This document shows, piece after piece, positions 1 to 44,328 of a stretch of DNA of 44,328 nucleotides. How positions within the stretch are numbered: position 1 is the stretch's first letter; every line of letters begins with the position of its first letter. A program made the translations under genes and the position numbers. The stretch is taken from the NCBI GenBank assembly GCA_026414365.1, contig JAOAJD010000001.1, positions 477,745 to 522,072 of the forward strand, read 5' to 3'. This stretch comes from Candidatus Iainarchaeum sp. GTDB lineage: Archaea; Iainarchaeota; Iainarchaeia; Iainarchaeales; SKW153. The notes below the pieces were generated by a model. That model ran no database searches. It was not told the DNA's origin and saw nothing but the letters and a program-made list of their open reading frames with translations.

Positions 1-388
1 CCAGATTTAATTTTGCTTTCTTAGATGCTTTGTTTGTTGCAGGCCATTTTTCTTTGTCTTTAGCAGTGCCCAAACCAATGTATTTATCTCCATCACCAAC
101 AATTACACTTACTCTAAACGACAATTTCCTTCCAGCGCTTGTTACTCTTGCTGTCTTCTTAATATCTATTTGTTTTTGTTGTAGATTTGGTATAAGAATA
201 TCTACAATTTCAGGTTCTTTTATTTTAAGGTTATTATCGAAAATTTCATCTATAGAGCTAATCTCTCCATTTTTAACTTTTTTTCCTAATTCTGTATTAG
301 GTATCCATTGATCTAATTTTTTTTCTCTTTCTTTTTTTATTATAATTTCTTCTTCAAAGTTGGACTCTTCTTTATTTCTCTTACTCAT
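1..388 (-). CDS. rps5: Ribosomal protein S5 (uS5), N-terminal part, cut by window edge
   Basis: Small-subunit protein of the decoding region and mRNA entry channel. The first 129 codons are visible. They read MSKRNKEESNFEEEIII and then LDQWIPNTELGKKVKNGEI, the typical archaeal S5 N-terminal stretch, followed by the double-stranded-RNA-binding fold segment containing VIVGDGDKYIGLGTAK. The C-terminal half lies outside the window. The ATG directly follows the L18 stop with no gap, so translation is probably coupled. The next genes of this archaeal operon (L30, L15, SecY) would be expected beyond the edge; that is inference from operon order. Identification is firm; the 3' end is unseen. Confidence 0.95.
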   Translation of the reverse strand, partial: MSKRNKEESNFEEEIIIKKEREKKLDQWIPNTELGKKVKNGEISSIDEIFDNNLKIKEPEIVDILIPNLQQKQIDIKKTARVTSAGRKLSFRVSVIVGDGDKYIGLGTAKDKEKWPATNKASKKAKLNL

Positions 389-895
389 TTATTTCATCTC
401 CTCTATGATTTTTTTCTTTAAAATTTCTAGTTGACTTTCAATTTCTTTATTTATATGATGTCCTTTTATTCTTTCTTCTTTAGGTAGTGCAACTTCACCT
501 ACTTTTATTTTTAACCCAGCATCTAGTGCACCTTTTACTACTGCAAATATTCTTGATCCATGTACAGGCGTATGTAATCCTATATCTACAATTACTCCAT
601 CTATTTTATTTTTAATAGCTCTTATTCCACAAAGGTATCCTGTTAGGTAACATGCTGGAATATTCTTTGTCCCATATTTCCAACCAAATTTCTTAAGTTC
701 GGTTGAAAGTGCACAAACATTCGTTGTATCTCCATTCTCTTCATCTTTTATTATTTGAGTAATTATCTTAGTATTTGTTTTTCTGATCACCAAACGTGGT
801 TTTTTTGACTTTAGCAATGCTATTCTTTTTGAATAGTTTGTTTTCCTTTCGTAACTTCTTCTAAATTTCATCTTTGTAGTACTTTTTACTTTCAT
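389..895 (-). CDS. rpl18: Ribosomal protein L18 (uL18, archaeal type)
   Basis: Large-subunit protein that binds 5S rRNA with L5 in the central protuberance. 168 residues, somewhat shorter than many archaeal L18 proteins (about 190). The N-terminus carries the family signature KFRRSYERKTNYSKRIALL followed by KPRLVIRKTN; the middle has YLTGYLCGIRAIK and the C-terminal GHHIN block. A purine-rich AGGGGAGA sequence precedes the ATG. It sits between L19e (12 nt upstream) and S5 (adjacent), the conserved archaeal order. Confidence 0.96.
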   Translation of the reverse strand: MKVKSTTKMKFRRSYERKTNYSKRIALLKSKKPRLVIRKTNTKIITQIIKDEENGDTTNVCALSTELKKFGWKYGTKNIPACYLTGYLCGIRAIKNKIDGVIVDIGLHTPVHGSRIFAVVKGALDAGLKIKVGEVALPKEERIKGHHINKEIESQLEILKKKIIEEMK

Positions 896-907
896 TTATT
901 CTCTCCC

Positions 908-1420
908 CTATTTTATTTTTTTCTTATTGTTATCATCACCCTTTGTTTTGCTTTCTTTTTGATTCTCTTTTACTTCTTCTATTTCTCGAGAATATTCTCT
1001 TATGTATTTCTCTAGCTGCTTTTTACCTTTAAAAAATCCACCTTTTATCATCTTGTAAACTTTACTATATATCCCTTTTTCTTTTGCTTCTTCTGCCAAT
1101 TTTTTTAATATTTTTCTTTGACTTCTAACTATGCTAATCCACCTCTTCTTTTTTCCAGCTCTTGTTTGCCCTGTCCCTTTTCTACTACCTTTGTTTTTCC
1201 TCCTTCCAATTTTTTTCTTTCTTGCTAGCTCTCTAGCTCTTGCCCTGCTTTGAAATGGCATTTTTATTTTTGTTATAATTTTTTCATTAATTAAATTTTC
1301 AACATCTTCTCTTGTCATTGCCTCCTTAACTTTCTCAATGTTGTTTGGGTCTATATGTATTTTACTTTCTCCAACACCCAAAATTTCAGCTGCTATTTTT
1401 CTCACTTTTTTTATTTTCAT
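908..1420 (-). CDS. rpl19e: Ribosomal protein L19e (eL19)
   Basis: Large-subunit protein shared by archaea and eukaryotes, absent from bacteria; it contacts the small subunit through an inter-subunit bridge. 170 residues, very basic. The N-terminal MKIKKVRKIAAEILGVGESK and the RARARELARKKKIGRRKNKG core match the family. A longer reading from an upstream GTG is possible, but that GTG is part of the ribosome-binding GTGAT 4 nt before the ATG chosen here. The C-terminal tail is rich in Lys and Glu (ENQKESKTKGDDNNKKK), probably disordered. It lies 5 nt after the L32e stop. Confidence 0.96.
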   Translation of the reverse strand: MKIKKVRKIAAEILGVGESKIHIDPNNIEKVKEAMTREDVENLINEKIITKIKMPFQSRARARELARKKKIGRRKNKGSRKGTGQTRAGKKKRWISIVRSQRKILKKLAEEAKEKGIYSKVYKMIKGGFFKGKKQLEKYIREYSREIEEVKENQKESKTKGDDNNKKKIK

Positions 1421-1425
1421 AATAA

Positions 1426-1812
1426 TCACTTATTAATAACTTTTAATTGCATCTCTTCTGCTTTCTTTATTATTTCTTGTCTTTTTCTTTTTCCAACAGC
1501 GGATGCAATTCTGATTGCGACTTCTTTATTCTTTAAATTTTCTAAATCTTTTAAGTTTCTGACAATAATTTCTTTGAGGCCACATGGATGTAAATATCTT
1601 ATTTCTTTGCATGTTCTGTATCCAGAATCTGGATATCTCCCATCTTCTTTTTTCCTCTTTATGTCCATTCCTCTGGGTTTTCTCCATTTGTCCCATTTTG
1701 TAATACTCTTCCTCCTAAGTTTTCTATTACCAAATCGCCCTCTAAAAACCGGTTTTCTCTTTTTCTTTATCTTTTCAACCAGTTTTTTTATTGTTCTTTT
1801 AGTATCTTCCAT
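1426..1812 (-). CDS. rpl32e: Ribosomal protein L32e (eL32)
   Basis: Archaeal/eukaryotic large-subunit protein. 128 residues. Hallmarks are RKPVFRGRFGNRKLRRKS, WRKPRGMDIKRK and the GYRTCKEIRYLHPCGLKE block that defines the family core. A GGTGG motif precedes the ATG. It starts 2 nt after the L6 stop, and the next gene L19e starts 5 nt beyond its stop, so it is inside the r-protein operon. Nothing odd apart from two cysteines (TCKE and HPCG), common in archaeal members. Confidence 0.95.
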   Translation of the reverse strand: MEDTKRTIKKLVEKIKKKRKPVFRGRFGNRKLRRKSITKWDKWRKPRGMDIKRKKEDGRYPDSGYRTCKEIRYLHPCGLKEIIVRNLKDLENLKNKEVAIRIASAVGKRKRQEIIKKAEEMQLKVINK

Positions 1813-1814
1813 TT

Positions 1815-2360
1815 TTAGCCACCTTCTTCCTTCGCCTTCTCGACAATATATACTCCATCTTGGAATATTCTCCTATCAGTCTGTGATATTTTTGTAGCAT
1901 TTTCAATATTTGCTGCAGTTTGACCAGCAGCATACTTATCATAGCTTCTAACATAAACATTTTTACCTTTTACTTCAACTTTTGTATTTCCTATTATTTT
2001 AGCAATCTTTGGCTTTTTTCCACCTCTTAAGTTTGATATCTCTATTTTATCTCCTTTTACTAATACAGATATTGGGAAGTGAGAGTACACAATTTCTAAA
2101 GTGTAAACATATTCTTTACCTTTTGCACCCATTATCATATTTTCTATTATTGAAGCACAGGTTTTTGCTTTTGCATAAGCACTTTTCTTTTTTGATATTG
2201 GTTTTATTTCTATTTCTCTTTCTGATATTGTTAAAGATATATCGTTCTCTTTGAATGATCTCGAAAGCTCATTTCTACCTTTTACAATTATTTTTCCATT
2301 CTCTTTCTTTATACTTATATTCTCAGGAATTGTTATTTTTATGATATTTTTTTCTTTCAT
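1815..2360 (-). CDS. rpl6: Ribosomal protein L6 (uL6)
   Basis: Large-subunit protein near the sarcin-ricin loop and factor-binding site. 181 residues, the usual archaeal length, built of two repeats of a small alpha/beta fold. Visible signatures are the N-terminal IKITIPENISIKKENGKIIVKG and the second repeat with KIIGNTKVEVKGKNVYVRSYDK followed by GQTAANIE. A Lys/Glu-rich C-terminus ends in KAKEEGG. It is 12 nt downstream of S8. Confidence 0.96.
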   Translation of the reverse strand: MKEKNIIKITIPENISIKKENGKIIVKGRNELSRSFKENDISLTISEREIEIKPISKKKSAYAKAKTCASIIENMIMGAKGKEYVYTLEIVYSHFPISVLVKGDKIEISNLRGGKKPKIAKIIGNTKVEVKGKNVYVRSYDKYAAGQTAANIENATKISQTDRRIFQDGVYIVEKAKEEGG

Positions 2361-2372
2361 CTGACCACACTT

Positions 2373-2765
2373 CTAATAAACATATGCAATTAATCTTCCA
2401 CCTATTCCTTCTATTTTTGCTTCTTTATGTGTCATAATACCTCTTGAGGTTGAAACTATTATTATCCCAACATTTTTAGCTGGTAAATATCTTTTTTCGT
2501 ATCTTTCAAACTCGTTTTTAGTAACTGCGTATCTTGGTTTTATTGCTTTGCATTCATTTATGTTTCCTTTTAGCTTTATCTTATATAGTCCTTCCCTTCC
2601 ATCATCAACATATTCATATGGACCTATATACCCTTCTTTTTGCATCACTTTTAATATTTCTCCAATTAACTTAGATGCTGGTCTGATTATACATTCTTTT
2701 TTTGATACACTCTCGTGGTTCTTTATGTTTGCTAAAGCATCTGCTATTGGATCATTTCTTGACAT
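2373..2765 (-). CDS. rps8: Ribosomal protein S8 (uS8)
   Basis: Small-subunit protein that binds the central domain of 16S rRNA and in many organisms represses its own operon by binding mRNA. 130 residues, standard archaeal length. Signatures: [15 protein letters not shown] at the N-terminus and the C-terminal [13 protein letters not shown] and [11 protein letters not shown]. An in-frame GTG three codons upstream belongs to the ribosome-binding GGTGA that ends 5 nt before the ATG used here, so the ATG is preferred. The gap to the S14 stop is 9 nt. Confidence 0.96.
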
Positions 2766-2774
2766 CTTACTCAC

Positions 2775-2924
2775 CTAATCAAGTTTTTTAAATCCTATTT
2801 TTTCCGCCACTTCTTTAAAACATCTTCTGCAGATGTATAACCCATACTTTCTAATCACCGCTTTGTCATTTTTGCATCTTCTACAACTCTTTTTTTTACT
2901 TCCTTTAACTCTTTTCTCACTCAT
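2775..2924 (-). CDS. rps14: Ribosomal protein S14 (uS14), zinc-binding short form
   Basis: Small-subunit head protein of only 49 residues, so easily missed. Translation starts MSEKRVKGSKKKSCRRCKN and ends EKIGFKKLD. The zinc-binding cysteines are C14, C17, C32 and C35 in two C-x2-C pairs, the C+ type found in all archaea. The start ATG overlaps the end of L5 by 8 nt (ATGAGTGA), so the two are translationally coupled, and S8 follows after a 9-nt gap that carries the S8 ribosome-binding site. Confidence 0.94.
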   Translation of the reverse strand: MSEKRVKGSKKKSCRRCKNDKAVIRKYGLYICRRCFKEVAEKIGFKKLD

Positions 2925-3435
2925 TTATTTCAACCCCAAATTTTTTTTTCATAAACTCAATTGCTTCTTCTTTTGTTATTTTTTGATTTTTACCTATTTT
3001 TGCTTTCTTTATCTTTCTGTTCTTTATTCTGTACCCAGGTCTTTCTAAAGTTACTAATACATCGAATCCTCTTATACCCAATTTAGGGTCATATTTTATA
3101 CCTGGTAATTCAATATGTTCTTTTATACCAAAACCAAAATTTCCAAATTTGTCAAAGTTCTTTTTGTTTAAAATATTTTGTTTAGCTATCAATGCCCTCT
3201 TTAAGAATTCTTCTGCTGCTTTCTTCCTGAGAGTAACTTTTAGCCCTATTTCTAGTCCTTCTCTTATTCCCCACGTTGGCTGCTTAACTTTACATTTTGT
3301 TTTAATCGGCTTTCTCCCTGTTATTTGTTGCATTATCACTGCTGCTCTATCTAATGCTTCTCCACTTTCACCAACACCCATATTAACAGTAACTTTTTGT
3401 ATTCTTATTTCTCTCATTACATTATCTTCTTTCAT
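2917..3435 (-). CDS. rpl5: Ribosomal protein L5 (uL5)
   Basis: Large-subunit protein of the central protuberance that binds 5S rRNA and contacts P-site tRNA. 172 residues. The MREIRIQKVTVNMGVGESGE opening and the GIREGLEIGLKVTLR segment are diagnostic. A later block, FGIKEHIELPGIKYDPKLGI, is the archaeal form of the conserved loop. Start is ATG after a GAGGTA motif. An internal ATG at residue 7 (MREIRI) is a possible alternative start. Overlaps S14. Confidence 0.96.
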   Translation of the reverse strand: MKEDNVMREIRIQKVTVNMGVGESGEALDRAAVIMQQITGRKPIKTKCKVKQPTWGIREGLEIGLKVTLRKKAAEEFLKRALIAKQNILNKKNFDKFGNFGFGIKEHIELPGIKYDPKLGIRGFDVLVTLERPGYRIKNRKIKKAKIGKNQKITKEEAIEFMKKKFGVEINE

Positions 3436-3439
3436 TTTA

Positions 3440-4165
3440 TCATACCTCTACATCTATTGCTGGTTCTTTTTTTCCTATCGGAATAAGCTTACTTATTGTT
3501 GTAGATATTGTTTCATCATTTTTTGATTCTAAAATAATCAACCCTTCTCTTTTCGCAGTTCCCTTTAAAACTTCTTTTATAATTGCAACCTCTCCAACAT
3601 TTTTTCCACTCTTAATATAACCTAAATTACCTTTCTTCATTTCTATTACATCTAATACCTCTTTTTCAGGGAATCTAACCAATAGGCTGTCATTTACATT
3701 TACTTCTCTGCCTAATCCCACGAATACCAAACCATCTTCTGTAGTTATTTGAACTTTTGCACCTTTTATTATTCTTTTGTCCTTAACCTTGCTAATCTTT
3801 AACATATTTTTTATATCTTTTTTTTCGTATGGTATAAGCCTACCTTTTTTGTCGTAAAGTAATCTGTAAGTTCTATTTTTATCATCACTTAGTTCAAGTA
3901 TATCAAATAATCCTACTGGAAAACCAAGTTCTTTTCTTATTATACCATTAACTTTCACTTTCCCATTTTTTATTATTGATTTTATTTCTTTTCTATTGTT
4001 AGCTAGTCCAAGGATGCTTATAACATATGCCAACGGTACGCTTTCTTCTCTCTTATGTGCTCCCGCTTTTGTTTTAGTTATCCAGACAATACCTTTTCTT
4101 TTTATTTTTAATGTTTTTGGAGCTGATAGTCTTTTTTGTTTTTTATTCTCTCCTTTTTTTGCCAT
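3440..4165 (-). CDS. rps4e: Ribosomal protein S4e (eS4)
   Basis: Archaeal/eukaryotic small-subunit protein with an S4-like RNA-binding domain followed by central and KOW-like C-terminal domains. 241 residues, normal length. Visible: RLSAPKTLKIKRKGIVWITK near the start, the S4 segment ILGLANNRKEIKSIIKNGKVKVNG (residues about 50-73), and a C-terminal NLGYIKSGKNVGEVAIIKEV stretch. GAGGTG precedes the ATG. Tightly packed between L24 (3-nt gap) and L5 (4-nt gap). Confidence 0.96.
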   Translation of the reverse strand: MAKKGENKKQKRLSAPKTLKIKRKGIVWITKTKAGAHKREESVPLAYVISILGLANNRKEIKSIIKNGKVKVNGIIRKELGFPVGLFDILELSDDKNRTYRLLYDKKGRLIPYEKKDIKNMLKISKVKDKRIIKGAKVQITTEDGLVFVGLGREVNVNDSLLVRFPEKEVLDVIEMKKGNLGYIKSGKNVGEVAIIKEVLKGTAKREGLIILESKNDETISTTISKLIPIGKKEPAIDVEV

Positions 4166-4168
4166 CTT

Positions 4169-4492
4169 TTACACCTCTGTATTCTCATTCTTCTTTTTAT
4201 CTGTTTTCTTTGTTTTCTTAAATCTTCTTTCATCTTTCAATTCAACTTCGATTATCTGTAAATTTGAAGCATCAATAGGAATATTTACTTCTGTTCCGTC
4301 AGACTTTTTTCTAGTGATATTCTCCAAATATACTTTGTTTTTTTTTCTTTCTATTCTAATTACTTTTGCATCTTTGCCTGCATAAGTACCTCTCATTATT
4401 CTAACTTTATCTCCTTTTCTTAATGGTAGAGATCTTCTCTTTAGACTTTTTCTAAGTTCTTTACTTAAATTACAACAAACTTTTCTTGTCAT
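4169..4492 (-). CDS. rpl24: Ribosomal protein L24 (uL24, archaeal type)
   Basis: Large-subunit assembly-initiator protein with a KOW motif. 107 residues. The KOW region is LPLRKGDKVRIMRGTYAGKD at residues about 22-41, and the following KVIRIERKKNKVYLENITRKKSDG is typical of archaeal L24/L26e. The C-terminal tail (KKTKKTDKKKNEN) is charged and probably disordered. The ATG begins on the base after the L14 TAA, an arrangement suited to re-initiation. Confidence 0.95.
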   Translation of the reverse strand: MTRKVCCNLSKELRKSLKRRSLPLRKGDKVRIMRGTYAGKDAKVIRIERKKNKVYLENITRKKSDGTEVNIPIDASNLQIIEVELKDERRFKKTKKTDKKKNENTEV

Positions 4493-4891
4493 TTAAACCA
4501 CCATGGGTGCAATTCCAGCTACTTTTGGCCACCTTTCGCCAACTTCTTTTGCTATAACTCCTTTTATTTCAGATCCTTTAGGTACACCTTTATCATCAAC
4601 AATTACTACTGCATTATCTTCAAATTTTATTCTTATTCCAGACGATCTCCTATATTCTTTCTTAGTTCTAACCACAACTGCTTTCTCTACCTTTTTTCTT
4701 ACTTCTGGCTTTCCTTTCTTTATAACAACTACAACTAAAGATGCAATTCCTGCTTTTTGTCTTCCCCTTTTTCTTGTTCTATGTTTCAATACACTAATTA
4801 TTTCTACTTCTTTTCCACCATAATTATCTGCTTCTACTAACCTTGCTTTTTTTTCTAATACTAAAACTGGTCTTGCGCTGATCGCTTTCAT
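4493..4891 (-). CDS. rpl14: Ribosomal protein L14 (uL14)
   Basis: Large-subunit protein at the subunit interface, forming part of the bridge to 16S rRNA. 132 residues, as usual for archaea. Signatures: RLVEADNYGGKEVEIISVLK, the ASLVVVVIKKGKPEVRKK strand region and the C-terminal VAKEVGERWPKVAGIAPMVV. The start ATG overlaps the S17 stop (ATGA), and L24 begins immediately after its stop codon. Confidence 0.96.
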   Translation of the reverse strand: MKAISARPVLVLEKKARLVEADNYGGKEVEIISVLKHRTRKRGRQKAGIASLVVVVIKKGKPEVRKKVEKAVVVRTKKEYRRSSGIRIKFEDNAVVIVDDKGVPKGSEIKGVIAKEVGERWPKVAGIAPMVV

Positions 4892-5190
4892 TGTTCTTCA
4901 CCTTTTCTTTTCTCGATTATTACAAAAGATTTTGTTTTACTAAGTTTCCTACATTCAGCTATTGTTACAATATCTCCTCTTTGTGCATTTATACAAGGAG
5001 GATTATGTACAGTCAATTTTGATTTAACTTTTTTGTATCTCTCATATTTTGGTATGTATTGAGTAAGTATTTTTTCAACTACAGCACCTTTAGGCATCTT
5101 TGTACTCATTACTTTATATCCTTCTATAATTTGTCCTCTTATCTTCACATTACCATGAAAAGGACATTTCTTATCGTTACATTCTACCAT
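4888..5190 (-). CDS. rps17: Ribosomal protein S17 (uS17)
   Basis: Small-subunit OB-fold protein that binds 16S rRNA early in assembly. 100 residues. The archaeal N-terminal motif CNDKKCPFHGNVKIRGQI carries two cysteines and a histidine (C4, C9, H12). The conserved HNPPCINAQRGDIVTIAECR block is at residues about 61-80. Overlaps the 3' end of the RNase P subunit gene by 7 nt and L14 by 4 nt. Confidence 0.95.
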   Translation of the reverse strand: MVECNDKKCPFHGNVKIRGQIIEGYKVMSTKMPKGAVVEKILTQYIPKYERYKKVKSKLTVHNPPCINAQRGDIVTIAECRKLSKTKSFVIIEKRKGEEQ

Positions 5191-5483
5191 TTTATTTTCC
5201 CCCTTAAAAGCTTAGTTCTTTCTTGAGGTCTTACTGCCAATATCTTACCATCAACACAAATCTTTTCTCCCCCCAAATCAAATTCAATATTAACTTCTCT
5301 CTTTGGTATTTTCCTTATCTTATCTACGCATTCAATAGTGAATGTATTTTTCGTTTCGTCAATTATTCTACCTTCACATAATCTACTTCTATCTGTACTT
5401 TTAATTATTCTTACATTTAGTCCTATCAACTCATGAATTAATAAGTTCTCTTTAGTTATTGTGTAATTATTTCCTCTAAGCAT
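5184..5483 (-). CDS. rnp1: RNase P protein component 1 (Rpp29/Pop4)
   Basis: Protein subunit of archaeal RNase P, which removes 5' leaders from precursor tRNAs. 99 residues, an Sm-like beta-barrel. Family features: LLIHELIGLNVRIIKSTD at residues about 14-31, the GRIIDETKNTFTI strand pair and the C-terminal ILAVRPQERTKLLRGKIKW. The position between aIF1 and S17 is the conserved one in archaea. Overlaps the aIF1 stop by 8 nt. Confidence 0.94.
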   Translation of the reverse strand: MLRGNNYTITKENLLIHELIGLNVRIIKSTDRSRLCEGRIIDETKNTFTIECVDKIRKIPKREVNIEFDLGGEKICVDGKILAVRPQERTKLLRGKIKW

Positions 5484-5778
5484 CTATTAATTCCTCCTTA
5501 AAACCCTCATTTTTTAATATTTGTTTAACTTTTTCTTTGTGGTTTCCTTGTAGTTCTATTTCGTTGTCTCTTATAGTACCTCCACAGGCCAATTTAGATT
5601 TCATTTTTTTCCAAAGTTCCTTTACGTCTGTATTTTTATCAAAACCACTAACAATTGTTACATTTTTTCCAAATCTCCTGTTTATTACTCTAATTTTAAT
5701 CTTTTGAGTTTCTTTTGCTATATCTCCACAAATACATAAATCTTTAGGTAGACCGCATTTCTGGCAAACTTCATTCAT
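5476..5778 (-). CDS. eif1: Translation initiation factor aIF1 (SUI1 family)
   Basis: Binds the small ribosomal subunit near the P site and controls start-codon selection. 100 residues. The N-terminus has the archaeal cysteine cluster CQKCGLPKDLCIC (C5, C8, C15, C17). The SUI1 fold follows, with VINRRFGKNVTIVSGFD and the GGTIRDNEIELQGNHKEKV core. Overlaps L29 (ATGA, 4 nt) and Rpp29. Of interest here because several genes in this window use TTG starts, whose use depends on how strictly this factor discriminates. Confidence 0.95.
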   Translation of the reverse strand: MNEVCQKCGLPKDLCICGDIAKETQKIKIRVINRRFGKNVTIVSGFDKNTDVKELWKKMKSKLACGGTIRDNEIELQGNHKEKVKQILKNEGFKEELIDA

Positions 5779-5984
5779 TTGCTTTTCACCATCCTCTTTT
5801 TTTCATTTATTATTGTAAGCATTCTTGCTATCTCCCTTCTCAAATTCTTTATCTTTGATGGTTTTTCTGCTTTTGTCCCTGATGCTATAGAAGCTTTTTC
5901 TTTAGCTAGTTCTTTTTTAGCTTCTAAAACTTTTTCTTCAAGTTCTTCTATTGATAACTCTCTAAGCTTCGTTACTCTTTTCAT
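5775..5984 (-). CDS. rpl29: Ribosomal protein L29 (uL29)
   Basis: Small helical large-subunit protein at the exit tunnel, where it helps dock the signal recognition particle and chaperones. 69 residues. Signatures are KLRELSIEELEEKVLEAKKE at residues 6-25 and KIKNLRREIARMLTIINEK near the end. The start is an ATG with GAGGGAG upstream, located inside the last 23 nt of S3 in another frame. The stop overlaps aIF1. Confidence 0.94.
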   Translation of the reverse strand: MKRVTKLRELSIEELEEKVLEAKKELAKEKASIASGTKAEKPSKIKNLRREIARMLTIINEKKRMVKSK

Positions 5985-6765
5985 TTTCTCCCTCTTTTAG
6001 TTTTTTGTCTTCTTTTTGTTTTTTCTTTTGTCTGGTTCTTTTTTCCTTTTTCTCTTCATTTTGTTTTTCCGTTGCTTTTTCTGTTTCTTCTTTAACCTTA
6101 TTTTCTTCACCTTTTTCTATTACTTCTTCAATAGTTGTCGCAGATTCTTTAATTTTCCCTCTCTGAAGCAAATATTCTTTAATATTGATTTTATCCGGAA
6201 ATACTGTGTTTGGTCTAACTATCCTGACTCTTATTCCAATTGCTCCTGCTTTGGTATATGCATCTGTTTTTCCATAATCTACAAGTTTTACTTGATCTCC
6301 AACTTTTTTCATATATCCGTATATTATTCTTATTTTTTTCTTTCTACCACCCTTTCCAGTAAGTTTGCCCTTTATTATTATTTCAACACCTTCGGCTCCA
6401 GCATCTACTATATCATTAAGCACTTTGTATATCACACTTCTCCACGAAAAGCCTCGTTCTATCAAAGATTTAATTTTGTTTACCACTGCTTCAGCATCAA
6501 GATCTGGTTTTTCAATTCCTCTAATTTCAATTTGAGGATTTTCTATTCCAAATTGTTTTTCCATTATTTCTGTAAGGTTTTTTATTGTTTGACCAGATCT
6601 CCCTATTGCTAATCCTGGTTTTACCACATTTATTACTACTTTTGTTACTATTGGTGTTTTTATAATATCTACGCCTGTGAAACCAGCTTTTTCTAATTCT
6701 TTCTTTAAAAATTCTTCTAGTTCAATTCTCCTAATGCCTTGCGTTACAAATATTTTTTCTATCAT
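5962..6765 (-). CDS. rps3: Ribosomal protein S3 (uS3) with a long charged tail
   Basis: Small-subunit head protein at the mRNA entry channel. 267 residues. The KH domain is evident (VINVVKPGLAIGRSGQTIKN around residue 50-70), followed by the C-terminal S3 domain (GVEIIIKGKLTGKGGRKKKI and GIRVRIVRPNTVFPD). From about residue 210 the protein continues as a Lys/Glu-rich low-complexity tail, longer than in most archaeal S3. L29 starts inside this tail region. Start overlaps the L22 stop by one base. Confidence 0.95.
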   Translation of the reverse strand: MIEKIFVTQGIRRIELEEFLKKELEKAGFTGVDIIKTPIVTKVVINVVKPGLAIGRSGQTIKNLTEIMEKQFGIENPQIEIRGIEKPDLDAEAVVNKIKSLIERGFSWRSVIYKVLNDIVDAGAEGVEIIIKGKLTGKGGRKKKIRIIYGYMKKVGDQVKLVDYGKTDAYTKAGAIGIRVRIVRPNTVFPDKINIKEYLLQRGKIKESATTIEEVIEKGEENKVKEETEKATEKQNEEKKEKRTRQKKKQKEDKKLKEGENEKSNEA

Positions 6766-7238
6766 TAAGCACCCTCCACTGCCATAGCCTCTAAATGTGT
6801 TGATTTTTTCTTTCTTCTCTTGCCGCTTATTCTCCCTTGTGGTTGAAATGTTATTCTTCTAAAGCCGTATGATGCAAACAAGTGTTTTAGTATTAATTTT
6901 TCACTGTCTAAACCTTTATAATCTGCGTTTGCTTTAAGGTTTTGCAAAAGTTCTAAGAAAACTTTGGCTGTCTTTACTGGATATTTGCCTGATTTTGTTT
7001 TACTGATAGCATTACCTCTTCTATGCGGAACTTTTTTGTTGTATTTTCTTAAAGGCAGAAATCTTTTCATTTCCACTATATCTCTTAAGAATCGTTCTGC
7101 TTTGTTTATTGGTTTATTCTTTAATTCTCTACAAAGCTCTATTGCATATTTGGTTGAGATTGGTTTATTTTTAAGCATAGCTTTAACTATTTTTTTTTCA
7201 TCGATTTGTAATTCTGTTTGATAATTTTTCTTTACCAC
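6765..7238 (-). CDS. rpl22: Ribosomal protein L22 (uL22)
   Basis: Large-subunit protein lining the peptide exit tunnel. 157 residues, archaeal length. Signatures include KPISTKYAIELCRELKNK, KVPHRRG and the C-terminal FQPQGRISGKRRKKKSTHLE, which contains the tunnel-facing beta-hairpin region. The start codon is GTG, preceded by GAGGTGA 4 nt upstream. It is 14 nt downstream of S19. Confidence 0.95.
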   Translation of the reverse strand: MVKKNYQTELQIDEKKIVKAMLKNKPISTKYAIELCRELKNKPINKAERFLRDIVEMKRFLPLRKYNKKVPHRRGNAISKTKSGKYPVKTAKVFLELLQNLKANADYKGLDSEKLILKHLFASYGFRRITFQPQGRISGKRRKKKSTHLEAMAVEGA

Positions 7239-7252
7239 AAGTTCACCTCTAA

Positions 7253-7654
7253 TTATTTTCTTGATGCAATTGCTGTTGATGATTTTGTAGCACCAATTCC
7301 AGCTTTACCGTGAACTAATCTCTTTCTAGTTAAAGCAAATTCCCCTAATCTATGTCCTAACATATTTGGTGTTATTTCCACAATCACAAATTCATTTCCC
7401 TTATAGACTCCTATTTTTTGGCCCACCATTTGTGGAATAATTGGAATAGATCTTAGATGGGTTCTCACCATTTTTTTTGATTTGCCTTCGGCAACAGCAA
7501 ATACTTTCCTTATAACTTTCATAAATCTTTCATTTTTTAATCCTCTTAATATTGCTCTTCTAACTCTTGATTTGCATAATTTTGCAAATTCTTCCAAACT
7601 CATTTTTTTAAGTTCTGCGAGTGTTTTACCTCTAAATCTAAAATCTCTAGGCAA
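7253..7654 (-). CDS. rps19: Ribosomal protein S19 (uS19), TTG start
   Basis: Small-subunit head protein contacting the A-site finger. The frame stays open far upstream inside L2, but that extension (Gln/Glu-rich) is an out-of-frame reading of L2. The start chosen is TTG at 7654, 5 nt after GAGGTGAT, giving 133 residues beginning MPRDFRFRGKTLAELKKMSL, which aligns with the family N-terminus. The conserved core includes VRTHLRSIPIIPQMVGQKIG and MLGHRLGEFALTRK. The gap to the L2 stop is 4 nt. Confidence 0.94.
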   Translation of the reverse strand: MPRDFRFRGKTLAELKKMSLEEFAKLCKSRVRRAILRGLKNERFMKVIRKVFAVAEGKSKKMVRTHLRSIPIIPQMVGQKIGVYKGNEFVIVEITPNMLGHRLGEFALTRKRLVHGKAGIGATKSSTAIASRK

Positions 7655-7658
7655 TAAA

Positions 7659-8375
7659 TCACCTCTTCTTCCTTCCTGTTCTTCTTGATGCAATAGCACC
7701 AACTTTTGCTCCTGGTGGAGCATTTCTTGACACTGACTTTGATCTTCCAACATGATGTTGGCTTCCGCCGTGAGGATGACTTACCGGATTCATAGCAACT
7801 CCTCTTACTATCGGATATCTTTTACCACCTTTACTTTTTATTGCATGATATTTCTTACCTGCCTTTACGAATGGCTTTTCTATTCTTGAGCCACAAGAAG
7901 CACAACCTATAGTAGCTCTACATCTCAAATCTAAAGTATGTTGTTTACCTGAAGGTAATTTTACATATGCAAAGTTTTCATCTTTACTCATTATTAAACC
8001 ATAACTGCCTGAGCTTCTTGCAAATTTTCCACCATCATTTGGTGTAGCCTCAATGTTAAATATAGGGCACCCTTCAGGAATTTTTGCTAAAGGCAATATA
8101 TTTCCTATTTCTAAATCTGCATTTTGTCCTTGTTTTATTTTCTGCCCAACATATAAACCTTCTGCCGCTGGCAAATATTCTTTAACTCCATCAAAATCAA
8201 TTTCAGCAATAACAACGTTTTTACCTCTGTCATCTAAAAGTTGGGTAACTTCGCCAATCTTATAATTATTTTCTTCTTCATTTAAAGGTAAATACTTAGT
8301 GTCTACTTTTGCTCTTTTAGTTGCTGTGAAAATACTTCCTTTTCCTCTTCTTCTTGCAATTATTCGCCTTCCCAT
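7659..8375 (-). CDS. rpl2: Ribosomal protein L2 (uL2)
   Basis: Large-subunit protein next to the peptidyl transferase centre, needed for subunit joining. 238 residues, standard for archaea. Signatures: MGRRIIARRRGKGSIFTA start, SSGSYGLIMSKDENFAYVKL in the middle and the highly conserved GVAMNPVSHPHGGSQHHVG loop near residue 195-215. A CRATIGCASCG segment gives three cysteines in the SH3-like domain. One base separates it from the L23 stop. Confidence 0.97.
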   Translation of the reverse strand: MGRRIIARRRGKGSIFTATKRAKVDTKYLPLNEEENNYKIGEVTQLLDDRGKNVVIAEIDFDGVKEYLPAAEGLYVGQKIKQGQNADLEIGNILPLAKIPEGCPIFNIEATPNDGGKFARSSGSYGLIMSKDENFAYVKLPSGKQHTLDLRCRATIGCASCGSRIEKPFVKAGKKYHAIKSKGGKRYPIVRGVAMNPVSHPHGGSQHHVGRSKSVSRNAPPGAKVGAIASRRTGRKKR

Positions 8376-8376
8376 G

Positions 8377-8706
8377 TTATATCAACCCTAATTTTGTTGC
8401 TATACTATCTGCTTTAACTTCTTTATTTATTTTTATTATTGCTTTTTTCCTACCTTTCATATCGTTTATTAGATTAACTTTATCAACCTTAACGTTATAA
8501 AGCTTTTCAAAGGCCTCTTTTATAGTTTTTTTGTCTGTCTTTTTATTAACTATGAAAGTTATTTTATTTTCCTTTTCTATCATACCAATTGATTTTTCGC
8601 TTATCAAAGGATATCTAAATATTTCTGAATATCTGAGCAATTCTTCTTCACTCAATTTTTCCATCTCTTTTGTTTTTTGTTCATTTGTTTCTACTTTTTT
8701 CTCCAT
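8377..8706 (-). CDS. rpl23: Ribosomal protein L23 (uL23)
   Basis: Exit-tunnel large-subunit protein and docking site for SRP. 109 residues. The family core begins at about residue 30 (IFRYPLISEKSIGMIEKENK) and continues with IKEAFEKLYNVKVDKVNLI. The first 28 residues are an extra Glu/Lys-rich extension compared with archaeal proteins of about 85 residues; no better internal start with a ribosome-binding site was seen. Directly abuts L4. Confidence 0.94.
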   Translation of the reverse strand: MEKKVETNEQKTKEMEKLSEEELLRYSEIFRYPLISEKSIGMIEKENKITFIVNKKTDKKTIKEAFEKLYNVKVDKVNLINDMKGRKKAIIKINKEVKADSIATKLGLI

Positions 8707-9525
8707 CTAGATTCCCTTCTTTAACTTTTCGATTGCTGCTTCACTCCACACTACTAATCTTCCTGGTTTTGTGCCGGGTGCTAAAAGTTTTGCATTGATA
8801 TTTTTAACCTCACAGATATCTACACCTTCTAAGTTTCTTGCGGCTTTTGACAAATTTTTACTATTTCCAACTACAAAAAGAATACTTTTTGCTCTTTTAT
8901 ATCTTCTACCTCTTCTTTTACCTTTTCCTGCTCTTATTGTTTTTCTCTTTTTTGCTCTTTCTATATCTCCTGCAATCCCAATTGATTTTAGAGTACTTAA
9001 AACCTCTTTCGTCTTTTTTAATTCTTCTATTTTGTTTTCCACAACAATAGGGAATTTTAATTCTTCATTAAAAACATGTCCTCTCTCTTTAACTAAATCT
9101 TTTTTAGCAGTTGCAGCAATAGCACTTTTTAAAGCCTTTTTCTTTTCTTTCTTGTTTATTTCCTCTTTTAATTTTTTTTCGATTTTAGGAGGATGTGCCT
9201 TGGGACCACCAACTGCTCTTGGGACCTTAGCAACTCTACCAGAAATTAAATATCTGTGATTTTTTGTTCTTGGCAATCTTGCATGCCCTATATTTATTGT
9301 TCTATAAACCTGTGGTTTTTCTCTTGAACCAACATATTCTGCAGAACTATCTCTACCTGCTCCTCTTTTAACACCTTTAGGTTGGTATTTGGCAGATTCT
9401 ATAGCTAAAACCGCCCTTCTAATCAAGCCCAAATCAATTTCCTCTTTAAATACCTCAGGAATCTCAATTTCTCTTATTGGCTTGCCTTCAAGAGAATAAA
9501 CAATAGTATTCTCTGCATTTTTCAT
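8707..9525 (-). CDS. rpl4: Ribosomal protein L4 (uL4, archaeal L4e type)
   Basis: Large-subunit protein whose extended loop reaches the exit tunnel. 272 residues. Signatures of the archaeal type: KRGAGRDSSAEYVGSREKPQ, RLPRTKNHRYLISGRVAKVP and VGGPKAHPPKIEKK (the tunnel loop), and RKTIRAGKGKRRGRRYK farther on. Located 11 nt after L3. A basic protein with no visible insertions. Confidence 0.96.
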   Translation of the reverse strand: MKNAENTIVYSLEGKPIREIEIPEVFKEEIDLGLIRRAVLAIESAKYQPKGVKRGAGRDSSAEYVGSREKPQVYRTINIGHARLPRTKNHRYLISGRVAKVPRAVGGPKAHPPKIEKKLKEEINKKEKKKALKSAIAATAKKDLVKERGHVFNEELKFPIVVENKIEELKKTKEVLSTLKSIGIAGDIERAKKRKTIRAGKGKRRGRRYKRAKSILFVVGNSKNLSKAARNLEGVDICEVKNINAKLLAPGTKPGRLVVWSEAAIEKLKKGI

Positions 9526-9536
9526 GAAATATCACT

Positions 9537-10616
9537 TCACTCCTTCTTTTCTATTTTATGTGCTTTTGCTTTTTCTTCACCTTTGTCTTCTATTATAGAA
9601 CTTTCTCTTTTTACCTTTTTCTTTGATTCTGCTTGCGTTGAGATATATTTTATTTCAGATATTATGAACTTGTCCTTTTTTGGTTTTCTTGATGTAACCC
9701 TCAAAGATATTGGTCTTTTTACAGATCCTGGAATACTACCCACAAGAAGTAAACACTCATTTTTAACTAGTCCATAATTAGTAAATCCAGATGCAGGATT
9801 GATTTTGCTAAAATCTTTTTCAATTTTAATTATCTTTTTATTATATTCTGTTCTTGTGTGATAACCCATTTGTCCAGGTCTTGGAACAGTCCACATTATT
9901 AAAGGTGGATGCCAAGGTCCAATACTTCCAACAGTTCTTCTTGTTTTAGCTTTTCGAGGTTGTATCTTAACTCCAAACCTTTTTATTACTCCTTGGAAAC
10001 CCTTTCCTTTTGTTACTGCAGTGACATCTACAAATTCATTTTCTTTGAATATTTCTGTTACGCTAATCTCTTTACCTAATTTTTCTTTTGCGTATTCTAT
10101 TTGTTTCTCTATTGGTCCAGAAATTCCTACTTCGTAAATGTCAGGTTTTTTCTTCCCAATACCTGTTTTATAGGGCTGAGTATGACAAACTAGTCTAATT
10201 TCACAAATCTTATCTTTTATCTTATCTAACCCATCAATTTTTGTTTGTTCTTTGGTTTTTGTTTTTTTAAATGATCTTATTTTCTTTTGTAAATATTTGT
10301 TTGGTTCGGAAGTCAGTTCTAATACAACTTTTTTTCCACCCGTTATTTTTTCATATGCTCTTACACCAAATACTTTTACAGGGGGGCATTCAATAACAGT
10401 TAGGGGAATAGAAACTTCTTGACCAAAGAGAACAGAACCTTTTCTAGCATTTGTTGCTAAAATATGCAACATACCTACCTTATAACCTATAAAATTAATG
10501 GGTTTTGCTTCTTTAGATTCTACTTTAATTAAATTTACTCTAGGCCTTTGTCTTGCTGCTCTCTTCCTTGGGTAAAAAGCCAAACTTCCCGATCTTGGCT
10601 TATGTATCCTTACCAA
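9537..10616 (-). CDS. rpl3: Ribosomal protein L3 (uL3), TTG start, first gene of the operon
   Basis: Large-subunit protein that reaches toward the peptidyl transferase centre and helps start 50S assembly. 359 residues, archaeal length. Signatures: VRIHKPRSGSLAFYPRKRA at the N-terminus, INFIGYKVGMLHI, and the central TKGKGFQGVIKRFGVK plus PGQMGYHTRTEYNK. The start must be TTG: an in-frame TAG lies directly before it, and the next residues match the family N-terminus. A GGTG motif sits 6 nt upstream. A TATA-like element and inverted repeat lie about 90-130 bp upstream. Confidence 0.96.
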   Translation of the reverse strand: MVRIHKPRSGSLAFYPRKRAARQRPRVNLIKVESKEAKPINFIGYKVGMLHILATNARKGSVLFGQEVSIPLTVIECPPVKVFGVRAYEKITGGKKVVLELTSEPNKYLQKKIRSFKKTKTKEQTKIDGLDKIKDKICEIRLVCHTQPYKTGIGKKKPDIYEVGISGPIEKQIEYAKEKLGKEISVTEIFKENEFVDVTAVTKGKGFQGVIKRFGVKIQPRKAKTRRTVGSIGPWHPPLIMWTVPRPGQMGYHTRTEYNKKIIKIEKDFSKINPASGFTNYGLVKNECLLLVGSIPGSVKRPISLRVTSRKPKKDKFIISEIKYISTQAESKKKVKRESSIIEDKGEEKAKAHKIEKKE

Positions 10617-10702
10617 CTAATACACCATCCTGTTGTATTGGTTGGCACTACTAGCCAAAAACAATTTCTGGGGGAAATAGAAATTATTTCGGCATTTATA
10701 TC

Positions 10703-10745
10703 TGTCAAGGTTCTTGACAAATACAGTGTGCCAATATATAATATA
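10703..10745 (-). promoter_or_regulatory. Putative promoter with inverted repeat ahead of the L3 operon
   Basis: On the minus strand an AT-rich TATA-like element (TATTATATAT, about 10735-10745) is followed about 20 bp downstream by a perfect 7-bp inverted repeat with a 3-nt spacer, TGTCAAG-N3-CTTGACA (palindromic arms at 10703-10719). An archaeal start site would be expected about 25 bp after the TATA centre, that is, inside the repeat. It could be an operator or a hairpin at the 5' end of the leader mRNA. Experimental start sites are unknown. Confidence 0.45.
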
Positions 10746-10778
10746 TTAATTGTTTGCAAATGGTTTTAAAAAGGTTAT

Positions 10779-10791
10779 GCTTTGAAAAAGC
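10779..10791 (-). terminator. Short hairpin at the end of the tyrosine-rich surface gene
   Basis: A 5-bp inverted repeat (GCTTT, 3-nt loop, AAAGC) begins at the stop codon of the surface protein gene and is followed on the minus strand by TTTTT after six bases. Archaeal termination needs mainly a T-run, so this may mark the transcript end before the ribosomal promoter. The stem is short and could be chance. Confidence 0.3.
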
Positions 10792-13046
10792 TAACTTTTA
10801 CTATTATTATTGTTAATATTGTTTATGAGCTGCCAAGATTCTTTTTCTTTTTTAGGTGAAGTTATCATTAGTAAAATAATTAGTAAAATTATAGCTATTA
10901 GGCCTAAGAAAAAGTTACTTGTGATTACTGACATTGCTATTGCAGAAATAGTTGTCAAAGGGCTTTTTATTTCAGCTTCTTTTTCTTTTATTATTTTTAT
11001 TCTTTTAAATACTTCGTCATTATCAGTAGTTATTTTCAAAAATGTGTAATATTCATTTATTTCTAAATCTTCTTTTTCATGGATTTTTATTTCTAAACTT
11101 TGGGATTCATTACTTTCTAATAAAATTTCTTTTTCTTCGGCTACTATATTTTCATTACCAACCAACTCTAAATAGAACTTTTTTCTATCGTTACTTACAT
11201 TTTTTACAGTAAGCCCTAAAGTTGCTTTTCCATCTATTAACTTAACTTCGTTTTCATATTCTAAAACTTCTATAGATCTTTTGGTTTCATTTGTTTGCCC
11301 TTGTGTATTTTGGTTATTTGTTCCCTCGTTCGTTGTTTTAACTTTTTCTACATACGTAACTTTTTCTGCTATTTTTTGCCCGTCGTAATAAAGTTCATAA
11401 AATATATATCCTTTGCTGCCTTGTAAATTATAGATTTTGAACGTTCTCTCTGCTGTCCTTTTTGGTTCTAGGATAATCTTGTCCAAAGATACATTTAAGT
11501 TTTCACCTCTTATATAAAGTTCAGCAGTTTTTCTTCCAGAGTTTTCTAAAGTTAAACTTATTATTCCATAATCAATTATCTTCACACTTTCAACAATAGT
11601 TAGTCTTGGTTGTGTATCTTTTTCACCAATTACATAAATAGTTGAAGTAAAGTCTTTAGATAATTCAAAGCCATTGTTGAAATAACCTCTAACTGTTATT
11701 GTCAAATCTTCTATTGAAGAATCTTCTTCAATATATGCAGCTCTAATTTTTATTTTTGCATAAGCAGTTGATCCTGAGGCCACCATGTTTGAAAAATCCT
11801 CAACTTGTGCAGTTATATTTTTTGTTGTTTTTATTGAGATATCTTCGACAATAAAGCTTTCTTTATAGAAATTTTTTATTATCAAATATTTTGTAACGCT
11901 TTGTCCATTTTTTATTGTTACATTGTCAAAGGATAGAGATATACTGCTTGTTGTTGGTGGTACTATTTGTTCATCACTGTTTGTATTGTTGTTTATGTTA
12001 GAATTTGTTATGTTTGTGTTAGGACTAAAGTTTAAGCTTTGGCTAATTTGATTTTGCGTATTTGAATTTTTTATTGTGTTATAATAATTAATCTCTGATT
12101 GCCTAGTGATCTCTTCCCAACCAGTTTTTGGGATATAGTAAGAATAACTTGTTGCACTACCAGAATTATTAGATATTGAATTTTCAATATCGTCTTTCAT
12201 AAATATTTCTTTCGAACCATTAGCATATATGTAAAAATTAGATGTTTTATTACATATTACTCCATCTTTAAACTGTGCGCTTATCGTTAAGGAAGCATAT
12301 GTTGTATTATTTCTTGTGTCATCATCAGCTTTTAGAGTTATTTCTAAATTTCCCTTCCCATCGCCCATAACTTCGTCAGGATAATCTACCTTTAAAGCTT
12401 TGATATCTGGATTTCCTGTAGTAACATAAACATTGTTTATTTCGAGGTTGTAATATCCTTGATTATTTATGGTAGCAATTATCTTTTTTGTTTCTCCTTC
12501 AGATATAGAGATACTATCAACAACTAATTTTACATCTGAACAATCTGAAGTTTGTGGGTAATTGTAATTGTAACCAATTCCGCTACCCACGTAATTATCA
12601 TAACTAGTGTATGTATACACATTATATGTTACACTATAAGGATAGGTGTAATAATAAGAGGGATAATATATCCAATTTGGATCGTAGTACCAATGTCCAC
12701 TAACATAGTAATAAGTACCAGGATAGTATGAGTAATATGCAATATTCCACGGATTATAACGCCAATAATAATTGTAGCTATACCAACCAGGTTCAAAATA
12801 ATAATAATTTCCTAAATAATAAACTCTATAAGGATTACTAAAATAATACCATTCTTCTATATGATAATCATAAGGTCTGCTTACAGTTCTCCAAGTATCT
12901 CCAGAATAAACTTGTATGTACCAATCATCACTGTAAGATTCAAAACCAAAAAATTCATAAGCAATTGTATTACTAAGTAAATAAAAAAATCCCAAAATAA
13001 AAAATAATGCTTTACTAAATTTACTATTTGTTAGTTGTAACATCAT
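10791..13046 (-). CDS. Membrane-anchored surface protein with tyrosine-rich N-terminal region
   Basis: A 751-residue protein with no recognised specific function. A signal peptide covers residues 1-29 (hydrophobic KALFFILGFFYLL, then SNTIA). Residues 30-163 contain 43 Tyr and 8 Trp, with many YYY and YxY runs and very little Lys or Leu. After C169 come several beta-rich, CARDB-like or Ig-like modules (for example LVVDSISISEGETKKIIATI at about 170-190, and repeated FDNVTIKNGQSVTKYLIIKN-type modules), separated by an Asn/Ser-rich linker at about 320-365. A transmembrane helix near 705-732 is followed by a short charged tail (SPKKEKE). The topology is outside with a C-terminal anchor. It appears to be its own transcription unit between RtcB and the ribosomal operon. 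S-layer component or adhesin is a guess. Confidence 0.75.
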   Translation of the reverse strand: MMLQLTNSKFSKALFFILGFFYLLSNTIAYEFFGFESYSDDWYIQVYSGDTWRTVSRPYDYHIEEWYYFSNPYRVYYLGNYYYFEPGWYSYNYYWRYNPWNIAYYSYYPGTYYYVSGHWYYDPNWIYYPSYYYTYPYSVTYNVYTYTSYDNYVGSGIGYNYNYPQTSDCSDVKLVVDSISISEGETKKIIATINNQGYYNLEINNVYVTTGNPDIKALKVDYPDEVMGDGKGNLEITLKADDDTRNNTTYASLTISAQFKDGVICNKTSNFYIYANGSKEIFMKDDIENSISNNSGSATSYSYYIPKTGWEEITRQSEINYYNTIKNSNTQNQISQSLNFSPNTNITNSNINNNTNSDEQIVPPTTSSISLSFDNVTIKNGQSVTKYLIIKNFYKESFIVEDISIKTTKNITAQVEDFSNMVASGSTAYAKIKIRAAYIEEDSSIEDLTITVRGYFNNGFELSKDFTSTIYVIGEKDTQPRLTIVESVKIIDYGIISLTLENSGRKTAELYIRGENLNVSLDKIILEPKRTAERTFKIYNLQGSKGYIFYELYYDGQKIAEKVTYVEKVKTTNEGTNNQNTQGQTNETKRSIEVLEYENEVKLIDGKATLGLTVKNVSNDRKKFYLELVGNENIVAEEKEILLESNESQSLEIKIHEKEDLEINEYYTFLKITTDNDEVFKRIKIIKEKEAEIKSPLTTISAIAMSVITSNFFLGLIAIILLIILLMITSPKKEKESWQLINNINNNNSKS

Positions 13047-13214
13047 AATTAATTAAAGAGCTAAACTAGTATTTAAATATTTCCTTATTAACCGTAATTA
13101 GTTAATTTATTAGATATTGGTTGTGATTAAGGTTATCTATCATAAAATACATTCTTATAATTTTAAAATTCAGATTTTAGAAAGAACAACCATCTTTTTT
13201 CTTTTTGGTTAAGA

Positions 13215-14654
13215 TTAACCCTTCACTACTATAATTGGTCTTAATCTAGCAACTTTTTCTACAACTCCTTCTTCATGAACAATCTTAACAACATCATCAA
13301 TATTTTTGTATGCTTCTGGCGCTTCTTCTGCCAAGCCTTTTAAGCTATGTGCCTTTACTATTATGTTTTGTTTTCTTAAGGTTTTTTCAATATCACTACC
13401 TCTGAAATTAGAGGTTGCTTTTACTCTTGACATAACTCTGCCTGCTCCATGTATTGCAGAACCAAAAGTCTCTAACATTCCTTTGTTTGTACCTCTTAAT
13501 ATATAGCTTGCTGTTCCCATACTCCCTCCTACCAATATAGGTTGTCCAACCTTTCTATATTTCTCTGGAATCTCTTCTCTATTTGGTCCAAAACCTCTCG
13601 TTGAACCTTTTCTGCCAACCAAAACTTCTTTCATTTTACCATTTATGTCATGTTTTTCTATTTTAGCAGTATTATGACCAACATCATATAACACTCTAAT
13701 ACTCTTTTCATCAATGCCTAAAACCTTCGATACAGAAGTCCTAACCAAGTGGGTTAAAACTTGTCTGTTTGCAAAAGCACAGTTTATACCTGCATTCACT
13801 GCCGAAAAGTATTTTTGACCTTCTTCACTTTGTATTGGAGCACAGACAAGTTCCTTATCTAATATCTTAAGATTATATTTCTTTGAAGCTCTTTCCAATT
13901 CTTGTAAATAATCTGTACCTATTTGATGACCTAATGCTCTGGAGCCACAATGAAGGGATATCACTATATCATCTTTGTCAATCCCAAATATTTCTGCTAC
14001 TTCTTCATTATAAATCTGTTCTACAAATTGGACTTCTAGATAATGATTACCACTTCCAAGTGTACCAACTTGTTTAAACTGTCTTTCTTTTGCTTTGTCA
14101 CTAACTGCTTTAGGGTCAGCACCTTTAATGCAACCTTTTTCTTCAGTGTATTTTAAATCTTCTTCTAAGCCAAAACCTTGTTCAATAACATATTCGCTAC
14201 CCTTTTCTAAAACTTCATCAATCTGACTTTTTGTTAATTTTAATTCTCCAGTACTTCCTAAACCAGCAGGTATTTCTCTAAATAAAATGTCAGCAAGTTC
14301 TTCTTTTTTAGCTTCTATATCATGTCTTTTTAATCCTGTGATTAATGTTCTAACTCCACAATTTATATCAAAACCAATTGTTGCAAATGTTATTACACCT
14401 TCTTCTAAGTCAAAAGCAGAGATGGAACCAATTGGAGCACCATAACCAGGATGTACGTCTGCTAGAGCAATTGCGTATTTTTGTATTCCAGGCAGGGAAG
14501 CTAAATTTCTTAGTTGTCTTAAAGAACTCCAGTTAGTTTTCTCTTCCTCTTCTAATATTTTAATTAGAGTTTCATCTCCGTATATCCTGCCACAGACATT
14601 CATTTGATTTTCTTTTGATAACTCCCAAATATATTTTGAAATTTGTTTTAGCAT
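13215..14654 (-). CDS. rtcB: RNA-splicing ligase RtcB
   Basis: GTP- and Mn-dependent ligase that joins 2',3'-cyclic phosphate and 5'-hydroxyl RNA ends, the last step of archaeal tRNA splicing. 479 residues, full length with no intein. Active-site residues are present: D96 and C99 in GFDINCGVRTL, H204 in GSGNHYLEVQ, H235 in SLHCGSRALGHQ, H327 in DVGHNTAK, and H402, the expected guanylation site, in AIHGAGRVMSR. The DVHPGYGAPIG motif is at 66-76. It is 24 nt downstream of archease, the common archaeal pairing. The tRNA-Asp gene in this window has an intron, a likely substrate for this pathway. Confidence 0.97.
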   Translation of the reverse strand: MLKQISKYIWELSKENQMNVCGRIYGDETLIKILEEEEKTNWSSLRQLRNLASLPGIQKYAIALADVHPGYGAPIGSISAFDLEEGVITFATIGFDINCGVRTLITGLKRHDIEAKKEELADILFREIPAGLGSTGELKLTKSQIDEVLEKGSEYVIEQGFGLEEDLKYTEEKGCIKGADPKAVSDKAKERQFKQVGTLGSGNHYLEVQFVEQIYNEEVAEIFGIDKDDIVISLHCGSRALGHQIGTDYLQELERASKKYNLKILDKELVCAPIQSEEGQKYFSAVNAGINCAFANRQVLTHLVRTSVSKVLGIDEKSIRVLYDVGHNTAKIEKHDINGKMKEVLVGRKGSTRGFGPNREEIPEKYRKVGQPILVGGSMGTASYILRGTNKGMLETFGSAIHGAGRVMSRVKATSNFRGSDIEKTLRKQNIIVKAHSLKGLAEEAPEAYKNIDDVVKIVHEEGVVEKVARLRPIIVVKG

Positions 14655-14678
14655 AATAAAACACTTCCCAAAAACTTT

Positions 14679-15098
14679 CTAAACATCAACAATACACTCT
14701 GCAATCCAATAATTATCTTCTTCTTTGACCTTTAATTGAGAATATGTTGCTGCTTTTACCTCAGTTATAAAAATTTTCTTGTTTGGTTTTTTTTCTCCTA
14801 AAAGCTCTGCTAATAATTTATATTGATCTTTTATTTTTTTAATTTCTTTTACTTTAGCTTTACAAAATGAAATTTCGCTTACATCTTTTTGATAAAGTAT
14901 TTCATTTAGAAAGTTTACTAACAAGTTGTCTAAAGAATCTGCATATGTCTCAACCACTATTTTCTTTTTAGGTTTTATTTTTTTTGTTTCGTACATAATT
15001 GTTAACATTGCCATAGCTGCTTCAGAAAAAGCTTCTTCTATATTTTTGCCTATTCCTCTGATTCCCATATCTGCTTTATGTTCAAATAGCTCAAACAT
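14679..15098 (-). CDS. Archease, activator of RtcB
   Basis: Small protein that speeds RtcB guanylation and allows multiple turnovers. 139 residues, the usual size. The N-terminal FEHKADMGIRGIGKNIEEAF carries the conserved metal-site region (HKAD), and the C-terminal TEVKAATYSQL plus AECIVDV are hallmark motifs. The Asp at the end of IVDV is the conserved near-terminal acidic residue. It precedes rtcB by 24 nt and probably shares its transcript. Upstream, 15099-15232 holds only AT-rich sequence suited to a promoter. Confidence 0.95.
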   Translation of the reverse strand: MFELFEHKADMGIRGIGKNIEEAFSEAAMAMLTIMYETKKIKPKKKIVVETYADSLDNLLVNFLNEILYQKDVSEISFCKAKVKEIKKIKDQYKLLAELLGEKKPNKKIFITEVKAATYSQLKVKEEDNYWIAECIVDV

Positions 15099-15232
15099 AA
15101 TAATTTTCTTTAAATTAATATCTTAAAAATAGTTTTTTTGTTTCTATTTTTATTTTTCTACGTTAATTTATAAAAATTATTAAATTAACTTTAAGCAAAT
15201 ATTTTAACAATTCTAACATCTTTGATGTATTT

Positions 15233-17914
15233 TTAATTTGTAATTAGTTCTAATTCAGCAATATTATCTTCTATAGAGATGGTTTTAAATCCAAGTTTTT
15301 TACCCATGTGCATCATTTTGTAGTTATCTCTTAGGGTTCTTACAATAATTCTTTTTACTCCTTTCTGTTTTGCAATTTGAATTATATATTCTGTTAGTTT
15401 TGTACCTATCCCTTTATTTTGCCATTTATCATCCACAGCAACAGCAAATTCTCCACTTTCTTTGTCGGGATCTAGAATCAATCTTGCGACTCCAATCAAT
15501 TTCTTTTTGCCTTCACTTTTTATTTCAGCAGCTATGGCTATTTCTCTTGAATAATCTATATGGCAATATCTTATTATCATTTCTCTGGTTATTGTTTTAA
15601 TTGGGTGGAAGAATCTAAATCTTTTTGTTTCGTCAGATAAATTGTTAAATAAATCAATCCACGCATTTTCGTCTTCGGGCCTTATAGCTCTAAATAATAT
15701 TCTTTCTCCAGTTTTTGTTAAGACTGTTTTTTGGAGCTCGGAAGGATAAGGCTCTATTATTAAATGAGGGCCAACAGATATTTTATTTTTTATAAATTCT
15801 TTATCTAAAATAATTCTAGCATCCAGCGCTATTACTTTGTCTTCGCTAACTGCAATTGGATTTATATCTACTTCCTTTATTTCTGGAAAATCACTCACAA
15901 GATATGAAAATCTTATTAGAACTTTTTCTAATTCTTCCATTTTTACAGGCTTTATGTTTCTATACCCTTTTTTCATTATCTGATATATTTTGGTTTTTTC
16001 CATTAGTCTTTTCGCAAGAGTTTGATTCAGTGGAGGAAAACCTATGTTCTTATCGTTGAATACCTCTGTACCGATGCCTCCCATACCAAACAAAATAGTC
16101 GTTCCAAATGTTGGGTCTTTGTTAGAGCCTATTATTATCTCATAATCTTTATGTTCTACAAAATTTTGTATTGTGACCCCTTCTATTTTTGCTTTTGGGT
16201 TGTATTTTTTTGCATTTTCAACTGTTTTCTCAAAAGCATACTCTAATTCTTTTTTATCTTTGATATTTAGGAAAACACAACCAGCATCTGTTTTATGAGT
16301 AATATCTGGGCTGTTTATTTTCAAAGCCAATGGAAATTTAAGTTTTTTTACCGCTTTTTCTAGTTCAGATTTGTTTTTGACAATGATTGTATCTACTACT
16401 TGTATACCGTACTCTTTCAGGAATTGTTTCGATTGAAACTCTGTAAGAATATAGTTATCATTTTGTATACACTCTTTTATTATAGAATGCAACTTCTCCT
16501 TGTTTGGTTCTATTTCTGGTACAATATCTTCTGGTGTTTCATAAAGTAATTCAATATTTCTCTTATAAGAGTAAAGATATGCAAAGGTTTGTACTGCATC
16601 TTCTGAGGAAAAATAGTTTGGAATATCATTTTGTTTTAATATTTCTTTCGCTTTTTCTACGCTTTTTTCGCCCATAAAATTAGCTAATATTGGTTTATCT
16701 GTTTTTTTTCTTGTTTCTACTATAACTTTAGCGGTTGCTTCTGCATCAGAAACAGCTTGTGGTGTAAATATAACCAAAATTCCATCTACATTTTCATCTC
16801 TTATACAAGCTTCTATTGCTTTTTCATATCTGTCTTGCATTGCATCGCCTAACACATCTATAGGATTTCCTCTGCTCCAGTAATGTGGTAAATATTTATT
16901 TAATTCTTCTATTGTCTTTTCAGAAAGTTGTGCTAATTTTATTTTGTATTTGTCTACAGCATCAGCAGCCATTACGCCAGGTCCACCAGCATTAGTTATT
17001 ATTGCTAAGTTCTTACCTTTAGGCAGATTAACCATGTCTAAACTTTTTGCACAATCAAACAGATCTTCTATCTCTTCTACTCTTAGTATACCTGCCCTTT
17101 GGAAAGCAGCATCATATATTGAATCTTCACTAGTCATTGCACCTGTGTGTGATTTTGCTGCTTTTGAACCTGATTCGCCTTTACCTGCTTTTAGTACAAT
17201 TATTGGTTTGGCAATAGTAAACCCTCTTGCTGCACTTATAAAATCTTTTGCATCTTTTATTGACTCTATATAAATTATAATACTTTTTGTATGTGGATCT
17301 TCACCAAAAAAATCTATTAAATCTGAAAAATTGACATCCAACATTGTACCAATAGATACAAAATAACTAAAACCAATTTCATTGTAATTAGCCCAATCTA
17401 TTATTGAAGAGCATAATGCACCACTTTGCGAAATGAATGCAATGTTTCCTTCTTTAGGCATATCTATTGCAAAACTAGCATTTAATCTATATCTTGGATT
17501 TATTATTCCTAGACAATTAGGTCCTACTATTCTCATCCCATAAGAATTTGCGATTTCTTTTATCTCTTTTTCTTCTTTTATTCCTTCCTCGCCCATTTCA
17601 GCAAAGCCAGATGAAACAATTACTAATCCCTTTACACCAGCTTCTCCACATTCTTTTACTATTTCTTTTACAGTCTTTGCAGGTGTTGCAATTATCGCTA
17701 AATCTATAGGTTTGTTTATTTCCTTTATTGATTTATAACAAGGTACTCCAAGTACACTATCTCTTTTGTTATTTATTGGATAAATTGAACCATAAAATTC
17801 GGCATTAATAAGATTTTTCATGATAGAATATCCAACCGTACCTTTTGTACTACTAGCACCAATTAAAGCAATACTTTTTGGTTTGAAAATAAATTCTAAC
17901 CCTTTCGTAGACAT
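15233..17914 (-). CDS. ADP-forming acyl-CoA synthetase fused to GNAT acetyltransferase
   Basis: 893 residues in three parts. Residues 1-460 are the alpha-type part: CoA-binding Rossmann domain (SIALIGASSTKGTVGYSIMK) plus flavodoxin-like domains. Residues 475-705 are the beta-type ATP-grasp part. Residues about 735-893 are a GNAT N-acetyltransferase domain with the acetyl-CoA loop QNKGIG at 832-837. The phosphate-carrying histidines of the ADP-forming family are both kept: H256 in KSHTGAM and H540 in ITHKTDAG. It could therefore interconvert acetyl-CoA, ADP and phosphate with acetate and ATP, unlike the enteric Pat proteins of the same layout, which are regulatory acetyltransferases. Either or both activities are possible. 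It has AAGGT before its ATG and apparently its own promoter in the 150-bp gap after S10. Confidence 0.9.
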   Translation of the reverse strand: MSTKGLEFIFKPKSIALIGASSTKGTVGYSIMKNLINAEFYGSIYPINNKRDSVLGVPCYKSIKEINKPIDLAIIATPAKTVKEIVKECGEAGVKGLVIVSSGFAEMGEEGIKEEKEIKEIANSYGMRIVGPNCLGIINPRYRLNASFAIDMPKEGNIAFISQSGALCSSIIDWANYNEIGFSYFVSIGTMLDVNFSDLIDFFGEDPHTKSIIIYIESIKDAKDFISAARGFTIAKPIIVLKAGKGESGSKAAKSHTGAMTSEDSIYDAAFQRAGILRVEEIEDLFDCAKSLDMVNLPKGKNLAIITNAGGPGVMAADAVDKYKIKLAQLSEKTIEELNKYLPHYWSRGNPIDVLGDAMQDRYEKAIEACIRDENVDGILVIFTPQAVSDAEATAKVIVETRKKTDKPILANFMGEKSVEKAKEILKQNDIPNYFSSEDAVQTFAYLYSYKRNIELLYETPEDIVPEIEPNKEKLHSIIKECIQNDNYILTEFQSKQFLKEYGIQVVDTIIVKNKSELEKAVKKLKFPLALKINSPDITHKTDAGCVFLNIKDKKELEYAFEKTVENAKKYNPKAKIEGVTIQNFVEHKDYEIIIGSNKDPTFGTTILFGMGGIGTEVFNDKNIGFPPLNQTLAKRLMEKTKIYQIMKKGYRNIKPVKMEELEKVLIRFSYLVSDFPEIKEVDINPIAVSEDKVIALDARIILDKEFIKNKISVGPHLIIEPYPSELQKTVLTKTGERILFRAIRPEDENAWIDLFNNLSDETKRFRFFHPIKTITREMIIRYCHIDYSREIAIAAEIKSEGKKKLIGVARLILDPDKESGEFAVAVDDKWQNKGIGTKLTEYIIQIAKQKGVKRIIVRTLRDNYKMMHMGKKLGFKTISIEDNIAELELITN

Positions 17915-18065
17915 TTTAATACCTTTTTATTTTTCATTTTTAACTTTAGCTATTCTTACCTCTGCTTCTCTAAGAACTTGATTATTTAGCCATTTTAATT
18001 TCGGAAGATACTATGATTAATTGGCGGGATCTTAAAAAATATAATTATTAAAAAATATAAATTAT

Positions 18066-18374
18066 TTATTCTATTAAGTCTATTTCAACATGTACTGATT
18101 CTGGAAAATCAACTCTCAAAATTCTCCTCAGTGTTCTCTCATCTGCTTCTATATCAATAATTCTCTTATGGACTCTCATTTGCCATTTTTCATAAGTTTC
18201 TGTGCCACCACCGCAAGGGCTTTTTCTGCACGATATAACTAGTTTTCTTGTAGGAAGCGGTATTTTACCAGAATGTTTAACTCCTGTTTTTTCCGCTACA
18301 TCTAGAATTTGTTTGCAAATATCTTCTAATGCTTCATAATTTGTGCTAGATAATTTTATCCTTGCTTTTTGCAT
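18066..18374 (-). CDS. rps10: Ribosomal protein S10 (uS10)
   Basis: Small-subunit head protein. 102 residues from the ATG that follows GGTGAGCC by 6 nt; longer readings from TTG or GTG codons upstream run through this ribosome-binding site and are rejected. Signatures: QKARIKLSSTNYEALEDICK at the start, GKIPLPTRKLVISCRKSPCG in the middle and RRILRVDFPESVHVEIDL at the end. In archaea S10 normally follows the EF-1alpha gene, as here, but an 82-nt gap with a terminator-like hairpin separates them. Confidence 0.96.
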   Translation of the reverse strand: MQKARIKLSSTNYEALEDICKQILDVAEKTGVKHSGKIPLPTRKLVISCRKSPCGGGTETYEKWQMRVHKRIIDIEADERTLRRILRVDFPESVHVEIDLIE

Positions 18375-18426
18375 CTTGTGGCTCACCAAAAATAAATCAA
18401 CAAAAAATTAAAATTAAAAAATTAAT

Positions 18427-18456
18427 AAAAAAGGAAGTAATAAAATCATTACTTCC
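18427..18456 (-). terminator. Hairpin plus T-run after EF-1alpha
   Basis: Immediately after the EF-1alpha stop codon the minus strand reads a perfect 9-bp inverted repeat (GGAAGTAAT, 6-nt loop, ATTACTTCC at 18433-18456) followed directly by six T (18427-18432) and a further T-rich stretch. This is a textbook intrinsic-terminator shape. It lies upstream of S10, so it would end most transcripts before that gene or attenuate them. Confidence 0.65.
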
Positions 18457-19731
18457 CTATTTTTTATCTCTTGGAGTTACAGATAATACAATTCCTGCTG
18501 CAACAGTTTGTCCCATATCTCTGACGGCAAATCTACCGAGCTGTGGGAATTTCTTAAATTCTTCAACAACTACTGGTTTCAATGGGACTATTTTTACTAC
18601 TGCAGCATCGCCTGTCTTTAAAAACTTTGGATTCTCCTCTATCACCTGTCCTGTTTTTGGATCTAACTTTTTTTGTAGTTCTTCAAATCTACAACTTAGT
18701 TGAGCTGTATGAATATGGAACACTGGAGTATATCCTACTGGTATTGCAGTGGGATGATTAAGTACAACTATCTGGGCAATAAATTCTTTTGCCACTGTAG
18801 GTGGATCTTTTGGATGACCTGCAACATCTCCTCTTGCAATTTCGTTCTTGGCTATACCTCTAACGTTAAACCCTATATTATCTCCAGGTCTTGCCTCTGG
18901 TAGTTGTTCATGATGCATTTCTATGGATTTTACTTCACCAACTTTCCCTGGTGGCTCTATTATTATAGAATCATTGGGCTTTAATATACCAGTTTCGACC
19001 CTACCAACAGGTACAGTTCCAACTCCTTTAATATTGTAAACATCTTGGATAGGTATTCTCAAAGGTTTGTCTATAGGTGCTGGTGGAGCAACAAATTCAT
19101 CTAATGCTTCTACCAAAGTAGGACCTTTATACCAAGCCATTTTGTCGCTTTTCTTAACTACATTGTCACCTATCCATGCACTAACTGGTATAAACTTCAC
19201 AGTATCAATCTTATAGCCTATTCCTCCTAACAATTTTTCTACTTCTTTCTTTTTGTTGTTATATTCAGCTTCATTATAACCAACTTCATCCATTTTGTTC
19301 ATTGCAACGAGCAGTTGTTTAATACCCATAACTTGAGCTAAGAAAGCATGTTCTTTTGTTTGTGCTTGAACACCATCTTTTGTTGAGACAACTAAAACAG
19401 CAGCATCAGCTTGGCTTGTTCCTGTGATCATATTTTTTACGAAGTCTCTATGACCAGGAGCATCTATTATAGTAAAATCATTCTTCTTTCCAGAAAATTT
19501 TTTATAAGAAACATCTATAGTTACTCCTCTTTCTCTTTCTTCTTTTAGTGTGTCCATAACATATGCGAACGCAAAAGTAGCTTTACCTTTCGCTTCTGCT
19601 TCTTGTTTTATTTTTCTATAATCTTGTTCACTCAAGGCTCCCGTATCATATAAAAGTCTTCCTACTAATGTTGACTTTCCATGGTCAACATGACCGATGA
19701 AGACAAGATTCAAATGTGGCTTTTGTGCCAT
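18457..19731 (-). CDS. tef1a: Elongation factor 1-alpha (aEF1A)
   Basis: GTPase that delivers aminoacyl-tRNA to the ribosome. 424 residues. G-domain motifs: GHVDHGKST near residue 14, DAPGHRDF, and NKMD. Switch I region has the long eukaryote-like [17 protein letters not shown] form. Domains 2 and 3 follow ([35 protein letters not shown]). The start is the ATG 6 nt after GGAGGTG; the in-frame GTG three codons earlier is part of that strong ribosome-binding site. It has its own promoter region and a terminator-like hairpin after the stop. Confidence 0.97.
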
Positions 19732-19759
19732 TGAATACACCTCCGATACTATATAAATT

Positions 19760-19792
19760 CCTTAAATATTAAGGATTAATATATTATATATT
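19760..19792 (-). promoter_or_regulatory. Putative EF-1alpha promoter with inverted repeat
   Basis: The minus strand has a TATA-like element (TATATAATAT, about 19781-19790). Seven bases downstream is an inverted repeat with 6-bp arms and 3-nt spacer, CCTTAA-N3-TTAAGG (19760-19774). The expected start site falls at its downstream edge. The repeat ends 28 nt before the ATG, so it could be an operator or lie at the extreme 5' end of the mRNA. Confidence 0.45.
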
Positions 19793-19892
19793 TTGCACAA
19801 GATAGTTTTAAAAAAAGATTTATTGACACATTTATGTTCGTTTTTCGATAATTCTATTTTTTTAAAAAGTTTAATTAAAAAAATGTAGTTAA

Positions 19893-22088
19893 TTATTTCT
19901 CTAAGAAATCTTCTGGTTTCTTTGGTTCTGCATCTAATCCTTTTCTTTTTCTAACTTCTGCAATTACTTTTTGTTGCAGTTCTCTTGGCAGAGGCTCATA
20001 ACCAGCATATTCGCCAGTCCATATGGCCCTTCCTTGAGTTGCTCCTCTTATTGCGGCACTAAATCCTATAAGTTCTTTTACGGGAGCTTTGCCAACTATT
20101 ATAGCACTATCTCCTTCTTGTCTCATTTCTATAATTTGTGTTCTCCTTGAACCTAATTCTCTAGAGACTGCTCCCATAAATGCTTCTGGCACATTTATTG
20201 TTAATAGTTGTTTTGGTTCTAATAAAATAGGATTTGCATAAAGCATAGCTGCATAAATACCTTTTGTTACTGTAGGTAACATTTGAGCAGGTCCTCTGTG
20301 AATTGCATCTTCGTGTAAAACAGCATCGTTTAGTTTTACCATCACACCCATACATTTTTCTTTTGCTAAAGGTCCTTCGTTCATTGCATCAATGAAACCT
20401 TGTATCACTAATTCTTTTATTTCATGTAAAGCTTGAATACCTCTTGTCATATCTACCAAAAGACAATTGTTGTGTATGCACCAAACTCTCTTTGCAGTAT
20501 CTTTATCCAAACCACATTCAACCATTTTATCTACTATTTCTTTATCTTTCAGTCTTATTTTACCTTCTAATTTTTCTTCTATCATTTTATCCAAAACATT
20601 TTTTTCAATAGGCTCAACAGTGATATACAATTTATTGTGTTTATTAGGACTTTTACTTTCAACTTCTTTACTTTTAGCAGTTACTGTTTCTTTATACACT
20701 ACTATTGGTGGACTTACTTGAATAGGAACCTTGTGATCATTCTCTATTCTATATTGTACAACTTCTAAATGTAATTCTCCCATACCACTAACTAAGTGCT
20801 CGCCAGTTTCTTGGTTTATAGTTGCTACTACGTTTGGATCTTCTTTAGTTATTTGTTTTATAACTTCTATAAGTTTTGGTAAATCTTTAGTACTTTTGGC
20901 TTCTATGCTTACTGTAATAACTGGTTCAACACTAGTCTTAAAAGATTCGAATGGAAGTATATCTTCAGAAGCAACAGTTTCTCCAGCATAAGCTTCTTTT
21001 AGACCAATAATAGCAGCAATATTACCTGCCGATACTTCTTCAATTGCAACTCTATCTGGACCCATATATATAGCAACTTGCTGAACTGTAACTTCTTTTT
21101 GCATACCAATTGCTTTTACTTTCATACCTTTTCTTATTGTACCAGAATATATTCTACCAGTTGCAATATCTCCAGCATGAGGATCTATGTTAACATCTGT
21201 TATCATCATTGCAAACGGTCCATTTATGTCGCATTCCAGCATTGATTTTCCTGCCTGACTTTCTAGATCACCTTTCCATATAATAGGAATTCTATATTGT
21301 TGTGCTTTTTTTGGGTTTGGTAAATGATTGATAACCATTTCTAATATTGCAACGTGTAAAGGAGCTTTATTACATAACTCTTTCTGTTTTCCTTCTTTAC
21401 AATATAAATAGACATCTTTAAAGGTTATTCCTGTTTTTTTCATCCTCGGTACAGATATAGCCCATTTATGAAAGCCAGACCCAAAAACAACAGAACCTTT
21501 TTCTACATTCACTAGCCATTCTTGCTTGAATTGTTCGGGGGCATTATTTTTTATTAATCTATTTACATCGTTGATAGTTTTTATAAATCTCTCTTGCATT
21601 TGTTGTTCATTAAGTTTTAGTTCATTAACTAACCTATCTACTTTATTTATAAACAAAACTGGTTTAACATATTCTCTTAGTGCTTGTCTTAAAACAGTTT
21701 CTGTTTGTGGCATTACTCCTTCAACAGAATCTACAACTAGTATGACTCCATCTACTGCCCTCATTGCTCTTATTACATCTCCCCCAAAGTCAACATGACC
21801 TGGAGTATCTATTACATTTACTAAATAATCTTGATTTTCGTATTCATGAACTAAAGATATGTTTGATGCATTAATTGTAATTCCTCTTTGTTGTTCTAGC
21901 TCATAAAAATCCATAAAACACATTTTTCCAGCTAATTCTTGACTTATCAAACCTGCAGCTGCTATCAATGAATCTGTCATTGTAGTTTTTCCATGGTCAA
22001 TGTGTGCTACAATTCCTATGTTCCTTATATTATCTTGATTTTTCATTAGTCTTGTTGCTAACTGTACAATGTCTTCTTTTCTTACCAA
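19893..22088 (-). CDS. fusA: Elongation factor 2 (aEF2)
   Basis: Translocation GTPase. 731 residues from TTG at 22088, giving MVRKEDIVQLATRLMKN, which aligns with archaeal EF-2 N-termini; a GTG three codons upstream overlaps the S7 stop (GTGA) and is probably part of the AGGTGAT ribosome-binding site. G motifs: GIVAHIDHGKTT, DTPGHVDFGGD, NKVD. The domain IV tip has LHEDAIHRGPAQ near residue 600, keeping the histidine that is converted to diphthamide. Downstream, T-rich DNA separates it from EF-1alpha. Confidence 0.97.
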   Translation of the reverse strand: MVRKEDIVQLATRLMKNQDNIRNIGIVAHIDHGKTTMTDSLIAAAGLISQELAGKMCFMDFYELEQQRGITINASNISLVHEYENQDYLVNVIDTPGHVDFGGDVIRAMRAVDGVILVVDSVEGVMPQTETVLRQALREYVKPVLFINKVDRLVNELKLNEQQMQERFIKTINDVNRLIKNNAPEQFKQEWLVNVEKGSVVFGSGFHKWAISVPRMKKTGITFKDVYLYCKEGKQKELCNKAPLHVAILEMVINHLPNPKKAQQYRIPIIWKGDLESQAGKSMLECDINGPFAMMITDVNIDPHAGDIATGRIYSGTIRKGMKVKAIGMQKEVTVQQVAIYMGPDRVAIEEVSAGNIAAIIGLKEAYAGETVASEDILPFESFKTSVEPVITVSIEAKSTKDLPKLIEVIKQITKEDPNVVATINQETGEHLVSGMGELHLEVVQYRIENDHKVPIQVSPPIVVYKETVTAKSKEVESKSPNKHNKLYITVEPIEKNVLDKMIEEKLEGKIRLKDKEIVDKMVECGLDKDTAKRVWCIHNNCLLVDMTRGIQALHEIKELVIQGFIDAMNEGPLAKEKCMGVMVKLNDAVLHEDAIHRGPAQMLPTVTKGIYAAMLYANPILLEPKQLLTINVPEAFMGAVSRELGSRRTQIIEMRQEGDSAIIVGKAPVKELIGFSAAIRGATQGRAIWTGEYAGYEPLPRELQQKVIAEVRKRKGLDAEPKKPEDFLEK

Positions 22089-22093
22089 ATTTA

Positions 22094-22708
22094 TCACCTT
22101 GATGCTTTAGCAATTCTCTCAATTTCATCTCTTCTTTTTATGCTATAGCTACTACTTTCTCCTTTTGCAGCATCAATTATTTCATTAGCTAATGCTTCTT
22201 CAACTTTCTTTTTATTATTAAAAGAAGAAGCAAAAGCGGCTAGTGATATATTCTTTAAGGCTTCATCAACCCTCTTCATTGGTGAAACATCAACAGAAAC
22301 AGTATATATTATTCCTCCCCTCTTTATCCTTGTAGTGTCTTCTCTAGGTCCAGAATTTTCAATTGCCTTTACTAACACTTGTATTGGATTTTGTTTTGTT
22401 TTTTGTTCCACTATATCCAAAGCTTTTTCAACAATTTTCATCGCATTTAATTTTTGTCCACATGCTTTTTTGCCTCTAATGAATTTTCCACTCAATTTTT
22501 TCTTACCTTGACCAGATCTCATTATTTTGTTTATTAATCTTTCTACTATGTTAACTTTTGCTTTTTCAAACCTTTTTCTTGTTCTTCTGCCAAAGGTGTG
22601 TGGGACTATTATAGGTTCGAGAGATATATATTCTGCTAAACTATTATCAGTTATTTTAACATCTTTAGTATCCCATTTTCCAAACAATTTTTTCTCTTGT
22701 TGTTGCAT
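22094..22708 (-). CDS. rps7: Ribosomal protein S7 (uS7)
   Basis: Primary rRNA-binding protein that nucleates the small-subunit head. 204 residues, archaeal type. Signatures: IVPHTFGRRTRKRFEKAKVN, VERLINKIMRSGQGKKKLSG, GPREDTTRIKRGGI and the C-terminal SYSIKRRDEIERIAKASR. Thirteen nt after S12. The AAGGTGA at its end supplies the ribosome-binding site of EF-2. Confidence 0.96.
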   Translation of the reverse strand: MQQQEKKLFGKWDTKDVKITDNSLAEYISLEPIIVPHTFGRRTRKRFEKAKVNIVERLINKIMRSGQGKKKLSGKFIRGKKACGQKLNAMKIVEKALDIVEQKTKQNPIQVLVKAIENSGPREDTTRIKRGGIIYTVSVDVSPMKRVDEALKNISLAAFASSFNNKKKVEEALANEIIDAAKGESSSYSIKRRDEIERIAKASR

Positions 22709-22721
22709 ATCTGCACCATTT

Positions 22722-23150
22722 TTATCTTTTCATCTTTTCTATTTTTCCCCTTCTTAACATTTCAAGTGGTTGGTTGTTAACATGTGTTACTTTGTACTTA
22801 ACCCCCCACAAATCTCCATAAGGGCCGCCTTGGGCCCCGCCAATACCTGAAACTATAACTTCATCGTGCTCATCAATAAACTTTATAGCACCATCTTTCG
22901 GGGCCAAAGCAGTTAATTGTTTACCATTCTTAATAAGCTGGACCCTAACACACTTTCTCAATGCAGAGTTGGGTTGTTTTGCCTCAACAGTTCTTTTTTC
23001 TAACACAATACCTCTTGCTTGGGGCGCTCCTTCTAATGGATCGTACTCTTCTTTACTTTTTAACATTCTTTTCTTTAATTTTTTACTTTTCCATCTCCAT
23101 TTTTTTCTCTTTTTTTGTAAAGATGCTGCTGCAAATTCACCTTTTCCCAT
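22722..23150 (-). CDS. rps12: Ribosomal protein S12 (uS12)
   Basis: Decoding-centre protein. 142 residues, standard for archaea. Signatures: [20 protein letters not shown], then [17 protein letters not shown] (the conserved loop touching the decoding site), and [27 protein letters not shown] precedes the ATG. In most archaea NusA lies just upstream; here only 89 nt of AT-rich sequence separate it from L30e, which may hold a terminator and a new promoter. Confidence 0.97.
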
Positions 23151-23239
23151 TTTTTTTCACCTTTTTATAAAAAAAATTTTTCAATGAAAATCAATAAAAT
23201 TAATAAAAAAACATTAAAATAATTTAAATTTTTGAGGAA

Positions 23240-23581
23240 TTATTTTTTCATTGTTACTTTTTCTGTTTTATTTCCTTCCTTTTTTGTAATTTCCATGACT
23301 TTACTTTTGCCTTCATCGATTATTGCCATTGCTGATACTGAAAATGGTTTACCGCACAAAGAACCCAATTTTAAACTATTATCTTCAAATTCATAATAAC
23401 TTTTGTTTGCAGCTTTTGATAATGAAACAAGTTTATCTTTTATTTCTGGGGGAGTATTTTTCGCTATAATAATTAGTTTAGCTTTTCCATTTAAAATACT
23501 TTTCTCTGTTTGTTTTGCTCCGAATAAAACTTTTCCTGTATCGACAGCCCTTCTTATTTCTTTATTAACATCAACAGTCAT
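23240..23581 (-). CDS. rpl30e: Ribosomal protein L30e (eL30)
   Basis: Archaeal/eukaryotic large-subunit protein of the L7Ae/L30e kink-turn-binding fold. 113 residues. DVNKEIRRAVDTGKVLFGAK at residues 4-23, LIIIAKNTPPEIKDKL and the KLGSLCGKPFSVSAMAIID block identify it as L30e rather than L7Ae. The ATG follows GGTGAGTAA. It comes 14 nt after RpoA'', the usual archaeal position. The C-terminal tail is Lys-rich and slightly longer than common. Confidence 0.94.
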   Translation of the reverse strand: MTVDVNKEIRRAVDTGKVLFGAKQTEKSILNGKAKLIIIAKNTPPEIKDKLVSLSKAANKSYYEFEDNSLKLGSLCGKPFSVSAMAIIDEGKSKVMEITKKEGNKTEKVTMKK

Positions 23582-23595
23582 TTACTCACCAAATT

Positions 23596-27356
<3,761 letters not shown>

Positions 27357-27377
27357 CAATAACCCCTTTAACAGTTA

Positions 27378-29192
27378 TCATGCTTTGTCTTTAACTATAA
27401 GTTTTGGATATATACCTAAAGATTTAAGTTCATCTAATAATAATTTGAAACCATAGCTCATTTCTACAGCACAAACTTTCTGGCTATTACATATTGGGCA
27501 ATAGTTTTTATTTCTAATACTATCTTTTATAGCCAAAACACCACATTTTTCACATATTAGTTCAACAGTTTTGTCAGAATCTTCAATTAGTTTCTCATGT
27601 AATAGCATGGCTGCACCATGTCCAACTAACGTTTCTCCTTCCATTTCACCAAATCTTAAACCACCCTCTTTCTCTTTTCCTTCGGTAGGTTGTCTTGTTA
27701 ATATTTGTACAGGGCCTCTTGCTCTTGCTTGTAATTTATGTTTAACCATATGGAACAATCTTCTATAAGCCACTACACCTGTGAATATTCTTCCTTCTAT
27801 AATTTCTCCTGTTACTCCATCGTAGAAAACTTCCTTACCATCATCTCTAAAACCAAAAGATTTTAGTATTTCTCCTATCTCCTGTTCTTTTAAACCGCTA
27901 AATGGAGTACCATCTATATCTACCATTTTTAAGGATGCAGCTTTACCTGCTACCATTTCTAGTAAGTGACCTATTGTCATTCTACTAGGGATAGAATGTG
28001 GGTTAAGTATAAGATCTGGTTTTATGCCGTCTATTGTGAATGGCATATCTTCTTCAGGTACTATAGCTCCAACAACTCCTTTTTGTCCATGTCTAGAACT
28101 AAATTTGTCACCTATCTCAGGTATCATCTCACTTCTTATTTTTACTTTTACTAATTTATTACCTGCTTCTCCTTCTGTTATGAAGACCTTATGTACATAG
28201 CCTTCCTTTCCTTTCCTTATAGATATAGATGACTCTCTTCTTTTTTCTTGTATAACTCCAAAATCACCTATCTCTTCTAAGAATCTTGGTGGAGAAGTTT
28301 TTCCTATTATTACGTCTTTGTCATCCACAAATTCTTCGGGTTCTACTATACCATCATCACTTAACTTCCTATATGCTTCTTCTCCTAAGTAACCTGTAGT
28401 ATCTTCGCTGGGTATTTCAAATTTATCTACTTGCCCACCAGGATATCTAATCTCTTCTGCTTCATAAGTCCTAAAATAAGCACTCCTACCTAAACCTCTT
28501 TCAACTGCTCCTTTGTTTAATACAACAGCATCTAGCATGTTGAATCCTCTATATGGCATTATTGCAACCACAAAGTTTTGAACATTTGGCCTTTCATCAA
28601 TTCTTACTAAATCCATAACCTTAGTTTTAACTATATGTTTCTGAGGATAATATAGGAAAAAACTTTCTGTATCGTTTCTAAGATTGAAGTTTATTGAAGA
28701 TATTCCTTGAGCTTGTTTAAACATTTTAGCTCCATGTAATGCTTTTCCAGATAAATCATGCTCAACATAAGGTATCATACCTGTTATAACGCTGAATATT
28801 CCTGCAGGATCTATTTCTAAGTGAGTATGTTCTTTAGTTAGATCTTCTTCTCTCACTGCAATTATCGCATTTTCTTCCTCTTCAGCATCTAAATATTCTA
28901 TTACTCCGTTTTTTACTAAATCATCCCATGTTAATTCTCCTTTCTCTATTTTTTCTATATGTTCTTGAGTTAATTTTGGTTTACCATCTTCTACAACAAT
29001 TAGTGGTCTTTGTACTCTTCCTGCATCAGTATTTATATAAACTTCATTTGTATCTGCATGCCAAGCTATATTAACTTGATGCTCTATTTTTCCTTCCCTT
29101 CTCTTTTGTATTAGTTCTTTAGCCAATTTTTCTCCATTTGGGTGAAACCCAATTAATCTTCCGTTAATATATACTTTTGCCTTTTCCCTCAT
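27378..29192 (-). CDS. rpoB1: DNA-directed RNA polymerase subunit B' (C-terminal half of B)
   Basis: 604 residues forming the C-terminal half of the second-largest subunit. Features: KVYINGRLIGFHPNGEKL start, SRHGQKGVVGAIVPEEDMPF, RQPTEGKEKEGGLRFGEME and the C-terminal zinc site C-x2-C ... C-x2-C (EKCGVLAIKDSIRNKNYCPIC). The gene for the N-terminal half (B'') overlaps it by 4 nt (ATGA), so the B subunit is split between two coupled genes, as in methanogens, Archaeoglobus and haloarchaea. Confidence 0.96.
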   Translation of the reverse strand: MREKAKVYINGRLIGFHPNGEKLAKELIQKRREGKIEHQVNIAWHADTNEVYINTDAGRVQRPLIVVEDGKPKLTQEHIEKIEKGELTWDDLVKNGVIEYLDAEEEENAIIAVREEDLTKEHTHLEIDPAGIFSVITGMIPYVEHDLSGKALHGAKMFKQAQGISSINFNLRNDTESFFLYYPQKHIVKTKVMDLVRIDERPNVQNFVVAIMPYRGFNMLDAVVLNKGAVERGLGRSAYFRTYEAEEIRYPGGQVDKFEIPSEDTTGYLGEEAYRKLSDDGIVEPEEFVDDKDVIIGKTSPPRFLEEIGDFGVIQEKRRESSISIRKGKEGYVHKVFITEGEAGNKLVKVKIRSEMIPEIGDKFSSRHGQKGVVGAIVPEEDMPFTIDGIKPDLILNPHSIPSRMTIGHLLEMVAGKAASLKMVDIDGTPFSGLKEQEIGEILKSFGFRDDGKEVFYDGVTGEIIEGRIFTGVVAYRRLFHMVKHKLQARARGPVQILTRQPTEGKEKEGGLRFGEMEGETLVGHGAAMLLHEKLIEDSDKTVELICEKCGVLAIKDSIRNKNYCPICNSQKVCAVEMSYGFKLLLDELKSLGIYPKLIVKDKA

Positions 29193-30646
29193 TTCAATCT
29201 CACATCCATCTCTTTTAATATTTGCTCTATCTTCTTTTCATCACTTTCTGTTGTAACTTCTGACAATAATGCCAAGTTTTTTACTAAACCACATTGTGGC
29301 CCATCTGGTGTTTCTATAGGGCATAATCTCCCCCAATGAGTTCCATGAACGTCTCTTGCCTCGTATAGTTCTCTGTTTTTATCTAAAGGGCTTTTAACCT
29401 TCCTTAGATCTGTTAATGGACTTAAATAATTAACTCTGTCCATAAATTTAGATACTCCTGTAGCTCTGCCAATCCAATTACCTGTGCTCATAGCAAATCT
29501 TATTCTCTCACTTATCGCACCAGGCCTTATTACCGTAGCAATGTTAAGCTTTCTTCTTCTAGTAACAGTTCTATCTATCTGGAATTTTATATCTTTAACA
29601 AAATATTTGAATGCATATCTAAATAGATGCTCCATTAATTTGCCACTTAATTCTAATCTTTTGTTTGCATAATGATCTTTGTCATCAGGTTCTCTGAGGT
29701 TATATGCTCTTTCAATAGCTTTTGTTGCCATCATAACTAGATAATAAGCTTTTGCAATTCTATCGCTTTTGTTTTGTCCAATATGTGGCAACAAAAATGC
29801 ATCTATTACTTCTTGAGCTCTTCTCAATCTGTAATCCTCTACTTGTCCTGGTGCTACATATTTACCTATCTTATCTAAAGCTTCTTTTTCTGTTTTAACA
29901 TCCAGATTTTCTAAATTTATCAGAACATCATTTTGAACTTCAACTTCTTCTCCAAAAGCGTTTTTTATTTCATTATTTTCTAAACCTAAAGCTCTAAGTA
30001 GGACAAATAATTTTAGCTTTCTTGGTGAAGATGGAAATGTCACTGACAGCAAACCGTCAGAAGATCTAGTAATTCTAACTCTTCCTTTAAACGCACCTTT
30101 GGTTGATATTACTTCGCTAATAACTTTATCTTGTATCTCAGTTATCAAAACTCTGTCGGAGGATAAAACTTCTTGTGTCATTAATGCTTTTTCCGATCCA
30201 TTTACTATAAAATAACCTCCAAAATCCATCGGGTCTTCGCCCATTGCTATTAATTCATCTGGACTTTTTCCTTCTAACCAACATCTATTTGATTTCAGCA
30301 TTATAGGTAAGTCCCCAATGTATGCTCTTCTATGGTCTTGTTCAACATCTCTTCTTAATAATTTCATTGTTAGATAAATAGGACCAGCATATGTTCTATT
30401 TCTAAGTCTTGCTTCGATTGGTAAAAATATGTCTCTGGGGCTTCCATCTGCTTCTGTGATAGTTGGCTTTAAAACTTCTATTTTTTCTAGTTCAATCTTG
30501 ACTTCTTCTATCTTAGGTACTATTACTTTATTCTCTTCTAAAATTTCATCTAGTTTTTTATCAATAAATTGGTTAAAAGAGTCTATTTCCATTCTTGCAA
30601 AGGTCCTACTTTTAAAATAGTTGCATATCAAAGGCCATTTATTCAA
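29189..30646 (-). CDS. rpoB2: DNA-directed RNA polymerase subunit B'' (N-terminal half of B), TTG start
   Basis: 485 residues of the N-terminal half of subunit B: protrusion, lobe and part of the fork. Signatures: MEIDSFNQFIDKKL near residue 19, GGYFIVNGSEKALMTQEVLS and the C-terminal VHGTHWGRLCPIETPDGPQC. The only plausible start that includes the conserved WPLICNYFKSRTFARMEID stretch is TTG at 30646, with AAGGTG 5 nt upstream; an in-frame TAA lies just before. It follows RpoH by 20 nt and overlaps B'. Confidence 0.95.
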   Translation of the reverse strand: MNKWPLICNYFKSRTFARMEIDSFNQFIDKKLDEILEENKVIVPKIEEVKIELEKIEVLKPTITEADGSPRDIFLPIEARLRNRTYAGPIYLTMKLLRRDVEQDHRRAYIGDLPIMLKSNRCWLEGKSPDELIAMGEDPMDFGGYFIVNGSEKALMTQEVLSSDRVLITEIQDKVISEVISTKGAFKGRVRITRSSDGLLSVTFPSSPRKLKLFVLLRALGLENNEIKNAFGEEVEVQNDVLINLENLDVKTEKEALDKIGKYVAPGQVEDYRLRRAQEVIDAFLLPHIGQNKSDRIAKAYYLVMMATKAIERAYNLREPDDKDHYANKRLELSGKLMEHLFRYAFKYFVKDIKFQIDRTVTRRRKLNIATVIRPGAISERIRFAMSTGNWIGRATGVSKFMDRVNYLSPLTDLRKVKSPLDKNRELYEARDVHGTHWGRLCPIETPDGPQCGLVKNLALLSEVTTESDEKKIEQILKEMDVRLK

Positions 30647-30666
30647 AAAAACACCTTAAAATTTAT

Positions 30667-30900
30667 TTATTCTACTATTCTATAATAAACAAATTCCCCA
30701 GCTGTAGGACTTTTTCTAGTTATTTTTAATATATCTCCTTTTTTTGCGCCTATCTCTTCTACCACAGGATCATCCTTTTTTATTTTAGGCATGTTGTCTA
30801 TGCTTATTCCGTATTTCTTTACAAGCTTATCTGCTTCTTCTTTACTTAATATTTCGTGTTTTGGTACTAATATATGCTGAGATACCTTCTCTAAAGCCAA
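30667..30900 (-). CDS. rpoH: DNA-directed RNA polymerase subunit H (Rpb5-like), TTG start
   Basis: Small archaeal subunit matching the C-terminal domain of eukaryotic Rpb5; sits at the downstream jaw. 77 residues. HILVPKHEILSKEEADKLVK, then LPKI-like MPKIKKDDPVVEEIGAKKGD, and the TRKSPTAGEFVYYRIVE end are diagnostic. TTG at 30900 is the only usable start: an in-frame TAG is four codons upstream and no ATG occurs before residue 37. First gene of the polymerase operon, divergent from the riboflavin genes. Confidence 0.95.
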   Translation of the reverse strand: MALEKVSQHILVPKHEILSKEEADKLVKKYGISIDNMPKIKKDDPVVEEIGAKKGDILKITRKSPTAGEFVYYRIVE

Positions 30901-30942
30901 ATTATCCCCTACCTTCTAACAATTTTACTATTACTAAGAATT

Positions 30943-30990
30943 TTGGGGTCCCAATCTGAAAGCAAAACATACGCTCAGCTTATTTAATTT
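30943..30990 (-). promoter_or_regulatory. Possible rpoH promoter with small inverted repeat
   Basis: In the 205-bp divergent gap between rpoH and ribK the minus strand has an AT-rich box (AAATTAAATA, 30981-30990), and about 27 bp downstream a perfect 5-bp inverted repeat TTGGG-GT-CCCAA (30943-30954). This could be promoter and operator or leader hairpin. Another AT-rich box lies at 31001-31010, so the true TATA element is uncertain. Confidence 0.3.
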
Positions 30991-31105
30991 ATGATAATAA
31001 GAAATATATAGAAACAAATTTAAACATTTTTGTTTGTTGTTTTTAGTTACTCATTTTTGTTAATCATATTATTTTTAAGTTGTTCGTTTTTTACTTCCTA
31101 TAAGT

Positions 31106-32249
<1,144 letters not shown>

Positions 32250-32319
32250 GATAGAACAAAACTAAGGAATTTCAAACAAAAAGTGTTTTTATAAAAATTA
32301 ATTAAAGGGAGGTTTTTCT

Positions 32320-32727
32320 ATGAGAATAGGCTTTATTGTAAGCGAATATCACTTCGATATAACGAGTATGATGTTAGAGAGAGCTAAAGAACATGCTAAA
32401 TTTTTAGGTGTAGAAATAGGGGATATCTTGTTTGTACCAGGTAGTTTAGATAGTCCATTAGCAGCCAAGTTTCTCTTTGAGAAAAAAGATATAGATGGAG
32501 TAGTTGTTCTAGGAGCTGTCGTTGAAGGTGATACTCAGCATGATGAAATTGTGGCTCAACATGCTGCTAGAAAACTTTTAGATTTATCTATTCAATACAA
32601 CAAACCTTTAGGGTTCGGTATTTCTGGACCAGGCGAAACAAGATTGCAAGCTGCTGAAAGAATAGATAGTTATGCAAAAAGAGCGGTTGAGACAGTAGTA
32701 AAACTCAACAGAATAATTAAAAAATAA
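32320..32727 (+). CDS. ribH: 6,7-dimethyl-8-ribityllumazine synthase
   Basis: Condenses the ribityl-aminouracil and the four-carbon phosphate unit into lumazine, the substrate of the preceding RibC. 135 residues. Signatures: IGFIVSEYHFDITSMMLERA at the start, FVPGSLDSPLAAKFLF (substrate-binding loop), VVLGAVVEGDTQHDEIV with the catalytic histidine, and GFGISGPGE. GGGAGG precedes the ATG by 6 nt. It is 70 nt after ribC and ends 19 nt from the convergent methyltransferase gene. Confidence 0.95.
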   Translation: MRIGFIVSEYHFDITSMMLERAKEHAKFLGVEIGDILFVPGSLDSPLAAKFLFEKKDIDGVVVLGAVVEGDTQHDEIVAQHAARKLLDLSIQYNKPLGFGISGPGETRLQAAERIDSYAKRAVETVVKLNRIIKK

Positions 32728-32746
32728 ATACATATTTTTTACCTTT

Positions 32747-33850
32747 TTACTTTTCAAGTACTACTAAACTTTCTCTCACTTTACCAGTTCTAAAAGTCCT
32801 TTCTCTGTGACAATTAATCTCTCTAGCTATCACAATTTCTTTGCATTTAAAGCCGATTTCTTGGCTAATGTCTGCAATTATTTCATCGGATTGGATATTT
32901 CTGTCAGGAAAGCAGCCTCCTGCTATATCAATTATAACTTTTCCGCCTTCTCTCAGACCAAGATATATTTTTTCTAGGGACATTCTCATATCTTTAAAAT
33001 AGGCCTCAGCAATCGTTCTACCTTCTTTAATTTCTTTTGCTTCATCCCCTATAAAAGATCTTAAGCTAGTTTCTTGGTGATCAAAAAATATTGCAAGTTC
33101 TATTTTGTAAACTTTTGTGTATTCTATTTTGTTTAAGTATGGAGGAGATGTTATTACAGCATCTATTGAATTTTCTTCTATGTTGATAATTCTTGCGTCG
33201 CCATTTATTATCTTGGGTTCTATTCCATCCAAAATAGTTTCATTTGATTTTTCTAAATCTCTTATCATTCTTTTTATTTTGTTAATTAAAATACTCTTTA
33301 TTGGAATAGGCGGTTTCTTTATTTTTCTCAGGCTGGCCCCTTGTTTTATTGCGTTTGCTACTTTATCTGTGGAATCTATTAATGCAAGCATAAAGAAGTT
33401 TTTTATTACCTCATTTTCTAATTCTTCAAATTTTTCTTTATAAAAATAAATATTACCTAATGTTTTACCATAAAAATATTCTTTTAGCCATTTTTTTCTG
33501 ATCTCTTCTTTAGGTGTTGGTTTTAGTTGTCTAATCTTTTCGAATTCTTTTTTTAGCTCACCAATATCATAATTTCTAGTCTTTACTTTCGATACAAAAC
33601 ATGCTAGTGGCGAAATATCTATCCCGATAGCATTCATTTTTCTTTCTTTTGCAACTAGCAAGGTTGTTCCTGAGCCACAAAAAGGATCTAAAATAGTACC
33701 ATGCAGATCATATCTGTCTATACAATAATCTACGAGTTCTTTTGAGAACCCTTCTTTAAAATAGAACCAGTTATAAATTGGTTTGCTTTTATTTAGAATA
33801 AATGTAACAGCCCTCTCTAGTGAGGGCTCTTCTCTAAAATTATATCTCAT
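32747..33850 (-). CDS. Orphan DNA methyltransferase (probable N4-cytosine/N6-adenine type)
   Basis: 367-residue S-adenosylmethionine-dependent amino-methyltransferase. The cofactor motif DPFCGSGTT is at residues 55-63 with GIDISPLA at 76-83, and the catalytic motif TSPPYLN at 234-240. This order, cofactor motif first, and the TSPPY form fit DNA amino-methylases; TSPPY is most frequent among N4-cytosine enzymes. The about 150 residues between motifs could hold the target-recognition region. No THUMP domain is present, which argues against a Trm11-type tRNA methylase. No restriction endonuclease is adjacent, so it appears orphan. It lies between ribH (convergent) and acs (16 nt downstream of its stop). 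Confidence 0.8.
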   Translation of the reverse strand: MRYNFREEPSLERAVTFILNKSKPIYNWFYFKEGFSKELVDYCIDRYDLHGTILDPFCGSGTTLLVAKERKMNAIGIDISPLACFVSKVKTRNYDIGELKKEFEKIRQLKPTPKEEIRKKWLKEYFYGKTLGNIYFYKEKFEELENEVIKNFFMLALIDSTDKVANAIKQGASLRKIKKPPIPIKSILINKIKRMIRDLEKSNETILDGIEPKIINGDARIINIEENSIDAVITSPPYLNKIEYTKVYKIELAIFFDHQETSLRSFIGDEAKEIKEGRTIAEAYFKDMRMSLEKIYLGLREGGKVIIDIAGGCFPDRNIQSDEIIADISQEIGFKCKEIVIAREINCHRERTFRTGKVRESLVVLEK

Positions 33851-33866
33851 AAAATTACTTTTTTGT

Positions 33867-35849
33867 TTATTTTTGGCTAAATAGTTTTTTCAATTGTTCA
33901 ACACTTTCTGGGTTTTGTAAGGTCATTATATTTCCAAGGTCTTCATTTAGCAATAAGCTCTTTAGTACTCTTCTCATTATTTTTCCAGATCTTGTTTTTG
34001 GCAACTCGTTTACAAAGTATATTTGCTCTGGTTTTGCAGTTGGCCCTATTTTTTCAACTACTTTTGCAACTATTTCTTTTTTTATATCTTCAGATGGTTG
34101 TGCATCTTTCAATACAACAAAGGCAATAGGTGTTTGACCTTTTATTTCGTGTGGTATTGGTACAACTGCACATTCTGTAACATTTTTATGTGAAGTAATC
34201 GCATCTTCAAGTTCTCCAGTAGATAATCTATGGCCAGCAACCTTCATTGTGTCATCTACTCTGCCTGTAACTCTTATATTATTTTTATCGTAATATTTTG
34301 CTCCATCACTTGTAAAATAAACATTTGGACCAAATTCTGAAAAGTATTGTTGTTTATATCTTTCCATGTCACCCCATACTCCTCTTAACATACCTGGTGC
34401 AAATGGACTTTTTTGGATGAGATAACCTCCTTCTTCGTTTTCCCAGTTTATTTCTTTACCTTGTTCATCAACAATTTTCATGTTTACACCAGGGAATGGC
34501 CTACCTGCCACAGTTGGAATGAAAGGTCCTATACCAGGTAAAGCATTGATTAAAGTTGCACCAGTTTCTGTTTGCCACCAAGTATCTGTGATAGGACATC
34601 TTTCTCTACCAATATTTTTGAAATACCACATCCATGCTTCATGATTTATTGGTTCGCCAACAGTTGCTAATAGCCTTAAAGAGCTTAAATCATATTTTGC
34701 AGGCCATTCTTCACCCATTTTAGCAAACATTCTTATTGCTGTTGGGGCTGTATAGAAAATAGTGACTTTGTATTTTTCTATTATTGACCAAAACCTACCC
34801 CAATCAGGATAATCAGGTGCGCCTTCGTATATTAATAAAGTTGTGGCAGTTAAGAATGGTCCATAACAAGCATAAGTATGACCTGTAACCCAGCCAATAT
34901 CAGCAGTACACCAAAATATATCATCATCTTGCATATCAAATGTCCATTTTGAAGTCCAATATGCTTGAGTTAAATAGCCACCAGTTTCATGTACAATTCC
35001 TTTTGGTTTACCTGTTGTGCCTGAAGTATAAAGAATAAAAAGCAAATCTTCACTTTCTACTTGTTCAGGTTCGCAATAATCTTTTGCATTTTTCATTAAC
35101 TCATGCCACCAAAAATCTCTACCTTCTTTCATTGAAGTATCTATGTCTGCTCTTTTTACAACAACTACTTTTTCAACATTTGTTCCTTCTACTCCGATAT
35201 CTGCATTTTGCTTTAGTGGTAATGCTTTACCTCTCCTATAATAACTATTTGCTGTTATTAGAACTTTTGCATTTGCATCAATAAGCCTCGCTTTTAGAGA
35301 TTCACCACTAAAAGCAGAGAATACTACGCTATGTATTGCACCTATTCTAGCACAAGCAAGCATAGCTATTTGAACTTCCGGAATCATTGGAAGGTATATG
35401 CCTACTCTATCCCCTTTTTTAACTCCCAGACTTTTCAATACATTTGCAAATTTATTTACCTCTTTATAAAGTTCTTCATATGTTAGAAATCTTTCTTTTT
35501 CTTCTGTTGGTTCTGGCACCCAAATCAAAGCAGTTTTTTGACCTTTGCCTGCTTTTATATGTCTATCCAAACAATTATAAGATGCATTTATTTTTCCACC
35601 TATAAACCACTTGAAAAAAGGTGGATTTTCTTCATAAGTTTTATCCCATTTTTTAAACCAATATAACCCTTCTTCAGCCATCTTTGCCCAAAAAGCAATC
35701 GGATCTTTCAACGCTTCTTCATAAATTTTTTCATCAGATATGTTTGCTTTCTTTTTCATTTCTTTGCTTGGCCAATAGATATCTTTTTCTTTATCTTTAA
35801 CTACCCATATTTTTGTTTTACTTTTTTTTACGTTATTAGTTTTTTTCAT
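33867..35849 (-). CDS. acs: Acetyl-CoA synthetase, AMP-forming
   Basis: Activates acetate to acetyl-CoA through acetyl-AMP. 660 residues. Adenylation motifs: [20 protein letters not shown] (P-loop), [10 protein letters not shown] and [18 protein letters not shown]. The C-terminal [12 protein letters not shown] holds the catalytic lysine, about K623, which in bacterial Acs is inactivated by acetylation. The start ATG is 4 nt past GGTGAA; the GTG three codons earlier is part of the ribosome-binding site. The GNAT-fused synthetase 16 kb away is a candidate regulator. The two genes together give both energy-saving and high-affinity acetate routes. Confidence 0.96.
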
Positions 35850-36211
35850 TTTGTTCACCTACCTTAACTAAACCCAACATTATTTTTCTAAAGTTTTGTG
35901 TTACTTTAAAATATTTTGTCTATTTAAATAGAAAATTAATAATATTTAAAAAAATAAACATTTATAAAAATAGATTTTAGCGCCTCTTTCTTGTTTAATT
36001 TTTTTGTTTAAAAGATAAGTAACATTTTTTACTAGTTAGAGAAGAGAGGGTGGTTTTTAACCAAAGACAAAACTAAATTTTTTTGTAAGATTATTTTTTT
36101 ACAAGGGAGAAGAAAAAAAGAATTAGAGAACTAATATGCAATTTAATAAAAAACTGCTAAGTGACAGAAAAGTTGCGTTGTTAACAAATCCAATTAGTTT
36201 TTAATAATTTG
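35850..36211. other. 362-bp intergenic region upstream of acs
   Basis: AT-rich spacer between acs and the cysteine-rich barrel gene. Its acs-proximal half (35860-35990) probably holds the acs promoter on the minus strand. Further on there is a TTGTAA...TTACAA inverted repeat at about 36081-36102, a 22-codon plus-strand frame at 36136-36204 with no good ribosome-binding site, and the terminator-like hairpin listed separately. No convincing gene is seen. Confidence 0.5.
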
Positions 36212-36220
36212 TTATGCAAC
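36168..36220 (-). terminator. Terminator-like hairpin at the end of the cysteine-rich barrel gene
   Basis: Arms ATTTGTTA plus GCAAC (36207-36220) pair with GTTGC plus TAACAAAT (36172-36189), 13 bp in two blocks split by an asymmetric internal loop, with a 17-nt apical loop. On the minus strand the stem overlaps the stop codon of the preceding gene and is followed by TTTT. A plausible 3'-end structure; it could also be a regulatory RNA stem. Confidence 0.4.
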
Positions 36221-36571
36221 AATAAATTTCCCTTTCTGCTTGCAATTTTCTTTTTTTATGACCTCAAAACACAGTTCGTCTCCTTCTTTTATATCACTCT
36301 TTGCCAATCCAGTTATCATCAATGTTACTTTTGTACCTTCTCTAATACAACAACCTTCTCCATAATTAGATTCAACACTTTTAACTAAACAATTTTCTCT
36401 TCCTACAACTTTCATATTTTTAGAAACAGCACCTTCCACTAATTTACCTATAATACACAATTCAGGAGTACCAAAAAACTTTTCTGCCTTAATAACCTTT
36501 ACTTTACCTTTTCCAATTGCATCGGCTTCTTCAGTACTTCTATTACCAAAAGTAAGGGTTACAAGGCTCAT
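36212..36571 (-). CDS. Small cysteine-rich protein resembling translation-factor domain II
   Basis: 119 residues from the ATG that follows GAGGTGAAAAC; a reading from an ATG five codons upstream covers that ribosome-binding site and is less likely. The pattern GKVKVIKAEKFFGTPELCII, then GKLVEGAVSKN, MKVVG and later LMITGLAKSDIKEGDELCFE resembles the beta-barrel domain II of EF-Tu/EF-1A-type GTPases, without any G domain. Six cysteines, including an adjacent CC pair, are unusual for this fold. Function unknown; free-standing barrels of this type occur in archaea. It lies next to thioredoxin reductase on the same strand but about 200 bp away. Confidence 0.6.
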   Translation of the reverse strand: MSLVTLTFGNRSTEEADAIGKGKVKVIKAEKFFGTPELCIIGKLVEGAVSKNMKVVGRENCLVKSVESNYGEGCCIREGTKVTLMITGLAKSDIKEGDELCFEVIKKENCKQKGKFIVA

Positions 36572-36789
36572 GTTTTCACCTCTCATTTAATTTTAAACTT
36601 TAAAATTCTATTAATTAATATATTAATGGTTTAATTTAACTTACTAGTAAAAATAATTAACCAAAAATTTTATTTCTTTTAGAATTTCTAAAAATACCAA
36701 TGGTCTAAAAATAACAATAATAATGCTTGTTTTTGTTTTCCTCTTGTTCTTATTTTTTATTTGTTTAAATTTTCATCTGTTTCCATTTT

Positions 36790-37797
36790 TTATGTTTTTT
36801 TGGAATTTTTTTCTTCTTGTATATATTTAAATGCATGATATGCAGCAGTAGCTCCCTGTGCTGCGGCCGTTATAGCTTGTTTAAATTCATTGTTTGTCAC
36901 ATCTCCTGCTGCAAATACACCTTCTATATTAGTTTCACATTTTTCATTTATCAATATTTCTCCTTCTTCATTTAATTTTATACCTATCTTTTTAGCTAAT
37001 TCGCTTCTTGGGTTTTGGCCTACATATATAAAGACTCCATCTACTCTAAGCTCATTTTTTCCTCTATATTTTTTTTTCAAAACAATTTTCTCTACTGATC
37101 TTTTACCCTTTATTTCTACAACTTCATTACTATTTATTATCTCAGCTTTTCCTTTTTTCAATATTTTTTCAAACTCAGAAAGGTTTTTTGCTTCAGGGTG
37201 AATCTTAGGTAAATTGTTTATCACGTATGTTTTTTTTGCATATTTGGAGAGCAAAACAGCTTCTTTTATTGCACTATCTCCACCACCAATTACAACAACT
37301 TTCTTATTTTTGAAGAAGGCTGCATCACATAATGCGCAATAACTTACACCTTTATTGAGAAATTCTTTCTCTCCTTTTATATTCAACTCTTTAGGTTCTG
37401 ATCCAGTTGCTAAAATTATAGTTTTTGAATTATATGTTTCTTTCTCAGTAAAAACCTTAAAGTATTTCTCTTTTTTTATGTCCTCAACTTTTTCTTCGCA
37501 AATTGATACACCATAATCAAGCATATGATTCTCTAACAGCTCAAATAATTTTTTTCCATTTATTGAAATAATCCCCGGGTAATTCTCTATTCTATCTGTT
37601 AAAGATATCTTCCCACCAGGAATTTCTTTAAATATCAAAACATTTAATCCCAATCTTGAAGCATACATCGCAGCGCATAAACCTGCAGGACCATAGCCAA
37701 TTACTGCTACATCATAAATTAGATCTCTTTTTGACTTTCTTTCAATTTTTTGTCGTGGTTCTAGTAATATTTCAAGTTCTTCGCTCTTATCAATCAT
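36790..37797 (-). CDS. trxB: Thioredoxin reductase
   Basis: FAD-dependent NAD(P)H:thioredoxin oxidoreductase, 335 residues. FAD-binding GYGPAGLCAAMYASRLGLNV at 34-53, redox-active C154-x2-C157 in SYCALCDAAFF, NAD(P)H-binding GGGDSA at 171-176, and the C-terminal FAD motif GVFAAGDVTNNEFKQAITAA. Residues 1-25 are a charged extension compared with typical enzymes of about 310 residues. Only 5 nt separate it from the membrane Trx-CcdA gene, so the two are surely co-transcribed. Confidence 0.95.
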   Translation of the reverse strand: MIDKSEELEILLEPRQKIERKSKRDLIYDVAVIGYGPAGLCAAMYASRLGLNVLIFKEIPGGKISLTDRIENYPGIISINGKKLFELLENHMLDYGVSICEEKVEDIKKEKYFKVFTEKETYNSKTIILATGSEPKELNIKGEKEFLNKGVSYCALCDAAFFKNKKVVVIGGGDSAIKEAVLLSKYAKKTYVINNLPKIHPEAKNLSEFEKILKKGKAEIINSNEVVEIKGKRSVEKIVLKKKYRGKNELRVDGVFIYVGQNPRSELAKKIGIKLNEEGEILINEKCETNIEGVFAAGDVTNNEFKQAITAAAQGATAAYHAFKYIQEEKNSKKT

Positions 37798-37802
37798 AAA
37801 AA

Positions 37803-39023
37803 TTACCTTAACAACTGTGGTGCAAACAGAATTATAATTCCAAGTATAATTAATATAACTCCACCTATCAACTTACACTGTTTAGCATATTTTTCGCCGA
37901 ATGAACTACTTATTGCAAAAGCAGCTATACTAAATATTATTAAATCATCCAACATGTAGAAAATATCATAAAGTGCAATGTAGAAATATCTTTCTATTAT
38001 AGATATGTTAGCCAAAGCAAGAATCTGAGTAAATACTGCAGGTATTGCGGAACTACATAAAAATTCAACTGAATTAACAATAAATGCTAGAGCAATAATA
38101 CTTATTATAATTCCCAAAGATATTGGTTTGGTAATTATCTCTTGTGCAAGATTAATTGTATTTTTATGTGACTTTTCATCTCCTACTTTGCATTCTAAAG
38201 CTCCTTTAGTAGTGATATATTCTTTTAACCCTAAAACACCACCACCAACAGCTATTAATCCAATAATGACACTTACAATTCTTATATAGCCTACAAATAA
38301 AAATACATTTAACCAAGCGGTCATAAAAAGAAAGTATAAAACACCTGAAGCAATAACAAAACTTCCAACAATTAGCCAAAGCTTTCTTCTATCATTTAAT
38401 TCTAATGCTAATGATATTAGATAAACTAAAACCCACATTGCACAAGGATTAAATCCATCCACTAAACCTAATAAAATAGCTAACATTGGCAAAGACATTT
38501 TTGTTAAGTCAGTTTCACCCAAAAATGGAATATTAAATTTAGTATAGTCTATCACTTTTTCTTTTGTTTCTTCTTTAATAATACTCTCGCTTTTTTTGCA
38601 CGCTTCATAGCATTTAGTTATTTCGGCTTTTATTTCTTCTTTATTATGAAAACCTACAAGTGCACTCTTGTGTTCTTTACCAATTATTAATGTAGGTACT
38701 CCTAAATTTGAAAGATTTAAACCAGCTTCTGCCGCCATCTTGTAAAAAATATCATACTCTTGTGGTTTTGAAACATCGTGAAAAACAAATTCTATCTCTG
38801 GCATCTCTTTTTGGAGTTCATAAATTATTGGTTTTTGTTCATTACAGTGTGGACAAGTTGGTAAATAAAAAAAATGTACAGTAAATTTTTCCTCTTTTAC
38901 TTGATTAGGTTCATTATTTATATTTATTGCAATTGCTCCCAATATAATCAGAATTATTACTAAAGCAATATTGAACTTAGAGCTTATAAATTCTCTTACC
39001 GAATTTTTAATATTTTCAATCAT
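37803..39023 (-). CDS. Membrane thiol-disulfide carrier: thioredoxin domain fused to CcdA/DsbD-like domain
   Basis: 406 residues. Helix 1 (about 18-34) is followed by a thioredoxin-like domain (about 45-145) with C57-P-H-C60 after FFYLPT, then by a multi-helix membrane domain from about 175 to the end. Membrane cysteines C194 (GFNPCAMWVL) and C323 (SVEFLCSSAIP) are spaced as the redox pair of CcdA/DsbD proteins. With the N-terminus inside, the thioredoxin domain would face outward and receive electrons through the membrane domain. The gene overlaps glutaredoxin by 8 nt and is 5 nt from trxB, implying a relay from NAD(P)H to extracytoplasmic thiols. Confidence 0.85.
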   Translation of the reverse strand: MIENIKNSVREFISSKFNIALVIILIILGAIAININNEPNQVKEEKFTVHFFYLPTCPHCNEQKPIIYELQKEMPEIEFVFHDVSKPQEYDIFYKMAAEAGLNLSNLGVPTLIIGKEHKSALVGFHNKEEIKAEITKCYEACKKSESIIKEETKEKVIDYTKFNIPFLGETDLTKMSLPMLAILLGLVDGFNPCAMWVLVYLISLALELNDRRKLWLIVGSFVIASGVLYFLFMTAWLNVFLFVGYIRIVSVIIGLIAVGGGVLGLKEYITTKGALECKVGDEKSHKNTINLAQEIITKPISLGIIISIIALAFIVNSVEFLCSSAIPAVFTQILALANISIIERYFYIALYDIFYMLDDLIIFSIAAFAISSSFGEKYAKQCKLIGGVILIILGIIILFAPQLLR

Positions 39024-39261
39024 TTAATCCCAAAAGTTCTTTTAATTTTTTTTGGTCATAACCTATAACAAATTTGTCTCCAACAAATATTGTTGGCACA
39101 CTTTTTGATCCAGTCTTCTTAAATAATTCTTCAGCAGCTTTCTCATTTTCTTTTATATCAATCTCTTCGAACTTAATACCATTTTTTTTAAGAAAAATCT
39201 TTACAAAGTAACAAAAAGTACACATTGGAGAACTGTATAATACTACCTTCTTTTGCTGCAT
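39016..39261 (-). CDS. Glutaredoxin-like thiol-disulfide oxidoreductase
   Basis: 81 residues, single thioredoxin-fold domain. The N-terminal VVLYSSPMCTFCYFVKIFLK holds the redox pair C14-x2-C17; SKSVPTIFVGDKFVIGYD carries the cis-proline (after V) and the conserved GYD/GxD loop. It resembles NrdH/glutaredoxin proteins that accept electrons from thioredoxin reductase. First gene of a three-gene redox operon with overlapping or nearly touching frames. Confidence 0.9.
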   Translation of the reverse strand: MQQKKVVLYSSPMCTFCYFVKIFLKKNGIKFEEIDIKENEKAAEELFKKTGSKSVPTIFVGDKFVIGYDQKKLKELLGLND

Positions 39262-39501
39262 AATTAAGAATTATAATCTAAAAATAGTTTAAAATTGTTT
39301 CTAACAGAGAAAGTCTCTTATTATCGAGTTGTTGTTTTTATTAGATTTGAGAATTAAAAATAAAAACTTAGAGAATATTAAGCAAAATAAAAATCACAAA
39401 CTATTTCTAACAAAGTCGTTTTATTTATATTAGTAAAATATAAAAATCACTTATTAAAAATACTAACAAAAAATAGATTTGGTAAAAATAGTTGTGGTCA
39501 A

Positions 39502-39591
39502 CGCCCCCGCCGGGATTTGAACCCGGGCCACAGCCTTTCTATAAAATTTTGATTCGACAGGGCTGTATCCTAACCGCTAGACGACAGGGGC
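39502..39591 (-). tRNA. tRNA-Asp (GTC) with an 18-nt intron
   Basis: Acceptor stem GCCCCTG/CGGGGGC with one G-U pair, D-arm starting GTCT, T-arm CCGGG-TTCAAAT-CCCGG, discriminator G. The anticodon stem CAGCC/GGCTG encloses 25 nt instead of 7. Removing 18 nt (39537-39554) after position 37 leaves loop CTGTCGA with anticodon GTC. The splice junctions fit a bulge-helix-bulge: loop bases CUGU pair with AUAG of the intron, with 3-nt bulges on both sides. Mature length 72 nt. No CCA is encoded. GTC and discriminator G agree with Asp. Confidence 0.93.
39537..39554 (-). other. tRNA-Asp intron (position 37/38)
   Basis: 18-nt intron, among the shorter archaeal tRNA introns. Its 3' part AUAG pairs with anticodon-loop CUGU (one G-U), giving the 4-bp central helix of a bulge-helix-bulge or its relaxed bulge-helix-loop form; the inner helix is weak (AAAAUUUU). 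To be cut by the splicing endonuclease and the exons joined by RtcB, whose gene is in this window. Confidence 0.85.
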
Positions 39592-39610
39592 TTATTAAGA
39601 TTATTTTCTC

Positions 39611-39620
39611 TAAATATTTT
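39611..39620 (-). promoter_or_regulatory. TATA-like box of tRNA-Asp
   Basis: AAAATATTTA on the minus strand, 20-29 bp upstream of the tRNA 5' end, the spacing expected for an archaeal box A. Confidence 0.4.
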
Positions 39621-39691
39621 AAAAATTGTTTCCTTTTGTTTTCAATTTCTGTATGGCTTTATTTACAAAATCTATTTTATCTCTTTATTGA

Positions 39692-39766
39692 TGGGAGGAC
39701 CGGGATTTGAACCCGGGTTTTACGCACCCCAAGCGTAAGTACTAGACCAGGCTATACTATCCCCCC
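39692..39766 (-). tRNA. tRNA-Pro (GGG)
   Basis: 75 nt. Acceptor GGGGGGA/TCCTCCC (one G-U), D-stem GTAT/GTAC, anticodon stem TACGC/GCGTA with loop TTGGGGT giving anticodon GGG, variable AAAC, T-arm CCGGG-TTCAAAT-CCCGG, discriminator A. No intron and no encoded CCA. Confidence 0.95.
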
Positions 39767-39782
39767 AATCCAACAAAAATAT

Positions 39783-39790
39783 CTTTATAG
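39783..39790 (-). promoter_or_regulatory. TATA-like box of tRNA-Pro
   Basis: CTATAAAG on the minus strand, 17-24 bp upstream of the tRNA 5' end; transcription would then start a few bases before the mature end. Confidence 0.4.
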
Positions 39791-39973
39791 AAATAGAAAA
39801 TTAAATCTTTGCGTATTAGTTTATCTTGTAGCTAGAGTAAAGTACAATAGATTCGCCTGAGATATTAATATTATCTGCTCCATTTTTTTGCTGCAAAAAT
39901 ACTTAAATGTTAGTTCAATATTTAGATTTATATTGATTATGTAGAAAGTTAGTAAACTCTTTAATATTTTCAG

Positions 39974-40047
39974 CGAGCCTGCGGGGATTTGAACCCCGGA
40001 CACCTCGGTTAAAAGCCGAGTGCTCTGCCAGGCTGAGCTACAGGCCC
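39974..40047 (-). tRNA. tRNA-Lys (TTT)
   Basis: 74 nt. Acceptor GGGCCTG/CAGGCTC (one G-U), D-arm GCTC-AGCCTGGCA-GAGC, anticodon stem CTCGG/CCGAG with loop CTTTTAA giving anticodon TTT, T-arm CGGGG-TTCAAAT-CCCCG, discriminator G. No intron and no encoded CCA. It follows the surface-protein cluster by 48 bp. Confidence 0.95.
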
Positions 40048-40070
40048 TTATTATTTAATTAGTTTTAGAG

Positions 40071-40080
40071 AAATTTAAAA
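40071..40080 (-). promoter_or_regulatory. TATA-like box of tRNA-Lys
   Basis: TTTTAAATTT on the minus strand, 24-33 bp upstream of the tRNA 5' end, in the short gap after the surface-protein gene. Confidence 0.4.
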
Positions 40081-40095
40081 AAGCAATCTTTTTAC

Positions 40096-41532
40096 TTATT
40101 TTTTTATTTTTCTTTTTTTCAATTTTCTTATTTCTGCAATATTGTCATATATCTTGTTTATCTTACTCTTAATTTGTAAGATTTCTATTATTATACCTAA
40201 AAATAAGATTATAAGCAGGATATTAAAAATATTGAGTAGGTTATTAAATTTAAAAATTTCTTTTTTATCTTCTGTTTTGGTTTCTTCTATCTTTTCGTGG
40301 ACCATTACTTTAACCTCTCTAGTTATTTTTGTTAGATTATTGATTGTCCCTTCTGTAGGTTTTATTACTAGTATTAAGTTCTCGATTCCTGATCTTTTAG
40401 ATGTTTTTATTTCAAACTCGATATTTTTGTCTTCTCCTGCTTTCAGAAATAATTCTTTTTGTTTTTCAACTTCCCAGTCTAGCGGAACTATCAAAAATAT
40501 TAATAGATTAAGATCTCTATTACCAACATTCTTTATAGTAAATATAATTTTAGATTTTGTTTCAGGTAGCATTTTTTCTGCAATTACGTCTATTATCTTT
40601 ATTTCTCTCTTCTCTCTCTCAAAAACTCTAACAATAAAATTTGTTGTTTTTAAGTAGTTGTCTCCTTTTATTGATAAGTCAAAAGCATAATCATCTTCTC
40701 TTGTGTCTTCAGGAACTTTTATCTTCACTAAAATTTTAATTTCTTCATCAGGAGCAATAATATTTTTTTGTTCAATTATTTCAAACCATTCTGCTGGGGT
40801 TATTTCTACTTTCAGATTTTTTAGCTCTGCATTGCCAGTATTCTTAATTCTTATAGTAAGATATTCTACTGATCCTTGTTCTATTTTTATATCTCTTTGT
40901 AATTCAACAATTTCTATATCCGCAAACTTTGGCTGAGGCGTTTGTATTATTTGGGTAACAAATCCTTTCTGCTCTTGCTTTTTAGTTGCGGTGAATTGTA
41001 AAGAGGCGGAACTTTTCCTTTGTCCATAATAAACAATAATCTTAAACCAATAGCTACCAGGATCTTTTAGGTTTAATGTTAACGTTGTTTGCCAACTTTC
41101 ATTTTGCTTTATTAGTTTTGCTGCTGAAGAGTATGCTATGCTATTCTTATTGCAATTGTCATTAACGTTAGAAACAATGCAATATTCATATATATATTCT
41201 TGATCTGTTATTCCTTCATTTTTTATTTCTACTAAAAAACTTACATCAGGTATCTCTGAATCTAGAACATTTATTATTCTAACTTGTGGTGGATTCTCTA
41301 AAATAACTTGAGGGAAATAAATTCCCAATTTTACATCCCAAGCCCCTTTTTTGAAATTTCCGCTAATATCATCGATATAAAAGTTCAAATCAAAATCATT
41401 ATCTGAAGCATTACCTGATATTTGTAATAATTCTGTTAATTCTAAATCATATCCATTTCCACTGGCTTCAAAAGAAAAAGTTCTTGGAGCAATGATTAAA
41501 TAGGAGAATAATAAAATAAATACTCTCTTCAT
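40096..41532 (-). CDS. Membrane-anchored exported protein with NEW3-like beta domains
   Basis: 478 residues from the ATG giving MKRVFILLFSYLIIAPRTFS, a signal peptide; a GTG three codons upstream is part of AAGTGA and less likely. Residues about 25-200 are beta-rich (FDLNFYIDDISGNFKKGAWD). Two tandem NEW3/CARDB-like modules follow at about 205-305 (IEIVELQRDIKIEQGSVEYL; IKVPEDTREDDYAFDLSIKG) and 310-405. A transmembrane helix near 435-455 (ILLIILFLGIIIEIL) is followed by a basic tail ending RKLKKRKIKK, so most of the protein is outside. Last gene of the exported-protein run; starts 9 nt after the lipoprotein stop. Function unknown; scaffold or cell-surface attachment is plausible. Confidence 0.7.
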   Translation of the reverse strand: MKRVFILLFSYLIIAPRTFSFEASGNGYDLELTELLQISGNASDNDFDLNFYIDDISGNFKKGAWDVKLGIYFPQVILENPPQVRIINVLDSEIPDVSFLVEIKNEGITDQEYIYEYCIVSNVNDNCNKNSIAYSSAAKLIKQNESWQTTLTLNLKDPGSYWFKIIVYYGQRKSSASLQFTATKKQEQKGFVTQIIQTPQPKFADIEIVELQRDIKIEQGSVEYLTIRIKNTGNAELKNLKVEITPAEWFEIIEQKNIIAPDEEIKILVKIKVPEDTREDDYAFDLSIKGDNYLKTTNFIVRVFEREKREIKIIDVIAEKMLPETKSKIIFTIKNVGNRDLNLLIFLIVPLDWEVEKQKELFLKAGEDKNIEFEIKTSKRSGIENLILVIKPTEGTINNLTKITREVKVMVHEKIEETKTEDKKEIFKFNNLLNIFNILLIILFLGIIIEILQIKSKINKIYDNIAEIRKLKKRKIKK

Positions 41533-41541
41533 TTTTTTCAC

Positions 41542-41856
41542 TTAATCTATTTTTAAATTGCTTATTGGAAGCTCCTTAATTATTTTGTTGTTGTCAATAT
41601 CATATATGATCAAAAGATCTGGCCAAGTTAACTGTAGCATTCCGTTATTAGCGTCATTGTATATTGCCTTTTTTGTTTTTTTAAGTTCTTCTATATTAGA
41701 AATTATCTCTACTCTCGGATTCTCTGTTTTTCCGTATCTTTCTTTTAGCTCCTCTATTGCAAGCTCTATCTTATATTCTTCTACATTTTTATGTTGATTA
41801 TTTATACAACCTATAAGCAAAAAAGGTAGTAAGATTAGTGGAACTATTCTCTTCAA
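41542..41856 (-). CDS. Small putative lipoprotein, TTG start
   Basis: 104 residues. The N-terminus MKRIVPLILLPFLLIGC is a lipoprotein signal with lipobox LIGC and cleavage before C17. The mature part is short, with helical IELAIEELKERYGK and a beta-like LLIIYDIDNNKIIKEL end. Start is TTG, one nt after the stop of the preceding gene, with AAGGTAGGT upstream. No family is recognised. Its tight spacing to genes on both sides indicates one operon. Confidence 0.6.
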   Translation of the reverse strand: MKRIVPLILLPFLLIGCINNQHKNVEEYKIELAIEELKERYGKTENPRVEIISNIEELKKTKKAIYNDANNGMLQLTWPDLLIIYDIDNNKIIKELPISNLKID

Positions 41857-41857
41857 G

Positions 41858-42415
41858 CTAACCTACCTTATTAGAAATGTTAGGACATTTTATACCATAA
41901 CATTTAGCTGTTTTTCCATTAATTTCTATTGTCATAGGTTCTAATATTTTTTTGACAACATCGATAATTTGCACTGTCTTTTCTCTTACTGTTTTCAATG
42001 CATCTATCAAATTATCTACAAATTTTTCTGTTATACTTTCTTCTTTTTCTTTAACATTGTCTTCTCCAGCATTTTGATCTTCAATTATAGATATATTACC
42101 ATTTTCTTTGCTTGTATTTTTGTTTTCATTTATTCCATTATTTTTGTTTATATTGTTTTCATCTTGATTTTCTATTCCATCTACTGCATCACAGTTAGCA
42201 TCTTTTTTGTTTTGATCATCTTTTTCTATGTCATAATATCCTATCTGATTTTCTCCTGCTTTTAAAATGTTGTTTATATCTGATAAATTATAGTCATTTT
42301 TATTAATGTCAATATTTAAATTTTCATCTTGGATTACTAAACTTTCTTCTTGTTCTTGGGAGAAGTTAAATGAACTTATCAAAATAAAAAACAAAAAAAC
42401 CATTTTGGTATTCAT
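41858..42415 (-). CDS. Exported Asn/Asp/Glu-rich protein of unknown function
   Basis: 185 residues. Signal peptide MNTKMVFLFFILISSFNFS, then a long low-complexity stretch rich in Asn, Asp, Glu and Lys (about 25-125), then a helical segment EKFVDNLIDALKTVREKTVQ and a short C-terminal part with the cysteine pair KCYGIKC. No membrane anchor follows. The acidic disordered middle suggests a spacer or an ion-binding surface. It is 17 nt after the preceding small anchored protein. No family recognised. Confidence 0.6.
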   Translation of the reverse strand: MNTKMVFLFFILISSFNFSQEQEESLVIQDENLNIDINKNDYNLSDINNILKAGENQIGYYDIEKDDQNKKDANCDAVDGIENQDENNINKNNGINENKNTSKENGNISIIEDQNAGEDNVKEKEESITEKFVDNLIDALKTVREKTVQIIDVVKKILEPMTIEINGKTAKCYGIKCPNISNKVG

Positions 42416-42432
42416 AAAGATCTTCTGTTGTT

Positions 42433-42825
42433 TTATTTGTTGGAAGTAAAAATACAGCCCTCTCTTCTTACTAAAACAATGTCTGTATAGTACTTACCAT
42501 CTTTTTCTATAACTCTTATGCCTTTGGTTCTCAGCTCCTGTGCTGTCTGATAATTAATTTCTATAGTTGTTTCTTGTTTTGGTTCATACCATATCCCACC
42601 CTTAGCTAAGCACCAATCTGACTTTAAGGCAGTTAGGTTAGACTGGGCATTTGCTAGATTCAACATGAAATTTTTATCTTCTTCGCTTAGATTGACAATA
42701 ATTTTTTGTTGTTTATTAGTTCCAAAAAAATCTTTTGTCAAAAACCCTGCTACGAAAGAGATAATAACTATTAGAGCTAGACCTGTTATTTTAACTAATT
42801 TTTCTTTATCTTCCCATTTTACCAT
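42433..42825 (-). CDS. Small N-terminally anchored protein
   Basis: 130 residues from the ATG that follows GAGGTGAT; the reading from farther upstream overlaps the preceding gene and covers this ribosome-binding site. A single transmembrane helix at about 12-30 (ITGLALIVIISFVAGFLTK) leaves about 95 residues outside. A short helix (SEEDKNFMLNLANAQSNL) precedes a domain with two cysteines (SDWCLAKGG and REGCIF), likely a disulfide. Thirteen nt after the repeat protein. No family recognised. Confidence 0.6.
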   Translation of the reverse strand: MVKWEDKEKLVKITGLALIVIISFVAGFLTKDFFGTNKQQKIIVNLSEEDKNFMLNLANAQSNLTALKSDWCLAKGGIWYEPKQETTIEINYQTAQELRTKGIRVIEKDGKYYTDIVLVRREGCIFTSNK

Positions 42826-42838
42826 AAAATCACCTCTC

Positions 42839-44328
42839 TTAATTAAAAGGGATAATTGTAGCAATGTTTTTTATTACAGCAATCAAACTATTGTTTCCAG
42901 TATATGTTGTTGTTATTCTGATATATTGTGGATTTTCGAAATCTTCACAAAAGCCTATGTTCTCACCAATCACTTCACCATCTTGTAATACATTTACTTT
43001 TTTAACAGAACAAAAACCACCATTTCTTTGTGTAAGACATTCTAAAGCAAACAAATAAATATCTCCATTACTGTTAGAAGTAATAGTACTTGTGATACAT
43101 TGTGCTTCATCTATTTGGAGAGCCATTTTAGCTAATGAATTTTGTTCGCCAATAAAAACTATGAATGCTTTAAACTGTAGAAGGTCATTTCCACTAAGTT
43201 GAGGATATTCTTTTTCGTAAATTATATCTTCATTTGAGTCAGCAATGTATTGATTGTCATCATTCCAAAGTCCAAATGGGACTTTATATCTAGAACCCAT
43301 ATAATATTTCATTATCTCAGGAGCAACTAGGTTTGTATCTAGGACAATATTGTTTGCATCATCCAATGTAATATGACCTATTGCATTAATGTCTTCTATG
43401 TTAAAATCATTTCCTTCTTTTTCAATCTTTACAAGTGTTAACTTTGGATCATGGCCGGCTATTACAAACTCTCCTTTTGATATCAATATCTTCGGATCTG
43501 GTGTAATTATTGGAAATTCTATAGTGTTACCTTGGTCTGTCAAAGATCCTTTTTGTATACTTAAACTAACACTGTTGCTGAGTTTTATCCTAAGTGCTGA
43601 TTGTATTTCTTGTATTGCTTGCGAACTTAGTTTTAAATACTGTAATGAATTATTCAGATCAAGACTATTTATTGCAGCATTGAATTTAGTGTTGAAATGT
43701 GGATCAGTTTCTGTATAGGATTTTAAATACTGTAAGGAGTTGTTTAGGTCTAGGCTATTTATTGCAGTATTAAATTTAGTATCAAATAATGGATCAGTCT
43801 CTGTATATGACTTCAAATATTGTAGACTATTATTAAGATCTAGGCTATTAATAGCAGAACTAAATTTAGAATCGAATAGTGGATCCGTCTCTGTGTAGGA
43901 TTTCAAGTACTGCAGAGAATTGTTTAGGTCTAAAGCTTGTATGGCTGAATTAAACTTACTATCAAATAGTGGATCGGTTTCTGTATATGACTTAAGATAT
44001 TGCAAAGTATTGTTTAAATCTAAAGCTTGTATAGCTGAATTAAATTTAGTATTGAAATGTGGATCTGTTTCCTGTTTCAAGTATTGCAATGAATTATTTA
44101 AATCTAAAGCCTGAATCTTAGAATCAAACAATGGATCTGTCTCCGTATATGACTTAAGATATTGCAAAGTATTGTTTAAATCTAAAGCTTGTATTTTAGA
44201 TTCAAACAACGGATCAGATTCTTGTTTTAAGTATTGCAGGGAGTTATTTAAATCAAGACTATTTATTGCAGCATTGAATTTAGTGTTGAAATGTGGATCA
44301 GTTTCTGTATAGGATTTTAAATACTGTA
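42839..44328 (-). CDS. Large repeat protein, 5' end outside window
   Basis: 495 codons are visible and the frame stays open through the window edge, so the true start and any signal peptide are not seen. The visible N-terminal 232 residues are eight tandem units of 24-30 residues with consensus SYTETDPLFDSKFNSAIxxLDLNNSLQYLK (quoted in parts: SYTETDPLFD, LDLNNSLQYLK). A roughly 260-residue non-repeated C-terminal region follows, beginning LSSQAIQEIQSALRIKLSNS, beta-rich, with four cysteines late in the chain (EAQCITS, ALECLTQ, GGFCSV, GFCEDF). The TETDP-type repeats recall stalk parts of tail-fibre-like or adhesin proteins; this is a resemblance only. It heads a run of four exported-protein genes. 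Confidence 0.75.
   Translation of the reverse strand, partial: QYLKSYTETDPHFNTKFNAAINSLDLNNSLQYLKQESDPLFESKIQALDLNNTLQYLKSYTETDPLFDSKIQALDLNNSLQYLKQETDPHFNTKFNSAIQALDLNNTLQYLKSYTETDPLFDSKFNSAIQALDLNNSLQYLKSYTETDPLFDSKFSSAINSLDLNNSLQYLKSYTETDPLFDTKFNTAINSLDLNNSLQYLKSYTETDPHFNTKFNAAINSLDLNNSLQYLKLSSQAIQEIQSALRIKLSNSVSLSIQKGSLTDQGNTIEFPIITPDPKILISKGEFVIAGHDPKLTLVKIEKEGNDFNIEDINAIGHITLDDANNIVLDTNLVAPEIMKYYMGSRYKVPFGLWNDDNQYIADSNEDIIYEKEYPQLSGNDLLQFKAFIVFIGEQNSLAKMALQIDEAQCITSTITSNSNGDIYLFALECLTQRNGGFCSVKKVNVLQDGEVIGENIGFCEDFENPQYIRITTTYTGNNSLIAVIKNIATIIPFN
43631..44328 (-). repeat. Tandem coding repeat array (24-30 residue units)
   Basis: Eight in-frame units of 72-90 bp, the first truncated at the window edge. 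Unit lengths in order are 30 or more, 24, 26, 28, 30, 30, 30 and 30 residues. Two independent small deletions account for the shorter forms: SYTE to QE (2 residues) and loss of 4 residues in KFNSAIQ to KIQ. A 77-nt segment at 43658-43734 is identical to 44252-44328, exactly 594 bp apart, showing recent copying between units. Confidence 0.92.

Follow-up and report, generated by a model that had tools for sequence, protein, structure and literature searches.

At one end of the window, by which we mean the whole stretch of 44,328 nucleotides analysed, lies a run of five genes from a tiny, uncultured Diapherotrites (Iainarchaeota) archaeon. The open reading frames and their spacing showed that the five are consecutive on the minus strand with gaps of 0-17 nt, much as the earlier note had described (about 1-17 nt). 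They encode a repeat protein, referred to below as the fibre, followed by the proteins S, A, L and N (Table 1). Contig C11 (522,072 bases) ends where the window ends, so that the repeat protein is without its N-terminal portion and the promoter is likewise missing. For each of S, A, L and N, other genomes contain diverged homologues in which alignments revealed that the conserved residues are kept; the four are therefore regarded as real genes. A promoter and terminator scan gave nothing better than shuffled sequences. A tie to the adjacent redox genes was considered and dropped, because the genes after N differ in G034 and G052.

Table 1. Genes and features of the five-gene run (positions within the window).
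Feature	Position	Strand	Description
Fibre (repeat) gene	42839-44328	minus	5′ end open at contig end
Repeat shaft of fibre	43631-44328	minus	8 units of 24-30 residues each (~90 nt); consensus SLQYLKSYTETDPLFDSKFNSAINSLDLNN
C-terminal fibre domain	42839-43630	minus	~263 residues plus stop; non-repetitive
S	42433-42825	minus	ATG start, 13 nt past repeat-gene stop; N-terminal TM (residues 10-28); alpha/beta ectodomain; invariant DWC..GG.W; final Cys
A	41858-42415	minus	17 nt gap after S; exported, Asn/Asp/Glu-rich; ends VNGxxAKCxGIxC
L	41542-41856	minus	TTG start, 1 nt gap after A; lipoprotein, lipobox LIGC; conserved WPxLLxIYD region
N	40096-41541	minus	GTG start, 0 nt gap after L; signal-like N-terminus, triple motif, Ig-like/NEW3 domains, C-terminal TM
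Triple motif of N	41314-41475	minus	at mature N-terminus; p 0.005 for window protein
C-terminal TM of N	40180-40236	minus	residues 436-454, topology prediction

The repeat of the window fibre matched phrog_9729, a 'tail fiber protein' family, over three stretches (1.7e-20), and tail fibres of Synechococcus phage (cyanophage) matched it in tblastn with 27.6% identity (E 7e-5). One window-type repeat unit was recovered by BLASTP inside the complete fibre of G004; a phmmer search with the window repeat picked up none of the other fibres. The C-terminal domain is probably the part that contacts the target. Searches of the order, of PDB sequences and of viral contigs returned no homologue of it, and a Pfam scan of the window fibre returned no YadA_head. 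A signal peptide with a beta-sandwich base domain, as carried by the complete fibres of relatives, was not located elsewhere in the host assembly, the window fibre being cut by the contig end. These complete fibres are devoid of a C-terminal TM, and their base domain hit solely Ig/filamin-like folds of the PDB in Foldseek (E > 0.01) and nothing in plasmids or phages. Fibres of relatives in equivalent positions bear recognisable domains, including YadA_head in G058 (2.3e-54) and G050 (1e-9 and 3.8e-9), all above the Pfam cut-off, and the tailspike domain K1-lyase_C, with which the G047 fibre ends (3.1e-11).

The resemblance of the window repeat to phage tail fibres, together with the tailspike domain that ends the G047 fibre, could mean that the fibre belongs to a provirus or a domesticated phage-tail machine and is no cellular adhesin. 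We consider this highly improbable. The other genes scanned in the window are ribosomal, RNA polymerase and metabolic, with no virion gene among them, the far side of the contig end lying outside view. Complete fibres possess signal peptides, which a phage tail assembled in the cytoplasm would not need, and the partners of the fibre are membrane-anchored. Moreover, neither S nor the window fibre has a true relative in viral contigs; the matches of S there were rejected, as they came from an unrelated protein that shares a motif by chance.

Residues 221-290 of N correspond to NPCBM_assoc/NEW3 (PF10633), with 27.8 bits against a curated cut-off of 24.4, and N also scored above the CARDB cut-off of Pfam. 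NCBIfam matches of N to UpsA, ArlG and TapA fell below the cut-off and were dismissed as generic Ig-like similarity. Homologues of N are present in other genomes, and most N-type proteins end in a C-terminal TM according to topology prediction. They share an SxxYxL-type motif, present in three copies at intervals of about 19 residues at the mature N-terminus (median z 3.4 for the 12 N-type proteins pooled). NEW3 arrays related to N were also found in G018 and G006, outside any such unit. Archaeal envelope proteins commonly contain Ig-like/NEW3 arrays, unrelated ones in the relatives included, and N resembles matrix and pilus proteins at scores below the cut-off. The unit might on these grounds be a part of the cell envelope or biofilm matrix, S-layer-like, in which the fibre and the NEW3 protein are structural and have no specific target. 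This explanation is unlikely, given that fibres occur in just 19 of 87 genomes and range from 194 to 2404 residues with highly variable C-terminal domains, unlike an essential coat, and that those domains include known glycan-contacting types.

Among the small proteins, S has an ectodomain modelled by AF2 with a pLDDT of ~90, for which Foldseek gave no significant fold match in the PDB. A consists of 15.7% N, 10.3% E and 8.6% D, with a net charge of about -14; its N-terminus is signal-peptide-like, the hydrophobic stretch remaining below the TM cut-off used. The suggestion that A is an 'acidic spacer' is doubtful, because the alignment identified the C-terminal VNGxxAKCxGIxC motif as its most conserved part. 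The hydrophobic N-terminus of L (KRIVPLILLPFLLIGC) runs up to LLIGC and forms a lipobox, whose Cys is conserved in G052. In G001 the homologue of L lies between the fibre and N-type genes and has a TM helix in place of the lipobox. Pfam returned weak matches for A, L and S, all of them below the cut-off. As regards signal features, the reading of the earlier note agrees with our predictions for the N-terminal TM of S, the lipobox of L and the C-terminal TM of N.

The full order fibre-S-A-L-N recurs in G052 (locus L027), a genome from another family within this order, where a single LamG gene is inserted, and partial versions exist as S-A-N in G034, fibre-S-N in G004 and fibre-L-N in G001. This co-occurrence in relatives, whose absence the earlier note had named as a refutation, upholds the proposal of one recurring unit. 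The G004 case joins a complete fibre with a signal peptide to downstream S and N genes, as in the window. The core that recurs across the phylum consists of a secreted fibre and, after it, an N-type membrane protein, sometimes with S or L between them. Of 16 fibre loci whose downstream sequence could be read, 10 have the N-type gene and 6 do not, several N-type assignments being based on architecture and not on sequence similarity. Many fibre-N pairs have no S, A or L, and S, present in 7 of the 75 genomes from the order, stands on its own in G045 and G065, next to a gene for a ribosomal protein. These cases would fit a unit of fibre and N alone, with S, A and L as independent secreted proteins carried along in the operon. 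Against this reading, which we judge quite unlikely, S has a fibre, LamG, A or N gene as its neighbour in 5 of the 7 genomes that have it, and its slot is occupied by an S-like protein in G058 and G050. Furthermore, A was found in four genomes and comes after S in each of them (its homologues stand after S in G052, G034 and G027), and L sits within the cluster in G000, G052 and G001.

We hold it moderately probable that the run encodes a cell-surface fibre together with its membrane attachment, probably serving adhesion to other cells or surfaces, or cell contact. In such a system, the repeat protein would be exported by Sec and probably trimerise, forming a shaft whose variable C-terminal head would touch the target. 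N would sit in the membrane through its C-terminal TM, while its mature N-terminus with the triple motif would grip the fibre base. S (TM-anchored, with a Cys pair), A (secreted, with a Cys pair) and L (lipid-anchored) may assemble, stabilise or space that base. By analogy with the YadA-head and tailspike relatives, the fibre is presumably a homotrimer. We give a modest chance to a more specific and speculative proposal: the three strand motifs of one N protein, which are nearly equal, may each dock one chain of the trimeric fibre. A monomeric TM protein would in this way keep the whole trimer on a membrane that has no outer-membrane barrel, and S, A and L would make up a dedicated base complex containing Cys. 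To our knowledge, no archaeal anchoring of tail-fibre/YadA-type adhesins by such a symmetry-matched N has been described so far.

The earlier note had assigned none of the five proteins to a known system, a statement that the searches did not support: N, the repeat and the equivalent fibres match NEW3, phrog_9729 and YadA_head or tailspike domains, respectively. Because of these matches, the adhesin half of its 'adhesin or host-contact apparatus' is now better founded; a specific host-contact role of the fibre unit is putative. The unit belongs to a known kind, the tail-fibre/YadA-like adhesins, in a new archaeal form that includes three as yet unnamed accessory families. The literature searched, with subscription journals mostly outside its scope, described no such unit for Diapherotrites. 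This small, conserved and Sec-exported fibre-plus-anchor unit, with exchangeable YadA-head or tailspike tips, provides a concrete candidate for cell contact in uncultured Diapherotrites. Fibres themselves vary and often break assemblies, and S, A, L and the triple-motif anchor can serve as marker genes for finding such units. If true, the three-motif docking would represent a new means by which a trimeric adhesin is held on a single membrane.

Among known systems, trimeric autotransporter adhesins (YadA, type Vc) resemble the unit in forming a long surface fibre with an exchangeable head and in the YadA_head of some relatives' fibres. They differ in that the window fibre itself lacks this domain and in their C-terminal beta-barrel anchor: Pfam scans of the window fibre and of fibres from relatives yielded no YadA_anchor, and a separate TM protein appears to do the anchoring. 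Phage tail fibres and tailspikes share the repeat shaft with the window fibre and K1-lyase_C with the G047 fibre, whereas the cellular gene context without virion genes seen nearby, the signal peptides of complete relatives and the membrane-anchored partners set the unit apart. SPEARE proteins are giant nanohaloarchaeal single polypeptides that contain Ig-like tracts and, as reported, a VirB4/TraG-like ATPase domain (PMC10266531). Like the proteins described here, they are very large or repetitive DPANN surface proteins with a proposed role in contact; unlike SPEARE, the present unit splits the work over several genes, and the Pfam scan detected no VirB4/TraG-like ATPase domain in the five window proteins. 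Finally, N resembles the Ig-like surface proteins with NEW3/NPCBM_assoc and CARDB domains, exceeding the cut-offs for both, and is distinguished from generic NEW3 arrays such as those of G018 and G006 by its triple N-terminal motif and its conserved place after the fibre gene.

The minus-strand block of five genes described in the earlier note was confirmed in its open reading frames and spacing. A repeat (fibre) gene is followed by genes for a small membrane protein (S), an acidic exported protein (A), a lipoprotein (L) and a NEW3 protein, the putative anchor (N), with gaps, from the repeat gene downstream, of 13, 17, 1 and 0 nt; the start codons are ATG for S and A, TTG for L and GTG for N. 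The contig is archaeal, as the window also holds ribosomal proteins, RNA polymerase subunits and translation factors. The final base of the window (G000:C11:477745-522072) coincides with that of contig C11, so the repeat gene is incomplete, and the available sequence covers neither its N-terminus nor the run's promoter. Eight units of 24-30 residues each (about 90 nt) are visible, followed by a C-terminal domain of ~263 residues.

The co-occurrence in relatives on which the earlier interpretation depended was checked, and the gene order does recur, in full or in part (G052, G034, G004 and G001); those relatives that bear names are Candidatus Diapherotrites or Ca. Iainarchaeum genomes. The results showed that S is present in 7 of the 75 genomes of the order, counting the window's own. 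In G052, from another family, a fibre end, a LamG protein, S, A, L and N share one strand (locus L027), and the five-gene order is thus kept with the LamG gene as single insertion. S-A-N is kept in G034 (L025), whose contig begins just upstream of S; a complete fibre of 2404 residues precedes S and N in G004 (L029); and a LamG protein, S and A lie together in G027 (L042). A homologue of L in G001 (E 9.4e-7), with a TM helix replacing the lipobox, is located exactly between a fibre gene and a gene for an N-like putative anchor (N-type) protein. In G045 and G065, S is found by itself, close to a gene for a ribosomal protein. In both genomes examined of genus g35, the lone S is flanked by a deaminase-like gene on one side and genes for ribosomal proteins on the other, which may indicate a role independent of the fibre or action at a distance.

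S has a single TM helix and an alpha/beta ectodomain in which DWC, GGxW, R and C are invariant (seven sequences, 15 invariant columns); the ectodomain was modelled with confidence, and the model had no fold match in the PDB. A is of low complexity, Asn/Asp/Glu-rich, and ends in a conserved VNGxxAKCxGIxC, while L carries a lipobox and a conserved WPxLLxIYD region. None of the three gained a family assignment above the cut-off, and their putative roles derive from position and topology. Conserved Cys pairs occur in both S and A. A compact redox cluster lies two tRNAs away from the run, a neighbourhood not kept in G034 or G052; the tRNA pair begins about 50 nt downstream of the stop codon of N.

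Searches with the G004 fibre's N-terminal domain, then with a 14-sequence alignment of it, revealed this fibre base domain in 19 of the 87 genomes of the phylum, all within this order. Many fibre genes could not be scored for downstream neighbours because most lie at contig ends; downstream genes were read at the 16 loci where the contig allowed. An N-type protein, defined by a signal peptide together with a triple motif, Ig-like domains or both, and in most cases a TM at the C-terminus, directly follows the fibre, S or L in 10 loci (G004, G072, G047, two in G001, the second fibre of G005, G058, G050:C38, G050:C76 and G026), the call being architectural for G001, G005, G058, G050 and G026. The other six are G016, G011, the first fibre of G005, G039:C93, G050:C5 and G050:C92. 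The S slot of G058 and G050:C38 is occupied by a short protein that has a TM at its N-terminus and a spaced pair of Cys residues; its profile similarity to S is only marginal and mainly in the TM.

Complete fibres carry a hydrophobic, signal-like segment at the N-terminus and lack a C-terminal TM. All N-type proteins were found to have a TM close to the C-terminus except that of G026, whose motif is at the opposite end. N-type proteins carry a motif three times, about 19 residues apart, within the first ~60 mature residues (G005 TTYAI/TNYNL/TSYAI; G034 STIDLN/STIDLN/SSIDLN; window GYDLE/DFDLN/AWDVK). A test of 12 proteins for triplets of similar 8-mers spaced 15-25 apart gave p <= 0.03 in nine and a pooled z of 13.8, against -2.3 to 2.0 for six further segments taken from these proteins; the median z of 3.4 is the fairer figure, because one G001 protein with three identical units strongly raises the pooled value. 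In the window's N, the best-scoring triple fell on the SGN part, not the DLN part, and both recur. Bacterial surface proteins contain a comparable module, SSxNYxL in three copies, which may serve as a lead. The closest relatives of N outside the order-conserved run (L023 in G025 and L024 in G013; 1100-1200 residues) join the N part to a different repeat (VWNYATRTLTDYNQ), with a fibre-like gene just upstream in G025.

For the window repeat, matches were obtained to a phage tail-fibre family (1.7e-20) and to tail fibres of cyanophages (27.6%, E 7e-5). The G004 fibre, which occupies the same position in its locus, contains a stretch that shares 83% identity over 18 residues, and 51% over 37, with one unit of the window repeat. 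YadA_head was detected in the fibres of G058 (2.3e-54, nine stretches) and G050 (1e-9 and 3.8e-9), and in 6 of the 75 genomes of the order, all from one family; the G047 fibre has the C-terminal domain of a phage capsule-lyase tailspike (3.1e-11). These families are trimeric where structures are known. The predicted base domain is a beta-sandwich that continues into a helix (mean pLDDT 82), for which Foldseek returned nothing but Ig/filamin-like folds, none significant. G050 contains about 15 fibre base domains over many contig ends (L094, L095, L108-L115), many of which come with YadA_head repeats and N-terminal regions that are almost the same, possibly an expanded, variable adhesin repertoire.

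Coordinates of the five-gene run, other window features and lone S genes
Feature	Position	Strand	Remark
Five-gene run	40096-44328	-	repeat gene, S, A, L, N
tRNA-Lys(TTT)	39973-40047	-	directly downstream of run
tRNA-Pro(GGG)	39690-39767	-	directly downstream of run
Redox cluster	36790-39261	-	glutaredoxin-like protein; thioredoxin domain fused to membrane part; thioredoxin-reductase-like flavoprotein
Predicted DNA methylase-like protein	32747-33850	-	N6_N4_Mtase, 3.5e-16; no restriction partner identified nearby
751-residue ORF	10791-13046	-	among housekeeping genes; no Pfam match at 1e-5
Lone S, genus g35	L041 6436-6867		
Lone S, genus g35	L056 1503-1928		

The best-supported reading is that the run encodes a secreted adhesive fibre, probably trimeric, a membrane anchor distinct from it and a few accessory proteins, a unit conserved in part of Diapherotrites. 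It would work like a tail-fibre or YadA-type adhesin, with a host, another cell, or a mineral or glycan surface as possible binding targets. Unlike type V secreted adhesins, the unit has no barrel anchor, and it differs from a phage tail in that no virion genes were seen. Nor does it belong with the nanohaloarchaeal giant proteins, since it is without a VirB4-like ATPase and is built from separate genes.
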